Position numbers and translations under genes: made by a program | Source of the DNA: Rhizobiales bacterium Y(2018) | Lineage (GTDB): Bacteria; Pseudomonadota; Alphaproteobacteria; Rhizobiales; Aestuariivirgaceae | Direction of reading: 5' to 3' | Length of the DNA: 64,000 nucleotides | Assembly (NCBI GenBank): GCA_005502925.1 | Contig: SCPD01000001.1 | Span: 682,001-746,000 of the forward strand | Notes under the pieces: generated by a model | What the model was told of the DNA's origin: nothing | The model's database searches: none | The model's input: the letters and a program-made list of their open reading frames with translations, nothing else | Shown: in pieces, positions 1 to 64,000 of the stretch | Layout of the letters: every line of letters begins with the position of its first letter | Position numbering within the stretch: position 1 is the first letter of the stretch

Positions 1-568
1 TGACCCCGAAAAGCCGGTCGAAGCCCTGGCCTTTGAGCCAGATCCCAAGGCGCGCGAGGCCATGCGTTTCCATCCCGTCATAGACGAGAAGCTCGTCGGC
101 ATCGGCCATCAGCGCCCAATTGCCGGCGCAATATTCGCGCGCCAGGCCGTTATACCAATAGATCCCGAAGCAGCTGTCGTAATAGGGCGTGGTCGTGTGG
201 AAGACATCGGCCAGAGACTCGGCGAGCAACATCTCGTGCGAGCCATCGTCGGAATTATTGTCGACCATGAAGAAGCGGTCGACCCCGAGCTTCCTGTAAT
301 GCTCAAAGAAGAGCGGCAGGCGCGCCGCCTCATTGCGTAGAACGCACAGGACTGCGACCTCGCCCGGTTTGAGCCGGCCGCGACAGCGTATGGTGGTCAG
401 ATGCTCAGTGAGCGAGCGACGCGACAGGTCATCGAATTCGGCTTTGTCCGCCCAGTCCTCGCCGTGGCGCGGAAGCGTCAGCTTCCAGTCCCGCGGCAGG
501 ATCGGGCGCGTTGGAGCCGCAGGCGGCGGAGCGGCGATCCAATCACGATGGCCTGTCTCGCCGCCCAT
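1..568 (-). CDS. Family 2-type glycosyltransferase, 3' end cut by window edge
   Basis: The minus strand encodes 189 codons from an ATG at 568 and runs off the left edge without a stop. Around residues 73-110 it has a GT-A-like start (LCVLRNEA), a charged turn VDNNSDDGS, and at 156-159 a DADE motif fitting a metal/nucleotide-sugar site. This matches the Glyco_tranf_2 subgroup with a conserved RNE near the N-terminus. An in-frame TAG two codons upstream and an AGGAG 8 nt before the ATG fix the start. The SD overlaps the aspS stop, so the gene is probably translated from the aspS message. Donor and acceptor cannot be told from sequence; the preceding 70 residues look like a non-catalytic lead. 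Confidence 0.75.
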   Translation of the reverse strand, partial: MGGETGHRDWIAAPPPAAPTRPILPRDWKLTLPRHGEDWADKAEFDDLSRRSLTEHLTTIRCRGRLKPGEVAVLCVLRNEAARLPLFFEHYRKLGVDRFFMVDNNSDDGSHEMLLAESLADVFHTTTPYYDSCFGIYWYNGLAREYCAGNWALMADADELLVYDGMETHGLARLGIWLKGQGFDRLFGV

Positions 569-579
569 CCGCTATGCTC

Positions 580-2361
580 CTATTTATCAGGCAGATTGAC
601 CCTGAGATGCAATTCACGCAGTTGCTTCGGCGTCGGATCGGACGGCGCGTTCATCAGCAAATCATAGGCCTGCTGGTTCATCGGGAACATCGTGACCTCG
701 CGCAGGTTCTTGGCGCCGACCAGCAGCATGACGATGCGGTCGATGCCGGCCGCCATGCCGCCATGCGGCGGCGCGCCATATTGGAAGGCGCGATAGAGGC
801 CACCGAAGTTTTCCTCGACCGTCGCGCGGCTCAAGCCCACGAGTTCGAAGGCCTTGACCATGGTCTCCGGCAAATGGTTGCGGATGCCGCCCGAGGCGAT
901 CTCGAAGCCGTTGCAAACCATGTCGTACTGGAACGCCTTGATGGTCAGCGGATCCTGCTTCGACAGGGCCTCGATACCGCCCTGCGGCATGGAGAACGGG
1001 TTGTGGCCGAAATCGATCTTCTTCTCTTCCTCGCTCCACTCATAGAAGGGGAAGTCGACGATCCAGCACAGCTCGAAGCGGTTGCGGTCGATGAGGTTCA
1101 ATTCCTCGCCGGCGCGGGTGCGCGCGGCGCCCGCGAAGGTCGCGAATTTCTTCGGATCGCCGGCGACGAAGAAGGCGGCGTCACCGTCTTGGAGACCGAG
1201 CTGCTGGCGGATGGCCTCGGTGCGCTCGCCGATATTCTTGGCGATCGGTCCCGCGCCCTCGAGCTTGTCGCCTTCCTTGCGCCAGAAGATGTACCCCAAG
1301 CCCGGCTGGCCCTCGCTCTGCGCCCAGGCGTTCATGCGGTCGCAGAAGGCGCGCGAGCCGCCGGTCTTGGCCGGAATGGCCCAGACCTGGTTCTTGGCAT
1401 CGCTGGCGAGAATGTTGGCGAAGACCTTGAAGCCGCTCCCCCGGAAATGCTCGGACACGTCCTGCATGACGATCGGGTTGCGCAGGTCGGGTTTGTCGGA
1501 GCCGTATTTCCGCATCGCTTCGTCATAGGCGATGCGCGGGAATTCCTTCGTCACCGGCTTGCCTTCGGCGAAGCTCTCGAACACCCCGCGCAGGACCGGC
1601 TCCATGGTGGAGAGCACGTCGTTCTGCTCGACGAAGCTCATTTCGAGATCGAGCTGGTAGAATTCGCCCGGCAGACGGTCGGCGCGCGGGTCCTCGTCGC
1701 GGAAGCACGGCGCGATCTGGAAGTATCGATCGAAGCCCGACACCATGATGAGCTGCTTGTACTGCTGCGGCGCCTGCGGCAGCGCATAGAACTTGCCGGC
1801 ATGGATGCGCGACGGCACGAGGAAGTCGCGCGCCCCTTCGGGCGACGACGCGGTGAGGATCGGCGTCGAGAATTCAGTGAACCCCGCCTCGCCCATGCGC
1901 TTCCTCATCTCGGCGATGATCTTGGTGCGCGCCATGATGTTCCGGTGCAGGCCTTCACGACGCAAATCGAGGAAGCGGTATTTGAGGCGGACGTCCTCGG
2001 GATATTCGATGTCGCCGAAGACCGGCAGCGGCAGCTCCTTGGCTTCCGACAGGACTTCGATGCTCGTGGCGAAGACCTCGATCAGGCCGGTCGGCAGGTC
2101 GTGGTTCTCGGTGCCGGCCGGGCGCAGGCGCACCTTGCCGTCGACCTTGATCACCCATTCGCTGCGCAAGGTTTCGGCGGTCTTGAAAGCGGGACTGTCG
2201 GGGTCGGCCACCACCTGGGTCAGGCCGTAATGGTCGCGAAGGTCGATGAACAGCAAGCCGCCATGATCGCGCACGCGATGCACCCAGCCCGACAGGCGCG
2301 TCTCGCTGCCCTGGTGCGTTTCGCGGAGATCCCCGCATTTATGGCTTCTATAGGCGTGCAT
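580..2361 (-). CDS. aspS: Aspartyl-tRNA synthetase (class II)
   Basis: The 593-residue product charges tRNA-Asp; in bacteria lacking AsnRS it may also mischarge tRNA-Asn. An N-terminal OB-fold anticodon domain ([13 protein letters not shown]) is followed by the class II core, with motif 2 ([11 protein letters not shown]) and motif 3 near the C-terminus ([13 protein letters not shown]). The length is that of bacterial AspRS with the GAD insertion. The frame stays open 77 codons further upstream, but that stretch is AT-rich intergenic DNA and unlike the family; the start [10 protein letters not shown] at 2361 is the family start. It diverges from rnd, and the glycosyltransferase follows 11 nt downstream. 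Confidence 0.97.
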
Positions 2362-2509
2362 AATCCCTCGCAAATCGGGTCGGAAAATCAGTAGAAGAGC
2401 GCGGAAAAGCGCATGGGGAGGCCCGATTGTCAAGTTGCCCGCGCTTGTGGCCATTTCAGGTGGTTTTTCCGGCCCCAAGCCCCGGCGACGCAGCGGCAAA
2501 TCAGCAAAA

Positions 2510-2535
2510 TTGACAAGGCGAGTCGAAAATCGACT
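2510..2535 (+). promoter_or_regulatory. Candidate promoter with palindrome upstream of rnd
   Basis: The 268-bp aspS/rnd divergent gap is markedly more AT-rich than its surroundings over its last 120 bp. It holds a perfect TTGACA (2510-2515). A perfect inverted repeat AGTCGA-AAA-TCGACT (2521-2535) lies between that -35-like box and a TTAAAT/TAAATT stretch. The spacing to the -10-like box is 19-20 nt, longer than ideal, so the exact -10 is uncertain. The palindrome could be an operator. Confidence 0.4.
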
Positions 2536-2629
2536 TAAATTATTGAAAAATAAGGAAAAACCATATTTTTCGCGAATGAGACAGCAAATCATTTGACGCC
2601 TGCCCCGGACTCGCGCGACTTAGAGCCCT

Positions 2630-3817
2630 ATGGAGGTCATCACCACCACATCCGCGCTCAAGGCGCTCGTCAAGGAACTCGCCCGGGAAGCCTATGTCAC
2701 GGTCGATACCGAATTCATGCGCGAGCAGACCTTCTGGCCCGACCTCTGCCTGATCCAGATTGCCGGCGGAAACCACCAGGCGATCATCGACCCCAAGGCG
2801 CCGGATATCGACCTCAAGCCCTTCCACACGCTGATGACCAACGAGAATGTGCTCAAGGTCTTTCATGCGGCGCGCCAGGATATCGAGATTTTCGTGCATC
2901 TGTCGGGCCGGGTGCCGCATCCGGTGTTCGACACTCAGATCGCCGCAATGGTCTGCGGCTTCGGCGACCAGGTCTCCTATGAATCGATCGTGCGCCAGCT
3001 GGCGCGTGCCCAGATCGACAAGTCTTCGCGCTTCACCGACTGGTCGCGGCGCCCTCTCACCGAGAAGCAGCTCAATTACGCGCTTTCCGACGTCACCCAT
3101 CTGCGCACCGTCTATGAGAAGCTGAAAGAAGAGCTCGACAAGACCGGCCGCGAGCCCTGGCTGGCGCAGGAAATGGAAGTCCTGACCTCGCCCAAGACCT
3201 ACAATATGGCGCCGGAAGACGCCTGGAAGCGGCTCAAGACCCGGCTGCGCTCGAAGAAGCAATTGGGCGTCCTGATCGCGCTTGCCGCCTGGCGCGAACG
3301 CGAGGCTCAGGAAAAGAACGTGCCGCGCCAGCGCATCATCAAGGATGACGCGCTGATCGAGGTCGCGACCCAGATGCCGCAGACACGCGAAGCCCTGAAT
3401 GCGTCACGCGCACTGCCGCGCGGCTTCGGTAACTCGCGCGCCGGCGAGGCGATCCTCGTCGCCGTCAAGGACGGGCTCGAGACCGACGCGAAGCTCTTGC
3501 CGCCGCTTCCCGGCGGGCATGAGAAGATGCCCGAGAGCACCCAGGCCGCCGCCGAAATCCTCAAGCTCGCGCTCAAGATCGTGGCCGAGCGCGAAGGCCT
3601 GGCGCCGCGCCTCCTTGCCAGTGCTTCCGACATCGATGCCGTCGCGCAGGATGACGAAGCCGACGTGCCGCTGATGAATGGCTGGCGCCGCCAGATGTTC
3701 GGCGCGATCGCGCTCGACCTCAAGCATGGCCGCGCCGTCATCGGCTTCCGCGATGGCCGGGCCGAGATCATGTCGAGCGTGGCGCCTTTCAAGCCCACCG
3801 CCGCCGCCGCGGAATAA
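2630..3817 (+). CDS. rnd: Ribonuclease D
   Basis: A 395-residue 3'-5' exoribonuclease involved in tRNA 3' trimming. The DEDDy exonuclease domain is intact: VDTEFMRE supplies the first Asp and Glu, FHAARQDIE the second Asp, and YALSDVTHL the Tyr/Asp pair near residue 150. An HRDC domain follows at about residues 205-290. The length fits alphaproteobacterial RNase D. No strong SD precedes the ATG, and the upstream sequence is promoter-like. Confidence 0.95.
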   Translation: MEVITTTSALKALVKELAREAYVTVDTEFMREQTFWPDLCLIQIAGGNHQAIIDPKAPDIDLKPFHTLMTNENVLKVFHAARQDIEIFVHLSGRVPHPVFDTQIAAMVCGFGDQVSYESIVRQLARAQIDKSSRFTDWSRRPLTEKQLNYALSDVTHLRTVYEKLKEELDKTGREPWLAQEMEVLTSPKTYNMAPEDAWKRLKTRLRSKKQLGVLIALAAWREREAQEKNVPRQRIIKDDALIEVATQMPQTREALNASRALPRGFGNSRAGEAILVAVKDGLETDAKLLPPLPGGHEKMPESTQAAAEILKLALKIVAEREGLAPRLLASASDIDAVAQDDEADVPLMNGWRRQMFGAIALDLKHGRAVIGFRDGRAEIMSSVAPFKPTAAAAE

Positions 3818-3818
3818 C

Positions 3819-3880
3819 CTCCCTGCCCTGACACCGAAGCTTGTGCTAGGCTCTCTCCTTCCGGGGGATCCAGCAGGGAG
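3819..3880 (+). promoter_or_regulatory. Inverted repeat pairing with the GYD-gene SD
   Basis: CTCCCTGC (3819-3826, just after the rnd stop) is the exact reverse complement of GCAGGGAG (3873-3880). The second arm contains the GGGAG Shine-Dalgarno 8 nt before the next ATG. In RNA the two arms could pair and mask the ribosome site. The 46-nt loop makes this a moderate call. Confidence 0.4.
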
Positions 3881-3888
3881 ATTGAACC

Positions 3889-4182
3889 ATGCCTGCCTTT
3901 ATTCTCCTCACGAACTTCACCGATCAGGGAATCCGCGCCGTCAAGGACACGGTCAAGCGCGCCGAGAAATTCCGCGAGCTTGCCAAGCAGAACGGTGCCA
4001 CCGTCAAAGAGCTCTACTGGACCCTGGGAAAGTATGACGTCGTCTCGGTCGTCGAGGCGCCGGATGTGACGAGCATCACCGCGCTCGGTCTCACCCTCGG
4101 CATGGCAGGCAATGTGCGTACCGAAACGCTGCCTGCCTTCACCGCGGATGAGATGGCGAAGGTACTGGCCAAAGTGAAATAG
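3889..4182 (+). CDS. GYD-domain protein
   Basis: A 97-residue cytosolic protein that matches the GYD family end to end. It begins MPAFILLTNFTDQGIR and continues with the diagnostic YWTLGKYDVVSVVEAPD around residues 44-60, in the position of the Gly-Tyr-Asp motif, and a closing TLPAFTADEM. The fold is a small ferredoxin-like dimer; the molecular role of the family is unknown. GGGAG stands 8 nt before the ATG. It is convergent with ppx, whose stop lies 13 nt away. Possible co-transcription with rnd is complicated by the inverted repeat in the 71-nt gap. Confidence 0.85.
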   Translation: MPAFILLTNFTDQGIRAVKDTVKRAEKFRELAKQNGATVKELYWTLGKYDVVSVVEAPDVTSITALGLTLGMAGNVRTETLPAFTADEMAKVLAKVK

Positions 4183-4195
4183 GCCGGGTCCGGGA

Positions 4196-5707
4196 TCAGT
4201 AGATTTCGACTTTGGCGGTGCGGCCCATCTGGCCGGCCAGCGCGTCGAGGCGCTTCTCGACGCGTTCGCCCATGAGGTCGGCGAATTTCCGCGGCACCCG
4301 GAGCATCAGATTGCGGGTGCCGTCCACCTCGATGCCGATCTTGGGCAGGACGCCGGGCATGGCGGCGGTGAGGATGTAGGCAAGGCGGAACACCTCGCTC
4401 AAAAGCCTGGCCCGCTCCAGCGTCTTGTCGTCGACAAGGCGGGCGAGGCTGGTGGTCATCCCCTCCTCCTCGCCCTCGTAGCGATAATAGATGGTGAGGG
4501 CCAGGAAGACGCGGCCGGCATGGTCGATATCGACGAAAGCCGCCTGCGAGATCATGCCGAGCGAACGCTGGGCCCGGTAGTCCGGATGCGCGCGCCAGCC
4601 GATGTCGGCCAACAGGCAGGCGGCTTGGCGCAAGCGGCGCTCCGGCTCCGTCTCCTCGAAGCTCTTATGCGCGAAGAGCTTGTCGGTCCAATCGCACAAT
4701 TCGAGCTCGTGCTCGGACGAACGCGCATAGCGGCAGCAGAAATCCCAGCACGACGAAAGCAGAGCGTCGGTATCGCGCTTGCGCTTCGGCAGCTTCGAAT
4801 AAAGCAGGCCCTCGCGCACGCCATAGATCGAGACGACCATCTGCTTCACCTTGGACTTGGCGAGCAGACGCTCGAGCACGAGGGCGCCGAAGGGCAAGGT
4901 GTCGATGCGGCTCTTGGAAACGGTCTTGATGTCTTTCAGCGAAGACGATGAGAGATGCGAGACGAGATCGGCCACCGAACGCGCCTGCTCGCGCCCGATC
5001 GTGTAATTGTGCAGGACATGGAGCGGATAGCGCGTCTGGCCCATATGGATGCGCGCGATGTTGCGCCAGGTGCCGCCCACCGCATAGAGCGTGCGGCCCT
5101 TGAGTTTCGTCAGGAGCGGTGATGAATCGAGATATTTATCGATGATGTCGCGCGCCTTGGCGGTGGAGCCGCCCGACATGTCGATGAGCCGCAAGGGGCC
5201 GAGCGGAAAAGTGATGCCGTCGCGGATGCGTCCTTCGCTCACATCGATGAGCTCGAGACTGCCGCCGCCCAGATCGCCGATCAGCCCGTCGGCGCCGGTG
5301 ACGCCCGCCATGACGCCCATGGCAGCGAGCCGCGCCTCTTCCTTGCCGGAGAGCACGTCGATATGGGCGCCCAGTGCCTCTTCCGCCATATCGACGAATT
5401 GCGGACCATTCTCGGCCTCGCGTGCGGCCGCGGTCGCTACCGCATAGACTTCGCGGGCGCCGATCTGGCGCGACAACGCCTTGAAGCGGCGCAGCGCCGC
5501 CAGCGCGCGCTCCATGCCCTGCGGATGGAGCTGTCGCGTGGTGGCGACGCCGCGGCCCAGACCGCAGAGGAGCTTTTCGTTGAAGACAGGCGTCGGCGCC
5601 CGCCGCAGACCGTCATAGACGACAAGCCGCACCGAGTTCGATCCGATGTCGACGACCGATACCGGACGGTATTTCGTCGACCCGCTGCCTAATCTTTTTC
5701 GCTTCAC
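4196..5707 (-). CDS. ppx: Exopolyphosphatase / GppA-family phosphatase
   Basis: A 503-residue ASKHA-fold phosphatase that removes terminal phosphates from polyphosphate or from pppGpp. The phosphate-binding loops are visible: [17 protein letters not shown] near residue 19 and [13 protein letters not shown] near 143. A C-terminal HD-like extension is present, as usual in alphaproteobacteria. Translation starts at GTG, which overlaps the ppk stop by 4 nt (GTGA), so synthesis and breakdown of polyphosphate are translationally coupled. Confidence 0.92.
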
Positions 5708-7878
5708 TTCTTGGCTCTGGACTTCCTGCTCACGCGCGCCGTGATCGGTGGCGGCAGACTACCTTTAAGCGATCTGCCGCGTCCAGAGAGAGATGGATTC
5801 TTCATGAAATAGGTGTGGGCATTGAAGGGCTCCTCGTCGGGGCCCGGCGCGATGCGGCGCGAGGAGCCGTCAGACAGCAATTCCCAGCTCTGCTCGTTGT
5901 CGCGCATATTGGCCATCATGATCTGGCCCATGACCTGCTCATGTACGGTCGGGTTCTCGATCGGGATCAGCGTCTCGACGCGGCGATGCAGGTTGCGCGG
6001 CATCCAGTCGGCGGATGCGATATAAACCCTGGCGCTCTGATGCGGCAGGCCGTGGCCGGCGCCGAAGCAGATGATGCGGCTGTGCTCGAGGAAGCGGCCG
6101 ATGATGCTCTTGACGCGGATGTTTTCCGACAGGCCTGGCACGCCGGGCCTGAGACAGCAGATGCCGCGCACCACGAGGTCGATCTGGACGCCGGCCTGGC
6201 TCGCCGTATAGAGCGCATCGATGATGCCGGGATCGACCAGCGAGTTGAGCTTGGCCCAGATCTGGCCGGGCCGGCCTTCCTTCACATGCTCGATCTCGTC
6301 CTCGATGTCCTCGAGAAGCTGCGCCTTCATACCGATGGGCGACAGCGAGATCTTCTCGAGGTCCTCGGGCTCGGCATAACCGGAGATATAGTTGAAGAGC
6401 CTGGAAGCGTCGCGCGCGAGCGCCGGATCGCAGGTGAAGAAGGACAGGTCGGTGTAGATCTTGGCCGTCACCGGGTGATAGTTACCAGTGCCGAAATGCA
6501 CATAGGTGCGCATATTGCCGCCCTCGCGGCGCACCACCATCGAGACCTTGGCGTGAGTCTTGAGCTCGATGAAGCCGAAGACGACCTGGGCGCCGGCGCG
6601 TTCGAGATTGCGCGCCCAGGCGATGTTGGCCTCCTCATCGAAACGGGCTTTCAGCTCGACCAGCGCCATGACGGACTTGCCGGCTTCCGCCGCCTTGATC
6701 AGCGCCGCCACGATCGGGCTGTCATTCGAGGTGCGGTAGAGCGTCTGTTTGATGGCGACGACATCCGGGTCCTGGGCAGCCTGGCGGACGAACTGAACGA
6801 CGACGTCGAAGGATTCGTAAGGATGATGGACGATGATGTCCTTCTGGCGGATGGCGGCGAAGCAGTCGCCGCCATGGTCACGGATGCGCTCCGGGAAACG
6901 CGCCACGAAGGGCTTGAATTTGAGATCCGGGCGCTCGTCGAGAATGAGCTGCTTGGTGTCGGAATAGCCGATGAGGCCGGCGCAGGTGACCATCACGTCG
7001 GCCGACACGTCGAGCTCGTCGGCGATGAAGTCGCGCAAGTTGGAGGGACAGGCGGCGTCGATCTCCATGCGGATCACCGAGCCGCGGCGGCGGCGCTTGA
7101 GGGCGCTTTCGAAAAGCAGCACCAGATCTTCCGCCTCTTCCTCGATTTCGATGTCGCTGTCACGGATGAGGCGGATCAGCCCCTGCCCCAGCACGTCATA
7201 ACCGGGGAAGAGTCTGGGCACGAAAAAGGACAGCATATTCTCGAGCGAGATGAACCTAGCGATGGCGCCCGGCAGCCTGATGAAGCGGTCGAGCTGCTGA
7301 GGAATGGGGAGCAACGCGTTCATCATGCCGCCGTCGCGCCGGCGCTTGAGCTGAAGCGCGATGATGAAGCCGCGATTGGGAATGAAGGGGAAAGGATGGG
7401 CGGGGTCGATGGCGATCGGCGTCACCACCGGCAGGATGTGGCTCAGGAAGCGCTCGCTGAGCCAGGCGCGCTCCTCCTCGTTGAGATCGGAGCCGTCGGT
7501 GATGTGGATGCCGTTCTGGCTCAGCTCGTCGCGCAATTGCAGCCAGCGTGTATCCTGCTCGCTCATCAGCTCCTGGGCGAGCTTGCGAACCTGGTCGAGC
7601 TGCTCGGCGGGGGTCAGGCCGTCCTGGCTCAGTTCGGCGAGCCTGGCGCGCATCTGGCCGACGAGGCCGGCGACGCGCACCATGAAGAATTCATCCAGAT
7701 TGTTGCCCGAGATGGAGAGAAAGCGCAGGCGCTCGAGCAGTGGATGGTTGGCGTTGCGGGCCTCTTCCAGAACCCGCATGTTGAAGACCAGCCAGGACAA
7801 TTCGCGGTTTATGAACCGGCCGGGGTCGGTGAGCCCGGTCATATTCGTCGGTCCTATGGAGAGAGAAATCTCGTTCAT
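5704..7878 (-). CDS. ppk: Polyphosphate kinase 1
   Basis: A 724-residue PPK1 that reversibly polymerises the gamma-phosphate of ATP into polyphosphate. The N-terminal domain opens with [20 protein letters not shown] and [20 protein letters not shown], both family hallmarks. The phosphohistidine segment reads [14 protein letters not shown], and a second conserved region [14 protein letters not shown] lies near residue 625. The basic C-terminal tail is not conserved. The gene is upstream of and overlaps ppx, and is 74 nt downstream of hdaA on the same strand. Confidence 0.97.
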
Positions 7879-7952
7879 CGCGCGATCCTGCCGGAAACCC
7901 CAGATTTAGAGCCTCTACCTAGCCCGTATGACCGAACGATGAAGGAGTTCCG

Positions 7953-8657
7953 TTAACCCTCATCCTCGGCGAAGAGGCCTGGAGACGTTATATCCCCAAG
8001 CACCCTGGCGGCAAAATTCCGCGTGACCTCGGCCCGTTCCTCCAGCGCCCGGCGGTCGATCTCGGCCACCAGGCTGCGGGCGGCATCGAGTTCCCTCGGC
8101 ATCCGGGCCAGGAGATACCTCACTGTCGCCTCGTCGACGGCGATCTGGCGGTCGGCGAAGAGCTTGACCAGGACGCCGCGCAGCAGTTCGTCGTCGGGAG
8201 CCCCCAATTGGGCGACAGGCGCCGCCTTGAGCCTTGAAATGAGGTCCGGCAGCGCAATGCCCCAGCCGAGCGGGGCCTGACGGGCGGTGATGAGGATCGA
8301 CGCCTTCTGCTCACGGGCGAGATTCAGAAGGTGGAAGAAACCCGCCTCGTCCAGCCTTTCGCCGGGAGCGTCCTCGATCACCAGTGCCCCCTTTTGGAGA
8401 AGGTCGGGCACGGTTTCCTTGCGGATCTCAGGCGGAGCGATGATCCGGGCGCCGGTCATCTCACGCCAGACGGCGGCAAGATGGGATTTGCCGCTGCCCG
8501 GCGGTCCAAGCAGGATCAGCGCGTGCGACGGCCAGTCGGGCCACAGATCGATGAGCGCCACCGCCTTTTCGTTGGACGGCGTGACCAGGAAGTCATCGCG
8601 CCCGGTGGCGGGGCGATGCGGCAGGTCGAATGCAAGCTGGCGACCTTCGGTGCCCAT
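7953..8657 (-). CDS. hdaA: DnaA-related replication regulator HdaA
   Basis: A 234-residue protein consisting of a DnaA-type AAA+ module without the DNA-binding domain IV, as in Hda/HdaA, which stimulates DnaA-ATP hydrolysis after initiation. Residues 7-13 (QLAFDLP) resemble the Hda sliding-clamp-binding peptide. The Walker A is GPPGSGKS at 51-58 and a degenerate Walker B is VIEDAPG. The start forms TAATG with the end of the upstream exporter gene, a standard alphaproteobacterial arrangement. Confidence 0.88.
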   Translation of the reverse strand: MGTEGRQLAFDLPHRPATGRDDFLVTPSNEKAVALIDLWPDWPSHALILLGPPGSGKSHLAAVWREMTGARIIAPPEIRKETVPDLLQKGALVIEDAPGERLDEAGFFHLLNLAREQKASILITARQAPLGWGIALPDLISRLKAAPVAQLGAPDDELLRGVLVKLFADRQIAVDEATVRYLLARMPRELDAARSLVAEIDRRALEERAEVTRNFAARVLGDITSPGLFAEDEG

Positions 8658-9772
8658 TATTTGGGCGGGCTCCGGCGCTTGGCCTCGCTGGGCTCAGGGA
8701 GCTTTTTCTGAGTCGGTATACCCAGATAGAGCGGACTTTTCAGATATTGCTCGATGGCGAAGCGGACCAGCACGCCGACCGCGGCGGCAAGCGGCACGGC
8801 GAGCAGAAGGCCGACGAAGCCGAAAAGATAGCCGAAGGCGAAAAGAGCGAACATCAGCCAGACGGGATGCAGGCCGATGCGGTTGCCGACCAGGTTGGGC
8901 GACAGGAAATTGCCCTCGATGAACTGGCCGCCGGCGAAGATGGCGATGATGATGATGATATGCGCCCAATCGGGCCAGAACTGGATGAGCGCCATGCCGA
9001 TGGCGAGAACGCCGCCGATGATCGAGCCGACGTAAGGAATGAAGCTTAGGAGCCCTGCCCCGAGCCCGATCAGCAGGCCGAAATTGAGCCCGGCGAAGGA
9101 CAGCGCCATGGCGTAGAAGACGCCGAGCAGAAGGCAGACGGTGCCCTGGCCGCGGATGAAGCCGGCCATGGCTTCATCGATCTGGGTGGCGAGGCGGCGG
9201 ACGGTCGTCAGATGATCGCGCGGCAGCCAGCCATCGACCTTTTCGACCATGCGGTCCCAGTCGTTCAGCATGTAGAAGGCGACGATCGGCGTGACGACCA
9301 GGAGCGAGATGACATTGACCAGCGCCAGGCTGCCGGACAGGATCGAGGTCAGGATCGCCGCCACCCAGCCGGCCGCCTTGCCGGCGAGATCGGACAGCGA
9401 AGCCGGCAGGTTGGTGCCCGAAGATGCCAGCATGTCCTTCAGCCATTGTGGCGCGAGCTCGTCGAAGAGCTTGACCAGCGCCTGCATGTAGCCTGGCAGA
9501 TTGGAGGAGAAGCGCGCGATCTGATCACCCAGCACCGGCAACAGCAGCACCAGGAGGATAACGATGACGAGAATGCTCGAAATGAGGATGAGCAGCGTCG
9601 CGGCAAGTCGCGGCAGGCCCAGACGCTCCAATGCGTCGGCAACGGGATCGAGGAAATAAGCCAGCACCAACCCGGCGATGAAAGGCAGCATGATATCGCC
9701 GAGGAGCCACAGAGCCAGGATGACCACCGCCAGCGCCACGGCCCAGAAGGTGAATTGCCGCTGCAATGTCAT
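8657..9772 (-). CDS. AI-2E family / PerM-type membrane exporter
   Basis: A 371-residue polytopic membrane protein with about eight hydrophobic segments, including an N-terminal pair (FWAVALAVVILALWLLGDIMLPFIAGLV begins this region), a long soluble stretch at about 100-150, and the family's Gly-rich end SFIPYVGSIIGGVLA. The family is described as transporting autoinducer-2 or acting as Na+/H+ exchangers; the substrate here is unknown. The start at 9772 gives an ATGA overlap with pgsA; a longer open frame upstream lies inside pgsA and was rejected. The stop overlaps the hdaA start. Confidence 0.85.
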   Translation of the reverse strand: MTLQRQFTFWAVALAVVILALWLLGDIMLPFIAGLVLAYFLDPVADALERLGLPRLAATLLILISSILVIVILLVLLLPVLGDQIARFSSNLPGYMQALVKLFDELAPQWLKDMLASSGTNLPASLSDLAGKAAGWVAAILTSILSGSLALVNVISLLVVTPIVAFYMLNDWDRMVEKVDGWLPRDHLTTVRRLATQIDEAMAGFIRGQGTVCLLLGVFYAMALSFAGLNFGLLIGLGAGLLSFIPYVGSIIGGVLAIGMALIQFWPDWAHIIIIIAIFAGGQFIEGNFLSPNLVGNRIGLHPVWLMFALFAFGYLFGFVGLLLAVPLAAAVGVLVRFAIEQYLKSPLYLGIPTQKKLPEPSEAKRRSPPK

Positions 9773-10323
9773 GGCGCGTCCCTCGTGCTGGTTCCGTTGG
9801 CCATATGGCGGGCCCATGCCCGCATGTAAAGGGCGGCGGAGGCGACGGTAAGGAAAGCCACGACAGCGCTGCCGATATTGAGGAACCAGGTGGCGTCCGA
9901 CATCCAGGCGAGCACCGCCAGTTGGCCGCCGGCCAGGATGATCTGAGCGGCGGTATTGACCTTGCTGGTGATGAGCGGCTGCATCTTGAGCGGCTTGTCG
10001 AGAATCCACGAGAGAATCACGGCACCGACGATCAGCACGTCGCGCGAGGCGACCAGGATGACGAGCCAGGCCGGCATATGCTGCAGCAAGCCCAGCGATA
10101 TATAGATCGACACCAGCAGCAGCTTGTCGGCGAGCGGATCGAGATAGGCGCCAAGCTGCGTCTTCATCTGGTAGCGGCGCGCTATATAGCCGTCGATGCC
10201 GTCGCCGATCCCGGCCATGATGAAGAACAGGAAAGCGAGGCCGAACTGGCCGGCGACGATCAGCCAGATGGTGATCGGCACCAGCAGAATCCGGCCGATG
10301 GTGATGATATTCGGCAAGTTCAT
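9769..10323 (-). CDS. pgsA: CDP-diacylglycerol-glycerol-3-phosphate 3-phosphatidyltransferase
   Basis: A 184-residue inner-membrane enzyme that makes phosphatidylglycerophosphate, the committed step to phosphatidylglycerol and cardiolipin. The complete CDP-alcohol phosphatidyltransferase signature D-x2-DG-x2-AR-x8-G-x3-D-x3-D is present at about residues 40-66 (DGIDGYIARR, then GAYLDPLAD). Six hydrophobic helices fit the family. It lies 33 nt downstream of the DUF2066 gene and overlaps the exporter start by 4 nt. Confidence 0.95.
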   Translation of the reverse strand: MNLPNIITIGRILLVPITIWLIVAGQFGLAFLFFIMAGIGDGIDGYIARRYQMKTQLGAYLDPLADKLLLVSIYISLGLLQHMPAWLVILVASRDVLIVGAVILSWILDKPLKMQPLITSKVNTAAQIILAGGQLAVLAWMSDATWFLNIGSAVVAFLTVASAALYMRAWARHMANGTSTRDAP

Positions 10324-10356
10324 GTGGCGAAGAAGAAGATGGTTGCTGGTGTCATC

Positions 10357-11481
10357 TTACAACGGCTGCAATACCCATGTCCCGCCCGCCTGCACCAGCC
10401 TGAGGCCACTTCCCGACAGAGCCTGCTGCAGATCCTGGACCGAGTCGACGAAAGCCAGCTGGATGACGGCCCCGTTCTCGGCGATGGTCGAGACATCGAC
10501 ACCGACGACACCGGGGGTGGCCATAAGCCGGGCGCGGATGCCGTTCCACTGATAGATGCCCGAAAACGGCACGGCGACCGGCATGGAGCGCGAGGCGCGC
10601 GATTCCTGCTGCTCGGCCGCGGCGCGGGCCTGAGCCTCGGCGGCGACCTTGAGGCGCACCGAACGCCATTTCTCGAGCATGACATCGTCGAACCGGCGCG
10701 CGGCGGCGGCGGCGGCTGTTTCGAGCGTCCCGTCCTCGGCGGTGTAAACCTTGTCGAAATTGATCTTTCCGAGCGGCGAATCGCCCTGCATCACGGCGCG
10801 GATCCCACCCGAAGGGTCCGGCTCGGCGATGGCGACGAGCACGGCCTTGGCCTCATAGCGGATCATCAGGCTCTCGAGCTTGATCGCATCGCCGGCGGCC
10901 ACCTCTTCCGGGCTGATGGCGGAGGTGTCCTGGAGGTCGCCCAGGGGCACGATGATCGGCACCAGCGACTGCTCGGCCTTGAGGTCGAGCCAGGCCTTGC
11001 GCCAGAGATTGTCTTCCCAGAGGACCAGCCCGTTCGGGCCCTTCCACAGCGGCAGGACGACCAGCGGCGGGGCCTGCTCCTCGACCACGTCGATACCATA
11101 ACGGCCGAACAGTTCCCGGATCTTGCCGGGCAGGAAGCGCACGGTGAGCTTGCCGATGTAACGGCCGGGGCCGGAGCGCTCCTCCTCGATACTCAGGGAA
11201 CGCAACATACGGCCGATATCGCGGGCATCCATGCCCTGAAGCCGCTTAGCGGCCTCGGGCGAGCCCAGCCTTTCGGCCAGCTGGTAAAAGGCTTTGACCT
11301 GGGCCTCGATGATGGCGCGGGTGCGGGCCGTGGCGGCGTCCTTGTCGGTGACGTCCACCTCCACGCCGGTGACCGAAAACAGGCCGGTTTCGACCGGGCC
11401 AACGGCCCAGGCTTTCAACGGCGCGGCGAGGATGAGGAAGGTCAGGAAGGCCCCGAGGAGGCCCCTGGATCGGCACGTCAT
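10357..11481 (-). CDS. Exported DUF2066 protein
   Basis: A 374-residue protein with a clear N-terminal signal peptide (basic MTCRSR, hydrophobic core, cleavage after AWA). The mature part begins with the conserved FSVTGVEVDVTDKDAATAR segment of DUF2066, and a second conserved block GIYQWNGIRARLMATPGVVGVDV lies near the C-terminus. The function of the family is unknown; it is usually found next to pgsA/perM/hdaA, as here. GGAG 8 nt before the ATG at 11481 supports this start over an ATG 14 codons further upstream. Confidence 0.8.
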   Translation of the reverse strand: MTCRSRGLLGAFLTFLILAAPLKAWAVGPVETGLFSVTGVEVDVTDKDAATARTRAIIEAQVKAFYQLAERLGSPEAAKRLQGMDARDIGRMLRSLSIEEERSGPGRYIGKLTVRFLPGKIRELFGRYGIDVVEEQAPPLVVLPLWKGPNGLVLWEDNLWRKAWLDLKAEQSLVPIIVPLGDLQDTSAISPEEVAAGDAIKLESLMIRYEAKAVLVAIAEPDPSGGIRAVMQGDSPLGKINFDKVYTAEDGTLETAAAAAARRFDDVMLEKWRSVRLKVAAEAQARAAAEQQESRASRSMPVAVPFSGIYQWNGIRARLMATPGVVGVDVSTIAENGAVIQLAFVDSVQDLQQALSGSGLRLVQAGGTWVLQPL

Positions 11482-11616
11482 CAACAAAACTCCATCTGCC
11501 CGCTTACGCTCAGTTGAGCCCAATTGAGCGCTTTATCTAAGGCACTGTTCGGGCTATTCAGCCCCGGCACCCCGGATCACAGCAGAATTCCTAGATCAAT
11601 GAGGCAAACTAGCGGC

Positions 11617-12699
11617 ATGGGCGCAGGCAAACAAGACGGCCATAATGGCATTTCCTACGCCGACGCAGGCGTTGATATTTCGGCCGGAAACGCCCTGGTC
11701 GAGGCGATCAAACCCCTTGCCAAGGCGACAGCCCGGACCGGCACCGATTCGGCGCTCGGCGGATTCGGCGGCCTCTTCGACCTGAAAGCCTGCGGCTTCA
11801 AGGACCCGGTCCTGGTCGCCGCCAATGACGGGGTCGGCACGAAATTACGTATCGCCATCGATTCCGGCCTGCATGGCACGGTCGGCATCGACCTCGTCGC
11901 CATGTCGGTCAACGATCTCGTCGTGCAAGGTGCAGAGCCCTTGTTCTTCCTCGACTATTTCGCGACCGGCAAGCTCCAGGTGAGCGAGGCGCGCGACGTC
12001 ATCGCGGGCATCGCCGAAGGCTGCCGGCAGGCCGGCTGCGCCCTTATCGGCGGTGAGACCGCCGAGATGCCGGGCATGTATCACGGCGGCGACTACGATC
12101 TCGCCGGCTTCGCGGTGGGCGCGGTCGAGCGTGAGAACATCCTGCCCAAGCCCGATGTCGGCCCGGGCGACGTCATTTTGGGCCTCGCCTCGTCGGGTCC
12201 GCATTCGAACGGCTATTCGCTGATCCGCCGCCTGGCCGATATCAGCGGACTCAAATATGGGGACAAGGCCCCCTTCGCCCCCGACAAGACACTGGGCGAA
12301 GCGCTCCTCACGCCCACCCGCATCTATGTGAAGCCGGTGCTCGCCGCCCTCAAAGGGTCGGCCGGCATCAAAGCGCTCGCCCATATCACCGGCGGCGGCT
12401 TCCTCGAGAATATTCCGCGCGTGCTCCCGGCTCACACTGTGGCCGAGATCGATCTGGCGCAGATCCCTTGCCCGAAGGTCTTCGGCTGGCTGCAGCAGGT
12501 AGGCAATATCAGCGAGCGCGAGATGCTGCGCACCTTCAATTGCGGCATCGGCATGATCTGCGTCACGACGGCGGAAAGCGCCGATGAGGTGATGCGCCTC
12601 CTCCAGGATCAGGGCGAACAGGTCGTGCGGGTGGGCACCATCGCTGAACGCCAGGAAGGTGAAGAGCAGGTCAAGCCCCGCGGGCGGCTCGCGCTCTGA
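11617..12699 (+). CDS. purM: Phosphoribosylformylglycinamidine cyclo-ligase
   Basis: A 360-residue AIR synthetase: ATP-dependent closure of FGAM to 5-aminoimidazole ribotide, purine step 5. Family features include the opening [14 protein letters not shown], the nucleotide loop [11 protein letters not shown], the segment [11 protein letters not shown] and FNCGIGMI near the end. The chosen ATG (MGAGKQDG) lies 12 nt after GAGG; an in-frame ATG at 11599 is an alternative, and codons further upstream do not resemble the family. It diverges from DUF2066 and its stop overlaps purN (TGATG). Confidence 0.95.
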
Positions 12700-13343
12700 T
12701 GGGCGCCCGCAGGAAAACCGGCATTCTCATTTCAGGCCGGGGCTCGAATATGCAAGCCCTGGTCAAAGCGGCCCGCGATCCCGCCTACCCGGCCGAGATC
12801 GTGGTGGTCGTCTCCAACCGGCCCTCTGCCGAAGGCCTCGCTTTCGCAGAAGCAGAAGGCATCGCCACTGAAGTCGTCGACCACAAGGCACATGCTTCGC
12901 GTGAGGCATTTGATGACGCGCTCGATGCGGCGCTCAAGCGTCATGGCGTCGAGCTCGTCGCCTGCGCCGGCTTCATGCGCATCATGACGGAAGGTTTTGT
13001 CGGGCGCTGGCGCGACCGGATGATCAATATCCATCCCTCGCTGCTGCCGGCTTACAAGGGCCTTCACACACATGAGCGGGCGCTCGCCGACAAGGTCACG
13101 CGCCATGGCTGCAGCGTGCATTTCGTCAGGAGCGACGTGGATGACGGTCCGCTGATCGCACAAGCCTCAGTGCCCGTGCTCAAGTCCGATAATCCTGATA
13201 CGCTCGCGGCGCGCGTGCTCGACGCGGAGCACAAAATCTATCCACGCGTGCTGGCGCTGGTGGCCTCGGGTGCCGTGCGCGTCGAAGGCGAGAGGCTCGT
13301 CGCCACGAGACCCGGCTTGCGACTGCCGTTCACAATTCCATGA
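12699..13343 (+). CDS. purN: Phosphoribosylglycinamide formyltransferase
   Basis: A 214-residue GAR transformylase using 10-formyl-tetrahydrofolate (purine step 3). The N-terminal phosphate loop is [14 protein letters not shown]. The catalytic region has [20 protein letters not shown] (Asn/His pair) and VDDGPLIAQ (the catalytic Asp). It is translationally coupled to purM by a 1-nt overlap, and its own end overlaps thiD by 4 nt (ATGA), giving a purM-purN-thiD operon. Confidence 0.95.
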
Positions 13344-14143
13344 TCCCGAATGTCCTCAGCATCGCCGGCACCGACCCGACCGGCGGCGCCGGCATCCACG
13401 CCGATCTCAAGACCTTCTCGGCGCAGGGCGCTTATGGCATGGCGGTCGTCACCGCAGTGGTGGCGCAGAACACGCAAGGCGTGCGTTCCTTCGTGACGCT
13501 CGAACCCAATTTCATCGCCGATCAGATCGATGCGGTGTTCGAGGATGTGCGGGTCGACGCGGTCAAGATCGGCATGATGGCGACTGCGGCCATCGCCGAA
13601 GTGATCGCCGGCCGGCTCAAGCATTATGGCGCCCAACGGATCGTGCTCGATCCCGTAATGGTCGCCAAAAGCGGCCATCACCTTCTGCGCCCGGATGCGA
13701 TCGCGGCCATTCGCGACGTGCTGGTGCCGCTGTCGACATTGATCACGCCGAATCTGCCGGAAGCCGCGGTGCTGCTCGGCGTCGAGCCGCAGTGGAGCGC
13801 TACGGAAATGCAGGCGCGCGCCAAGGATCTCCGCAAGCTCGGGTCCGAATGGGTGCTGCTCAAGGGCGGCCATCTCGAAGGCTCGGCCGAAAGCACCGAT
13901 ATCCTGCTCGGCAGCGGCGGCAGCGTCGAATTCTCGGCGCCGCGCATCACCACCAAGAATGATCACGGCACCGGCTGCACACTGTCGGCCGCCATCGCCG
14001 CTCTGCTGCCCCGCCACGGGATGGAAGAGAGCGTGCGGCGCGCCAAGGACTATCTCTCAGGCGCGCTCGCCGCGAGTGATGAACTCACCGTCGGGCGTGG
14101 CCACGGGCCGCTTCATCATTTCCACGCGCTCTGGCGCTCCTGA
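13340..14143 (+). CDS. thiD: Hydroxymethylpyrimidine / phosphomethylpyrimidine kinase
   Basis: A 267-residue ribokinase-fold enzyme that phosphorylates HMP and HMP-P to HMP-PP for thiamine synthesis. The N-terminal motif [19 protein letters not shown] and the anion-hole motif [14 protein letters not shown] near residue 210 are intact. It is coupled to purN by ATGA. Its last 59 nt are also the antisense end of thiE, an unusual coding overlap of two convergent genes in the same pathway. Confidence 0.95.
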
Positions 14144-14759
14144 CCGCATCGGCGAGGCGTGCCGCTTCGGCGCGCGGATCGGGCTGGCCGCAAATGGCTG
14201 AGATCACAGCCAGCCCGTCCACCCCGGCCGCGATCACGGATGCGGCATGTTCGACCTTGAGTCCACCGATCGCCACCGCCGGGAGGTTGCAGAGCGTCAC
14301 GAGTTCAGCGAGACCGGCAAAACCGATGGGCGGCTTGTGGTCCGCCTTGGTCGGTGTAGCGAAGACCGGGCCGAGGCCGACATAGTCGACGACAGCGCCA
14401 TTCATGGCGCGCGCCGCTTGCGGCGTCTCGATCGAGAGGCCGAGGATCATGTCGGGACCGATACGCCGCCGCGCCTCCGCCGCCATCATGTCCTCCTGGC
14501 CCAAATGCAGGCCGTCGGCCGCAATCGCGATGGCCGCCTCGACGTCGTCATTGACGATGAGCGGCACGCCGGTGCCCGCCAATACCGTCTTGAGCGCCAG
14601 CCCAGTCTCGATCATGCGAGTGGTGCCGCCCTCCTTGTCGCGCAGCTGGACCACGGTGACACCGCCCGCCACGGCGGCGCGTGTCGTCTCGACCATCGAC
14701 AGATCGCGGCAGAGCAGCGGATCGAGCACGAGATAGACCGACAGATCGAAAGCCTTCAT
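14085..14759 (-). CDS. thiE: Thiamine-phosphate synthase
   Basis: A 224-residue TIM-barrel enzyme joining HMP-PP and thiazole phosphate to thiamine phosphate. Characteristic pieces are VVQLRDKEGGTTRMI, a phosphate/Mg segment VNDDVEAAIAIAADGLHLGQED, VDYVGLGPVFATPTK and VAIGGL. The start MKAFDLSVYLVLD gives an ATGA overlap with thiM; the longer open frame upstream is out-of-family. The C-terminal tail (after [12 protein letters not shown]) lies within the antisense of thiD. Confidence 0.93.
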   Translation of the reverse strand: MKAFDLSVYLVLDPLLCRDLSMVETTRAAVAGGVTVVQLRDKEGGTTRMIETGLALKTVLAGTGVPLIVNDDVEAAIAIAADGLHLGQEDMMAAEARRRIGPDMILGLSIETPQAARAMNGAVVDYVGLGPVFATPTKADHKPPIGFAGLAELVTLCNLPAVAIGGLKVEHAASVIAAGVDGLAVISAICGQPDPRAEAARLADAVRSARARGNDEAARGHARR

Positions 14760-15549
14760 GCCGGTACCACCTTCGCCTTGGCATCGAGGCTCGCCGGATC
14801 GAGGGCGGCCAGCGCGTCGAGGAAGCGCCAGGCGAAGGAGCCGGGTCCCTCCGCCCCTTGCGCCGCCGCTTCGCCCGCCACGCCGAAACAGGCTAAGGCG
14901 GCGACCGTCGCCGCCAATGGCTCGCGCGGCGCCGTCGCGGCGAAGGCGCCGACGAGACAAGTGAGCGCGCAGCCAAGCGCCGTCACCTTGGGCATCAAAG
15001 GTGAGCCGCCGGCGATACGCATCGATTGCCGGCCATCGGTCACGAAATCCACCGCGCCGGTCACCGCGACGATTGCGTCATGCTGCTGCGCCAATGTGAG
15101 CGCCGCCGCTTCGGCCTGCTCCACCGGATCACGGCTGTCGACGCCCTGGCCAGCACTGGCGCCGCCGGCAAGTGCTATGATCTCCGAGGCGTTGGCCCTG
15201 ATGATGGTCGGACGCAGTCCCAGAAGCTCGGCCACCGCGTTGCGGCGGAACGAGGTGACGAAATGCGCCACCGGATCGAGAACCCAGGGTATGCGCTTCT
15301 CATGGGCGGCGATGACCGCCAGCTTCATGCCGGCGAACCAGTCGGGCGACAGCGTGCCGATATTGACGGTGAGCGCGCCGGCGATGCTGGCGAATTCACC
15401 GGACTCCTCAGCGGCATGAACCATGGCAGGTGATGCGCCCGCCGCCAGCATCACATTGGCCGCGATGTTCATCGCGACATAGTTGGTGATGCATTGGACG
15501 AGCGGCGGTTTATCGCGCAAGGTGGCAAGCAGTGTTCCCGGCATGGTCA

Positions 15550-15550
<1 letters not shown>
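14756..15550 (-). CDS. thiM: Hydroxyethylthiazole kinase
   Basis: A 264-residue ribokinase-like enzyme that salvages thiazole alcohol. Matching motifs are PLVQCITNYVAMNIAANVML at the N-terminus, HAAEESGEFA, WVLDPVAH, RANASEIIALAG and the anion-hole region TALGCALTCLVGAF. Two neighbouring ATGs (15553, 15550) are possible; 15550 has ideal spacing (7 nt) from AGGAGG and forms TGATG with thiC. The A-L-G-C motif retains the catalytic Cys seen in many ThiM proteins. The unit is thiC-thiM-thiE. Confidence 0.93.
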
Positions 15551-17394
<1,844 letters not shown>

Positions 17395-17474
17395 CTATGG
17401 AGACCCAGCTCTGACCCGGAATGATGAAAAGGCGCCCTTGGGAGGAAGTGGTTGGCCCGAAGGCCGCAAGCGCC

Positions 17475-17605
17475 CGCACCGTCCCTACGCCAGTGTTAAC
17501 TGGATCAGGTTCAACGGGTCGCTACGCTGCTCAGGCCAGAAAGCCCTCGCCAGCAGCCTCTCAGCTCCTTGTCGGAGCCCCCCTGGTGAAGGCGTTCAGG
17601 GTGCG
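17475..17605 (-). promoter_or_regulatory. TPP (THI-box) riboswitch upstream of thiC
   Basis: Read on the minus strand, the leader contains the conserved CTGAGA (about 17558-17563) and the hallmark ACCCGTTGAACCTGATCC (about 17504-17521), followed by GTTAACACTGGCGTAGGGA. Closing stem P1 can form between CGCACC (17600-17605) and GGTGCG (17475-17480). Immediately 3' is GGCC-TTCG-GGCC (17454-17465), a UUCG tetraloop hairpin that may belong to the expression platform. There is no U-tract, so control at translation initiation of thiC is more likely than termination. Confidence 0.95.
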
Positions 17606-17652
17606 GTCCATGCGCCGATTTGTCAAGCCGATCGATTCTCATCTTATATTTG

Positions 17653-17700
17653 GCGCGTGATCGGACGGAAAACCGGTACCCACTTTTCCTGATCACGCGC
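17653..17700. repeat. Palindromic intergenic repeat, rhizobial type
   Basis: Perfect 10-bp arms GCGCGTGATC (17653-17662) and GATCACGCGC (17691-17700) flank a core containing AAAACCGGTACCCACTTTTCC. Cores of this type (AAACCGGT...ACTTTTCC) recur between genes of many Hyphomicrobiales. The right arm ends on the first base of the stop codon of the following minus-strand gene, so it may double as its transcription end. Confidence 0.65.
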
Positions 17701-19472
17701 TAGCGGCTGATCGCATAGTGGCTGCGGCGCGGATCGGCGCCCGAGCCGAGGACGCGGCGCCCATCTACGGGCGTCTGCATGTCGACGGACAGCGCGACAC
17801 CGCTCGCGTCGAACTCGTAATCGGGCCAGAGATGAATGCGGTGACCACGCTTGGCGAGGCCTGCTCTGACCTTGTCGGAGATACGCGCCTCGACGCTCAG
17901 CCGGCCACGATCATGGAAATGCGGGAAGAAGGAATCCGGGAAGCTCAGGCAGGTCACGCGCGCCGCCTCGACCGACTGCTGCGGCGACATTCCGCGATCG
18001 ACGACATTGAGGAAGGCTTGCAGGATGCCTTGCGGAATTACATCACCACCGCTCGCCGACAAGGCCATCGCTCTGGCTTCCCCCTCTTCAAGGCTCAGCG
18101 CGAGTGCCGGCGCCGGCGTCAAACGCGGCCGTTTGCCCGGCCCCAATACCGCTGGATGCCTGGCATCGAGCCGCGACTGGACACCACGCGGCGAGACGAT
18201 GATGCCGAGCCCCGGCACGATCGGATTGCCGTCAATAGTGTCGCTGGCCGAGCAGCTGAAGACATTGCCCTCGCCATCGATGATGGTGAAATTGGTCGTG
18301 TCGCGCCTTTTCCCGCGTTTGGCGCCAGTCGAAACAGGAAGATCGAGTGTCGGAAGATCCGGCAGCGCCTTCTTCAGCCGAACCGTGGCGCGCAGCCGCG
18401 CCACGTGGTCGTCGGACAGCAGCTCTTCAATTTCGACATTCGCGTCGCCATAGAACTTCTCACGGTCCGAAAAGCCCAGCTTCATCGCTTCGACGAGAAG
18501 ATGGATATAGGTCTCCTCATTCGTGGCATGCGCCGCGAGATCGAAGCCGGCGAGCACGGACAGCGTCTGCAAGATCACCGGCGCCTGGCTGTAGGTCCCG
18601 CCGGTGAACATGCGCCAGCCGTGATAGTCACAATTCTTGGCCGGCGTCACCTCATTGCGGAACGCGGCCAGGTCGGCATGTGTCATCCAGCCGCCGCCCT
18701 GCCCAACCCAGTCGACGATCCTTTCGGCCACCTCGCCTTCGTAAAAGGCTTTGCGCACCGCTTCGAGCGCTTCTGTCCGTTTTGCGCCACGCTCGGCCGC
18801 CATCAGCCGCTGGAGAAGCCGCGCCAGATCGGTCTGCACGAGGCGATCGCCTTCGCGCGGAGGCCTTCCGTCCGGCCAATAGATGGAAGCTGAGCTCTCC
18901 CAGTTCTTAAAAGTGGCGCCCATCAATTCATAAGCGAGCGCCGTGCGCCGATCGAGCACGAAGCCCTCCTCGGCATAACGCAGAGCTGGCGCCGCAACCT
19001 CGCCGAAAGACCATGTGCCGAAGCGGGACAGCGCCGTCACCCAGGCGTCGAGCGCTGCCGGCACGACCGAACAGGCCGCCCCCAGCGGCATGTCGCCCTT
19101 GTAACGGTCGAGATAGACGTCCAGCGTCACCTCACGGCTCCAGGATCCGACGCCGCTGATCGACCAGACCTCATCGGAGCCCGCAAGGCGCAACACGATC
19201 GGCGCGACGCCGCCCAGATTGCACATGTCGGCCTGGATAACATTGCTCGCAAGACCGGCGGCGACACCGGCATCGATCGCCGTACCGCCCCGTTCGAGGA
19301 CATCGGCTGCCACCATGGAGACCAGCGGGTGGCCGGCGACCACCGAATAATTCTCGCCGATCAAAGTGGGGCGCATCGATTCCGGCGGTGGAAAGATATT
19401 GGGAACCGGCGACGTGCTGTTGCGCATGCCGCCCGCGGCTTCTTCGGGCGCACTGTTCTTCGGATCGCTCAT
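17700..19472 (-). CDS. Gamma-glutamyltransferase-family Ntn hydrolase
   Basis: A 590-residue Ntn-hydrolase precursor expected to self-cleave before Thr392 (motif GKRRDTTNFTIIDGEGN). Classical GGTs have TTH at this place; here it is TTN. The oxyanion serine pair (SSMSP in classical enzymes) corresponds to RLTPAP at about 450-455 and is missing. No signal peptide is seen, so the enzyme is probably cytosolic, unlike periplasmic GGT. These points suggest an acylase or amidohydrolase on a different gamma-linked substrate. It is the last gene of the seven-gene minus-strand operon, 14 nt after the SDR gene. Confidence 0.82.
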   Translation of the reverse strand: MSDPKNSAPEEAAGGMRNSTSPVPNIFPPPESMRPTLIGENYSVVAGHPLVSMVAADVLERGGTAIDAGVAAGLASNVIQADMCNLGGVAPIVLRLAGSDEVWSISGVGSWSREVTLDVYLDRYKGDMPLGAACSVVPAALDAWVTALSRFGTWSFGEVAAPALRYAEEGFVLDRRTALAYELMGATFKNWESSASIYWPDGRPPREGDRLVQTDLARLLQRLMAAERGAKRTEALEAVRKAFYEGEVAERIVDWVGQGGGWMTHADLAAFRNEVTPAKNCDYHGWRMFTGGTYSQAPVILQTLSVLAGFDLAAHATNEETYIHLLVEAMKLGFSDREKFYGDANVEIEELLSDDHVARLRATVRLKKALPDLPTLDLPVSTGAKRGKRRDTTNFTIIDGEGNVFSCSASDTIDGNPIVPGLGIIVSPRGVQSRLDARHPAVLGPGKRPRLTPAPALALSLEEGEARAMALSASGGDVIPQGILQAFLNVVDRGMSPQQSVEAARVTCLSFPDSFFPHFHDRGRLSVEARISDKVRAGLAKRGHRIHLWPDYEFDASGVALSVDMQTPVDGRRVLGSGADPRRSHYAISR

Positions 19473-19486
19473 CGCTCTTCTCCCTG

Positions 19487-20254
19487 CTAGGCACTCAACA
19501 TCGCGCCGGCATCGACCCTGATCGTCGTGCCGGTGATGGCGGAGCTCGCCGGCGACACGAGGTGGAGGCAGAGATTGGCAACCTCTTTCGGATCAACCAG
19601 CCGGGTCGCCGCACCGCTCTTCGCCATGCTGTGCCAGATCTCCGCCACATCGGCGCCGGTGCGCTCGGCGATACTCCTCGCGACCTCACGCAGCATCGGG
19701 CTGTCGACATTACCGGGGCACACCGCATTGGCCCGGATGCCGTGCGCGCTGAGCTCAGCCGCGAAACTCTCGGTGAAGCCGATCAGAGCGAATTTGGTGG
19801 CGCAATAGATCGAAGCGCCGGCTTCGCCGCGCAGGCCCGCTGTGGAGGACAGGAACACGAAGGCGCCGCCCTTGCCGCGCGCGATCATGGGCTTCGCGAA
19901 GGCGGCGGCCGTATGGAAGGCGCCGTCGAGATTGACCGCCATCACGCGACGATAGACAGACCAGTCGATGTCGACCACGGCCCCATCGGCATTGAGACCC
20001 GCGGCATAGACCAGGCTGTCGACATCGCCGATCTCGGCCGCGAGCGCCGTCATGGCTTGCGGATCGGTGACATCACACGCTTTGCTGTGATGCGCACCCG
20101 CCAGGCCAGCAATGGCGCGGGCCGCCTGTTCTTCACTGCGGTCGAGCGACCAGACGGTGGCGCCGGCATGGGCCAGCGCCTTGACGCAGTCGGCTCCGAT
20201 GGTGCCCCCGCCACCGACGACCACCGCGATATGCGCATCTCCAAGCTTGCTCAT
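19487..20254 (-). CDS. Short-chain dehydrogenase/reductase
   Basis: A 255-residue classical SDR. The cofactor loop is VVVGGGGTIGADC near residue 12, the NAG-like segment is YAAGLNADG, and the active site is SSTAGLRGEAGASIYCATK with Tyr and Lys spaced YxxxK. An acidic residue after strand 2 (SLDRSEEQ) suggests NAD(H) preference. It overlaps the E1-beta gene by 4 nt. Next to E1 genes an SDR often acts on acetoin, diacetyl or a related keto product, but the substrate cannot be fixed. Confidence 0.88.
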   Translation of the reverse strand: MSKLGDAHIAVVVGGGGTIGADCVKALAHAGATVWSLDRSEEQAARAIAGLAGAHHSKACDVTDPQAMTALAAEIGDVDSLVYAAGLNADGAVVDIDWSVYRRVMAVNLDGAFHTAAAFAKPMIARGKGGAFVFLSSTAGLRGEAGASIYCATKFALIGFTESFAAELSAHGIRANAVCPGNVDSPMLREVARSIAERTGADVAEIWHSMAKSGAATRLVDPKEVANLCLHLVSPASSAITGTTIRVDAGAMLSA

Positions 20255-21276
20255 GATGCCGCCGCCATCTCACGCAAGACTCGCGCGATGGAAGCCGGAC
20301 CCGGCACCAGCACTTCTTCCAAGGACAGAGCAGCCGGAATGGGCACATCCGGTACGGCGTGACGGCGCAACTGGCGCAAGGAGGAAGGTCCGAGCCGCTC
20401 CAGGACGCGCACGATGATCTCGGCCGAGAGTCCGAAGCTCAGATAGTCTTCGTCCACGACCAGAAGACGGCCGGTCTTCGCCGCCGACTGGGCGACCGTC
20501 TCGACATCCAAGGGAACGATCGAGCGCAGATCGATGAGCTCGACATCGATCCCCTCGCCTGCGACCTGGGCGGCTGCCTCCATCGCATATTCGACGCTGG
20601 CGCTCAGCGTAACGAGTGTGATGTCGCCGCCCTTGCGCACGATATCGGCCTTGCCGATCGGCGTGACGAAGGGTTCGGCCGGCACATCGCCGGCATTGAG
20701 GAATTCCTTGGCCTGCTTGAGCAGCAGGCCCTTGTGCTCGATGAAGATCACCGGATTGTCGGAGCGGATGGCGGCGGCCATCAGACCCTTATGGTCACGC
20801 GCCGAGCTCGGCGCCACGACCTGCATACCCGGCAGATGTGCGAAGGTCGCCCACAGGCACTGGGAATGCTGCGCCGCCGAGCCGATATTGCCGCCTGCCG
20901 TCTTGATCACCATCGGCATCTTGACCCGCCCCCCGGACATATAGGGGATCTTGGCCATCGCATTGTAGACCTGTTCGAGACAGACGCCAATGAAGTCGAC
21001 GAACATGATCTCGACGACCGGCCTGAGGCCCGCCATCGCCATGCCCACGCCCATGCCGGTGAAGGACATTTCCGAGATCGGCGTGTCGCGCACGCGCATC
21101 GGGCCGAAACGGTCGAGCAGATTGCGGCTCGAGCCGAAGACGCCGCCGCAGCGGCCGACATCCTCGCCCAGGATCACGACGCGCTCGTCGCACTCCATTT
21201 CCTGAAACAGGCTTTCGGCGACCGCCTGCGACGCATTGATCTTGCGCATATTCGCTGCCATGTCGGCCGTCATCAC
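20251..21276 (-). CDS. 2-oxoacid / acetoin dehydrogenase E1 component, beta subunit
   Basis: A 341-residue transketolase-like E1-beta. Conserved pieces are VVILGEDVGRCGGVFG near the N-terminus (TPP-activating Glu), DTPISEMSFTGMGVGMAMAG, FVDFIGVCLEQVYN, and EVDLRS-like IDVELIDLRSIVPLD at the C-terminal domain. The size fits AcoB/PdhB. It is coupled to E1-alpha (ATGA). No lipoyl E2 or E3 gene lies in the operon, so it either shares those of another complex or passes its product to an artificial or unknown acceptor. Confidence 0.9.
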   Translation of the reverse strand: MMTADMAANMRKINASQAVAESLFQEMECDERVVILGEDVGRCGGVFGSSRNLLDRFGPMRVRDTPISEMSFTGMGVGMAMAGLRPVVEIMFVDFIGVCLEQVYNAMAKIPYMSGGRVKMPMVIKTAGGNIGSAAQHSQCLWATFAHLPGMQVVAPSSARDHKGLMAAAIRSDNPVIFIEHKGLLLKQAKEFLNAGDVPAEPFVTPIGKADIVRKGGDITLVTLSASVEYAMEAAAQVAGEGIDVELIDLRSIVPLDVETVAQSAAKTGRLLVVDEDYLSFGLSAEIIVRVLERLGPSSLRQLRRHAVPDVPIPAALSLEEVLVPGPASIARVLREMAAAS

Positions 21277-22229
21277 ACCACCTCCGCAAAGACATGATCC
21301 ATGGCGCCGGCCGGATCAGGCATCGCATCCTTACGGATATCCGCCAGCATGGCGCTCATTTCGCCCTTGGCTGCCGCGACGATCTGATCGAGCTCGCCCT
21401 CGGCGGCGCCGCGTTCGACCAGCATGCGCCGATACCGAGCGATCGGGTCCATCTCGGCGCGCATGCGCTGCTTCTCGGCACGCTCGCGGTAATTGTCATG
21501 ATCGCCCTCATAATGACCGCGATGGCGATAACATGTGGCTTCGAGCAGCGACGGGCCGCCGCCTTTTCGCGTATGTTTCGCAACCTCGGCAAAGGCTTTC
21601 ACGACTTCCTCGACATCGGTGCCGTCGACACGCCGTCCGAGCGCCCCATAGGCCGCAGCGCGCTCGGCAATTCCCGGCGTCGCGGTGACGTCGGAGAAGC
21701 GGACCGAAATCGCATATTGGTTGTTCTCGACGAGGCAGACCAGCGGCAGGCCCCAGGCCGCCGCCATGTTCAGGCATTCATGGAAGGTGCCGTGATTGGT
21801 CGCACCGTCGCCGCAGATCCCGACGGCGACATAAGGCAGGCCCTTCAGCTTGAAATTATAGGCGTAGCCCAAAGCGACGGGCAGCGAGGCGCCGACGATG
21901 CCGGTCGCGGAGAAATTGCGCTCGGGGTCGAAGGGATGCATGTGGCCGCCGCGGCCGCGGCAAAGGCCCGTCTCCTTCTCGAAGATTTCGGCCATGAGGG
22001 CGCGCGGCGGAACGCCTTTAGCCAGCGCGTGATAATGATTGCGGTGCGTGCTCACCACGGCGTCATGGGGCGTCAGGGATTGCGCCATGGCCGCGCCGAT
22101 CGCCTCCTGGCCGATGCTGGTATGGAGCTCGCCATGGATCTCGAAGGTCGGCACGCCTTCGATGCAGGCCTCATCGAAAGCCCGCAGCCGGACCATGGTC
22201 CGAAACAGATTGATCTCGTTCAGCTTCAT
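21273..22229 (-). CDS. 2-oxoacid / acetoin dehydrogenase E1 component, alpha subunit
   Basis: A 318-residue TPP-binding E1-alpha. The TPP motif GDGATNHGTFHECLNMAA, ending in VENNQYAIS, is near residues 137-170, and the substrate-side segment STHRNHYHALAKG and GRGGHMH are conserved. No N-terminal E2-recognition extension is obvious. Size and motifs resemble AcoA of acetoin dehydrogenase as well as pyruvate E1-alpha. It overlaps E1-beta and the VOC gene by 4 nt each. Confidence 0.9.
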   Translation of the reverse strand: MKLNEINLFRTMVRLRAFDEACIEGVPTFEIHGELHTSIGQEAIGAAMAQSLTPHDAVVSTHRNHYHALAKGVPPRALMAEIFEKETGLCRGRGGHMHPFDPERNFSATGIVGASLPVALGYAYNFKLKGLPYVAVGICGDGATNHGTFHECLNMAAAWGLPLVCLVENNQYAISVRFSDVTATPGIAERAAAYGALGRRVDGTDVEEVVKAFAEVAKHTRKGGGPSLLEATCYRHRGHYEGDHDNYRERAEKQRMRAEMDPIARYRRMLVERGAAEGELDQIVAAAKGEMSAMLADIRKDAMPDPAGAMDHVFAEVV

Positions 22230-22657
22230 GATTCTCTCATCTCAAGCAGTTCGAAAAAGGATCCGCCGGGCGCCCGGCAATAAGTAGAGCGCCCTTCCGG
22301 AAAGACGGTGATGCTGCCGATCGGCTCGGCATTCGCCGCTACCACCTCACGCAAGGCGTCGTCGAGTTCGTCCACCACGAAGCCGACGTGACCGCAGCCC
22401 GCCGCCAATGGCAATGGCTGGGCTGCCAGTGCGTGGCCGCTGAATTCGATGAGCTCCAGCCGCGGCCCGCCATCGGTGCGCGCCAGTTGAGCAAGATGGC
22501 ACGAGAGCGTTTCCACGCCCGTCATGCTGCGGATTTCCCTTGCCATGTCCCTTTCGATGAAAGCGACCTCATAGCCGAAGGCCGCCGCATAGAAGGCGAT
22601 GGAGAGATCGATCTCCGAAACCGCGAGCGAGACATGATCCAGGGGTTTGAGCTTCAT
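22226..22657 (-). CDS. VOC-superfamily metalloprotein (glyoxalase-like)
   Basis: A 143-residue protein with two beta-alpha-beta-beta-beta modules. Candidate metal ligands are His8 (LDHVSLAVS), Glu68 or Glu71 (LELIEFSG), His90 (GHVGFVVD) and Glu136 (GGSFFELLE), the HEHE arrangement of glyoxalase I, methylmalonyl-CoA epimerase and related lyases. The substrate is unknown. The adjacent CobW-type GTPase could supply its metal. 4-nt overlaps on both sides place it firmly in the operon. Confidence 0.82.
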   Translation of the reverse strand: MKLKPLDHVSLAVSEIDLSIAFYAAAFGYEVAFIERDMAREIRSMTGVETLSCHLAQLARTDGGPRLELIEFSGHALAAQPLPLAAGCGHVGFVVDELDDALREVVAANAEPIGSITVFPEGRSTYCRAPGGSFFELLEMRES

Positions 22658-23658
22658 CGAACACCTTCAACAGCACGCACCATCACATCGCGAAGATCGC
22701 AGCGGATATCGTCACCGGCGCTGGTTGCAAAGATCGCAACGAGGACGCGCGGCGCCGTGCGGGGAACGGAGTCGAGAAAGCGGGGCGGCGCGACCAGGTG
22801 CTGGACCGCGTGGAAACTCACCGGCCGCTCGTCGCCGGCGACATCGGCCATGGCCTTGAGGCGCAGCAGCGACTCGCCCTGGCGGCGCGCAATATCCTCG
22901 ATGCCGGCCTGGAAGGCACGCAGATCGACCGGACTGGAAAGGCGGAGGACAACGCTGTCGAAAGCTGCAGCATGCCCGGTGTCGGCGGACATCGAATGCT
23001 GATGAACGGCCGGCTCCATGTCGAAAAGCTGTGTCGCGAGCTGGACATCCGTCGCCGCGGCCTCGATCGGAACACACGACAGACGGCGCAGCTCGTTCAT
23101 CAGCCGGCTCCTGCCGGCCTCATCCGTCAGATCGAGCTTGGTGACCAGCAGACGATCGGCAAGCGCCAGCTGCGCCCGCGCCGTTTCATGCCGCCATATC
23201 TGGCCAAGGCCCAGTACGGCATCGATCACCGTCACGAGACCGGTCAGGCGATATCGCGACAGGCGCAGCGGATCACTCACGAAGGCCTGCAATATCTTGG
23301 TGGGATGCGCGAGTCCGCTGGTTTCGACAATGACGCGAGCGAAGGGTGGAATTCTACCGAGGGCGACTTTGTCCTGCAAACTGCGCAGAGCGCGCGCGAG
23401 ATCGCCTTGCGCCTGGCAGCACAGGCAGCCGCCCGGCAGGACGACGATATTCTCGTCCACGCTTTCGATCAGGAGGTGATCGAGGCCGATCTCGCCGAAT
23501 TCATTGACGATGACCGCCGTGTCGGCCGCCTGCGGCAGAGCGAGCAGTCGTCTGATCAAGCTGGTCTTGCCGCTGCCCAGGAAGCCGGTGAGTACCGTCA
23601 CTGGAACGGTCTGCTCCGGAACGAGATCGAGCGTGCGCGGATCAGGAAGTGCTGTCAT
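22654..23658 (-). CDS. CobW/COG0523-family metal-chaperone GTPase
   Basis: A 334-residue G3E GTPase. Walker A GFLGSGKTS is at 25-33 and the metal-binding GCLCCQ (Cys78, 80, 81) at 77-82; the middle segment VIDAVLGL and VTKLDLTDEAG supply the G-motifs. A C-terminal CobW_C-like domain follows. Members load Zn, Co or Fe into client enzymes. In this operon the likely clients are the VOC protein or the M20 amidohydrolase. This is inference from position. Confidence 0.88.
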   Translation of the reverse strand: MTALPDPRTLDLVPEQTVPVTVLTGFLGSGKTSLIRRLLALPQAADTAVIVNEFGEIGLDHLLIESVDENIVVLPGGCLCCQAQGDLARALRSLQDKVALGRIPPFARVIVETSGLAHPTKILQAFVSDPLRLSRYRLTGLVTVIDAVLGLGQIWRHETARAQLALADRLLVTKLDLTDEAGRSRLMNELRRLSCVPIEAAATDVQLATQLFDMEPAVHQHSMSADTGHAAAFDSVVLRLSSPVDLRAFQAGIEDIARRQGESLLRLKAMADVAGDERPVSFHAVQHLVAPPRFLDSVPRTAPRVLVAIFATSAGDDIRCDLRDVMVRAVEGVR

Positions 23659-25034
23659 TCCACCCAGCTCGCATTCCAGAAGGCGTCGGGGCGATGGCGC
23701 ATCGTCTCGAGGGCGCCGAACATCGGCTGGCTGAGCGTGACGCCCCTGGTGCGCTCACCGAGTTCAGCTTTCGCCGCCTGGATGATCGCCGGATCGGCGA
23801 GCAGCCGCAGCGTGGCGGCGGCGAGTGCTTCGGACGCCATCAAGGGTCCCGGGTGGCTCGCCTCGTGGCCCGCCAGCGCCGTCAGCGCCCAATTGTGCAA
23901 GGGGACTTGATCGGGGAACGCCCAGTTGACCCGCCCAAGCGGGATCCGCCAGCTGACCTCGCCATCATCCTGCCCGTAAGGGTCCAGCCCTTCGCTATAC
24001 AGGCCCAGCCCCTCATCGAGCCGGAAGCCGCCATCCGGACGGCAGGTCTTGGCGAGTGCGCGCATGAAGTCGCGGCCCTCCTCCGTCCAGCGCGGCGGTC
24101 CGACCGTCACGAGGGCGGCGTGAAGCGTCTCGGCCAGGGTATCGTTCGCCAGATAGCCACGCGTGCCGGCGATGAACTGATGGCGAAAGGCGACGCCCGT
24201 CATTTCGGCGGCCCGCGCCGCGACACCGATGGCGAAGTCGAACACTTCGCGGGCGCGCTCGAAACTCTCATGCCGTGCCGTGAGCCACAGCCGCGCCTCG
24301 TCTGGCGTGACATTGGGAATATGCCCCGCAACACGCAGCACATGCTCGACCGAGGTGTCGGGGAAATGATGGGCGCGCAACCGTTCCAGCGACTGCACGG
24401 CGAGTTCGGCGGCATCGAGCGCATTACGCCGGCGGGTGCCGCCGCCATGGCCGGATTCGCCGAGGAAGACGACTTCGCCATTGAGCACCGACTGGCAGGG
24501 GCGCGAGATCGCGCCGTTCTGATAGTCGCCATGCGAGGTGAGGATGGCGTCGATGCCGTCGAAGATGCCGAGCCCGAGCATCGCCACCTTGCCCCAGACG
24601 ATCTCTTCGGCGGGCGTTCCGAACACGACGATCTCGCCGGCGAGCCCCGCCTCCGCCGCCGCCAGCGCGGCGGCGATCGCCGCACCGCAATTGGCCGGCC
24701 CGATGAGATTGTGACCGCAAGCATGGCCGGCGGGATGTCCCCGTCGCTTTCGCTCGGCTACGGCATCATTGTCGGTGCCGGGCAGCGCATCATATTCGGC
24801 GAGAAGCGCAACTTTGAGCCCCCCTTTGCCACGCCGCGCCGTGAAGGCGGTGGGCAGGCCGCCGACACCCCGCTCGACCTCGAAACCGAAGTTTTCCAAC
24901 CAGGCGCAGAGCGTGGCTTGCGCCTTGAATTCCATGTTGCCGAGTTCGGGTGTCGCCCACAATTCATTGAATTTACTGACGATCTCCGCCTGGAGAGGAA
25001 GCCAGTGCCGCCTGGCGATCGCGCTGTGATTCAT
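23655..25034 (-). CDS. M20-family amidohydrolase, AbgB-like
   Basis: A 459-residue dizinc hydrolase of the M20D type that cleaves aminoacyl amides, such as p-aminobenzoyl-glutamate or indoleacetyl-amino acids. Metal motifs are LLAEYDALPG, GHACGHNL and TPAEE; a dimerisation domain follows (ESGHGGGTRRRNALDA). The first gene of the operon; start choice is between ATGs at 25043 and 25034, neither with a good SD. The longer open frame upstream runs through the operator. It likely frees an amino acid from the imported or internal conjugate. Confidence 0.87.
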   Translation of the reverse strand: MNHSAIARRHWLPLQAEIVSKFNELWATPELGNMEFKAQATLCAWLENFGFEVERGVGGLPTAFTARRGKGGLKVALLAEYDALPGTDNDAVAERKRRGHPAGHACGHNLIGPANCGAAIAAALAAAEAGLAGEIVVFGTPAEEIVWGKVAMLGLGIFDGIDAILTSHGDYQNGAISRPCQSVLNGEVVFLGESGHGGGTRRRNALDAAELAVQSLERLRAHHFPDTSVEHVLRVAGHIPNVTPDEARLWLTARHESFERAREVFDFAIGVAARAAEMTGVAFRHQFIAGTRGYLANDTLAETLHAALVTVGPPRWTEEGRDFMRALAKTCRPDGGFRLDEGLGLYSEGLDPYGQDDGEVSWRIPLGRVNWAFPDQVPLHNWALTALAGHEASHPGPLMASEALAAATLRLLADPAIIQAAKAELGERTRGVTLSQPMFGALETMRHRPDAFWNASWVE

Positions 25035-25054
25035 TCTGGTCATCTGTAAACTGT

Positions 25055-25066
25055 TGACAGTTGTCA
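25055..25066. promoter_or_regulatory. Candidate GntR operator in divergent promoter
   Basis: TGACA-GT-TGTCA is a perfect 5-bp inverted repeat with a 2-nt centre. It lies 12 nt before the M20 start region and 69 nt before the likely GntR start, between the two divergent transcripts. GntR/FCD proteins bind short palindromes of this form, so autoregulation and control of both arms of the island are plausible. Confidence 0.5.
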
Positions 25067-25134
25067 GCTTAGTGTGTTTCATTTCCGGAGCGCTGTCAAA
25101 CCACATTCGGCGGCCAGCCGCGGAGAAAATTGAC

Positions 25135-25827
25135 TTGGAGCAGAGCTTTCACGCCGTCCCGACGCTGACTCTGGTCACCCAGGTGAAGGAGCAGATTCAG
25201 CACGCCATCACGACCGGCGAATTGCTGCCGAACCAGCGTCTGGTCGAAGGCGAGATCGCCCAGAAGCTCGGCGTCAGCCGGGGGCCCGTTCGCGAAGCCG
25301 CGCGCCTGCTCGAGCAGAGCGGTCTTTTGATATCCCTGCCCCGCCGCGGCTTCTTCGTGCGCCAGTTCGAGGAACGCGAGATCAAAGATCTCTACGAGCT
25401 GCGCGAATGGATCGAAGCCGCCGCGGTCGAAGCCGCGGTGAAGCGCGCCACGCCCGAGCAGCATGAGATGCTGCGCGTCACTCACAAGAATCTAATGGCC
25501 CGCGCCCGCTCCGGCCAGCAATCCGAGCTGATAGAGGCGATCATCGAGTTCCACCGCTCGATCTGCACGCTGTCGGGCAATATGCGGCTGCTGCGTCTCT
25601 TCGACGAGATCGCCATCGAAGTGAGGCAGATACTCTCGGTTCTCGGTGTGAAGCTCGACGAGACGGGCTACCCCGCCGAAGCCCAGGAATCGCTCCTCGA
25701 CGCCATCGTGAACAAGGACAAGAAACGCGCCGCCGCCGAGATCCGCAAGCTCGTCGCGCAGGCCGGCAAAGAGGTCATGGAAAACTATCGCAGGCGCCAA
25801 GCAGCAGGAAGCAAGGCGCCGAAGTGA
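25135..25827 (+). CDS. GntR-family regulator, FCD subgroup
   Basis: About 230 residues. The winged helix reads TQVKEQIQHAITTGELLPNQRLVEGEIAQKLGVSRGPVREAAR in pieces, and the all-helical FCD effector domain (LYELREWIEAAAVEAAV, later EFHRSICTLSGN) follows. The start is uncertain: no ATG precedes the domain. A TTG at 25135 has GGAG 9 nt upstream and gives the usual family length; a TTG at 25054 lies inside the palindrome and is less likely. It divides the catabolic operon from the importer genes and probably represses both until an intermediate binds. Confidence 0.88.
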   Translation: MEQSFHAVPTLTLVTQVKEQIQHAITTGELLPNQRLVEGEIAQKLGVSRGPVREAARLLEQSGLLISLPRRGFFVRQFEEREIKDLYELREWIEAAAVEAAVKRATPEQHEMLRVTHKNLMARARSGQQSELIEAIIEFHRSICTLSGNMRLLRLFDEIAIEVRQILSVLGVKLDETGYPAEAQESLLDAIVNKDKKRAAAEIRKLVAQAGKEVMENYRRRQAAGSKAPK

Positions 25828-25860
25828 ATCCCGGGACAATTCCGGGTGGTCGCAACGGCT

Positions 25861-25879
25861 CGTCCCGTCAAAAGGGACG
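25861..25879 (+). terminator. Leader hairpin between GntR gene and importer
   Basis: CGTCCC (25861-25866) and GGGACG (25874-25879) form a 6-bp stem with loop GTCAAAA. It sits between the GntR stop and the SD of the binding-protein gene. There is no U-run; it may be a weak terminator or a stabilising 5' structure. Confidence 0.4.
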
Positions 25880-25901
25880 GCACAGGGAGGAGAAGACAAG
25901 T

Positions 25902-26717
25902 ATGAGTAGTCGCCGATTGGCACTGGGAGCGGCCGGCATTGCGCTGTGCGGATTCCTGGCCACTGCCGCCCAGGCGGATATCGCAGCGCCGCAGAAAATC
26001 AAAGCGGCCGGCAAGATCGTCTTCTGCACCGAGCTCGCCTATCCGCCGTGGGAAATGCTCAATCCCGAAACGCAGGCGCCGGAAGGTTTCGATATCGACA
26101 TCGCCGCGGCGCTCGCCAAGACGATGGGGGTCACCTCCGAGCACAAGAACATCTCCTTCGACGGCCTCATCCCGGCTTTGCAGGCGGGTCAGTGCGATGC
26201 CATCATTTCAGGCCTCGCCGACAAGCCGGAACGGCGCGAGGCGGTCGACTTCGTGAACTATGCGGTGTCGGGCAACGCGCTGATCACGCGCGCCGAAAAC
26301 CCGGCGACCTTCAAGACGCTCGAGGACCTTTCCGGTCTCAAAGTCTCGGTCGCCGTCGGATCGGCGCTCGAGGGTGAGTTGAAGAAAGCCAGCGACGCGC
26401 TGAAAGCGGCGGGCAAGCCCGAGATCAACATCCTGTCGCTGCAAAGCGGCACCGATGCCTTCCAGCAGCTGACGGCGGGCCTGGCCGATGTCTATTTCGG
26501 CTCGACCGACCAGGCCGGCTATTTCAACAAGCAGAAACCCGGCCTCCTGAAGCTCGCCAGCCCGCAGCTCTTCTCGCTGACGATCGGGCTCGCGACGCTC
26601 AAGAAAGACAAGGACCTTCATGACGCCTTCGACGGCGGCTTGAAGGAGCTCAAGAGCTCAGGCGAGTACAAGAAGATCCTCGCCAATTGGGGCTTCGAGG
26701 CCATGGGCCTCGAGTAA
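25902..26717 (+). CDS. Polar-amino-acid ABC importer, binding protein
   Basis: A 271-residue periplasmic protein of the SBP_bac_3 family. A signal peptide ends near QAD (MSSRRLALGAAG, then hydrophobic core). The mature part has the hallmark GKIVFCTELAYPPWEM, GFDIDIAAALAKTMG and DAIISGLADKPERREAVDF segments. GGGAGGAG about 12 nt before the ATG fixes the start, and an earlier in-frame ATG (25824) overlapping the regulator was rejected. A strong hairpin downstream probably keeps its level above that of the permease. Confidence 0.93.
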   Translation: MSSRRLALGAAGIALCGFLATAAQADIAAPQKIKAAGKIVFCTELAYPPWEMLNPETQAPEGFDIDIAAALAKTMGVTSEHKNISFDGLIPALQAGQCDAIISGLADKPERREAVDFVNYAVSGNALITRAENPATFKTLEDLSGLKVSVAVGSALEGELKKASDALKAAGKPEINILSLQSGTDAFQQLTAGLADVYFGSTDQAGYFNKQKPGLLKLASPQLFSLTIGLATLKKDKDLHDAFDGGLKELKSSGEYKKILANWGFEAMGLE

Positions 26718-26728
26718 CCCAGACTTGC

Positions 26729-26753
26729 GGTCGGGAGCCACTGGTTCCCGGCC
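26729..26753 (+). terminator. Intercistronic hairpin, likely attenuating terminator
   Basis: GG-T-CGGGAGCC (26729-26739), loop ACT, then GGTTCCCG-G-CC (26743-26753): an 11-bp stem with two G-U wobbles, followed by GATTTTCCC. Placed between binding-protein and permease genes, it would give more binding protein than membrane components. Confidence 0.6.
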
Positions 26754-26780
26754 GATTTTCCCGTCAGTGAGACATAAGCC

Positions 26781-27557
26781 ATGTCCGGCGACTTCAATAT
26801 CGACACTGCCTTCTTCCTCAAATATCTGTTCAATCCGCCGGCCATCATCTGGAAGGGGCTGTGGCTGACGATCTGGATTTCCGTCGTGGCCCAGGCGCTC
26901 GGCGTCGCCATCGGCCTTCTCATCGCATTGTGCATCCGGTCGAAGCGCGCCTGGCTGCGCGGCTTCGGCAAATTCTATGTGTGGGTCTGGCGCGGTACGC
27001 CGCTCCTCGTCCAGCTGGTTCTGATCTATACCGGCGTCGCGGCGGCGGGCTTCTACAAATATCCCGATATTCAGATCGGCCCCTTCACGCTCACCGGCCC
27101 GCTCCAGGCCGCCCTCATCACGCTTTCGCTCAACGAAGCCGCCTATATGGCGGAAATTTTCCGGGCCGCCTTGTCATCGATCGACAAAGGTCAGTTCGAT
27201 GCCGCGCGCGCTTTGGGCATGCGGCCCATCACGGCGATGCGCTGGATCATCCTGCCGCAAGCGGCGCGGATGGTGGTGCCGCCGCTCGGCAATGAATTCA
27301 CCTTGATGATCAAAGGCACGTCGCTCCTCGCCATTCTCGGCATCCGCGAATTGTTCGGCACCCTCCAGCAGCTCAATGCCGCGACCTTCCGCACCTTCGA
27401 GCTCTTCATCATCGCCGCCATCTGGTATCTGATCCTGACGACGATCATGGGCTTCGTGCAGAAGCGCCTCGAAGCCCATTACGGGCGTTATGACCAGCCG
27501 ACTGCCGACAGCAAGGCCAAACCAGGCTTGCGCAGCCTGTTCTCGGGGCAGCGCTAG
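26781..27557 (+). CDS. Polar-amino-acid ABC importer, permease
   Basis: A 258-residue inner-membrane protein of the HisM/GlnP group with about five transmembrane helices. It carries [14 protein letters not shown] near residue 70 and the EAA loop [24 protein letters not shown] single permease gene is present, so it would act as a homodimer. It lies 1 nt before the ATPase start and was read from the first ATG of the open frame. Confidence 0.93.
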
Positions 27558-27558
27558 A

Positions 27559-28335
27559 ATGGCCGCGACCGACACAACTCCCCTCGTCGCGCTGCGCGAC
27601 ATCCGCAAATCCTATGGTGATGTCGAAGTTCTGCGCGGCGTCTCCTTCGATGTCCATCGCGGTGAGGTCGTCTGCCTGATCGGGCCCTCGGGGTCCGGCA
27701 AGACCACGCTGGTGCGCTGCATCAACCATCTGGAGAAGATCCAGTCCGGCCGCATCACCGTCGATGGCGAGCTTATCGGCTATCGCGAGCATAAAGGCCG
27801 GATCATCGAGGATTCGGAAACGCGCATCGCCGACCGGCGGCAGAAGATCGGCATGGTCTTCCAGCGCTTCAATCTCTTCCCGCATCTCACCGCGCTCGAA
27901 AACATCACTGTCGGCCCTGTCCGCGTCCAGGGGCGCGATCTGAAGACAGTGACAGCGGAAGCGCTAGAGCTCCTGGCGCGCGTGAAGCTCGCGGACCGGG
28001 CCAGCCACTATCCCTCCCAGCTCTCGGGCGGCCAGCAGCAGCGTGTGGCGATCGCCCGGGCGCTCGCCATGAAGCCGGCCGTCATGCTTTTCGACGAGCC
28101 GACCAGCGCGCTCGACCCTGAGACCGTCGGCGAGGTGCTGGAAGTCATGAAGGAGCTCGCGCAAGCGGGCACCACCATGATTGTCGTGACCCATGAGATG
28201 GGTTTCGCCCGCGACGTTGCGAACCGTATCGTCATGATGGATCAGGGTGCGGTGGTCGAAATCGGAAGCGCCGAGCAGATCTTCACTAATCCGCAGCAGG
28301 AGCGGACCAGGGCCTTCTTCAAGGCGATGCGCTGA
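27559..28335 (+). CDS. Polar-amino-acid ABC importer, ATPase
   Basis: A 258-residue ATPase with Walker [11 protein letters not shown]-loop [12 protein letters not shown], signature [15 protein letters not shown], Walker [13 protein letters not shown] and H-loop VTHEMG. The start MAATDTT is 1 nt after the permease stop; 23 further upstream codons are inside the permease and rejected. Together with the two preceding genes it forms a complete importer. Confidence 0.94.
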
Positions 28336-28354
28336 CGGCTCTATGCTCGTCGCC

Positions 28355-28460
28355 CTGAGGTGCGAGCGAAGCGAGCCTCGAAGGGTCTCGTGCAGCAGAT
28401 GCGCTCTATCCTGATGGACGCTTCGAGGCCCGGCTGCGCCGGGCACCTCAGCGTGAGGTG
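28355..28460. repeat. Long palindromic intergenic repeat
   Basis: Nested inverted arms: CTGAGGTGC (28355-28363) with GCACCTCAG (28443-28451), and GCCTCGAAG (28375-28383) with CTTCGAGGC (28421-28429). A third small hairpin CACCTCA/TGAGGTG follows at 28444-28460. The element lies between two convergent genes and resembles the dispersed CTGAGGTGC...CGAAG elements common in alphaproteobacteria. It may also end both transcripts. Confidence 0.7.
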
Positions 28461-28479
28461 CTGGAGAAGGTATTCCGCA

Positions 28480-29193
28480 CTAGAGGAACACGTCGAGATC
28501 CGGCTTCTCCATATCGGCGCGCAGCTCATCCTGCCATTCCTTGAGCAGCGCCTTGCGGCGCTTGGGATAACGGTCCTTGAGGATGTCGACCTGGCCGATG
28601 CGGTCGGTACGGAAATGGCGGAAGGCGGTGCGCAATTCGCACCAGGCGATGATGTTGCGGGTCGCCTCGTAATAGACGATGCCGATCGGCCAGATGGTGC
28701 GCTCGGTATAGCGGTCGATCTCGTCGCGATACTGGATCGACACTTTGCGGCTCTCGCGGATCGCGCTGCGCAAGGCGGCGACGTCGACCGCATCGACGGT
28801 GCGACCGTCGCGCGGCGCCACGACGAGCCCCGCATCATACAGGAACGGCCTCAGCCCCTCGGGGAGCACCGCGCCGATCTTGGCGACCGAATCGCGCGCC
28901 GCCCGCGACAGCTGGCCATCGCCGCGCCGGGTCACCCAGCGCAGGCCGAGCATGACCGCCTCGAGCTCGTCGGCCGTGAACATCAAGGGCGGCATGTCAT
29001 AGCCCTCGCCCAGCACATAGCCGATGCCGGCCTCGCCTCTAATCGGCACGCCTTGGCCGACCAGCGAGTTGATGTCGCGATAGACGGTGCGCAGCGACAC
29101 TTCCAGCTCTTCGGCCATGGCATCGCCGGTCACCGGGCGCCGGTGGCGGCGCAGGATCTGCAGTACTTGAAGAAGTCGGTCAGCGCGTCTCAT
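28480..29193 (-). CDS. YafY/WYL-type transcriptional regulator
   Basis: A 237-residue regulator. An HTH_11 winged helix fills residues 1-60 (LLQVLQILRRHRRPVTG, LEVSLRTVYRDINSLV). A WYL-like ligand domain follows, with the conserved AWCELRTAFRHFRTDRI near residue 190; the WYL triplet itself is changed to AWC. Such proteins sense small ligands or nucleic acids. The candidate target is the small gene or promoter region beyond 29193. GTG/ATG choice is not an issue, as the first Met opens the domain. Confidence 0.87.
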   Translation of the reverse strand: MRRADRLLQVLQILRRHRRPVTGDAMAEELEVSLRTVYRDINSLVGQGVPIRGEAGIGYVLGEGYDMPPLMFTADELEAVMLGLRWVTRRGDGQLSRAARDSVAKIGAVLPEGLRPFLYDAGLVVAPRDGRTVDAVDVAALRSAIRESRKVSIQYRDEIDRYTERTIWPIGIVYYEATRNIIAWCELRTAFRHFRTDRIGQVDILKDRYPKRRKALLKEWQDELRADMEKPDLDVFL

Positions 29194-29277
29194 GGCTAGA
29201 AGCTAGCCTATGCTGCTGTCAGATTATGTCAGGAGGCTGGCAGGAGACAGGGCCATCACACACGGCCCCGGACAGGG

Positions 29278-29385
29278 TCAGACGAGGACCGCCAGCATGG
29301 CCAAGGGAGCGATCGTGGCCACCATGAGAAGCACGGCCATGATGAGGAACCAATGGGTGGGCAATGTGGCGCGACGGAAAGTCAT
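29278..29385 (-). CDS. Possible 35-residue single-span membrane protein
   Basis: An open frame from ATG (29385) to TGA codes for MTFRRATLPTHW followed by about 20 hydrophobic residues (FLIMAVLLMVATIAPLAMLA). A basic N-terminus and one hydrophobic span fit a small inner-membrane protein. No convincing SD precedes it, so it could be chance. The surrounding 280 nt between the regulator and the next gene hold no other coding signal; two TGTCAG copies (about 29217-29235) lie near the regulator start. Confidence 0.35.
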   Translation of the reverse strand: MTFRRATLPTHWFLIMAVLLMVATIAPLAMLAVLV

Positions 29386-29474
29386 GGGCGGAACTGTGTG
29401 CCGATTCTCGTTTTGAGAAAATGATTCTTTTCAAAGACTTAGATTCACAGACTAAGCCTTTGATTCAATTGTCT

Positions 29475-29711
29475 TCAGTTGATCGAAGGTGTTGCCGGCG
29501 GCGGCGATGGCGCAACCGGTGGGCCGCCCAGAGAGGGCGTAAAGGTCGGCTGCTGCGCCTTTTTGAGCTTCATCTTGGTGATGTTGTCCTGGGTCGTCTG
29601 GACGCCATCCTTGGCTTCGTTGGTCAGCTTCGGCTTGGCCTTCTGGGCCGCTGCCACGGGCACGGCCAGAACGGCTGTCAGCAATAGACATCCCAATAGG
29701 CGGCGGATCAT
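29475..29711 (-). CDS. Small exported protein, unknown function
   Basis: A 78-residue protein with an evident signal peptide (MIRRLLGCLLLTAVLAVPVAAA). The mature part is Lys/Thr-rich and then Pro-rich (FTPSLGGPPVAPSPPP) with no recognised domain and low complexity. GAGG lies about 9 nt from the ATG. It is a single gene between the regulator and the molybdoenzyme; the function is unknown. Confidence 0.55.
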   Translation of the reverse strand: MIRRLLGCLLLTAVLAVPVAAAQKAKPKLTNEAKDGVQTTQDNITKMKLKKAQQPTFTPSLGGPPVAPSPPPATPSIN

Positions 29712-29823
29712 GATGAGCCCTCATCAGAAGCGGGTAAGCGCTGAACTTGCCCGCACCCTAGCCTGCCCCGTGTGAGCGCAGGCTGATCAGCCCGTTCATC
29801 TGCGGTTCATATTCTGAACCAGT

Positions 29824-31914
29824 TCAGGCCGATTTCAGCCAGACCCGGTTGTCATGGAATACCCCGCCGGCGGCCGGCGCCGGCTGGTCGCAGCCGGTGA
29901 GCGTGTTGATGCCCTTGCCGTCCTCGAAAGCGTCATTGGGCCAGATCGATTCGGCGATCAAGACGCCGCGGCGGATGCCGTCCATCGCCTTGGCATGCAG
30001 CGTCACCACGCCCCGGGCGCTGCCGAGCCGCACCTTGTCGCCATCCTTGAGCCCCTGGGCCGCAAGGTCCTCGGGATGCACGAAGACGGTCGGCCGCCCT
30101 TCCCGTTTGCGCGAGGACGGGGTCTCGTTAAAGGTGGAGTTGAGGAAGGTGCGGGCCGGACTGGTCGCCAGCCGGAAGGGATAAGTCTCGGTCGCCTCCT
30201 CGATGACGCCCCAGTGATCGGGCATGGGCGGAATATCGTCGACGGGGCCGAAAGGCCCAATGCCGGGCTTGAAGCGCGCTGCCTGCCAGTCCGGCTTGAA
30301 GCGGAACTTGCCGTCCGGATGGCCGAAGCCGTTGAGGAAATGAGCGGTCTCGAAATCCTGTTGCACATCGATCCAGGTTTCCTGCTCGAGCTTTTCGAGG
30401 TCGGGCCGGTTGGAATTCTTGAGCGTCCAGTCGATGAGTTCGCGAGGCGTCATGTCGAAGCCCGGATGCTTGGCGCCGACGAGGCCGGCGAGATCGGCGA
30501 TCACCTCGTGATTGTTGCGGCATTCGCCCGGCGCCTCGACCAGCTTGGCGCCCAGCATGATGTGCTGATGGCCGCCGCCCTGATAGAGGTCGTCATGCTC
30601 GAGGAACATCGTCGCCGGCAGCACGATATCGGCGAGCTGCGCCGTCTCGGTCATGAACTGCTCATGCACGCAGAGAAACAGGTCATCGCGCATCAGCCCC
30701 TGCCGGACCTTGGTCTGGTCGGGCGCCACTGAGGCGGGATTGGTGTTCTGCATGATCATCGCAGTGACCGGCGGGCCGCCGGCCAGATCATAAGGGTTGT
30801 TCAACAGCACCGGGCCGATGCGGCTCTGATCGAGCTGGCGGATGGAGGGATCGCGGCATTCGAGCCCTTCGATCAGCGTCTTGTTCCACTTGTACATGCC
30901 GCTGTTGGAATGGAAGGCGCCGCCGCCCTCATGCTGCCATGCGCCGGTAACCGCGGCGATCGCCGTCACCGCATGCATGTTGACCGAGCCGTTGCGCGAG
31001 CGCGTGAAGCCATAGCCGATGCGCAAATATGTACGCTGCGTCTCGCCGATGAGCTCGGCGAAAGCCTCGATCTCAGCCGCCGGGCAGCCGCAAATGGCGG
31101 CCGCCCATTCGGGCGAGCGCGACTGCAGATGCGCTTCGAATTCACGCGGGACGTCGGTGTATTTCTCGAGATAGGCGCGGTCGGCATAACCGTCGCGGAA
31201 CAGCACATGCATCACGGCGCAAGCGAGCGCCCCGTCGGTGCCGGGACGGATGATCATCTTCACATCCGCCTGCTTCATCGTGCCGGTGTCATAGACATCG
31301 ACGCAGGCGATCTTGGCGCCGCGCGTCTTGCGCGCCAGCGACGCATGAGTCATGACATTGACCTGGGTGTTCACCGGATTGGTGCCCCAGATCACGATCA
31401 GGTCCGATTTCTGCATCTCGCGCGGATCGGAGCCGGTCATGCGCCCACAGCCGGCGAGGAAGCCCGGCCAGGATAGAGCGACACAGAACGTGTCGTACAT
31501 GCCGGAATATTTCTTCACATGGCGCAGGCGGTTGATGCCGTCGCGCATCACCAGCCCCATGGTGCCGGCATAATAATAGGGCCAGACCGACAACGCGCCG
31601 TAGCGTTCTTCCGCCTTGAGGAAGGCCTCCGCGACCTCACCCATCGCATCGTCCCAGGAGAGACGCTGCCACTGCCCATCGCCCTTGGCGCCCTTGCGCT
31701 TCAAGGGATGCAGCAAACGGTCCGGATGATGGATGCGCTCGGCGTAACGCCCGACCTTCTCGCAGATGACGCCTAGCGTATAGGAATTGTCCTTGGAGCC
31801 GCGCACCCGGCCGATCGTGTGCTCATCGAGCAGCTCGACCTCGAGGGCGCAAGCGGAGGGACAATCATGCGGGCAGACCGACTTGCCGGTCTTGATATTG
31901 GGGCGGATGTTCAT
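29824..31914 (-). CDS. Molybdopterin (bis-MGD) oxidoreductase with 4Fe-4S motif
   Basis: A 696-residue DMSO-reductase-superfamily protein. The cluster ligands are Cys14, Cys18, Cys22 and Cys51 (CPHDCPSACALEV, then VICEKVG). Cys144 in FCVALSWPG aligns with the Mo-ligating Sec/Cys of formate dehydrogenase. The C-terminal molydop-binding domain is seen at VFVHPEDLAAQGLKDGDKVRL. No Tat signal is visible, suggesting a cytosolic enzyme. No electron-transfer subunit or chaperone gene is adjacent, so substrate and partner are unknown. Confidence 0.85.
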   Translation of the reverse strand: MNIRPNIKTGKSVCPHDCPSACALEVELLDEHTIGRVRGSKDNSYTLGVICEKVGRYAERIHHPDRLLHPLKRKGAKGDGQWQRLSWDDAMGEVAEAFLKAEERYGALSVWPYYYAGTMGLVMRDGINRLRHVKKYSGMYDTFCVALSWPGFLAGCGRMTGSDPREMQKSDLIVIWGTNPVNTQVNVMTHASLARKTRGAKIACVDVYDTGTMKQADVKMIIRPGTDGALACAVMHVLFRDGYADRAYLEKYTDVPREFEAHLQSRSPEWAAAICGCPAAEIEAFAELIGETQRTYLRIGYGFTRSRNGSVNMHAVTAIAAVTGAWQHEGGGAFHSNSGMYKWNKTLIEGLECRDPSIRQLDQSRIGPVLLNNPYDLAGGPPVTAMIMQNTNPASVAPDQTKVRQGLMRDDLFLCVHEQFMTETAQLADIVLPATMFLEHDDLYQGGGHQHIMLGAKLVEAPGECRNNHEVIADLAGLVGAKHPGFDMTPRELIDWTLKNSNRPDLEKLEQETWIDVQQDFETAHFLNGFGHPDGKFRFKPDWQAARFKPGIGPFGPVDDIPPMPDHWGVIEEATETYPFRLATSPARTFLNSTFNETPSSRKREGRPTVFVHPEDLAAQGLKDGDKVRLGSARGVVTLHAKAMDGIRRGVLIAESIWPNDAFEDGKGINTLTGCDQPAPAAGGVFHDNRVWLKSA

Positions 31915-31985
31915 CGAAAGCGCTTATAGCCCGGAATCGGGCAGCGGCGGAATACGCCCCACGCAGACCTGCCCCTATGGCAGCC

Positions 31986-32354
31986 CTACCAGAGATTCCG
32001 GCCGTCGATCACCTCGACCGTCAGGGCGCCGATATCGAAATCATCGAGCAGATGGGCGCTGACGCCGATTTTGCGGCGCTGGGGATCGAAGGGTTCGGCC
32101 CCATAATCGGGCGTCACGGAATAGGTTCCGCAGCCGCAGTCGGGACAGAAGAAATGCCGGTTTTCCGGATGCCTCCGTGCATAGACCTTGCCGTTTTCAG
32201 GCGACGTCAGCAGGCGGAACTGGTCCGGCCGGCAATAGGTCCAGAGCGCGCCCCGCTTGGTGCAAAAGGTGCAAGAGCAGCGCAAGGCGTGCGTGGGGGT
32301 GAAGTCGAGCTCGAAACGTGTGGCGCCGCAGTGACAGCTGCCTGTAACGGCCAT
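31986..32354 (-). CDS. GFA-family zinc protein
   Basis: A 122-residue protein of the GFA/CENP-V group (glutathione-dependent formaldehyde-activating enzyme-like). Zinc ligands are in SCHCGATRF (Cys7, Cys9), RCSCTFC (Cys26, 28, 31) and FCPDCGCG (Cys70, 73, 75). Members bind S-conjugates; the substrate here is not known. The start at 32354 (MAVTGSCHCG) follows AAGGGA at 7 nt; an ATG 9 codons upstream is an alternative. Confidence 0.85.
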   Translation of the reverse strand: MAVTGSCHCGATRFELDFTPTHALRCSCTFCTKRGALWTYCRPDQFRLLTSPENGKVYARRHPENRHFFCPDCGCGTYSVTPDYGAEPFDPQRRKIGVSAHLLDDFDIGALTVEVIDGRNLW

Positions 32355-32504
32355 GGCGGATCCCTTCTTGGTGACGGTCATTCCGTCGATAGCGGAAAGG
32401 CCTGACGAAACCTGTCAGGACAATCTTGCCTTTGGCGGCAATGTCCGTGATGGTGAAAACATGATACGCCCTGCCTCAACTTTCTCCAAAATTCCGGCCT
32501 GACC

Positions 32505-33266
32505 ATGACGCCTGAAATCATCACCAGCGCGCAGAATCCGACGATCAAATCGATCCGTGCGCTCGACCAGAAGAAACATCGCCAGGAGACGGGATTGTTC
32601 GTGGCCGAGGGCCTCCGCGCGTTGGAGCGGGCACGCGCGGCCGGCATTGCCCCCGACATGGTCATCGCCGTTTCAGGCCCGCAGGATTGGGGCCAGGCGC
32701 GCGACATCCGCGTATCGGAGGCGGTGATGGCGCGGCTCAGCATCCAGAACAACCCTTCCGGTCTCATCGGCGTTTTCAGGCAGTCCGATTTTCTTTCGCC
32801 CTTCGACCATAAGGCCGATGTCGCCATCGCGCTCGAAGATATTCGTGACCCCGGCAATCTCGGCACCATCATCCGCACTGCCGATGCGCTGGCGATCCGG
32901 CATATCGTACTGGTCGGCGAAAGCTGCGATCCCTTCTCGCCGGAGGCGGTGCGCGCCTCGATGGGCTCACTGTTCGGCGTCACCCTCACCCGTCTGGCGA
33001 CGGCCAAATTCACAGCGACGCTCGATGAATGGCCGGGTGAGATCGTCGCCACCGCGGCCGACGCCCGGAGCGACTTCCGCCGTATCTACCAGCGCCCGAC
33101 GCTGCTTCTCATGGGCAGCGAAGGGGCTGGCCTCTCGGCCGGCCTCGCCGCCAAGGCCAATATATCGGTGCGCATCCCGATGCCGGGCCAGGCGGAATCG
33201 CTAAATATCGCCACCGCCTCGGCACTGCTCCTCTATGAAATCAAGCGGCCCGAGCTGAAGACATGA
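32505..33266 (+). CDS. TrmH/SpoU-family RNA 2'-O-methyltransferase
   Basis: A 253-residue SPOUT methyltransferase that methylates a ribose in tRNA or rRNA. An N-terminal substrate domain (VAEGLRALERA) precedes the knotted catalytic domain with motif 1 (EDIRDPGNLGTIIRTADA), motif 2 (LLMGSEGAGLS) and motif 3 (IPMPGQAESLNIATASALLLYE). The site modified cannot be told. A CCTGAC/GTCAGG hairpin (32401-32419) lies in the 150-bp divergent gap. The stop overlaps the next gene by 4 nt. Confidence 0.92.
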   Translation: MTPEIITSAQNPTIKSIRALDQKKHRQETGLFVAEGLRALERARAAGIAPDMVIAVSGPQDWGQARDIRVSEAVMARLSIQNNPSGLIGVFRQSDFLSPFDHKADVAIALEDIRDPGNLGTIIRTADALAIRHIVLVGESCDPFSPEAVRASMGSLFGVTLTRLATAKFTATLDEWPGEIVATAADARSDFRRIYQRPTLLLMGSEGAGLSAGLAAKANISVRIPMPGQAESLNIATASALLLYEIKRPELKT

Positions 33267-34099
33267 TCCTCGTCACCGGCGCCAGCGGTTATGTTGGAAG
33301 CCGGGCTGTCCGCCAGCTTGCCGAGCGTGGTGCAGCAGTGACCGCGGTGGGACGAGACGAAGCGCGCTTGCGCAAAGTGATTCCGGAGGGCATTCCTCTC
33401 GTCATCGCCGATTACGATGATCCGGCATCACTCGACCGCGCCTTCGCTCATGCGAGAAAACTCATTTTCGTCGCAAGCGACGGTTTTGCTGAAGACATGA
33501 TCCGTCAGCACGCTCACGTGATCGACGCGGCGAACCGGAGCCCCATTGCACAGACTGTCTTCACCAGCATCGTCGATGTGGAGGACGGCTCACCCTTTTA
33601 TTTCGCGCCGGTCTATCGCGACGCCGAAAGACGACTGAAGTCCGCGCGCTTTTCCTCCGTGATCCTCCGATGCGGCCTTTATAGCGACTTCATCCTGCAA
33701 CACTGGTTGCGCGAGACAGTGATTTCGCTTCCGCTGGCGGATGCCCGGATCGCTCCGATCTCGCGCGATGATGTGGCCGCCGCCGCCGTTCACGCGGTGC
33801 TCGGCGCAACTGATGAAACTTGGCAGCTGACGGGCGCCGCCTCTTATTCGATGGCCGAAGTTGCTTCAGCAGCGACACGCGCTCTGGGCAAACCCCACAG
33901 CTACCAGGCATGCGCGCCCGAGGTCTATTTCGAGCGTCTCGCGGCTGGCGTGGATGATCCCTGGCCGGAAGCCTTCTCAACTCTGTGCGCGTCCATTCGC
34001 GAGGGTCGCTATGCGGCAACCTCCTCACATTTCTCCCAGGAAGACTTCGAGAGCTTCCTCAAGCGTAGCACTCAGGGACAATCGCTGTCGCGCGTATAG
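33263..34099 (+). CDS. NAD(P)H-binding atypical SDR (NmrA/QorB-like)
   Basis: A 278-residue Rossmann protein opening with ILVTGASGYVGSRAVRQLAERG, then VIADYDDPASLDRAF. Absence of a YxxxK catalytic pair and the QorB-like C-terminus suggest a quinone reductase, sugar-nucleotide-like oxidoreductase or redox sensor. It is coupled to the methyltransferase by ATGA. Its 3' end overlaps 28 nt of the convergent SH3b gene. Confidence 0.8.
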   Translation: MILVTGASGYVGSRAVRQLAERGAAVTAVGRDEARLRKVIPEGIPLVIADYDDPASLDRAFAHARKLIFVASDGFAEDMIRQHAHVIDAANRSPIAQTVFTSIVDVEDGSPFYFAPVYRDAERRLKSARFSSVILRCGLYSDFILQHWLRETVISLPLADARIAPISRDDVAAAAVHAVLGATDETWQLTGAASYSMAEVASAATRALGKPHSYQACAPEVYFERLAAGVDDPWPEAFSTLCASIREGRYAATSSHFSQEDFESFLKRSTQGQSLSRV

Positions 34100-34392
34100 A
34101 GCCGCTTGATCCAGCCTTTGGTGGTGCGGTCGCCATTATAATGGGTCACCTTGCACCAGCGGGACGACGGCTTCACCGTGCGGGGCACGCAGGGGCCATC
34201 GAGGTGGATGATGCCGTGATTGCCGGGTGGCAGGACATCGACGACCCGATAGGAGGCGCCGGGTCCTGAGCGCATATTGAGCGCATCATTCGCCGCGACC
34301 CGGGTCACGATCAGGCAGCCGGGACCCGATGTCGCCTCGGCCGAACCCGCGCTGACCATCATCAGCCCAGCCATAATCAGAAGCCATTTCAT
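34072..34392 (-). CDS. Exported SH3b-domain protein
   Basis: A 106-residue protein with a signal peptide (MKWLLIMAGLMMVSAGSAEA). The remainder is one bacterial SH3 domain (LNMRSGPGASYRVVDVLP, GWIKRLYT), a fold that often binds peptidoglycan peptides. Two Cys pairs (Cys26 and Cys68/75 region) may form disulfides in the periplasm. The longer open frame upstream overlaps the divergent promoter and was rejected. The protease gene lies divergently 155 nt away. Confidence 0.8.
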   Translation of the reverse strand: MKWLLIMAGLMMVSAGSAEATSGPGCLIVTRVAANDALNMRSGPGASYRVVDVLPPGNHGIIHLDGPCVPRTVKPSSRWCKVTHYNGDRTTKGWIKRLYTRDSDCP

Positions 34393-34547
34393 GCGGTTCC
34401 TCCATTGGCTCAGGGCCAGGATAGTGTATTCCCCGGGCGACGCGACATTTTTTCCGCCAGGACCGGATGCTTGCCTGGAGCGCGAAAAGATGCCCAAATT
34501 GTGGGATAATCGCCCGGGATAACCAATTCCCGGCTAAAGGGATAGGG

Positions 34548-35882
34548 ATGGCACTCGGACGGCGGCTCAAGATTGCAAGCCTGGCGCTCGCGCTTTTCAG
34601 TGCGGTGCCGGCCTATGCGGAAACGGCGCAGCGCATCGCGCTGGTCATCGGCAACTCGGCCTATCGGCCGGGCTATGAATTGCGCAATCCGGTGGCCGAT
34701 GCGCGCGCCGTCGCCAGAAGCCTGTCCGAGCTCGGCTTCACCGTCACCATAGTGATGGACAGCGATCTTGCCACCGCGCAGAAGGCGCTCGACGACTTCG
34801 TGCCGGAAGGGATCGCGGCCGAAGCCGCCCTCATCTACTATGCCGGTCACGGCGCCATGATCAACGGCCGCAGCTTCCTGCTGCCGACCGACTTCTCGAT
34901 GAGCAATTTCGACGAGATCGACAAGGAAGCGCTCGCCACCGACCGCCTGCTGCAGACGCTTTCCAGCACCCATGCCACTGTGAAGATGCTGCTCTTCGAT
35001 GCCTGCCGCAACAATCCGCTGGAAAGCCGGGGCGCCACAGTGATCGAAAAGCCGGAAGAGACGGAAGCCCGCAGCCAGGACATGCTTATCGCCTTCTCTA
35101 CCGCGCAAGGTGCGGTGGCGCTCGACGGCCGCGGCGATCACAGCCCCTTCGCCGAAGGCCTGCTCGGCAACATGAACAAGCCGAACAAGGAACTTTCCGA
35201 CCTCATGCGCTCGGTGAGCCTGCATGTGCGTGAGCGGACGGAAGGACGCCAGACGGTCTGGCTCGAAAACTCGCTCACCAAGAGCTTCTTCTTCGCCAGC
35301 GCCGCGGCGGCCGCTCTGGTCTCTCCCGGCAAGGTGGTCGATCTCACGCCGCCGGAGCCCGACGCCAGCATTGGCGTCATCTTCCCGCAGTCGAGCGACG
35401 AATTGCTGAGCGCGGCTGATCTCGAAGGCAAGGACGCGGCGACCTTACGGCTCGCCCGCAACGAGATTTTCGCCCGTAATGGCCGCATCTTCAACGATCC
35501 CGCCTTGCGCGCGCATTTCGAAAAATTCGACTGGTACCAGGGCACGAGCTATGAGCCGAAGATCAGCGCGATCGAGAAGAAGAATGTCGGACTGATCCGT
35601 CAGTATGAGATGAATCAGTCGGCGCCCCAGGCCGGCTTCCTGTTCGCCGATTCGGATCGCCGCCTGCTCACGTCGGGCGAGCTCAAAGGTCTCGATAAGG
35701 CGCAGTTGCGCAATGCCCGCAATGAGATCTATGCCCGGCGCGGCCGCAAGTTCGTGCGCAAGGAAGTCTCCAGCTACTTCAAGCAATTCGACTGGTATCG
35801 CCCGCAATTCGGCGAAGTCGAGCTCACTTTTATCGAAACGAAGAATGTCGAACTGATCCAAAAGTTCGAAAAGGCCAAGTGA
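34548..35882 (+). CDS. Exported caspase-like protease with two YARHG domains
   Basis: A 444-residue protein with a signal peptide ending near AYA (residue 24). The C14 caspase domain (25-245) has His101 in YYAGHG and Cys153 in LFDACRNNP, the catalytic dyad. Two YARHG repeats follow, at about 284-352 (RNEIFARNGRIF, FDWYQG) and 370-438 (RNEIYARRGRKF, FDWYRP). YARHG is extracellular and of unknown role, often next to enzymes. The SD is AAGGGATAGGG. The end overlaps the next gene by 4 nt (GTGA), so the two products are made together. Confidence 0.88.
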   Translation: MALGRRLKIASLALALFSAVPAYAETAQRIALVIGNSAYRPGYELRNPVADARAVARSLSELGFTVTIVMDSDLATAQKALDDFVPEGIAAEAALIYYAGHGAMINGRSFLLPTDFSMSNFDEIDKEALATDRLLQTLSSTHATVKMLLFDACRNNPLESRGATVIEKPEETEARSQDMLIAFSTAQGAVALDGRGDHSPFAEGLLGNMNKPNKELSDLMRSVSLHVRERTEGRQTVWLENSLTKSFFFASAAAAALVSPGKVVDLTPPEPDASIGVIFPQSSDELLSAADLEGKDAATLRLARNEIFARNGRIFNDPALRAHFEKFDWYQGTSYEPKISAIEKKNVGLIRQYEMNQSAPQAGFLFADSDRRLLTSGELKGLDKAQLRNARNEIYARRGRKFVRKEVSSYFKQFDWYRPQFGEVELTFIETKNVELIQKFEKAK

Positions 35883-36661
35883 AGTCTCTCCTCGCCGCCC
35901 TCTTTCTGTGCCTCACCGTGTCGACCGCCGCAGCCGGCGAGCCAACCTATGGCGCGCCGCCCGCCGATCTCGCTGATCATCTGGAACGCCTCAAGCGGGC
36001 CTATCCCGATGTCATCGTGGATTACGACAAGGCCAAGCTCACGCTGAAATCGGGCGCGACGATCCCGATGTCGGACGGCCGCCGCGACAAGAGCTTCGAG
36101 GAGTTGCTCGACAGCCCCGATGTCGACGACATGTTCGCTATCCCTTATCCCGCGCATGCCAAGCCCCAAGCACCGGGCGTCAATGTCGATCCGGGCCGTG
36201 TCCGCGTCGAAGCGCTCTTCCGTGCGTTTTATGGTGACTGCCGCAAAGGGGAAGCGGCGCTCGAGATGCGCCGGGTTCCCTGGTTCGGCGGCAGCGTGCT
36301 CATCACCACGCGCCAGGGCGTCGACCGGGCGCTCGAGGCGGCGGCGCGCGATCTGGCAAAACTGCCAAAGCCGATGATGAAATATCTCAGCCCTTCGGCC
36401 GGCACCTATAATTGCCGGGCGGTCGCCGGGACCCAACGCCTGTCGATGCATGCCTATGGCGCCTCGATCGACCTCAACACCGAATTCGCCGACTATTGGC
36501 GCTGGCGCAAGCCCGGCAAAGGCGGAAAGGTCGCCTGGACCAACCGCATGCCGCCGGAGATCGTCGAAGTCTTCGAGCGCCACGGCTTCATCTGGGGTGG
36601 CCGCTGGTATCACTATGACACGATGCATTTCGAATATCGGCCCGAACTACTGGGGCAGTAG
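35879..36661 (+). CDS. Exported M15-family D,D-carboxypeptidase-like peptidase
   Basis: A 260-residue protein starting at GTG. A signal peptide ends around AAAG. The Zn site is SMHAYGASIDLN (His191, Asp198) and YDTMHFEYRPEL (Asp247 as probable base, His250), matching the VanY-like peptidase M15 group that cuts D-Ala-D-Ala or L-Ala-D-Glu bonds. It is translationally coupled to the caspase-like gene, which suggests a joint act on cell wall or on an extracellular substrate. Confidence 0.87.
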   Translation: MKSLLAALFLCLTVSTAAAGEPTYGAPPADLADHLERLKRAYPDVIVDYDKAKLTLKSGATIPMSDGRRDKSFEELLDSPDVDDMFAIPYPAHAKPQAPGVNVDPGRVRVEALFRAFYGDCRKGEAALEMRRVPWFGGSVLITTRQGVDRALEAAARDLAKLPKPMMKYLSPSAGTYNCRAVAGTQRLSMHAYGASIDLNTEFADYWRWRKPGKGGKVAWTNRMPPEIVEVFERHGFIWGGRWYHYDTMHFEYRPELLGQ

Positions 36662-36751
36662 TCTCATTCCATTGTGGATTTCCCGATTTCGATCTGCCTA
36701 TGCTGCTCGCCTCATCATGCCGCGCGTGCAATCGACGATTGAGAACCAGAA

Positions 36752-38185
36752 ATGCAGGATCCATCCCACGATCGCGAAGCCAGGATCGAGCTCCTCTCCA
36801 GGGCTCTCCAAGATAGAGACGCGGAGCTCCAGGAGGCATTCGCACAGCAGACGGCAACGGCGGAGATATTCAAAGCGATCAGCAGCTCGGCTTTCGACCT
36901 GGACGTCGTGCTTACCACCCTCGTCCGTTCCGCCATCGAGCTATGTGAAGCGACACGCGGGGTCATCTGGCTGCGCCGGGGCGAACCGCTTTACCTCGCC
37001 GCCTATGTGAATTATCCCGACGACTGGGTGAGTTTCGCGAAAACCCTGGCGATCTTGCCTGAGCCGGACGCCGTGACGATATCAGGCCTTGCCGCCTATA
37101 CGGGCGAAATCGTCAATGTCGAAGACGTGCTGGTCGATCCGCGCTTCCGCTCTCTGGCTGCTCATCAGCTTGGTGATTATCGCGGCGGACTTGCGGTGCC
37201 GCTGAAGCGCAACGGCGAGGTCGTGGGTGTTATTTCGCTTTCCCGCCCGGATGCCAAGTGTTTCACCACCCGTCAAGTCGCCCTCGTCGAGACCTTCGCC
37301 AACCAAGCGGTGATCGCCATCGAGAATACGCGTCTCATCGCTGAGCTCGAAGCGCGGAACCGTGAGGTGCTATCGCGTTACTTCTCCCCGAACTTGGCCG
37401 AACGTTTGGCAGCCAATGCCGGCACGGTTGATCTCACCGGCCAAAGACGCGAGGTCGCCACCCTGTTCACCGATATTGCCGGCTTCACCACACTCGTCGA
37501 AGTGATGGATCCCGACCTGTTCAGCGAGTTGCTGAACAGCTATCTCGCCGGCATGACCGCCACCGTGTTCGCGCATGAGGGCACAGTTACCAAGATCGTC
37601 GGCGATGCGCTCCATGTCCTCTTCGGCGCGCCGGGCGAACAGCTTGATCACGCCCGGCGGGCTGTCGCCTGCGCGCTTGAGCTTGACGCCTTTGCACAGT
37701 CCTTCCGCGCCATCTGGCGGGAACGGGGTGTTGCGCTCGGACCGACACGTATCGGCGTGAATGCGGGCCCGGCCATCGTCGGCAATTTCGGAGGCGGGCG
37801 CTTTTTCGATTACACGGCCTATGGCGACACGATCAACATTGCGGCAAGGCTCGAAACCGTGAACAAGCAGCTCGGCACCCGCATCTGTGTCAGCGGGAGT
37901 ATCGCCGAGAAGACCGTGGAATTCTACGGGCGGCCGGTGGGCGATCTCCTGCTCAGAGGCCGGAAGGAACCGCTACGCGCCTTCGAGCCCCTGTCCCCCG
38001 AACAATATGAAACGCCGGAGGTCCAGAATTACCTCGTAGCCTTCGCACTGCTCGAGAAGGGCGACCCAGCGGCGCTCAGCGCCTTCGCCGCCGAGGTCGG
38101 CAGACGGCCCGATGACGCGCTCGCCAGCTTCCACCTCAAACGGCTCCTGAATGGGGCATCCGGGACGCGGATCGAGACGGATTGA
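36752..38185 (+). CDS. GAF-domain adenylate cyclase, class III
   Basis: A 477-residue protein. An N-terminal coiled lead (1-38) is followed by a GAF sensor (40-195, GYDYRGGLAVPLKRN type) and the cyclase domain (about 230-410). Metal Asp241 (LFTDIAGFT) and Asp285 (KIVGDALHVLFG) and transition-state Asn362/Arg366 (GDTINIAARLE) are all present; Lys281 would bind adenine. It is probably cytosolic and makes cAMP in response to a GAF ligand. Weak SD; first ATG assumed. Confidence 0.92.
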   Translation: MQDPSHDREARIELLSRALQDRDAELQEAFAQQTATAEIFKAISSSAFDLDVVLTTLVRSAIELCEATRGVIWLRRGEPLYLAAYVNYPDDWVSFAKTLAILPEPDAVTISGLAAYTGEIVNVEDVLVDPRFRSLAAHQLGDYRGGLAVPLKRNGEVVGVISLSRPDAKCFTTRQVALVETFANQAVIAIENTRLIAELEARNREVLSRYFSPNLAERLAANAGTVDLTGQRREVATLFTDIAGFTTLVEVMDPDLFSELLNSYLAGMTATVFAHEGTVTKIVGDALHVLFGAPGEQLDHARRAVACALELDAFAQSFRAIWRERGVALGPTRIGVNAGPAIVGNFGGGRFFDYTAYGDTINIAARLETVNKQLGTRICVSGSIAEKTVEFYGRPVGDLLLRGRKEPLRAFEPLSPEQYETPEVQNYLVAFALLEKGDPAALSAFAAEVGRRPDDALASFHLKRLLNGASGTRIETD

Positions 38186-38198
38186 TATTGATAGCGTG

Positions 38199-39203
38199 CT
38201 AAGTCGCCGAAAGCGTTTCACGTGCGCCCTGGAAAATACGGATCGTCATCAGGACACCGGCGGTCAGAACAATTATCCCGGCCAGCTCGGTATATGTCGG
38301 TAAGCGGCCATGAACGGCCAAGCCGAATATCGTCCCGAATATGGTTTCCGACACCAGCAACTGCGCGGAAAGTGCCACGGGAATTCTTTGTGACGCAAAA
38401 GTCCATGCCCAGGCGCCTCCGATCGAGGCGAAGATCGCCAGCGACGTGCCCCAGAAATAGAGAGGCGCCGCATCTTTCCAGGCCAAGCCGAGCTCCGGAA
38501 TGTTGAAGACCCCCAGGGCAAGGCCGACCGGCATGAGAAGAAGCATCTCGAAGCCGCCTCCGACCAGTATGAGGGCGGTCCAGATCGCCGCATCCATTCC
38601 CGGACGCTCGGCGAGCGCCCGCTGATTGGCGACACCAAACCAGGTCCAGAGGCCGACAGCACCAGCCGCCAGCAAGATCCCCAGCGCAGGCGATCGCGCC
38701 GTCGCCATGCTCGAAGGGTCGAACACGCTGAGATTCACGAGAACAAGACCAATAGCCGTCACCAAGACCGAAAGAGACAGGGCCTGCCAGGAAACCGATT
38801 TCCGGCTCAGATTGCCGGCGACCGCAAGGACGACGGGAACCAGCCCAAGAGACGCCGGTGCGATCACCGGGCCGGCATAGATGGCAGCGCCGGCGACAGT
38901 GAGGAAATAAGCGAGATAGCCGATGAAGCCGAGATAGAAGGCGATCAGGTAGTCCTTCGATCCGAGCCCCTTCGCGTCGCCCCTCCTCCAGATGAGGAAG
39001 ATGGCCGCGAATGCGCTGGCAATGACAAAGCGAAGCAGCGCGAAATCGAAGATCGAATAATCGCCGATGACAAAGGGAACGACGAAGTTCAGCGACCAGA
39101 CGAAGGCCGCGAAGAGAGCGGCCAGAACACCAAGCAAATAGGAATATCCGTAGAGCACGTTCCCAACACTCTCTTTCGAATGTACGGGAGATATTGTTTC
39201 CAT
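38199..39203 (-). CDS. EamA/DMT-family transporter
   Basis: A 334-residue membrane protein with ten hydrophobic segments in two EamA halves (FVWSLNFVVPF at the start; SQRIPVALSAQLLVSETIFGTIFGL in the second half). The direction of transport and the substrate are unknown. It lies 51 nt from the divergent LysR gene, a classical regulator-target layout. The SD is weak for the ATG at 39203, so a start some residues further in is possible. Confidence 0.85.
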   Translation of the reverse strand: METISPVHSKESVGNVLYGYSYLLGVLAALFAAFVWSLNFVVPFVIGDYSIFDFALLRFVIASAFAAIFLIWRRGDAKGLGSKDYLIAFYLGFIGYLAYFLTVAGAAIYAGPVIAPASLGLVPVVLAVAGNLSRKSVSWQALSLSVLVTAIGLVLVNLSVFDPSSMATARSPALGILLAAGAVGLWTWFGVANQRALAERPGMDAAIWTALILVGGGFEMLLLMPVGLALGVFNIPELGLAWKDAAPLYFWGTSLAIFASIGGAWAWTFASQRIPVALSAQLLVSETIFGTIFGLAVHGRLPTYTELAGIIVLTAGVLMTIRIFQGARETLSAT

Positions 39204-39254
39204 TTTTGGAAGGAAAGGCCTATTATTGGCATATCATTTTCCAGAAACAGAACG

Positions 39255-40175
39255 ATGAACTGGAACGATATCCGCTACCTTCTTGCCGTCAGCCGCCATG
39301 GCGGCCTGACTGGCGCGAGCCGCGAGCTCAAGGTCAGCCAATCGACGGTGGCGCGGCGGATCGAGACTCTGGAAACAGGTCTTCGCACACGCCTCTTCGA
39401 GCGACATACGAACGGCTATGAGCTGACCGAAGCGGGGCGCGGAATGGTCGACAGGGCCATACCCATCGAGTCCCGCATGACAGAGCTGCTGGATGATTTC
39501 AAAGGGCGGGACACCGAGGTCTCGGGCGTCGTCAGGATATCGACCATCGAGACCCTGGCCGTCCCGATCCTCATCCCCCGCCTCGCGGCCTTCCGGCAGA
39601 CCTATCCGGGACTTTCGCTTGGCATCGCCATCCAGGCCTCGTTCGCCAGATTGCCTCAGCGCGAGGCGGATATCGGATTGCGGCTGTGCCGGCCCGAGCA
39701 AGGCCTCTTCATCGTGAAACGGCTCGGCACGATCAGCTTTGGACTCTACGGCTCGCCAGATTATCTGGCGCGTCATCCCATAGAGGCCGGATCTTCACCG
39801 GTCAGCGGCCACCAGCTGATCGCGTGGGCCGATCCGCTTTCATATATCGCGCTGCCGAGACTGATGAAATCCTGGACAACAGAAAGCGGCACCGCGCTCA
39901 ATGTCGATTCAATGCAGGCGCAAGTTCTCGCGATCCGCTCGGGATTCGGCCTTGGCATCCTGCCCTGCATCATGGCCGACCGTGACAAGGAACTCGTGCG
40001 GGTGAATTCAACGCAGTTTCACCACGAGGAAACGATCTGGCTCGTGGTTCACAGCGACATTCACCGCGCACGAAGGATCAGGATCGTATCCGACTTCCTC
40101 GAAGCGACGATAAGTGAGCAGCAACCTGCCTTGTCGGGCGCGGATGATACCCGACCGGAATTGCCAGCCCGCTGA
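39255..40175 (+). CDS. LysR-family regulator
   Basis: A 306-residue protein. The HTH is MNWNDIRYLLAVSRHGGLTGASRELKVSQSTVARRIETLE and the C-terminal part is a periplasmic-binding-like effector domain (DIGLRLCRP, LGISFGLYGSPDYLARHP in part). The likely target is the DMT gene across the 51-bp gap, which holds a TTGGAA...TTCCA partial dyad. The stop is next to the stop of the convergent small exported gene. Confidence 0.88.
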   Translation: MNWNDIRYLLAVSRHGGLTGASRELKVSQSTVARRIETLETGLRTRLFERHTNGYELTEAGRGMVDRAIPIESRMTELLDDFKGRDTEVSGVVRISTIETLAVPILIPRLAAFRQTYPGLSLGIAIQASFARLPQREADIGLRLCRPEQGLFIVKRLGTISFGLYGSPDYLARHPIEAGSSPVSGHQLIAWADPLSYIALPRLMKSWTTESGTALNVDSMQAQVLAIRSGFGLGILPCIMADRDKELVRVNSTQFHHEETIWLVVHSDIHRARRIRIVSDFLEATISEQQPALSGADDTRPELPAR

Positions 40176-40532
40176 TCACGGCGCTCCCAGCGTCAGATCA
40201 TTCGCCGAAAACGGCTTGGTCCAGCCGGTCAGCCGGTAGCTGCCGATCAGCTTGCCATTATCCGAGATCATCACTTTGTTGCTGCCGCCGGGGCTGGCGC
40301 GCAGAAGCTGGCGCGCCGCCTGAAGGACGTCAGCACGTTTCTCCTCCGGCACCACCTCGGTGGAAACGATCTTGAGCTGCACCACGCCGCCAGTCTGCAG
40401 CCAGGTCACCTCGACATCCAGCGTCTGATTGGACACGGTGAACATGGTGCGCACCGGTCCGCCACTGCCTTCGACGGCCCAGGCAGGGCTTACCCAAAGG
40501 CAAAGCAGGATTGCAGCGATCCGCATTGTCAT
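40176..40532 (-). CDS. Small exported protein, unknown
   Basis: A 118-residue protein with a signal peptide (MTMRIAAILLCLWVSPAWA). The mature part (about 98 residues) is mixed alpha/beta with no domain I recognise; the ending SNKVMISDNGKLIGSYRLTGW suggests a small beta-rich fold. AAGGAGG lies 7-8 nt before the ATG at 40532 and fixes the start; the open frame upstream is not coding. Confidence 0.65.
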   Translation of the reverse strand: MTMRIAAILLCLWVSPAWAVEGSGGPVRTMFTVSNQTLDVEVTWLQTGGVVQLKIVSTEVVPEEKRADVLQAARQLLRASPGGSNKVMISDNGKLIGSYRLTGWTKPFSANDLTLGAP

Positions 40533-40583
40533 CGCCCGGTCCTCCTTGTAGAGGGGCCACAACCGTCCTTTCCCTGATATAGT

Positions 40584-41492
40584 ATGGCAACCTCCTCGCA
40601 ACAGCATAATGCGCCTCTGACCGGCATACTTTTGATGCTGGCTGCCATGCTTATTTTGCCGTTCCTGGATGTCGCGGCGAAATTCCTGGGTCAGATGAAC
40701 ATGCCGGTGATCGAAAGCGTGTGGGGGCGTTTCATTTTCGGCACCTTGATCAACGTGCCCTTCGTGCTCAGGAACCGGCCGGTCAGCGCGCTCAAGACCA
40801 ACATGCCGGTGATGCACACGGTCCGTGCCGCCCTCGTGCTCGCCTCGACCGCGCTGTTCTTCCTGGCGCTGCACTATCTGCCGATCGCCGACACGCTCGC
40901 CATCTATTTCGTCCAGCCGCTGATCGTCACCTTGCTGTCACCGGTGATCCTCAAGGAACAAGTGGGATTGCGCCGCTGGATCGCCGTGATCATCGGGTTC
41001 ATCGGGACTTTGATCATCATCCGTCCGGGTTTCCAGGCGATCAATGCCGGCGTGTTGCTGGCGCTGCTTTCCGGCACCACCAGTGCCATCTACATGATCC
41101 TGACCCGGCGCATCGCGGGGCGCGCCGATCCGATCGTCACCATGTTCCATACCAATGTCGCCGGCGCCGTGCTCAGCACGCTGATGGTCGGTTTCTTCTG
41201 GGTGACGCCGAGTCCCGAGCAATGGGGCCTCCTGCTCCTCATCGCCTTCATCGCCTTCATCGGCCATTATCTGGTGATCGCCGCCTATCACTATGCCGAG
41301 GCCTCGCTCCTCGCACCCATGGCCTATGCCGAGATGATCATGGCGGTGGTCTGCGGCTGGTGGTTTTTCAGCGATCTGCCCGATCGCTGGACCTTCACCG
41401 GCGTCGGCATCCTCATCGCCAGCGCGATCTATATCTCCTATCGCGAAAGAGTGCGCGGCGTGCCGATCGAGCCGACACCGCCGCAACCATAA
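40584..41492 (+). CDS. EamA/DMT-family transporter
   Basis: A 302-residue, ten-span membrane carrier (GILLMLAAMLILPFLDVAAKFLG first; PMAYAEMIMAVVCGWWFFSDLPD in the second EamA half). The ATG follows directly after GATATAGT with no SD, so the message could be leaderless or start close to the ATG. It diverges from the small exported gene by 51 nt; the substrate is unknown. Confidence 0.87.
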   Translation: MATSSQQHNAPLTGILLMLAAMLILPFLDVAAKFLGQMNMPVIESVWGRFIFGTLINVPFVLRNRPVSALKTNMPVMHTVRAALVLASTALFFLALHYLPIADTLAIYFVQPLIVTLLSPVILKEQVGLRRWIAVIIGFIGTLIIIRPGFQAINAGVLLALLSGTTSAIYMILTRRIAGRADPIVTMFHTNVAGAVLSTLMVGFFWVTPSPEQWGLLLLIAFIAFIGHYLVIAAYHYAEASLLAPMAYAEMIMAVVCGWWFFSDLPDRWTFTGVGILIASAIYISYRERVRGVPIEPTPPQP

Positions 41493-41528
41493 ACAAAAAA
41501 GCTATCCGGGATGAGCGGTCGGGGTCAC

Positions 41529-42014
41529 TCAATGCGCCGGCGCCGGCTCGTCGCCGGTCCGCAGCCTGAGCAGATACCACACGATGAACACACCCACCGC
41601 CTTGCTCAGCACTTCCATCGAGAAGGCGGCCGGAGTGAGGTAGCTCGCCAGATACTGGAATGCCAGCGTATCGAGCGGCACGGCGACCAGGCTCGAGATC
41701 AGGATGCGCTGCTGCAAGGGCTTCCGGGTGAAGGAATAGATGGCCCAGTCCGTCATCTCGGACAGGATGAAAGCGGTGATGCTGGCGATGGCGATCGCCG
41801 GATCGACCATGAAATAGGTGATGATGCCGGCGACCAGCGTCGCCAGCAGGATCTTGTGGCCGACCTGCCTCTGCCCGTAGTCACGGAGCACGAAGACGAA
41901 GCCGACCACCAGATTGGCAAGATAAAGGTCGCCGAATACCGTCGGCCAGGGTGACACGGCCACGAAGAGCCAGTTCACCAGGACGATCGACACTATGTAG
42001 ACGGCGACCCACAT
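41529..42014 (-). CDS. VUT-family (queuosine-precursor-type) transporter
   Basis: A 161-residue membrane protein starting MWVAVYIVSIVLVNWLF. It carries VFGDLYLANLVVGFVFVLRDYGQRQVGH and SITAFILSEMTDWAIYS, features of the COG1738 vitamin-uptake/queuosine-precursor family. It is shorter than typical members (about 220), with five hydrophobic segments, and may be a compact form. The start is 4 nt after the ndk stop; the longer open frame inside ndk is rejected. Confidence 0.7.
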   Translation of the reverse strand: MWVAVYIVSIVLVNWLFVAVSPWPTVFGDLYLANLVVGFVFVLRDYGQRQVGHKILLATLVAGIITYFMVDPAIAIASITAFILSEMTDWAIYSFTRKPLQQRILISSLVAVPLDTLAFQYLASYLTPAAFSMEVLSKAVGVFIVWYLLRLRTGDEPAPAH

Positions 42015-42018
42015 CGGC

Positions 42019-42441
42019 TTAGCCCACGATCTCCGCGGCCTTGAAGCAGAGCTTGATCTCCTTCTTGGCGTTGTCGGCGCTGTCGGAGCCATGCACCGAG
42101 TTGGCTTCGATCGATTCGGCGAATTCCTTGCGGATGGTGCCCTTGGTGGCATTGGCCGGGTTGGTGGCGCCCATGACATCGCGGTACTTGGCGACCGCCT
42201 TCTCGCCTTCCAGCACCTGGATGACGATCGGTCCCGAGGTCATGAACTTGACCAGGTCCTTGTAGAAGGGGCGCTCCTTGTGAACCTTGTAGAAGGTTTC
42301 GGCGTCCTTCTTTTTCCACTTCACGCGCTTCTGGGCGATGATGCGGAGGCCGGCGCCTTCGATCTTGGCGTTGATGGCGCCGGTCAGATTGCGACGCGTC
42401 GCGTCCGGCTTGATGATGGAGAGCGTGCGCTCTTTGGCCAT
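42019..42441 (-). CDS. ndk: Nucleoside-diphosphate kinase
   Basis: A 140-residue cytosolic hexameric or tetrameric enzyme that balances NTP pools by a phosphohistidine mechanism. Motifs: [14 protein letters not shown] at the N-terminus, [21 protein letters not shown], and NSVHGSDS with the active His about residue 117. It is followed after 4 nt by the VUT transporter gene and preceded by a strong hairpin that isolates it from ompA-like transcription. Confidence 0.98.
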
Positions 42442-42472
42442 TAAATTCCCCTTGGGTTTTGCTAATAAACGT

Positions 42473-42497
42473 CGGGCCGCCTTATAGCGGCGGCCCG
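42473..42497 (-). terminator. Strong GC hairpin between OmpA-like gene and ndk
   Basis: CGGGCCGCC (42473-42481) and GGCGGCCCG (42489-42497) form a perfect 9-bp stem with loop TTATAGC. On the minus strand it is 40 nt after the OmpA-like gene stop and is followed by ACGTTTATTAG, a weak U-stretch. It likely ends that transcript. Confidence 0.65.
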
Positions 42498-42534
42498 GAC
42501 AGGCTTCAAGTAGCGGTAGAGCGGCCGTTTAGGC

Positions 42535-44937
42535 CTATTCGGCCTCGCCTACCAGCGGCGTCACGCGCCGGAAGGAGACGCGGCGGTTCTCCTCCTCGGG
42601 CTCGGCGGTCGGGATCTTGAGATACCGCTCGCCATAACCGGCCGTCACCAGGTTGCGGGGGGCAATGGCGTAGTAGCTGGTGAGCGCCTTCTTGACCGCC
42701 TGGGCACGCTCGCGCGACAGCTTCAAATTATAGGCATCCGATCCCACCGCGTCGGTATGGCCCTCGATCATGAAGACCTCATCGGGATGGGCGGCCAGAA
42801 TCTTCTCCACCACCTCGGCGATGCGGTCGAGATTCTCCACTTCCTCCTCACGCAGGAACGCTTCGTTGAAGCCGAAATGGATGTTGTCGATCTCGATCGC
42901 CGGCATGGCGGTGCGGATCTCGGGCTCCTCCTCGATCTCGGCCACCGTATAGCGGCGCGGAACCTTGCGGCGCGGCGCCGTGACCAGATAGTCCTCGAGC
43001 TCCTCATCGTCGATCTCGTCGATGAAGGCCGAGTCCGGCGGCTCGCGATCGCCGCTCAGATTGATATTGATGTCGATCCTGATGTCGTTGCGGTCGCGCC
43101 GGTCGCGCCAATACCGCTCGCGCTCGTCCCGGTCGCGTCTCAGCCAGTAGTCACCCAGATAGCGCCGGTCGCGGTCCATCATGTCGCGCCAATAAGCCCG
43201 CTCGTCATCGCTGTAGCGGTCATCATAGATGAACACACGATAGATTTCGATGCGGCGACGCAATTCGCCCTCCTCGAGCTCATCCGAGCGGCGCCGGTCG
43301 CGCAGGATGTCGCGCTCGGCCCAATTGTCCCAGCGGCGATCCTGTTCACGGTCGCGGCGGCGCGGGAAGCGGTCGCGCTCTTCGTCCTTCCTCTCCTCGA
43401 CGATCACCTTTTCGGCGACGCGGTTGCGGTAGAAGTCACGCTCCTCCTTGAGCTTGCGGCGCAGCTCGCGCTTGGTGTCGCGCGACAGCTCGTTGTCGGA
43501 CAGAAGCTCGCGCATGCCGTCGAGACGCGCCTTGGCCTCGTCGTCCTTCAACTGATCGGACCGACGGTTGTCGTCCAGATAGGCCTTGGCCTTGGCTTCC
43601 GCCTGCGGCGTCGCCTTGGTGTTGTCGAGCTTCTCGACGTCCTTCTTGTCGAGGGTGACCGTCGGCTGGCCCGGCTGATCGCTGGGCACCACTTCCTGGC
43701 CTTGCGCGTTCTTCGTGGGCTCGGGGATGGCCGGCTGCTCACCGGCCGGCTTCTCGGCCGTTGGCTGCTCGCCAGAAGGCTGCTCCGCCGTCGGCTGCTG
43801 GCCGGGTTCCGGCTGCTTGCCACCCTTGCCCTGCTCGCGCGCAAGAGCCTCGGTGCGCGCCTGCTTGGCGCGGCCGGCAAGCTCCTGACGGACGTCGTCC
43901 GACAAGCCCTTTGTCCGCGACAGAGTGCGGCCGGCCTTCACGCGCTCGGCCAATTCGGCATCGGAAAGCTCGCTCGCCGGGCGCGTGTCGGAAAGATACT
44001 GTGTCACTTCGGGCGGAACGCCAGCCTGATCCGACGTACCGGGCTTGGAGTCACCGGTCGTCTGTTCGGGCTGCTGTCCAGTCGGCTGCTCGGTCGTCTG
44101 CTGTCCGGGCTCGGGCTGCTTGCCCGCCTTTCCGCCACCTTGCTCACGCGCGATGGCTTCGGTGCGCGCCTGCTTGGCCTTGCCGGCCAGGTCCTGGCGG
44201 ACATCGTCCGGCAGGCCTTTCATCTTCGAGAGGCTGCGGCCGGCCTTGATCCTTTGGCTGAGTTCGGCGTCGGAAAGCTCACTCGCCGGACGCGTATCGG
44301 AAAGATATTGCGACACTTCGGCGGGAACATTGCCGGCAGCCGGGGTCTCGGACGTCGATCCGCCCGTCGTCTGCGCTGGCGTTGCCGGCTGCTCGGCCTG
44401 CTCCTTCTTCTTTTTCTTCTTCTCGGGCTGCGGCTGCTCGGCCTGCTGATCCGTCGGCTGCTCGACCGGCTGGTCGACCTGCTGCTGCACGGGCTCTTCC
44501 GGCTGCTCGGCCTGCTTTTTCTTTTTCTTATTCACCGGCTCCGGCTGCTGCGCCTGTTCTTCGACAGGCTGCTGAACCGGTTCCTCCGGCTGCTCGGCCT
44601 GCTGCTTCTTCTTGCGCTTCTTCTCGGGCTTCGGCTCCTCGAATTGCTGATCGTTCGAGGGCTGCTGCATCGAATCATCGGGCTGCTCAGCCTGCTTCTT
44701 GCGCTTCTTCTTCTCGGGCTGAGGCTCCTCGGCCGAAGGCTGCGCCGACTCGCTCTGCTGCTCGGCGTCGCGCTTCTTGCGCTTCTTTTCCGGCTTTTGC
44801 TCTGGCGCCTGGCCTTCCTGCTGGCCGGCGCCGGACTGGTCCGGAATGATCAGGGTCGGGTCCTGCTCCTGAGCCAATGCTGTCCAGGACGTTCCCAGCA
44901 GCAAGGCCGTGGCCAGGGTGATGACAGTCTTCTTCAT
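42535..44937 (-). CDS. OmpA-family outer-membrane/peptidoglycan protein with four 50-residue repeats
   Basis: An 800-residue exported protein. Signal peptide 1-22; residues 45-185 are Lys/Gln/Pro/Glu-rich with several (K)nQAEQPEEPVQQ copies; four ungapped 50-residue modules lie at 209-258, 312-361, 451-500 and 542-591; residues 515-620 are very Arg/Asp-rich; the OmpA peptidoglycan-binding domain occupies 680-795 (EGHTDAVGSDAYNLKLS, then VTAGYGERYL and ENRRVSFR). An earlier ATG 14 codons upstream was rejected since it precedes the signal peptide. It likely tethers the envelope to the wall. Confidence 0.9.
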   Translation of the reverse strand: MKKTVITLATALLLGTSWTALAQEQDPTLIIPDQSGAGQQEGQAPEQKPEKKRKKRDAEQQSESAQPSAEEPQPEKKKRKKQAEQPDDSMQQPSNDQQFEEPKPEKKRKKKQQAEQPEEPVQQPVEEQAQQPEPVNKKKKKQAEQPEEPVQQQVDQPVEQPTDQQAEQPQPEKKKKKKEQAEQPATPAQTTGGSTSETPAAGNVPAEVSQYLSDTRPASELSDAELSQRIKAGRSLSKMKGLPDDVRQDLAGKAKQARTEAIAREQGGGKAGKQPEPGQQTTEQPTGQQPEQTTGDSKPGTSDQAGVPPEVTQYLSDTRPASELSDAELAERVKAGRTLSRTKGLSDDVRQELAGRAKQARTEALAREQGKGGKQPEPGQQPTAEQPSGEQPTAEKPAGEQPAIPEPTKNAQGQEVVPSDQPGQPTVTLDKKDVEKLDNTKATPQAEAKAKAYLDDNRRSDQLKDDEAKARLDGMRELLSDNELSRDTKRELRRKLKEERDFYRNRVAEKVIVEERKDEERDRFPRRRDREQDRRWDNWAERDILRDRRRSDELEEGELRRRIEIYRVFIYDDRYSDDERAYWRDMMDRDRRYLGDYWLRRDRDERERYWRDRRDRNDIRIDININLSGDREPPDSAFIDEIDDEELEDYLVTAPRRKVPRRYTVAEIEEEPEIRTAMPAIEIDNIHFGFNEAFLREEEVENLDRIAEVVEKILAAHPDEVFMIEGHTDAVGSDAYNLKLSRERAQAVKKALTSYYAIAPRNLVTAGYGERYLKIPTAEPEEENRRVSFRRVTPLVGEAE
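43165..44313 (-). repeat. Region of four 50-codon repeats within OmpA-like gene
   Basis: Copies at 44164-44313, 43855-44004, 43438-43587 and 43165-43314. Copies 1 and 2 are nearly identical (YLSDTRPASELSDAEL...), while 3 and 4 have diverged but keep L4, D6, R8, L13, E17, R21, R26, D37 and R50 without a gap. This looks like an old four-fold array of a helical unit, with a recent duplication of copies 1 and 2 including the linker of Q/P. Confidence 0.8.
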
Positions 44938-45060
44938 ATGCCGCCCTCCAGAATGCGCATAACAGCGCCATAGTCCCAAGTAATATGACGAAAATTAGGG
45001 GCTCCCAAGGTCGTTTAAGGCAGAATGAGGCAGCCCAACAGCTATTGAGGGAATTACCAA

Positions 45061-45444
45061 ATGCAGCCCATCACTTATGAAACGGCGAGCGCCGAGGTGC
45101 GTGCCGTCTTCGACGACATCAAAACGACCCGTAAAGTCGCCGATGTGAACAACTTCTGGAAATATCTGGCCCATGACCCGCGCATGCTGCGCCATGTCTG
45201 GGAGAGCCTGAAGGAGATGATGGGTCCGGGCGCGCTCGATCCCCTCACCAAGGAATTGATCTATGTCGCCGTCTCGGTGACCAATGGCTGCGAGTACTGC
45301 ATGGCGAGCCACACGGCGGGTGCCCGTCAGAAAGGCGCCAGCGAAGAGATGATCCGTGAGGCCTTTGCCGTGGCAGGCCTCGCCAATATGACCAACCGCC
45401 TCGCCAATGCCTATAAGGTGCCGGTCGAAGAGGCGTTCAAATAA
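45061..45444 (+). CDS. Carboxymuconolactone-decarboxylase/AhpD-like protein
   Basis: A 127-residue all-helical protein. CEYCMASHTAGARQKG carries the CxxC-x3-H redox motif of the AhpD-like branch, so a peroxidase or disulfide-reductase role is more probable than a true decarboxylase. It diverges from the OmpA-like gene, starting at ATG 45061 after GAGGG, with a 123-bp promoter gap. Its stop directly abuts the stop of the convergent formyltransferase-like gene. Confidence 0.87.
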   Translation: MQPITYETASAEVRAVFDDIKTTRKVADVNNFWKYLAHDPRMLRHVWESLKEMMGPGALDPLTKELIYVAVSVTNGCEYCMASHTAGARQKGASEEMIREAFAVAGLANMTNRLANAYKVPVEEAFK

Positions 45445-46206
45445 TCACCAGACGCCCTTCGTCCAGGCGGTCCACAGATAGAACCACAAGGTCGGGTGGT
45501 AGAATTGCTGGGACGGCAGGTCCACCTTGACCGGTTTGAGGCGTCCCGCCAGCGCGTCCTCGACGGCGGTGATGGCGAGCGGCCGGGCGATGGCGGCCTG
45601 CGTGAAGAAATACGTGATGAAGTTGTCGCGCGGCGTCGCTTTGAACCGCGCCTGATACAGGACAGCGCCGGTATCGACGCCTTCATCGACGAGATGGACG
45701 GTAACGCCGGCATTGTCCGGGTCGCCCATGGCCAGCGCCCAATAGCCGCCGGCCTGGCCGCGATATTTGGGATTGATGCCGGAATGGAAATTGATCACCG
45801 GCACGGTGATGCTGGACAGCGTCTCCTTGCCGATGATGCGAGTGCCGACGACCAGCACCAAATCGGGATCGAGCCTCGCCAAGGCGGCGCGGCAGGCATC
45901 GCTGTTGACCGATCCGACCTTGATCATCTCGCACGAGGCATTGGGATTGGGATCGATGCCATATTCGGCGATGATCTCGCCGATGCGCTTGCGTGACTTC
46001 TGCGCCAGGAGCCGCTGGAAGAGGACGAAGCCGATCTGCCCGAGAATGGTGACCACGCCCTGGCGGCGCAGGCGCCGGCGGATCAAGGTGAGCTTGGATT
46101 CGCGATCCTCGGCGACGATCGTCACCGGCCCGAAATACTTCACCAGGGCATTGACAATGATCCAGGACTGCGGCGAGGGAACGGTGACGACTGCGATGCG
46201 TGCCAT
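45445..46206 (-). CDS. Formyltransferase-fold enzyme in amino-acid ABC operon
   Basis: A 253-residue protein of the methionyl-tRNA/GAR formyltransferase fold. The catalytic set is present: Asn139, His141, Gly143 (VINFHSGINPKYRG) and Asp178 (DEGVDTG). The N-terminal 115 residues are unlike PurN or Fmt, and there is no C-terminal tRNA domain. Comparable enzymes formylate amino sugars or amines. It lies 8 nt after an amino-acid ABC ATPase gene and is the last gene of that operon; the amino substrate is unknown. Confidence 0.82.
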   Translation of the reverse strand: MARIAVVTVPSPQSWIIVNALVKYFGPVTIVAEDRESKLTLIRRRLRRQGVVTILGQIGFVLFQRLLAQKSRKRIGEIIAEYGIDPNPNASCEMIKVGSVNSDACRAALARLDPDLVLVVGTRIIGKETLSSITVPVINFHSGINPKYRGQAGGYWALAMGDPDNAGVTVHLVDEGVDTGAVLYQARFKATPRDNFITYFFTQAAIARPLAITAVEDALAGRLKPVKVDLPSQQFYHPTLWFYLWTAWTKGVW

Positions 46207-46214
46207 GTCTAAGC

Positions 46215-46958
46215 TTAAAGTCGCCCTGCCTCGATGATGCGCTTAAGAAACGCGCGGGTGCGTTCATGCTCGGGATTGCCGAAGATCTTTTCCGGCGGCC
46301 CCTCCTCGTGAACGACACCGTCATAGAGGAAGCAGACCTTGGACGCCACCTCGCGCGCGAAGCCCATTTCATGGGTGGCGAGCAGCATGGTCATGCCCTG
46401 CCCGGCGAGGTCGCGCACGATATTGAGCACTTCCGAGACGAGCTCGGGGTCGAGCGCCGAGGTGATCTCGTCGAGCAGCATGAGCTTCGGCTCCACTGCC
46501 AAGGCCCGCACGATGGCGACGCGCTGCTGCTGGCCGCCCGACAGCCGATCGGGATATTCATTGGCCTTCGCCTCGAGCCCGATGCGCGACAGCAAGGCCA
46601 TCGCCTTCTCCCTGGCTTCCGCCTTGCTGAAGCCCAGAACCTTGATCGGCGAGAGCGTGACATTCTCAATGACGCTCATATGCGGGAAGAGATTGAAGCT
46701 CTGGAAGACGATGCCGACCTCGCGGCGCAGGCGGTTCACGTCGACACCCGGCCCCGAGACGCGGTCGCCTTCGAGCTTGATCTCGCCGCCCTGGATCGGT
46801 TCGAGCCCGTTGATACAGCGCAGCAGCGTGGACTTGCCGCAGCCCGACGGCCCGATCAGGCAGACGACCTGATGCTCGTTGACCGACATGTCGACGCCGC
46901 GCAGCACTTCGAGGAAGCCGAAGCGCTTGTGGACGTCCTTGATCTCGAGAAAGGCCAT
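46215..46958 (-). CDS. Amino-acid ABC importer, ATPase
   Basis: A 247-residue ATPase: Walker A GPSGCGKST, Q-loop GIVFQSFNLFPHM, signature [15 protein letters not shown], Walker B LMLLDEITSALD (Ile replaces the usual Pro), H-loop ATHEMGFA. The ATG is 1 nt past the permease stop. It belongs to the polar-amino-acid type and acts with the next two genes. Confidence 0.93.
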   Translation of the reverse strand: MAFLEIKDVHKRFGFLEVLRGVDMSVNEHQVVCLIGPSGCGKSTLLRCINGLEPIQGGEIKLEGDRVSGPGVDVNRLRREVGIVFQSFNLFPHMSVIENVTLSPIKVLGFSKAEAREKAMALLSRIGLEAKANEYPDRLSGGQQQRVAIVRALAVEPKLMLLDEITSALDPELVSEVLNIVRDLAGQGMTMLLATHEMGFAREVASKVCFLYDGVVHEEGPPEKIFGNPEHERTRAFLKRIIEAGRL

Positions 46959-46959
46959 A

Positions 46960-48138
46960 TCAGCTCGCCGCCCGCATGCGTGCCTGGTCGCGCTCCACCA
47001 ACCGGTCGACGAAACGCGCCTGCGGTATGGTGATGAGCACGAAGATGATGGCGACGATCGTCACCGCCGACAAATTGAAGGCGTTGGAGGCGATCATGCG
47101 CGCCTGATTGAAGCCGTCGACGACGCCGATAACCTGGACGAGTGCCGTATCCTTCTGCAGGCCGATGAAGTCGTTGAGCAGCGGCGCCATGATGCGGCGC
47201 ACCGCCTGCGGCACGATCACATAACGCAGCGTCTGGAGATAGGAGAGGCCGAGCGAGCGTGACGCCGCCCATTGGCTCGGATGGATGCTGTCGATGCCGG
47301 CGCGATAAACCTCGGCGACATAGGCGCCATAAGTGAGCGTCAAAGCGAGGATACAATACCAGGTGAGCGGGATACGGGTATATGACTTGATCTCAGCCGC
47401 CGTCATGCCATCGAAATTGACGAACAGGCCGACGATCGGCGGGACGATCAGATCAGGCAGACCTGAGATCGGCAGGCCGAAGCCGACGAGATAGAGCGTC
47501 AATATCGCCGGAAGCCCACGAAAGATATCGCAATAGGCCATCGCCAGGAGACGCACTGGCTGGCCGGCCGGCCCCGGCATCAGGCGCGCGATCGCCACCA
47601 CCAGGCCCCAGACCAGCACCAGGATCTCGGCAATGACGAAGATCTTGACGTTGTTCCAGAAGGCCTGGACCACCAGCCCCCATTTCTCGACGATCAGCGG
47701 CAGATAGAAGAAGGTTTTGCCGACCCCGGCATTGTTCGCCATGATGAAGCTGGCGAAGGCAAGGAGCACGAGAGCCGTCGCCCCCCAGCCAAAAGTCAGA
47801 TAGGACCATTCGCGTGCCGACGCGGCATCGATGCGCGCCTCGACGATATTATTGGCCGACAATGCCGAGCGGGCGCGGCTGGAGAAATTCCAGGAACGCG
47901 CCGCCGGCCAGAACAGGGTGGCAGTCGCGGCGATCGCCAATAAGAAGACGATCGACCAGCCGGCGCCGCGCTCGATCTGGAGATGATCGAGTGCCGCCGC
48001 GACGGTGCGCGTCGCGCCCCAGGCGCACAGCACGCAAAAGCCGGCAAACAAAAGCGCGGCGAGCGAAAGTCCGTCGGTACGTGCCGGCAGAGTGGGCAGC
48101 GCGCCGCCCACTCGTTCCTTAGCTGCAATATCGCTCAC
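46960..48138 (-). CDS. Amino-acid ABC importer, permease with N-terminal extension
   Basis: About 392 residues. The core permease (His/Glu type) occupies the last 220 or so, with the EAA loop EVYRAGIDSIHPSQWAASRSLGL. The first 150 residues contain two or three additional hydrophobic segments (LSLAALLFAGFCVLCAWG, SIVFLLAIAATATLFW) not found in short permeases; longer forms of this type are known in alphaproteobacteria. A GTG at 48138, 14 nt after the upstream stop, is preferred; an ATG at 48195 would overlap the binding-protein gene by 43 nt. Confidence 0.85.
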   Translation of the reverse strand: MSDIAAKERVGGALPTLPARTDGLSLAALLFAGFCVLCAWGATRTVAAALDHLQIERGAGWSIVFLLAIAATATLFWPAARSWNFSSRARSALSANNIVEARIDAASAREWSYLTFGWGATALVLLAFASFIMANNAGVGKTFFYLPLIVEKWGLVVQAFWNNVKIFVIAEILVLVWGLVVAIARLMPGPAGQPVRLLAMAYCDIFRGLPAILTLYLVGFGLPISGLPDLIVPPIVGLFVNFDGMTAAEIKSYTRIPLTWYCILALTLTYGAYVAEVYRAGIDSIHPSQWAASRSLGLSYLQTLRYVIVPQAVRRIMAPLLNDFIGLQKDTALVQVIGVVDGFNQARMIASNAFNLSAVTIVAIIFVLITIPQARFVDRLVERDQARMRAAS

Positions 48139-48152
48139 CGTCTTAGGGTCCG

Positions 48153-49010
48153 TCAGGGATTGAAATACGGAACCTTGGCCGGATCCTTGCCCCAAACGGC
48201 TGCCAGGTATTTGTCAGCGAGCTTCGACATGGTGCCATCGTCGATGATCGACTTGATGATCTTGTCGAGCGTCGCGTTATTGGCGCCGCCCTTGGGGTAG
48301 ATGGCGCCATAGCTTTCGCCGGTCTTGTACTGGCCGATCACCACATGCTGGCCCTTGGTCTTCACTTCCTCGGCCAGCACGATCGACGTGTCGGTGATGG
48401 CGGCGTCGATCTGGCCAGCGGCGAGAGCAGTGAACATGTCGCCCTGATCGGGATAGACCTGAGTCTGCGCCGCCGGGATCTTCAGGCCATCGGCCACGAA
48501 ACTGGCGCCGGTGGTCGCGCTCTGCACGCCGACCGTCTTTTCCTTGATCGATTTCTCGTCGACCGGCGCGTCGGCGCGCACCAGCACGCCGATATCCGAG
48601 CTGAAATAGGGAATGGAGAAATCGACAACCTTCTTGCGCGCGTCGGTGATCGAAATCTCGGAAATCGCCAGGTCGAAATCGGTCACCTGACCAGTGACCA
48701 GCGGATCCCAGCCAACATTGACGAGCTCGAATTTGTCGAAGCCCGCGCGCCAGGCGATCTCGGCGGCGAAACAATATTCCATGCCGTCCTTGATCGATTC
48801 CGGTGTGTCGCCATTCCACCAGATCGGCGCCGGCAGCGACACCACGACCGTGAATTGCCCGGCCTTGGCTGGTTTTTCGACCGGGATCGATCCCTTCTCA
48901 CCGGTCAGTTCGCAATTGCCGATCATATTGGCGGCAACAGCGGGCATCGAAAATGAGGCCAGCGCAGCCATGGCCGCGGCAGCCAGAAAACTCCGTTTGT
49001 CGAACTTCAT
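48153..49010 (-). CDS. Amino-acid ABC importer, binding protein
   Basis: A 285-residue SBP_bac_3 protein. A signal peptide (MKFDKRSFLAAAAMAALASFSMPAVAA) leads into the mature fold, with EYCFAAEIAWRAGFDKFELVNV in pieces and DLAISEISITDARKKVVDFSIPYF. The start has GGAGG with 7 nt spacing; that SD is inside a perfect inverted repeat. Cys33 and Cys90-region residues may form a disulfide. It is the first gene of the importer, 58 nt downstream of ppc. Confidence 0.93.
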   Translation of the reverse strand: MKFDKRSFLAAAAMAALASFSMPAVAANMIGNCELTGEKGSIPVEKPAKAGQFTVVVSLPAPIWWNGDTPESIKDGMEYCFAAEIAWRAGFDKFELVNVGWDPLVTGQVTDFDLAISEISITDARKKVVDFSIPYFSSDIGVLVRADAPVDEKSIKEKTVGVQSATTGASFVADGLKIPAAQTQVYPDQGDMFTALAAGQIDAAITDTSIVLAEEVKTKGQHVVIGQYKTGESYGAIYPKGGANNATLDKIIKSIIDDGTMSKLADKYLAAVWGKDPAKVPYFNP

Positions 49011-49014
49011 CAGG

Positions 49015-49058
49015 CTTCCTCCGTTATATTTTGCATCACTAGATCATGCCGGAGGAAG
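49015..49058 (-). promoter_or_regulatory. Inverted repeat containing the binding-protein SD
   Basis: CTTCCTCCG (49015-49023) is perfectly matched by CGGAGGAAG (49050-49058). On the minus strand the 3' arm CGGAGGAAG (49023-49015) is the Shine-Dalgarno of the binding-protein gene; the 5' arm CTTCCTCCG sits just after the ppc stop. The 9-bp pairing with a 26-nt loop would cover the SD. It could be an on/off translational switch or the ppc terminator; a ATATAA-like stretch in the loop may also be a promoter box. Confidence 0.55.
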
Positions 49059-49068
49059 TTGGGCAAGA

Positions 49069-51783
49069 TCAGCCGGTCCACCCCAGCCCGGCGGCGATGC
49101 AATTCATCGTCATCAGCAAGGGCGTCAGCGCCTTGTCCTTGGGTCGGCCGGCGCGCGCATCCTTGAGCAGATCGACCTGCCAGCGATTGGCCTGGTCGAT
49201 CATCGGGCGCACCCGGTCCAGGCGGCGGCGGAAGCCGGGGAACCGGGCGCAGAGCCCGTTGGCGCCGGAAAGTTGCAGGACGCGCTCGCGCGTCAAGGCA
49301 TGCTCGGCCAGAACAAGGCCCAGAATGCGCTTGGCCGCCTTACGGTCGGGAACCAGCCCGGCATAAAGTGCCGCGATCTCCATATCGGCCAAGTAAAGCG
49401 ACTTCTCGACCTCGTCGATGGCGAGCCTGAAGCCGCGCGAGCGGACGAACATCTCCTTGAGCTGCGCCAGGCCGGCATCGCCCTTCTCGGCGACATAACG
49501 GTCGAGCCCCGATCCCAGCCCGTACCAGCCGGTGATGACATGGCGGTTCTGGCTCCAGGCGAAGACCCAGGGAATGGCGCGCAGATCTTCAACACCCTTG
49601 GCTCCGAAGCGGCGCGCCGGGCGCGATCCCATTTTGAGCAGCGACAGTTCCTCGACGGGGCTCGCCGCCTGGAAATAGTCCATGAGGCCCGGATCCTCGG
49701 CAAGGCCGCGATAGGCCGTAAAGGAGGCCGATGAAATGGCCTCCACCGCCGCCTGATGTTCCGGCACCAGGCGCAATTCGCTTTCCTTCGCCGATTTGAG
49801 CGTATGCACCAGCACGCTCGAGGCCAGCACCTCGAGCTGGTAAAGCGCCGTGCCGCGATTGGCGAATTTGGAAGAGACGACCTCGCCCTGCTCGGTGACG
49901 CGCATCCGCCCGCCAATGGTGCCGGCGGGCTGGGCCGCAACGGCGCGCCCGGTCGGGGCCCCGCCCCGGCTCACCGAGCCGCCGCGACCATGGAAGAAGC
50001 TGATTTCGACGCCGGCGCCGCGTCCCACCTGAACCAGGCGGCGCTGCGTCTCATAAAGCTCGAAGCTGGCGCAGAAGAAACCGCCATCCTTATTCGAGTC
50101 CGAATAACCGAGCATGATCTCCTGGCGCCCGCCCAGCGACTTCACCGTGCGGCGCACCATCGGGATCTTGAACAGCTCCTCCATAATACCGGGCGCGCGC
50201 TGCAGGTCGTCGATGGTTTCGAAGAGCGGCACGATGGCGAGCCGGCAGCTTTCACGGGAAGCCGCATCGGTGAAAAGGCCGCTATATTTGGCGAGCAGAT
50301 AGAGGCCCAGAATGTCGGTGGCGCTACGCGTCATCGACAGCACGAAGGCGCCCGTCGCCCTCCGGTCGGCGCCGTCGAGTGACGAGCGGATCAGGCCCAG
50401 GAGATCGAGCGTCTCGCGCGCCTCGTCCGACAGTCCCTGGAACAGCGGCAGGAACCCCATCGGCCGCTTGAGCTCGCTCGTCACCCATTTCGCCCATTCG
50501 GGTGAATCGGACTTGGGCGGCTCGCGCTTGGCGGTGAGGTTGAATTTCTGCCACAGCTCGGTCAGCACGCGGTTGATCACCGTCGTATTCTGCCGCATGT
50601 CGAGGCTCACGGTGCGGAAGCCGAAGATATCGACCTCCCAGCGCACCGGCCTGACGGTGTAGGCGGCGATCGATGTCGCATGCATCTGCGCCAGCGCCCG
50701 CTCGGCATGATGGATTGCCTCGGCGAGCTCTTCCGGACCGGCGAAGGCCTTGCGGCCGGCATAGTCATCGGGGCTCCGGGTCGCGGCGAGGCGCGCCCGC
50801 AAGGCCGCGAAATACTGTCGGAAGGGCTCGCCCGGATTGCGCTGGGCGAGCGTTTCATCGGCGGCGTTGGCGATCTCGCGGGTGACGCGGGCGCGGAAAG
50901 CTTCCGGCACATCGGTTTCCTGGTCCGACACCGAAACGGTCTGCGCCAGATATTCGAGGCGCTTGTCGAGACGCTCGATCGCCGCCTTGGCATTTTCCTG
51001 CAGGGCGAAGCGTGTCGTCGCCGCGGTGACATAGGGATTGCCGTCGCGATCGCCGCCGATCCAGGAATAGAACCGGACGGGCGGGCGCACGCGGATCGGC
51101 TGTTCGGGATAGTGGCGCGCCAAGGCGCCTTCCAGCAATTCGCAGAGCTGCGGCGTGCGCTCGAACAAGGTCTCGCGGAAGAAATGCAGGCCCCAGGCGA
51201 CCTCCGCCTCGACGGTCGGCTTTTCGAGGCGGATCTCACCAGTCATCCAGAGAAGGTCGATGTCGTTGCGCAATTGCCGGATGAGGGCTTCGCGCTCGCG
51301 CGGCGTCCAGCGCGGGCTTTCGAGGTCATAGAGGCGCAAATAGATGCGGCGATGGATTTCGAGCACCGTCACGCGCTTGGCCTCGGTCGGATGCGCGGTG
51401 ATGGTGGGACCGGCCTCCGCCGTCTCGAGCGCCTCGGCGACCTGTTCGCCAGAGGCGCCGGCGGCGGCGATGTTGGCGAAGGCATTGGAGAAAGAACCCA
51501 GGATCTGGTCATTGCCGCCCATCGTCTCGAGCCGTCGCCTGGACCGCATAGCGGCGTTTTCTTCCGCGATATTAAGAAGTTGCAGCCAGATTCCAATGAC
51601 CTGGAGGGCGGATGCGCGCAATTCCGGCTTGATGGCGCGGGCATCTTCCGGATTGTCGATGATCGGGAGGACTTTTGGCGCCCGCTCGCGGATCACCCGG
51701 CGCAACAGGTCGCGCAAGAGGACGGTGATCTCGTCCACATAGCCCCCGTCGACAGGCAAAATATGCCGGGTCGTATCCGCCAT
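49069..51783 (-). CDS. ppc: Phosphoenolpyruvate carboxylase
   Basis: A 904-residue anaplerotic enzyme that forms oxaloacetate from PEP and bicarbonate. Catalytic motifs: TITAHPTEAKR (essential His), FHGRGGSVSRGGAP (the G before RGGAP is Ser here) and GYSDSNKDGGFF. The C-terminus ends IAAGLGWTG, whereas the usual end is IAAGMRNTG or MQNTG. The Asn replaced by Trp is the residue that binds the inhibitor aspartate in the E. coli enzyme (N881). It lies upstream of an amino-acid importer operon and diverges from an ABC-F gene. Confidence 0.95.
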   Translation of the reverse strand: MADTTRHILPVDGGYVDEITVLLRDLLRRVIRERAPKVLPIIDNPEDARAIKPELRASALQVIGIWLQLLNIAEENAAMRSRRRLETMGGNDQILGSFSNAFANIAAAGASGEQVAEALETAEAGPTITAHPTEAKRVTVLEIHRRIYLRLYDLESPRWTPREREALIRQLRNDIDLLWMTGEIRLEKPTVEAEVAWGLHFFRETLFERTPQLCELLEGALARHYPEQPIRVRPPVRFYSWIGGDRDGNPYVTAATTRFALQENAKAAIERLDKRLEYLAQTVSVSDQETDVPEAFRARVTREIANAADETLAQRNPGEPFRQYFAALRARLAATRSPDDYAGRKAFAGPEELAEAIHHAERALAQMHATSIAAYTVRPVRWEVDIFGFRTVSLDMRQNTTVINRVLTELWQKFNLTAKREPPKSDSPEWAKWVTSELKRPMGFLPLFQGLSDEARETLDLLGLIRSSLDGADRRATGAFVLSMTRSATDILGLYLLAKYSGLFTDAASRESCRLAIVPLFETIDDLQRAPGIMEELFKIPMVRRTVKSLGGRQEIMLGYSDSNKDGGFFCASFELYETQRRLVQVGRGAGVEISFFHGRGGSVSRGGAPTGRAVAAQPAGTIGGRMRVTEQGEVVSSKFANRGTALYQLEVLASSVLVHTLKSAKESELRLVPEHQAAVEAISSASFTAYRGLAEDPGLMDYFQAASPVEELSLLKMGSRPARRFGAKGVEDLRAIPWVFAWSQNRHVITGWYGLGSGLDRYVAEKGDAGLAQLKEMFVRSRGFRLAIDEVEKSLYLADMEIAALYAGLVPDRKAAKRILGLVLAEHALTRERVLQLSGANGLCARFPGFRRRLDRVRPMIDQANRWQVDLLKDARAGRPKDKALTPLLMTMNCIAAGLGWTG

Positions 51784-51863
51784 TTCCTCACCCCTTTAGG
51801 GTTGCATTGTGCACTGCACCCAAAGAATGACAATGGCTTAGATTGCGGCTAAACAGCCCGCCC

Positions 51864-53729
51864 ATGTTGCATGTTAACGGACTCACCTACCGCATTGCTG
51901 GGCGCCTTCTCCTCGAAGATGCCAGCGTCGCCATCCCCGAGGGCCACAAGGTCGGCCTCATCGGCCGCAATGGCGTGGGCAAATCGACCTTCCTTCATCT
52001 GATCCTGGGCGATCTCCAATCGGAATCGGGCACCGTCAGCCTGCCGCGCAATGCCCGCATCGGCACTGTGGCGCAGGAAGCCCCGGGCGGCGAAGCGTCG
52101 CTGATCGACACGGTGCTCGCCGCCGATATCGAACGCGCCAGCCTGCTCGATGAATCCGAGACCGCGACAGACCCGCACCGGATCGCGGAGATCCAGCTGC
52201 GTCTCGCCGATATCGACGCCCATTCGGCGCCGTCGCGCGCCGCGACCATCCTGTCGGGTCTCGGCTTTTCGGAGGAGACGCAGAACGGCCCCTGCTCGGC
52301 GCTGTCCGGCGGCTGGCGCATGCGCGTGGCGCTCGCCGCGGCGCTTTTCGCCTCGCCCGACGTGCTGCTCCTCGACGAGCCAACCAACTATCTCGATCTC
52401 GAAGGCACGATCTGGCTGAAAAGCTTCATCCGCGCCTATCCGCATACGATCCTGATGGTGAGTCACGACCGCGATCTCCTCAATGACGCGGTCGGTGCGA
52501 TCCTCCATCTCGAGCGCGGCAAGCTCACCCTCTATCAGGGCAATTACGACAGCTTCGAGCGGCAGCGGCGCGAGCAGCAGGCGCTGACCCTGAAGCTCAA
52601 GAAGAAGCAGGAAGATCAGCGCAAGCACATGGAAGCCTTCGTCGAACGCTTCCGTTACAAGGCGTCCAAGGCGCGCCAGGCGCAGAGCCGCCTCAAGGCG
52701 CTGGCCAAGCTCGAGCCGATCGCCGATGTGATCGAGGATCGCGTGGCGCCCTTCCACTTCCCCGATCCGCCGAAGCCTTTGGCGCCGCCGCTGGTGCGCT
52801 GGGATCATGCCTCCGTCGGCTACACGGAAGGCAAGCCGATCCTGCGCAACATCACGCTCAGGCTCGATCCGGACGACCGCATCGCGCTTCTGGGCTCGAA
52901 CGGCAACGGCAAATCGACCTTCGCCAAGCTCTTATGCGGCAAGCTCCAGGCGATGAGCGGCGAGATGAAACATCCGCCGCGCCTCACCGTCGGTTATTTC
53001 GCCCAGCACCAGCTCGACGAATTGTCGCCCGAGCGCACACCTTACGATTATTTCAGTTCGCTGTTGCCGGATGCCACTCAGGCGCAGCGGCGCGCGCGTC
53101 TCGGCTCCTATGGCTTCGGCGCGACACTTGCCGATTCAAAATGCAAGACCTTGTCGGGCGGCGAGAAGGCGCGGCTCCTCTTCGCCCTCGCCTCCTTCCA
53201 TGCGCCGCATATCCTGGTGCTCGACGAGCCGACCAACCATCTCGACGTCGACTCGCGCGAGGCGCTCATCCACGCCATCAACGAATATCAGGGCGCCGTC
53301 ATCCTTATCAGCCACGACCGGCATATCATCGAGACCAGCGTCGACCGTCTGTGGCTCGTCGCCCACGGAACGGTGAAGCCCTTCGACGGCGACATGGACG
53401 ATTATACTGACTTCATCCTCGGCCGCTCACCAGCGCCGAAGCGGGAAACGTCGCAACCTCCGCCCGCCCCGGTCAAAGCGCCAACGCCGGCGCCCAAGAC
53501 CAATCCCGCGGCCGTTAAGAAAAAGATTCAAGAAATCACGGCCAAGATGTCGAAAATACAGGAGAAACTTGACGTGCTCGACCGCGCCTTGCAGGACGGC
53601 CAGCTCTATATTGCCGACCCCAAAAAGGCGGCAAGCTTCGCCACCTTGCGGGCCAAGCTCGGGCGCGATCTCGAGGAGCAGGAAACGCTCTGGCTCGAGG
53701 CGCAGGAAAGTCTGGAACAGACGGCATAG
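51864..53729 (+). CDS. ABC-F ATPase (Uup/YheS-like translation factor)
   Basis: A 621-residue soluble protein with two ABC domains and no membrane part. NBD1: GRNGVGKST, LSGGWRMRVALAAAL, LLDEPTNYLD. NBD2: GSNGNGKST, LSGGEKARLLFALAS, VLDEPTNHLD. The linker (about 225-290) is Lys/Arg/Gln-rich and coiled. A C-terminal Pro/Ala-rich and coiled extension (QPPPAPVKAPTPAPK) follows. ABC-F proteins bind the ribosome E-site; no resistance role is suggested. A TTG 7 codons earlier is a weaker start. Confidence 0.93.
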   Translation: MLHVNGLTYRIAGRLLLEDASVAIPEGHKVGLIGRNGVGKSTFLHLILGDLQSESGTVSLPRNARIGTVAQEAPGGEASLIDTVLAADIERASLLDESETATDPHRIAEIQLRLADIDAHSAPSRAATILSGLGFSEETQNGPCSALSGGWRMRVALAAALFASPDVLLLDEPTNYLDLEGTIWLKSFIRAYPHTILMVSHDRDLLNDAVGAILHLERGKLTLYQGNYDSFERQRREQQALTLKLKKKQEDQRKHMEAFVERFRYKASKARQAQSRLKALAKLEPIADVIEDRVAPFHFPDPPKPLAPPLVRWDHASVGYTEGKPILRNITLRLDPDDRIALLGSNGNGKSTFAKLLCGKLQAMSGEMKHPPRLTVGYFAQHQLDELSPERTPYDYFSSLLPDATQAQRRARLGSYGFGATLADSKCKTLSGGEKARLLFALASFHAPHILVLDEPTNHLDVDSREALIHAINEYQGAVILISHDRHIIETSVDRLWLVAHGTVKPFDGDMDDYTDFILGRSPAPKRETSQPPPAPVKAPTPAPKTNPAAVKKKIQEITAKMSKIQEKLDVLDRALQDGQLYIADPKKAASFATLRAKLGRDLEEQETLWLEAQESLEQTA

Positions 53730-53730
53730 A

Positions 53731-53755
53731 GCGGCCCCTCTCCACGAAGGGCCGC
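53731..53755. terminator. Bidirectional terminator-like hairpin
   Basis: GCGGCCC (53731-53737) and GGGCCGC (53749-53755) form a 7-bp GC stem, followed by CCTTTC. It lies between the convergent ABC-F and cyclase-family genes and could serve both. Confidence 0.65.
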
Positions 53756-53764
53756 CCTTTCACA

Positions 53765-54583
53765 TCAGAGCAAAGCGAAGGCGCGTGTCATGCCGCCGGT
53801 GGCCCCGGCGATCTTCGGGCCGCCGACGACGATGGCGGCCCCCTTCTCCGGCAGCTGGCCGAGATTGGCGGCGCATTCGAGACCCCAGCGCCCGGCCGGC
53901 AGCCAGCGATAATGGGTGGCGAAGTCCTTCGAAGCGCCATAGTCGAGCGACAGCGAGTCGACGACGATACCGACCACCTTACGCTCGAGCAGGAGTGCCG
54001 CCGCATCCGGATGGAAGCCGGGGAAATGCATGACGCCGTCCTTGTCGGCATTGCGGAACTTATCGGTCTTCACATGCTGGTCCCAGCCCGAATTCATCGC
54101 CACGGCGGCACCGTCCGGCAACGCGCCGTTCTTGGTCTCCCAGGCTTTGATGTCATCGGCCGTCACCTGCGCGTCGGGATCCTTTGCGGCACGCTCGGCG
54201 ATATTCACAACGCAGAGCGGCGCCACCAGCGTATCGGCCGGAAGCGACGACGCATCGGCCCCGTTGGTCGAGAAATGCAGCGGCGCGTCCATATGGGTGC
54301 CGGTATGTTCGATCAGATGCCACTGATTCTCATTCCAGCCGTCCTTTTCGAAGCGGTACAGAACTTCGACGGTCAGCTGCGGCTTGCCGGTGAAAGTGGG
54401 GAAGTCCGGCGTCAAAACATGGGTCAGATCAACGACCTTGGAAAAGCTCATCGTCGCGGCCTGAGCCGCAAACGGGCTGAAAGCCGACATCGACCCGACA
54501 AAGGCCGTCGCTCCCGTCGCGCGAAACAGACCGCGTCGTGAAATAGTCGCAGCAACCGTCGCCATACAACCAGGTACGCACAT
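53765..54583 (-). CDS. Tat-exported cyclase-family (kynurenine-formamidase-like) hydrolase
   Basis: A 272-residue metal hydrolase. The N-terminus has a twin-arginine signal (ISRRGLFRATGATAFVG) ending around AAQA. The metal motif HTGTHMDAPLHF (HxGTHxDxPxHF) identifies the cyclase/arylformamidase family. The start at 54583 has GGAGGAG 6 nt upstream, so the odd N-terminal MCVPGC is part of the protein; a second Met six residues on is an alternative. Substrate is unknown. Confidence 0.85.
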   Translation of the reverse strand: MCVPGCMATVAATISRRGLFRATGATAFVGSMSAFSPFAAQAATMSFSKVVDLTHVLTPDFPTFTGKPQLTVEVLYRFEKDGWNENQWHLIEHTGTHMDAPLHFSTNGADASSLPADTLVAPLCVVNIAERAAKDPDAQVTADDIKAWETKNGALPDGAAVAMNSGWDQHVKTDKFRNADKDGVMHFPGFHPDAAALLLERKVVGIVVDSLSLDYGASKDFATHYRWLPAGRWGLECAANLGQLPEKGAAIVVGGPKIAGATGGMTRAFALL

Positions 54584-54707
54584 CGTCGTCTCCTCCGTTC
54601 GTGATTAGGCTTGAGGTTATCGTTTCGGCTATGCTTCAGGTAAAGAATGACATGCTACGCAGGTCGGCACAGTTCTGCCAAGGATGAACAATATAACGTC
54701 ACGCTAA

Positions 54708-55388
54708 ATGATCTTTGCCGCTCTCGGTCTCCTCGCCCTTCTCGCCCTCATCTATGTGCCGCAGTTGTTGATCCGCAGCACGATGGCGCGCCATGCGCGT
54801 GAGCGCGCTGATTTTCCCGGCACCGGCGGCGAACTCGCCCGCCACCTGCTCGATGAGGCGGGGCTGACCGAGGTAAAGGTGGAAATGGTCGAAGCCGGCG
54901 ATCATTACAGCCCGGACGACAAGGCGGTGCGGCTCAGCAAAGCAAATTTCGAAGGCAGGTCCATCACCTCGGTCGCGGTCGCCGCCCACGAGGCGGCGCA
55001 CGCCCTCCAGGATGCGCAAGGCTATGCGCCCCTGCATCTGCGCCAGAAGCTCGTGCGCTACGGCATCGTGATCGAGCGTGTCGGCAGCGTCCTGCTCCTC
55101 GCCACACCCATCATCTTCGCCCTCGTCCGCTCTCCCACTGTGTTGCTCTTCGAGCTTGCCGCCGGCCTCACGATACTCGCCTCGACCATCGTCATCCACC
55201 TGGTGACGCTGCCGACGGAATTCGATGCGAGCTTCAAGCGGGCCTTGCCGGAGCTCGAAAACTATATCCGTCCCGAGGACATGAAAGGCGCGCGCAAGGT
55301 CCTGCGCGCCGCCGCTTTCACCTATGTCGCCGCCGCTCTGGTCAGCCTGATCGACGTGGCGCGGTGGATCCGGATTCTGCGATTTTAG
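54708..55388 (+). CDS. Zinc metallopeptidase, YugP-like membrane family
   Basis: A 226-residue inner-membrane protein with N-terminal anchor (MIFAALGLLALLALIYVP). The zinc site is AAHEAAHALQD (HExxH-type) near residue 93, with TLPTEFDASFKRA as a conserved downstream Glu/Asp segment. Two further helices lie between (VGSVLLLATPIIFALV, LAAGLTILASTIVIHLV). It is the neutral zinc metallopeptidase family related to YugP. The stop overlaps 4 nt with the convergent holC. Confidence 0.87.
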   Translation: MIFAALGLLALLALIYVPQLLIRSTMARHARERADFPGTGGELARHLLDEAGLTEVKVEMVEAGDHYSPDDKAVRLSKANFEGRSITSVAVAAHEAAHALQDAQGYAPLHLRQKLVRYGIVIERVGSVLLLATPIIFALVRSPTVLLFELAAGLTILASTIVIHLVTLPTEFDASFKRALPELENYIRPEDMKGARKVLRAAAFTYVAAALVSLIDVARWIRILRF

Positions 55389-55846
55389 GATGCGGCTTTC
55401 GCTTTGTTCTGCCAGCGGCCGCGCTCGTCCTGCTGCCAGTAGCTGACCTCATGGCCCTGGCTGCGGGCCTCCTTCCAGACGCGCCGCGCACGTTCGACCG
55501 ATTCGGTGTCGGCGCCATCGAACAGCAGGACCGCACGCTCCAATCCGTCATAATTGGCGGGCTCGACGCCGCCGACGAAAAAGCGCACCGAGGCGCCATT
55601 CGGGTTCTCGGGCGAGGCGGTGATCCATACCGGCTGGCTGTCGGCATGGCCGTCGCGGGCGGTGCCGTGCGGCAGGAAACCTTCTTCCGTATAGGTCCAG
55701 AGCAGCGTCGAGAGCGCCTCGACCCGCTCATCCGAATCGGTCTCGATGACGGCCCGCCAGCCTCGTTCGATGGTGCGTTCGAGGAGCTGCGGCAGCACAC
55801 GTTCGAGCGGCTGCTGCTCCAAATGGTAGAATAACACGTCGGTCAT
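55385..55846 (-). CDS. holC: DNA polymerase III chi subunit
   Basis: A 153-residue replisome subunit that links the clamp loader to SSB. It begins TDVLFYHLEQQPLERVLPQLLERTIERGWRAV and carries WITA, RFFVGGVEPANYDGLERAVLLFDG and RARRVWKEARSQGHEVSYWQQDERGRW, typical of HolC. The start MTDV (55846) was chosen; four codons upstream an ATG is possible. It is usually next to pepA in alphaproteobacteria; here pepA lies 6 kb away. Confidence 0.92.
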   Translation of the reverse strand: MTDVLFYHLEQQPLERVLPQLLERTIERGWRAVIETDSDERVEALSTLLWTYTEEGFLPHGTARDGHADSQPVWITASPENPNGASVRFFVGGVEPANYDGLERAVLLFDGADTESVERARRVWKEARSQGHEVSYWQQDERGRWQNKAKAAS

Positions 55847-55947
55847 GGCGGCATCCAAGCCGGTCCGGCGATGCCGGTCAACGGTCTTTGCGCCCCTTCG
55901 ACTTTGCCGCTAAGGTAATGCAAAGAAACGTCAAATAGGGGAACGCA

Positions 55948-56427
55948 ATGGGGCGCTTTGTGCTGTGGGGAGCCGCGGTCGCGGCGGCGGTTGGATTTGG
56001 CCTGTTCGCGCCGGCTGAGCGGGCCGAGGCTGTGGGCCTCTGCAATTGCTGCGAAAGCAGCCTCACACCCTCCTGCGGCAAGGTCTGCGCGGTGATCAGC
56101 CTGGCGCCCGGAATGTGCCCTGCCATCGTCGATTATGAAGGAACCGGGGCTACCGTCCCCGGCGCCAATCCCCTGAACGGCATGTCGCTCAGAGACATGG
56201 CGCTCGGCGACCCGAGGCCCGGAGAGCTCGAGGAGTTCCGGGAGTTTCTCGAAGCCGGTCGCCGCCAAGCAATCGCCTCCTACAAAACCGCCTTGCGCAA
56301 GCTAAAGCGGCACAAGATCACCCAGTCGGACTTCGACAAGGCCGATGGGCTCTACAAGGAAGCCCTGGTCAACTACTATCACGGCATCCGCGCCTATCTG
56401 AACCGGGTGGGTCGCAAATCCGACTGA
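55948..56427 (+). CDS. Cys-rich exported protein, unknown
   Basis: A 159-residue protein. A signal peptide ends near AEA (residue 28). Six cysteines are packed within 26 residues (32, 34, 35, 43, 47, 57: LCNCCESSLTPSCGKVC ...GMC). The remainder is a charged helical tail with RKLKRHKITQSDFDKADGLYKEAL. AGGGG precedes the ATG by 6 nt. It is not a recognised family. It stands 22 nt upstream of an ATP-grasp gene on the same strand. Confidence 0.65.
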   Translation: MGRFVLWGAAVAAAVGFGLFAPAERAEAVGLCNCCESSLTPSCGKVCAVISLAPGMCPAIVDYEGTGATVPGANPLNGMSLRDMALGDPRPGELEEFREFLEAGRRQAIASYKTALRKLKRHKITQSDFDKADGLYKEALVNYYHGIRAYLNRVGRKSD

Positions 56428-56449
56428 CTCTCCGTTTCACAGTGCTTGC

Positions 56450-57430
56450 ATGAAAAGAAATCTGATCCTGATTCATCGCGGCACCCGCTATGAGCGGGAC
56501 TTCGCGGAAATCGGCCGGAAAGCCGTGGCCCTCGATCGCGATATCGACGTCTATGCGATCGGCATGGAGTCGAAATCGCAGCTCCCGCCGGCGATATGGC
56601 AAAGACCCACGCTCGTCGTCGCCTTTGCGGGAAAGTTCAATCTGCGGATCAAACACGGCACGCTTCTGAAGAACGTCCCCATCGACAAGCTTCTGCAATA
56701 TGAGATCTTCCGCAAGGCCGGCATACCGACACCGCCCACCCTCGCCTTCAAGTTCGGCATGATGCTGGATCCCCTGCTCTTCGGCGAGTTCGTGCTCGTC
56801 AAGCCCATGGATTTGAACCTGACGTCCAGAGGCGACGGTGTGCAATTGTTCCGGCGTCGCCGGATCGAGCAGCTGCGGCTGCATGATTTTCCGCCCGATC
56901 ATCCCATGCACAGAGACAGACATGGTTATCTGGTGCAGAGATTCGTCGATACCGGCCTCTATCCATCGTTCCACCGGGTCGAGACCTTGTTCGGCAAGAT
57001 CCTCTATTCCTGGCATTCGACGCTGCAGAGCCCGCGTTGCGCACTCGATGCGCCAGATGCGGAGATCGAGCGCACGATCATCGCCACGCAAGGCGGCGAC
57101 AAGGACCGCAAACTGGTGAAGGAGCCCGATATATTGGCCCTCGCCGAAAAGGTACACGCCGCATTTGCGTCGATACCGCTGCTTGCGATAGATGTCCTGC
57201 GCGAACAAAATACGGGAAAGCTCTACGTGCTTGAATGCAATCCAGGCGGCAATACCTGGCATTTCTCCTCGCAGATCGGGGCGAAGCTTCGCTTAGGCTT
57301 TGGCAACGCCACGGTGAACGGCGAAAAGCGCGCCCATGAGATCGCGCGGCAGATGTTCATCGATCAGTATGGCGCCTTCGACATCGCCGCCAAGGCGCTC
57401 GTAGAGCAAACACACGCGCACGCGTCTTAA
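56450..57430 (+). CDS. ATP-grasp-fold protein, substrate unknown
   Basis: A 326-residue protein with an ATP-grasp layout: Lys118 (VLVKPM), a Gly-rich loop SRGDGV (126-131), a hinge VQRFVDTG (163-170; the usual E is Gln163), and the Mg/ATP site Asp248 (LAIDVL), Glu262 and Asn264 (LECNPGG). An N-terminal Rossmann-like part precedes it. ATP-grasps join a carboxylate to an amine or thiol. Neither substrate nor product is indicated. No clear SD. The next gene starts 15 nt on. Confidence 0.8.
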   Translation: MKRNLILIHRGTRYERDFAEIGRKAVALDRDIDVYAIGMESKSQLPPAIWQRPTLVVAFAGKFNLRIKHGTLLKNVPIDKLLQYEIFRKAGIPTPPTLAFKFGMMLDPLLFGEFVLVKPMDLNLTSRGDGVQLFRRRRIEQLRLHDFPPDHPMHRDRHGYLVQRFVDTGLYPSFHRVETLFGKILYSWHSTLQSPRCALDAPDAEIERTIIATQGGDKDRKLVKEPDILALAEKVHAAFASIPLLAIDVLREQNTGKLYVLECNPGGNTWHFSSQIGAKLRLGFGNATVNGEKRAHEIARQMFIDQYGAFDIAAKALVEQTHAHAS

Positions 57431-57445
57431 GCCAGAGGTCACATT

Positions 57446-57838
57446 TTGAGAAGCAAGGTCCTGCAATGGCTCCGCGACTGGGAAGTCCTGATCAATGGTC
57501 AAGACTTTGCAAAGGCGCGGCCGCTCTTCGCCAAGGATGTCGTCTCGTTCGGAACATTCTCCGAGATCCTGACCGGGCTGGCCGATCTCGAAGCCCGGCA
57601 ATGGCGGGTCATCTGGCCGACCATCGCCGGTTTCACCTTCGATGATCCGAAGATCGTCACATCCGGCGATACCACCATCGTGATCTCGCTCTGGCATTCC
57701 AAGGGCAAGACCAAGGATGGCAGCTGGTACGACAGAAGAGGCCGCTGCACGCTTGTCCTCAGACAGGATGGGGAAAAGCTCGTCTGTATCCACTCACATC
57801 TGTCGATGGAGCCAGGAATTCCGCCCCTGTCGGACTGA
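57446..57838 (+). CDS. NTF2/SnoaL-like protein
   Basis: A 130-residue protein with the cone-like fold of the SnoaL/DUF4440 group (LRDWEVLINGQDFAKARPLFAKDVVSFG, then WRVIWPTIAGFTF and DGSWYDRRGRCTLVLRQDGEKLVCIHSHLS, in pieces). It starts with TTG, supported by GAGG 7 nt before. Such proteins act as small enzymes or as accessory proteins; the role is unknown. Last of a three-gene run. Confidence 0.7.
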   Translation: MRSKVLQWLRDWEVLINGQDFAKARPLFAKDVVSFGTFSEILTGLADLEARQWRVIWPTIAGFTFDDPKIVTSGDTTIVISLWHSKGKTKDGSWYDRRGRCTLVLRQDGEKLVCIHSHLSMEPGIPPLSD

Positions 57839-57855
57839 GAGACGCGTCCGCGCTA

Positions 57856-59043
57856 CTACCACCGCATCGGCGTCGTGGTCAGAAGCTCGATGCCGTTCGA
57901 CGTCACAATGGCATTCTGCTCGAAGCCGACGCTGCCGATGCCTGGACGCGCGAAGAACACTTCGATGCCGACGACCATGCCCTCCACAAACTCATCTTCG
58001 CCATAACCCATCGCGGTCGAGAAGATCGGCTGCTCGAAGAACAGCCCCAGCCCATGGCCATAGAGCGGGAATTTCTTGGCCATCTCATCGTCTTCGACAT
58101 TGAGATCGGCCTTGAGACGATCGCCGAGATCGACGAGCTCACGTACCCTGAATCCGGGCTTGAGCGCTGCCAGCAGATCGTCCGTCACCTTGGCGCAGGA
58201 TTCGATCAACTCGCGCTGGGCTGGCGTCGGCTTGCGGCCTGCCACAACGGTGCGGCCGGGATCCAGGTAATATCCCTGGAACATCGGGCCATAGACGAAG
58301 CCGCGGATCAGATCGCCCGGCTTCGGCGTGTCGTGGCTGTAGCCCGGCAACGGATTGCGGCACATATTGTCAATCTTGTCGCCATGCGAGACCGGGATCA
58401 TGTGAATGGCGCCGCCCGAGCGCACCACTTCGCGCGCCGCATCGCCGGCCGCCTCGGCTTCCGATTTTCCCGACAGCAGCCCTTCGATCAGCAGATTGCA
58501 GGCACGTGAGGCAATCAGCCCGCCTTCGCGATAGGCATCGAGCTCGAACGAACTCTTCACGCGGCGGATCTTGCGGATGATATCGTCCTCGAACTGCCAT
58601 GTGATGCCGGCGGTCGCCGCCTGAAGCTGGCCCCAATGTTTCATGGAGAAGAAATCGGTACCCAAGAAGGCGACAGGCCCTTTATCGGCGCGCGCGCCAA
58701 GGCGCTCGGCCACGGTCTTGACCGGGTCCCAGGTGCCGACGATGCGATCGGTGGCCAGCAGGTTGAGATGCGGTGCCGATTCCTCGATGATGAGTTCCGG
58801 CTTCTCGCCTTCACGCAGGATGACGGCGGAAAAAGCCCGGCAATTCTGCAGGTCGTTGTCGAAGCCCTGGCCGGAATTATTGCCGTAGTAATTGGTCAGG
58901 TAATAGATGTCGGAGGCCCGGTCATAGGTGCCGCCGCTCCTGCCCCAGACGACGGCTGTCGCGACGCCGCGCCGGCGCATTTCGGCATGAACGAGAGCCC
59001 AGCGCCGCTCATATTCGGAGATCGGGAAATAGCGTTCGGTCAT
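57856..59043 (-). CDS. M24-family creatinase/prolidase-like protein lacking one metal ligand
   Basis: A 395-residue pita-bread-fold protein. The M24 ligand positions are Val250 (first Asp is missing), Asp261 (LDPGR), His330 (GHGLGL), Glu361 and Glu375. Prolidases need both Asp; creatinase and other non-peptidase members have lost ligands, so this is probably not a dimetal prolidase. An N-terminal creatinase_N domain (1-150) is present. Starts MTERYFP with GGAG 6 nt upstream. Co-directional with the binding protein (14 nt). Confidence 0.82.
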   Translation of the reverse strand: MTERYFPISEYERRWALVHAEMRRRGVATAVVWGRSGGTYDRASDIYYLTNYYGNNSGQGFDNDLQNCRAFSAVILREGEKPELIIEESAPHLNLLATDRIVGTWDPVKTVAERLGARADKGPVAFLGTDFFSMKHWGQLQAATAGITWQFEDDIIRKIRRVKSSFELDAYREGGLIASRACNLLIEGLLSGKSEAEAAGDAAREVVRSGGAIHMIPVSHGDKIDNMCRNPLPGYSHDTPKPGDLIRGFVYGPMFQGYYLDPGRTVVAGRKPTPAQRELIESCAKVTDDLLAALKPGFRVRELVDLGDRLKADLNVEDDEMAKKFPLYGHGLGLFFEQPIFSTAMGYGEDEFVEGMVVGIEVFFARPGIGSVGFEQNAIVTSNGIELLTTTPMRW

Positions 59044-59057
59044 TTTGGTCTCCGTTC

Positions 59058-60632
59058 TCAGGCCGTCATCCACCAGCGCGAGGCGATCTTGGTGCCGTCA
59101 ATCTCCTTGTCGGTGGCGAGCTTGCCATGCGCGACGCTCTTCGAGTGGGCGCTCACATAATTGACGAAGAGCAGCACGATGGTGCCGCCGTCGTCATGAA
59201 CGAGTTGCTGCATCTCGGCATAGAGGGCGGCGCGCTTGGCCTCGTCGAGCTCGATACGTGCCGAGGTCAGCAATTCGTTGAAGCGCTTGTTCGCCCATTT
59301 CGTCTCGTTCCAGGCGGCACCCTCGGCATAGGCCAGCGAGAATTGCAGGTCCTGGACCGGGCGGCCGCTGAAATACGAAGCGATGAAGGGTTTCTTGCCC
59401 CACACCGTCTCCCAATAGGCGTCGTTGGGCTCGCGGATGACATTGATGTCGATGCCGGCCGCGGCGGCCGATTCCTTGAACAAGAGTGCCGCATCCACCG
59501 CGCCGGCAAAGGCGGTGTCGGCGGCGGAGAGATCGATCTTGAGCCCTTCGAGGCCGGCCTTCTTCAGAAGCTCGCGGGCCTTGGCCGGATCATAGCCATG
59601 CCGAGGCTCGGGGCTCGTCGCATATTTGACCGACGGGGCGATTGGATTGTCATTGCCGGCAATGCCATGGCCGAAGAAGATCTTGTTGAGGATCGCCTCG
59701 CGGTCGACTGCATGTTTGAGCGCATTGCGGACATCGGGATTGTCGAAAGGCGCCTGGGTGACATCCATCGAGAAGGTCGCATGCGCGAAGCCCGTCACCT
59801 CGTCGATTTCGATATTCGGATTGCGTTTCAGGAGATCGAGGGTCTTGAGATCGCAGCGATCGGCGAAGTGGATATCGCCCGTCACCAGCGCGTTCATGCG
59901 CGCCGCGACATCGACAATGGACAGGATCTCGACCTCGTCGAACCAGGTGTCGCGATAGTAGTTCGGATTGCGCTTGAGCTTGGCGCCGATGCCGGGCTGC
60001 CAGGCGTCGAGCAAATAGGGGCCGGTGCCGACCCGCGCCTGCCAGTCCATGCCGCCATCTTCCCTGGCCGGGAAGATCGGCAAATGATAGTCGCTCAGGA
60101 GATAAGGCAGATCGGCATTGCCGGCCTCGAGCGAAAAGACGACATTGCCGCCATCCGCCTTGATCTCCTTGATCGCGCTCAGTTGCGCTTTCACCGCCGA
60201 CTTCGAGTCCGGCCCCAGATGATGACGGATCGAGGCGACCACGTCTTCCGGCTTGAGCTCGCGGCCATCATGGAACTGGACGCCTTTCCGCAGCCGGAAG
60301 ACCCAGGTCTTGGCGCCGTCCGAGCCTTCGAAGGACTCCGCCAGATCGGGCGTGATATTGCCGTCGGCATCGACCTCGGTGAGAAAGTTCGCATAGGAGG
60401 CGCAGACGGTGCCCGGCATGAAATCCATGAAGGTCGCGGGATCGAGCATGTCGGTCGTCGCCCCCTGCCCGAGGCCGATCCTGAAATGCCCGCCGCGCTT
60501 GCGCTCCGCTGTTTCCTGCGCCCACAGCCGGTCGGCAGTCGCTACTGTGAAGCCGGCGGCGAGCGATAGCTGCATGAAGTCGCGGCGGCTGAATTTGCGG
60601 ATGAAGGACGAAGGAGTTGTATGCCGTGCCAT
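59058..60632 (-). CDS. Peptide/oligo-ligand ABC binding protein (SBP_bac_5), Tat-exported
   Basis: A 524-residue family-5 solute-binding protein. The Tat signal FSRRDFMQLSLAAGFTVATA is followed by the mature domain with WVFRLRKGVQFHDGRELKPEDVV. No permease or ATPase gene is near, so it must work with genes elsewhere. It is first in a two-gene unit with the M24-like gene and is preceded by a candidate IclR operator. Confidence 0.9.
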   Translation of the reverse strand: MARHTTPSSFIRKFSRRDFMQLSLAAGFTVATADRLWAQETAERKRGGHFRIGLGQGATTDMLDPATFMDFMPGTVCASYANFLTEVDADGNITPDLAESFEGSDGAKTWVFRLRKGVQFHDGRELKPEDVVASIRHHLGPDSKSAVKAQLSAIKEIKADGGNVVFSLEAGNADLPYLLSDYHLPIFPAREDGGMDWQARVGTGPYLLDAWQPGIGAKLKRNPNYYRDTWFDEVEILSIVDVAARMNALVTGDIHFADRCDLKTLDLLKRNPNIEIDEVTGFAHATFSMDVTQAPFDNPDVRNALKHAVDREAILNKIFFGHGIAGNDNPIAPSVKYATSPEPRHGYDPAKARELLKKAGLEGLKIDLSAADTAFAGAVDAALLFKESAAAAGIDINVIREPNDAYWETVWGKKPFIASYFSGRPVQDLQFSLAYAEGAAWNETKWANKRFNELLTSARIELDEAKRAALYAEMQQLVHDDGGTIVLLFVNYVSAHSKSVAHGKLATDKEIDGTKIASRWWMTA

Positions 60633-60695
60633 GCATGCCTCGCGATGCGATGAAGGGAAATGCCCTTCCCCTCTATCGGCACATTGTGAGTAATG

Positions 60696-60727
60696 TCAAC
60701 AGATGAACCATAAGGCTCACCTGTTGA
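60696..60727 (-). promoter_or_regulatory. Candidate IclR operator
   Basis: TCAACAG (60696-60702) and CTGTTGA (60721-60727) form a perfect 7-bp inverted repeat with an 18-nt centre. It lies 64 nt before the binding-protein start and just after the IclR gene stop, a sensible place for repressor binding. Confidence 0.5.
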
Positions 60728-60729
60728 AC

Positions 60730-61500
60730 CTATCGATTTTCCTGACCTATGCCTTCACCGATCTCTTTCGCTGTAGCGCGCAACGCCGGCAAAAGCGTCT
60801 TTATGCCCTTCTCAAGGCTCAACGCCTTGCGCAGGAACAGCACGTTCACGGCGGCGAGCGGTCTTTTGCCGCCGAGCACCGGCACCGCCAGCGCATGCAT
60901 GCCGGCCGGATAAAGCGTGTCGAGATAGGTTTCATCGGAAATGGCGTAACCTCGCTCGCCGGCCTCGCCCAAGATCTTTTCCACCTGGCGCCGCGTTCCG
61001 GCGAGCGGATCGGCCGGCAAGAAGCGATCGAGCAGGCTCTTGCGCTCCTCATCATCCAGATGCGCGAGATAGATGCGACCCAATGCACTGCGTAAAAGCG
61101 GCGCCCGGGCGGCGCCCTGGCCGGTGAGCGACAGGACACCGAGCTCACTGCTCGTCAGAACGATCAGCATGGCGTCATTGTCATAGATGGCGAAGTCGGA
61201 GGGCCAGCCAATGCGGTCGCGCAGCTTGGCGAGGACCGGCTCGGCCACCTTGACATAGCTGGCTTTGCTGTCGAAGCCGCTGCTCAGCAACAGGCACTTG
61301 CCGGTGGGCGCATAGAGCGCATTCTCGGAACGGCTGACATAGCCTTTCGCGATCAGCGTCTCCACCATGCGCAAGACGGTCGCCTTCGGCATGGCGCTGC
61401 GCTTCTGCAGGTCGACGACCGAAATGGGGCCGAATTCATTAAGAAGCCGCAGGACATCCAAAGCGCGGACAACGGCATTGACGGGTTCGAAGGACGGCAT
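60730..61500 (-). CDS. IclR-family regulator
   Basis: A 256-residue protein. The winged helix has ALDVLRLLNEFGPISVVDLQKRSAMPKATVLRMVETL and the C-terminal effector domain SALGRIYLAHLDDEERKSLL. Start MPSFEPVNAVV at 61500 chosen; the frame is open 17 codons further without similarity. It likely controls the downstream binding-protein/M24 genes through the palindrome next to it. Confidence 0.88.
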   Translation of the reverse strand: MPSFEPVNAVVRALDVLRLLNEFGPISVVDLQKRSAMPKATVLRMVETLIAKGYVSRSENALYAPTGKCLLLSSGFDSKASYVKVAEPVLAKLRDRIGWPSDFAIYDNDAMLIVLTSSELGVLSLTGQGAARAPLLRSALGRIYLAHLDDEERKSLLDRFLPADPLAGTRRQVEKILGEAGERGYAISDETYLDTLYPAGMHALAVPVLGGKRPLAAVNVLFLRKALSLEKGIKTLLPALRATAKEIGEGIGQENR

Positions 61501-61546
61501 GCCCGCATCTAGCCCGGAAAGCGCGAAACTGTGAAGAGCGTTGCAC

Positions 61547-61577
61547 GTCACCCCAGGTCGAATCGACCCGAGGTGAC
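61547..61577 (-). terminator. Hairpin downstream of pepA
   Basis: GTCACC (61547-61552) with GGTGAC (61572-61577), a 3x3 internal loop, then GGTCG (61556-61560) with CGACC (61564-61568) and loop AAT. It follows the pepA stop by 17 nt on the minus strand and may end that transcript; no U-run. Confidence 0.5.
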
Positions 61578-61593
61578 GACCGTAAGCGCTCGA

Positions 61594-63078
61594 TCAGCCT
61601 TCGTAGTGGTCGGCGACCAGGCGGTTGAGCAGACGCACGCCCCAGCCCGAGCCCCAGCTCTGGTTGATCGGCGACTTGTTCGAATCCATCGCGGTGCCGG
61701 CGACGTCGAGATGCACCCAGGGGACATTGTTGACGAAGCGCTGCAGGAATTGCGCGGCGGTGATGGCGCCGGCATTGCGGCCGCCGATATTCTTCATATC
61801 GGCCACTTCGTAGTCGATCATCTTGTCATATTCGGGCGCCAGCGGCATGCGCCACACCTTCTCGCCCGTGGCGAGGCCCAGATCGTAGAGGCGCGCCGAC
61901 AGTTCGTCGCTGTTGGAGAAGAGGCCGGCATGCTCCTTGCCGAGCGCCACCATGATGGCGCCGGTGAGGGTCGCGAGATTGATCATGAATTGCGGCTTGA
62001 AGCGGTCCTGGGTGTACCAGAGCGCATCGGCGAGGACGAGGCGGCCCTCGGCGTCGGTGTTGAGCACCGCGATCGTCTTGCCCGACATCGACGTCACGAT
62101 GTCGCCCGGACGCTGGGCATTGCCGTCCGGCATGTTCTCGACGAGGCCGATGACGCCGACCGCGTTCACCTTGGCTTTGCGCCGCGCCAGAGCGAGCATG
62201 AGGCCCGCCACGCAGGCGGCCCCGCCCATATCGCCCTTCATGTCCTCCATGCCGGCGGCCGGTTTGATCGAGATGCCGCCGGTATCGAAGGTGACGCCCT
62301 TGCCGATAAAGGACACCGGCTTGTCGTTCTTCTTGCCGCCCTGCCAGCGCATGATGACGAGGCGCGGCTCGTTGACCGAGCCTTGTGCCACGCCCAGAAG
62401 CGCCCCCATACCGAGCCTCTTCATCTGGGCGGGGGTCAGGATCTCGACCGCCAGGCCAGCCTTGCTTTTTGCCTTCACCCGCGCGGCGAATTCCACCGGA
62501 CTGAGCTTGTTGGCGGGCTCATTGACGAGATCGCGGGCAAAATGGACGCCCTCGGCGACCGCTTCGTAGTCGGCGAAGGCCTTCTTGGCCTTGGCCGCCT
62601 CGCCGGTCAGGATGGTGAGAGCCGTAAGCCCCTTGCCGTTGCCGGGCTTCTTGGACTTGTAGCGGTCGAAGCTGTAGGTGCGGAGCGTAGCACCCGAGGC
62701 CAGGAGGGCGGCGAATTCCGCCGCATCGAGCGTCAGGCCGGTGAGGTCGGCGGCGACGGTGCCCGATTCGGTCTTGGCCGCCTGGAGATAGCCGGCAATG
62801 GCGCCGCCGAGGAGTTCAGCCTCACGGGCCACAAGCTTGGCCGGGTCGCCCACGCCCAAAAGGATGATTCGCTGGAGGGGAAGCTTCTCCGGCGCCACGA
62901 GATCGAGGATCTGCTCGCGCTTGGCCTCGAAGCCGATCGCCTTCATCGCCCGGGAGATATGACCACCGCTGCGCTTGTCGGCCTCGGCCGCGATACCGGA
63001 GAGCTTTTTGTCCTCCGGGCAGAAAACGACCAAAACGCCGGATTTAGGCTGCCCGGGCGCAGCGAATGTCACATGCAT
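61594..63078 (-). CDS. pepA: Leucyl aminopeptidase (M17)
   Basis: A 494-residue cytosolic dizinc hexameric aminopeptidase. The signature [14 protein letters not shown] and ligands in [15 protein letters not shown] and MKGDMGGAA are complete. PepA members can also act as DNA-binding accessory proteins. It diverges from lptD by 213 bp. The upstream SD is weak; other starts a few codons on are possible. Confidence 0.96.
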
Positions 63079-63291
63079 GCATCTATCTCGCTGAGGAAAA
63101 TCGAGGTTATTCCCTTAGCCGCTGGACCTTTCCGGTTCAACTGCTGTAATGGATTGTTAAGTATGCCATTTTCTCGCCTTGGGCCCGCCCAAAGACGCGT
63201 TACATTCAGACATCGAAAAGCACTTTGCGCGCCCGGGCAAACCGGGTTAAGAAAGTGTAAAATAAAGTTATTCGGGTAGTTCACACATCTC

Positions 63292-64000
63292 ATGACGACG
63301 GGGCGTCGAAGGGGAAGGCTGACGCCCTCCAGGCTATTGCCTGGAGGTGCGAGTATTGCTGCGCTCTTCGCGGCAAGCCTTTGCCTTGGCACAATCATCG
63401 CCTGGCCGACGCCGGCCGCTATCGCCGCGCCCGGCGATGTGCGCGACACCAACTTCAAGACGCCACCCAAAGGCTCGCGCGTCAATGTCGTCGCCAACAA
63501 GATCACCTATGACGCGCAGACCAAGATCGCGACCGCCATCGGCAAGGTGGTTCTCGTCTATGGCGAGTATGAACTGGTCGCCACGCGCGTTTCCTACGAC
63601 CAACGCAACGACAAGATGACCGCCATCGGCGAGGTCAGGCTCAGGGAGCCCGGCGGCAACATCCTGGAGGCGGAACGCGCCTCGCTGATGAACAAGTTCA
63701 AGGACGGTTTCGCCGAGCATCTACGGCTGCTTCTCACCAATGACGCGGTCATCACCGCCGATTACGCGGTGCGCCAGGACGGCTATCTGACCGTCTATGA
63801 CAATGTCGTCTACAATGCCTGCGGCAACTGCCTGACCTCGAGCGGCAGGCCATTGTGGCAGCTGCGGTCGCGTCAGGTGACGCATAATGAGAAGGAAGGC
63901 GTCCTCTATCACAAGGACGCCACGTTCGAATTCGGCGGCGCCGACATCATCACGCTGCCCTCTTTCTCGCATGCCGATCCGACGGTCAAACGCCGCACCG
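63292..64000 (+). CDS. lptD: LPS-assembly protein LptD, 3' part beyond window
   Basis: 236 codons from ATG 63292 to the edge. A basic N-terminus and hydrophobic core with cleavage around AIAA (residue 45) form a signal peptide. The mature part starts with the OstA/LptA-like fold: VNVVANKITYDAQTKIATAIGKVVLVYGEYELVATRVSYD in pieces, YNACGNCLTSSGRPLWQLRS with a Cys pair typical of LptD. The 213-bp gap before it, shared with pepA, is AT-rich (TAAAATAAAGTTATT at 63257-63271) and probably carries its promoter. Confidence 0.82.
   Translation, partial: MTTGRRRGRLTPSRLLPGGASIAALFAASLCLGTIIAWPTPAAIAAPGDVRDTNFKTPPKGSRVNVVANKITYDAQTKIATAIGKVVLVYGEYELVATRVSYDQRNDKMTAIGEVRLREPGGNILEAERASLMNKFKDGFAEHLRLLLTNDAVITADYAVRQDGYLTVYDNVVYNACGNCLTSSGRPLWQLRSRQVTHNEKEGVLYHKDATFEFGGADIITLPSFSHADPTVKRRT

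Follow-up and report, generated by a model that had tools for sequence, protein, structure and literature searches.

The locus described here raises the question of what compound eleven closely set genes of Rhizobiales bacterium Y(2018) take up and break down, and whether these genes work as one unit. They lie in the window, a 64,000-nucleotide stretch of contig SCPD01000001.1, in which seven minus-strand genes (M20, CobW, VOC, E1-alpha, E1-beta, SDR and GGT-like) diverge from a GntR/FCD regulator gene and the importer genes. The ORF positions, families and junctions given in an earlier sequence-only reading of this DNA were borne out: the called ORFs matched in place, the Pfam and NCBIfam domains agreed, and of the minus-strand junctions five were 4-nt overlaps and the sixth, between the GGT-like and SDR genes, was a 14-nt gap.

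That reading had suggested seeking the gene order in other genomes, and all 11 genes were found, with their order unchanged, in a second Aestuariivirga (L001) and in Cucumibacter marinus (L002). Because the whole order recurs in both, the island is more than chance and, judged by this comparison, is a genuine unit. L001 is a near relative with which the window shares the neighbour thiC, and is therefore weak evidence on its own; the L002 island is 47-82% identical to that of the window, and its outer neighbours differ. A link of thiC itself to the island was rejected, as thiC has its own TPP riboswitch (17464-17594), although L001 does share this neighbour; no ThiC match was present within the 19.6 kb of L002 examined. 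The first search for relatives scanned genome contigs with patterns from a single protein and therefore reached close relatives only; the other samples were 385 genomes of the class, 398 of the phylum, 297 of Cucumibacter's order, and plasmids. The island is rare in the samples searched. No paper on this gene set was found in the literature searched, the coverage of which left out most subscription journals.

The called M20 ORF (23655-25106, minus strand) and the called GntR ORF (from 25054) overlap, so at least one true start lies later. Comparison with relatives showed that M20 probably starts near 25031-25040 and the GntR/FCD regulator (25135-25827, plus strand; PF00392, PF07729) near a TTG at 25135, the latter being set by comparison with L002; this would leave about 94 bp of divergent DNA. 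The palindrome AACTGTTGACAGTT (25049-25062), a candidate GntR operator in the divergent region, is conserved, with AAYTGTTGACARTT present in the window, L001 and L002, and was single-copy at 0-1 mismatches in both genomes tested (G000 and G385). The earlier proposal of one regulated unit thus gained support from the conserved gene order and from the palindrome, which is itself conserved and occurs once in each of the two genomes, and the regulator may control both divergent operons through this one local site. A promoter and terminator scan of 17300-28600 gave sites no more numerous than in shuffles. The island is tentatively regarded, at a little short of an even chance, as a unit with its own local regulation, dedicated to importing and degrading an amino-acid-like compound that is N-substituted (amide-linked).

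The M20-CobW pair also occurs without VOC, GGT and an E1 of this clade (L003, L004 and L021-L023), and VOC-E1 without M20 is seen on L038, a contig of 10.4 kb; the halves of the island may therefore act at different steps or be loosely linked. Two modules could accordingly share one promoter region, with M20-CobW and the importer serving amide salvage and VOC-E1-SDR-GGT an unrelated compound, a reading we hold unlikely: the separate occurrences, to which M20 in L043 is added, favour it, but in L002 the halves stay together with the same order and palindrome, and L004 and L021 likewise have genes of other ThDP enzymes close to M20-CobW. Near M20-CobW, L021 carries an E1-E2 set of another clade, while L022 and L023 carry SDR genes only about 30-34% alike. 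L021 also has a GbdR-like regulator and LcdH-like and CaiD-like genes nearby, all below the NCBIfam equivalog cut-offs. A carnitine link drawn from these neighbours was set aside, given the under-cut-off matches and because the island showed no recognisable genes of these kinds.

For import, a family-3 solute-binding protein (SBP_bac_3; 25902-26717, plus strand; PF00497, E 4.5e-33) would feed a polar-amino-acid-type ABC importer made up of a single PAAT-type permease (BPD_transp_1; 26781-27557, plus strand; PF00528, TIGR01726) and an ATPase (27559-28335, plus strand), which was read from its sequence alone and has positionally matching homologues in L001 and L002. The importer had been called complete; binding protein, permease and ATPase were all found, but there is one permease, so the set is complete only if this pairs with itself. 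In the residue alignment, the Arg that binds the carboxylate (LAO Arg77) is retained in the binding protein, whereas LAO Ser72 and Asp161 are replaced by Ala106 and Ser201, identical in L001 and L002, with the loss of both residues of the pair that holds the alpha-amino group. In NocT, which binds nopaline and octopine, these two positions are Gly97 and Ser207 (PMC5740067, PMC4192606). OccJ N202D bound octopine and arginine as wild type did (PMC5740067), so that Asp-to-Ser alone is no proof of an N-substituted ligand. The pocket fits an N-substituted amino acid as far as its residues indicate, and the earlier suggestion that a conjugated amino-acid-like compound is imported is supported by these residues when set against the table in PMC5740067.

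The M20 protein scored 160.6 bits against TIGR01891 (cut-off, 153.75). Seven checked positions (D106, C130, H132, E167, E168, H192 and H404), which we take to be metal-site and catalytic residues, were the same in all 16 aligned sequences, in an alignment that omitted the 5, out of 12 distant M20 loci, for which the motif filter gave no ORF. The proposed M20 enzyme thus has its metal and catalytic residues intact, and a hydrolase function is predicted. M20 forms its own clade, in which CobW adjoins it at 8 of 9 loci, the member L043 having M20 without CobW; CobW was beside M20 at none of 12 more distant M20 loci (flanks of about 1.5 kb). The COG0523/CobW GTPase (22654-23658, minus strand; PF02492, E 3e-42, and PF07683) has the Walker A, CxCC, ETSG and TKLD motifs, and M20 and CobW are a probable enzyme-metallochaperone pair. 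A single co-evolving CobW clade found no support, since the M20-linked CobW proteins form no single supported clade in a tree of 21 picked loci, drawn without 3 that had no match and without the weakest Pfam matches. M20, probably loaded by the adjacent GTPase, would cut the amide. The predicted M20 structure was of moderate quality (pLDDT 65.8), and its fold matches, HmrA and PM20D2 at about 22-23% identity, serve as a sanity check only.

These fold matches bear on a pantothenate-type catabolism, in which M20 would split a hydroxyacyl-beta-amino-acid amide, the SDR oxidise the hydroxy acid and E1 take the 2-oxo acid. Such chemistry matches the M20, SDR and E1 enzyme classes, and the closest matches of the modelled M20 fold include a beta-alanyl-lysine dipeptidase; on the other hand, the GGT-like enzyme and VOC are left without a role and direct sequence evidence is nil, so we give this route a very slim chance.

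In the import-and-degrade reading, one hydrolysis product would carry or gain a carbonyl through SDR oxidation, VOC isomerisation or epimerisation. The SDR oxidoreductase (19487-20254, minus strand; PF13561/PF00106; 65% identity to L002) has YxxxK, a Gly-rich motif and an Asp after beta-2, which we read in their usual motif meanings, the Asp suggesting NAD. The VOC/glyoxalase-fold protein (22226-22657, minus strand; PF00903) keeps four His/Glu candidate metal ligands in the alignment of four loci (window, L001, L002 and L038). E1-alpha, the ThDP-binding half (21273-22229, minus strand; PF00676, E 4e-67; 75% to L002 and 63% to L038), and E1-beta, the pyrimidine-binding half (20251-21276, minus strand; PF02779 and PF02780, and tree placement), would together cleave with ThDP a C-C bond next to the carbonyl.

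The absence of E2 and E3 beside the E1 pair was upheld, with neither present among the neighbours in the window or in L002, which were read by eye; E3 was sought by this reading of neighbours only. Nine near-full-length E1-alpha matches were present in this genome; a lipoyl-domain match lies no more than about 3 kb from each of the other eight, and none lies within 40 kb of the island E1-alpha. No dedicated lipoyl partner was found in the three carrier genomes (G000, G385 and G163) with one 76-aa query, where the lipoyl matches lay in long frames, apart from one in a different E1 cluster. Two candidates were discarded: a 78-aa one at G000:C5, which by eye resembles a biotin carrier and has biotin-carboxylase-like and 5-oxoprolinase-like genes next to it, and one at C33 belonging to a different E1 cluster. 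The pair may thus work without lipoyl transfer or borrow an E2 from elsewhere in the genome. It could also be an ordinary oxidative 2-oxo-acid or acetoin dehydrogenase with E2/E3 elsewhere by gene scatter only, which is compatible with the best explanation and quite possible, if on the doubtful side. The genome itself holds four 2-oxoacid_dh (E2) matches and further lipoyl proteins, and among related E1 pairs those of L039-L042 have a lipoyl-like protein of 76-94 aa encoded after them, and that of L045 is annotated with a lipoyl protein and E2; against this, no partner is evidently reserved for the island E1 in the three carrier genomes, and the lack of E2 is kept in L002. A pyrazine/acetoin analogy from a Rhodococcus neighbourhood was dropped, no supporting paper being among the best 8 of 68 literature matches.

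The role earlier given to the GGT-like gene (17700-19472, minus strand; PF01019 G_glu_transpept, E 4e-90), that of a gamma-linked-amide enzyme, found no support. The nucleophile is kept, T392 aligning with E. coli T391, as is G475-G476 with G483-G484; Ser410 stands at E. coli T409. All six positions that we take to be gamma-glutamyl contacts (E. coli R114, N411, Q430, D433, S462 and S463) are replaced, by V108, D411, R429, Q432, L451 and T452, identical in L001 and L002, and the gamma-glutamyl reading was rejected on these residues. The protein also scored 251.5 bits, below the 357.85 bits that NCBIfam requires for a gamma-glutamyltransferase, and "gamma-glutamyl" is probably a misnomer on this sequence evidence. 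That a gamma-glutamyl conjugate is imported, with the GGT-like enzyme removing or transferring the gamma-glutamyl group and M20 deacylating a second bond, is consequently very improbable, despite Pfam family membership, a glutamine-synthetase-like gene near VOC-E1 in L038 (under family cut-offs), and gamma-glutamyl-GABA-hydrolase-family and glutamine-synthetase-family genes some 5-7 kb from a related Rhodococcus E1, neighbours that hint at gamma-glutamylation chemistry in relatives. The closest solved match was 6j3a at 198 bits, where a true 6j3a-type protein scores 585 bits; 6j3a would be LmbA2991, since the D420-T421 numbering agrees, and appears to be of the LmbA type that cleaves C-C bonds; an LmbA-like C-C hydrolase would take off an alpha-keto side chain and release oxalate. 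The GGT-like protein has an Asp-Thr cleavage junction (D391-T392), a feature of LmbA-type GGT homologues (PMC5519988). Its predicted structure was unusable (pLDDT 29.7). The bond that this Ntn-hydrolase may cleave through Thr392 would be a keto-acyl one (C-N or C-C), not a gamma-glutamyl one.

Of the earlier pathway, then, the regulated unit, conjugate import, M20 and the lack of E2/E3 were supported, and the gamma-linked-amide role was not; that there is a keto intermediate, and in which order the steps run, we infer. A specific, previously undescribed route, in which M20 with its own CobW chaperone cuts the amide and a lipoyl-free E1 lyase and a C-C-breaking LmbA-like Ntn-hydrolase degrade the keto compound, is rather improbable as a whole; we know of no earlier catabolic use of LmbA-like GGT-family C-C chemistry. 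If the import-and-degrade reading is right, M20 would be a partner-enzyme candidate for a COG0523 chaperone, over half of that family possibly serving unknown proteins according to PMC2770081; the island would offer a compact system in which to ask if E1-alpha/beta can function with no E2 at all, and an example of a catabolic operon in which the name "gamma-glutamyltransferase" misleads. On the minimal reading, the island merely adds to the catabolic operons that have no assigned function.

Comparison with known systems showed partial likenesses. AbgB of E. coli AbgA/AbgB has the M20 fold and the same residues at the seven checked positions, with 29% identity over 445 columns, but the island clade has the signature GQDDGEVSW against STDVGDVSW, and M20 is paired with CobW, not with AbgA/AbgT as in the p-aminobenzoyl-glutamate hydrolase. 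PM20D2 (beta-alanyl-lysine/Xaa-Arg dipeptidase) and HmrA were the best solved matches by sequence profile and predicted fold, although the best profile stretch ends near position 280 of 481. A GTPase gene beside a metalloenzyme gene recalls COG0523 metallochaperones and their partners, such as Nha3 with nitrile hydratase; within the main text available of the 2009 COG0523 survey (PMC2770081), a Zur-linked amidase is mentioned and the words amidohydrolase, peptidase, aminoacylase, carboxypeptidase and deacylase are absent. Like the opine binders NocT and OccJ, as described in PMC5740067, the island binding protein keeps the carboxylate Arg and has lost the amino-group contacts, but it differs from the full ketoacid signatures given there (OccJ Ser91-Asn111-Thr163-Ala164-Asn202; NocT Gly97-Met117-Ser169-His170-Ser207), having Ala106, Ala126, Ala155, Leu156 and Ser201, of which the Ser alone agrees with NocT. 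In the trees of both subunits, the island pair groups in one wider clade with AcoA/AcoB-like E1 pairs that have a free lipoyl-domain protein (support 0.975 and 1.000); some ORFs in these trees (e.g. the E1-beta of L038 and L028) run from the first possible start with too long an N-terminus. Unlike the AcoA/AcoB-like pairs, the island E1 has no adjoining lipoyl or E2 gene, and a VOC gene precedes its E1-alpha. Finally, the C-C-bond-cleaving GGT homologues LmbA, Ant6 and LmbA2991 share the Asp-Thr junction with the GGT-like protein, and an Arg of 6j3a aligns with its Arg at the E. coli Q430 position; other pocket positions differ, and the GGT-like gene sits in a catabolic-looking operon rather than in an antibiotic cluster.

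The order of the eleven genes of the island (17700-28335) was kept in full in Aestuariivirga sp. YIM B02566 (locus L001), the closest named relative met, and in Cucumibacter marinus (locus L002). Identity to the window proteins was 90-99.6% in L001; in L002 it was 47% for CobW, 60% for VOC, 65% for both GntR and SDR, 69% for M20, 72% for the ATPase, 74% for GGT, 75% for E1-alpha, 76% for the binding protein (SBP), 77% for the permease and 82% for E1-beta. The thiC neighbour was common to the window and L001, and the outer neighbours of L002 were different, so that the ends of the conserved block match the coordinates drawn in the sequence-only reading, whose outline of the island holds. The island is a real, conserved unit, rare in the samples searched.

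The ORF listing and family searches gave the minus-strand order M20, CobW, VOC, E1-alpha, E1-beta, SDR and GGT, with five 4-nt overlaps and one 14-nt gap at the junctions, and the opposite side contained GntR/FCD, a family-3 binding protein, a single PAAT permease and an ATPase. The M20 and GntR ORFs as called overlap each other; the likely starts are at about 25031-25040 for M20 and at a TTG at 25135 for GntR, which would leave about 94 bp between them. The genome is 7.1 Mb and 99.43% complete, and the window lies within its contig C11. The sole Rfam match in the window at the gathering threshold was a TPP riboswitch (17464-17594, minus strand, 66 bits), located between the island and thiC.

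At E 1e-60, the M20 profile had matches in 16 of the 385 genomes searched from the class. The close M20 group was found in four of the 385 (own genome, G165, G338 and G261) at E 4.9e-179 or better, the next best match being 2.5e-80, and only the own genome matched at E 1e-90 among 398 phylum genomes. Within Cucumibacter's order (297 genomes), Cucumibacter alone had an E1-alpha match at E 1e-105, and E1-beta matched at E 1e-90 in six of the 385 class genomes, own genome counted. No M20 or E1-beta match at 60% identity or more was found among 72,556 plasmid records.

The divergent region contained a palindrome, AAYTGTTGACARTT, common to the window, L001 and L002. With at most one mismatch, the own genome and Cucumibacter each had one copy, and the reversed-sequence control gave one and zero matches, respectively. 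Since the control also matched once in the own genome, a single match alone could be chance, and the evidence for AAYTGTTGACARTT is its position and conservation, not its single-copy count. The sequence TGACANNTGTCA, which overlaps the AAYTGTTGACARTT site, occurred once in the window vs 0 in 100 shuffles and was not kept in L002.

Trees of E1-alpha and E1-beta from 16 loci showed that both subunits cluster with those of L038 (support 1.000), nested in a wider clade (support 0.975 for alpha and 1.000 for beta) that includes the L039-L042 pairs, which are followed by a lipoyl-like protein of 76-94 aa, and L045, with an annotated lipoyl protein and E2. The L039-L042 proteins were judged lipoyl-like from their sequences, and a search with that of L040 retrieved E2 lipoyl domains. 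These free-standing proteins lie directly after the E1 pairs (L039 10730-11014, L040 10825-11055, L041 9287-9517 and L042 10720-10950); by eye, the L040-L042 pairs are near glycine-cleavage-like genes, and no catalytic E2 was seen in the L039-L042 stretches examined. The own genome had twelve E1_dh matches, nine near full length. For eight of these nine, a Biotin_lipoyl match lay no more than about 3 kb away; for the window pair, the nearest on its contig was about 44 kb away. Searches of the own genome and, with one 76-aa query, of Cucumibacter and G163 turned up no lipoyl protein dedicated to this pair. The pair may use a borrowed E2 or lipoyl-free catalysis, the two being about equally probable. 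After a second E1-alpha/E1-beta/E2 set on contig C20 of the own genome (L027 1794-9241) come, by eye, a VOC-like gene and an importer of the polar-amino-acid type, a layout that parallels the island.

The M20 residues D106, C130, H132, E167, E168, H192 and H404, the metal and catalytic positions, were invariant across an alignment of 16 sequences. Nine of these belong to the clade, and seven come from a set of 12 distant ones, of which a motif filter left out the other 5. The best solved matches, by profile search and also with a moderate-quality structure model, were HmrA and the Xaa-Arg / beta-alanyl-lysine dipeptidase PM20D2. E. coli AbgB was 29% identical to the window M20 and differed from the clade at many places, such as STDVGDVSW in AbgB vs GQDDGEVSW in the clade. 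CobW adjoins M20 in eight of nine clade loci (window, L001-L004, L021, L022 and L023), L043 being the sole one without it, and no window-CobW match at E 1e-8 was obtained in 12 distant M20 loci with flanks of about 1.5 kb. The M20-linked CobW proteins were not united in a tree of 18 CobW sequences; the pairing may therefore have several independent origins, or the depth of the tree may be too great.

Related contexts were VOC-E1-alpha-E1-beta with isochorismatase-family, cyclase-family and glutamine-synthetase-like genes (L038), M20 with an isochorismatase-family gene, a metallo-beta-lactamase-fold gene and a polyamine-type importer (L043), M20-CobW adjoining a RidA-family gene and a single-chain ThDP-enzyme gene (L004), and M20-CobW near GbdR-like regulator, LcdH-like and CaiD-like genes with an E1-E2 set of another clade (L021). 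These contexts point to amide/amine catabolism in general and to no single substrate. In L043 (11289-13359, a Rhizobium plasmid), the M20, a member of the island's M20 clade, adjoins the isochorismatase-family gene.

The window binding protein was aligned with E. coli ArgT and HisJ, and L001 and L002 were compared too. LAO Arg77, which contacts the ligand carboxyl, was kept as R111 and Tyr14 as Y47; Asp11 was replaced by Glu44, and Ser72, Asp161 and Gln122 by Ala106, Ser201 and Leu156, identically in L001 and L002. According to PMC5740067 and PMC4192606, Ser72 and Asp161 of LAO hold the ligand amino group, NocT, with Gly97 and Ser207 at these positions, accepts nopaline and octopine as ligands but does not bind arginine, and LAO with Q122A gained octopine binding. 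The window protein resembles NocT in lacking both amino-group contacts and having Ser at the second position, but fails the full opine signatures, and as a counterpoint OccJ N202D behaved like wild type. Its ligand would probably be N-substituted and carboxylate-bearing.

The GGT-like protein (17700-19472, minus strand) scored 251.5 bits against a gamma-glutamyltransferase cut-off of 357.85. The nucleophile Thr and the Gly-Gly were kept, but the six residues that contact the gamma-glutamyl group in GGT were all replaced. With these replacements and the score below cut-off, the gamma-linked amide first proposed for this enzyme is not supported. One of the 72,556 plasmid records contained a match to the GGT-like protein with 60-80% identity. 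The best solved match was 6j3a (198 bits; E. coli GGT, 136 bits), whose D420-T421 in the alignment agrees with the numbering published for LmbA2991, from which we infer, short of proof, that 6j3a is LmbA2991; a search for the entry found no paper naming it in the collection covered. A Pseudoroseomonas protein in L044 was a full-length 6j3a relative with 585 bits, which argues that the window protein is, as judged from sequence, a cousin and not an orthologue of 6j3a. On that Pseudoroseomonas plasmid (L044 7625-13773), an FCD regulator gene adjoins the GGT homologue, and an M20 gene lies about 3 kb from it. In LmbA-type proteins, as described in PMC5519988 and PMC4780272, Asp precedes the Thr, a C-C bond is cleaved and oxalate is released; the window protein has the same Asp-Thr junction (D391-T392). 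A bolder possibility is that an LmbA-like Ntn-hydrolase cleaves a C-C bond in catabolism, together with a lipoyl-free E1. The novelty of the island is that of known enzyme kinds in a new combination.
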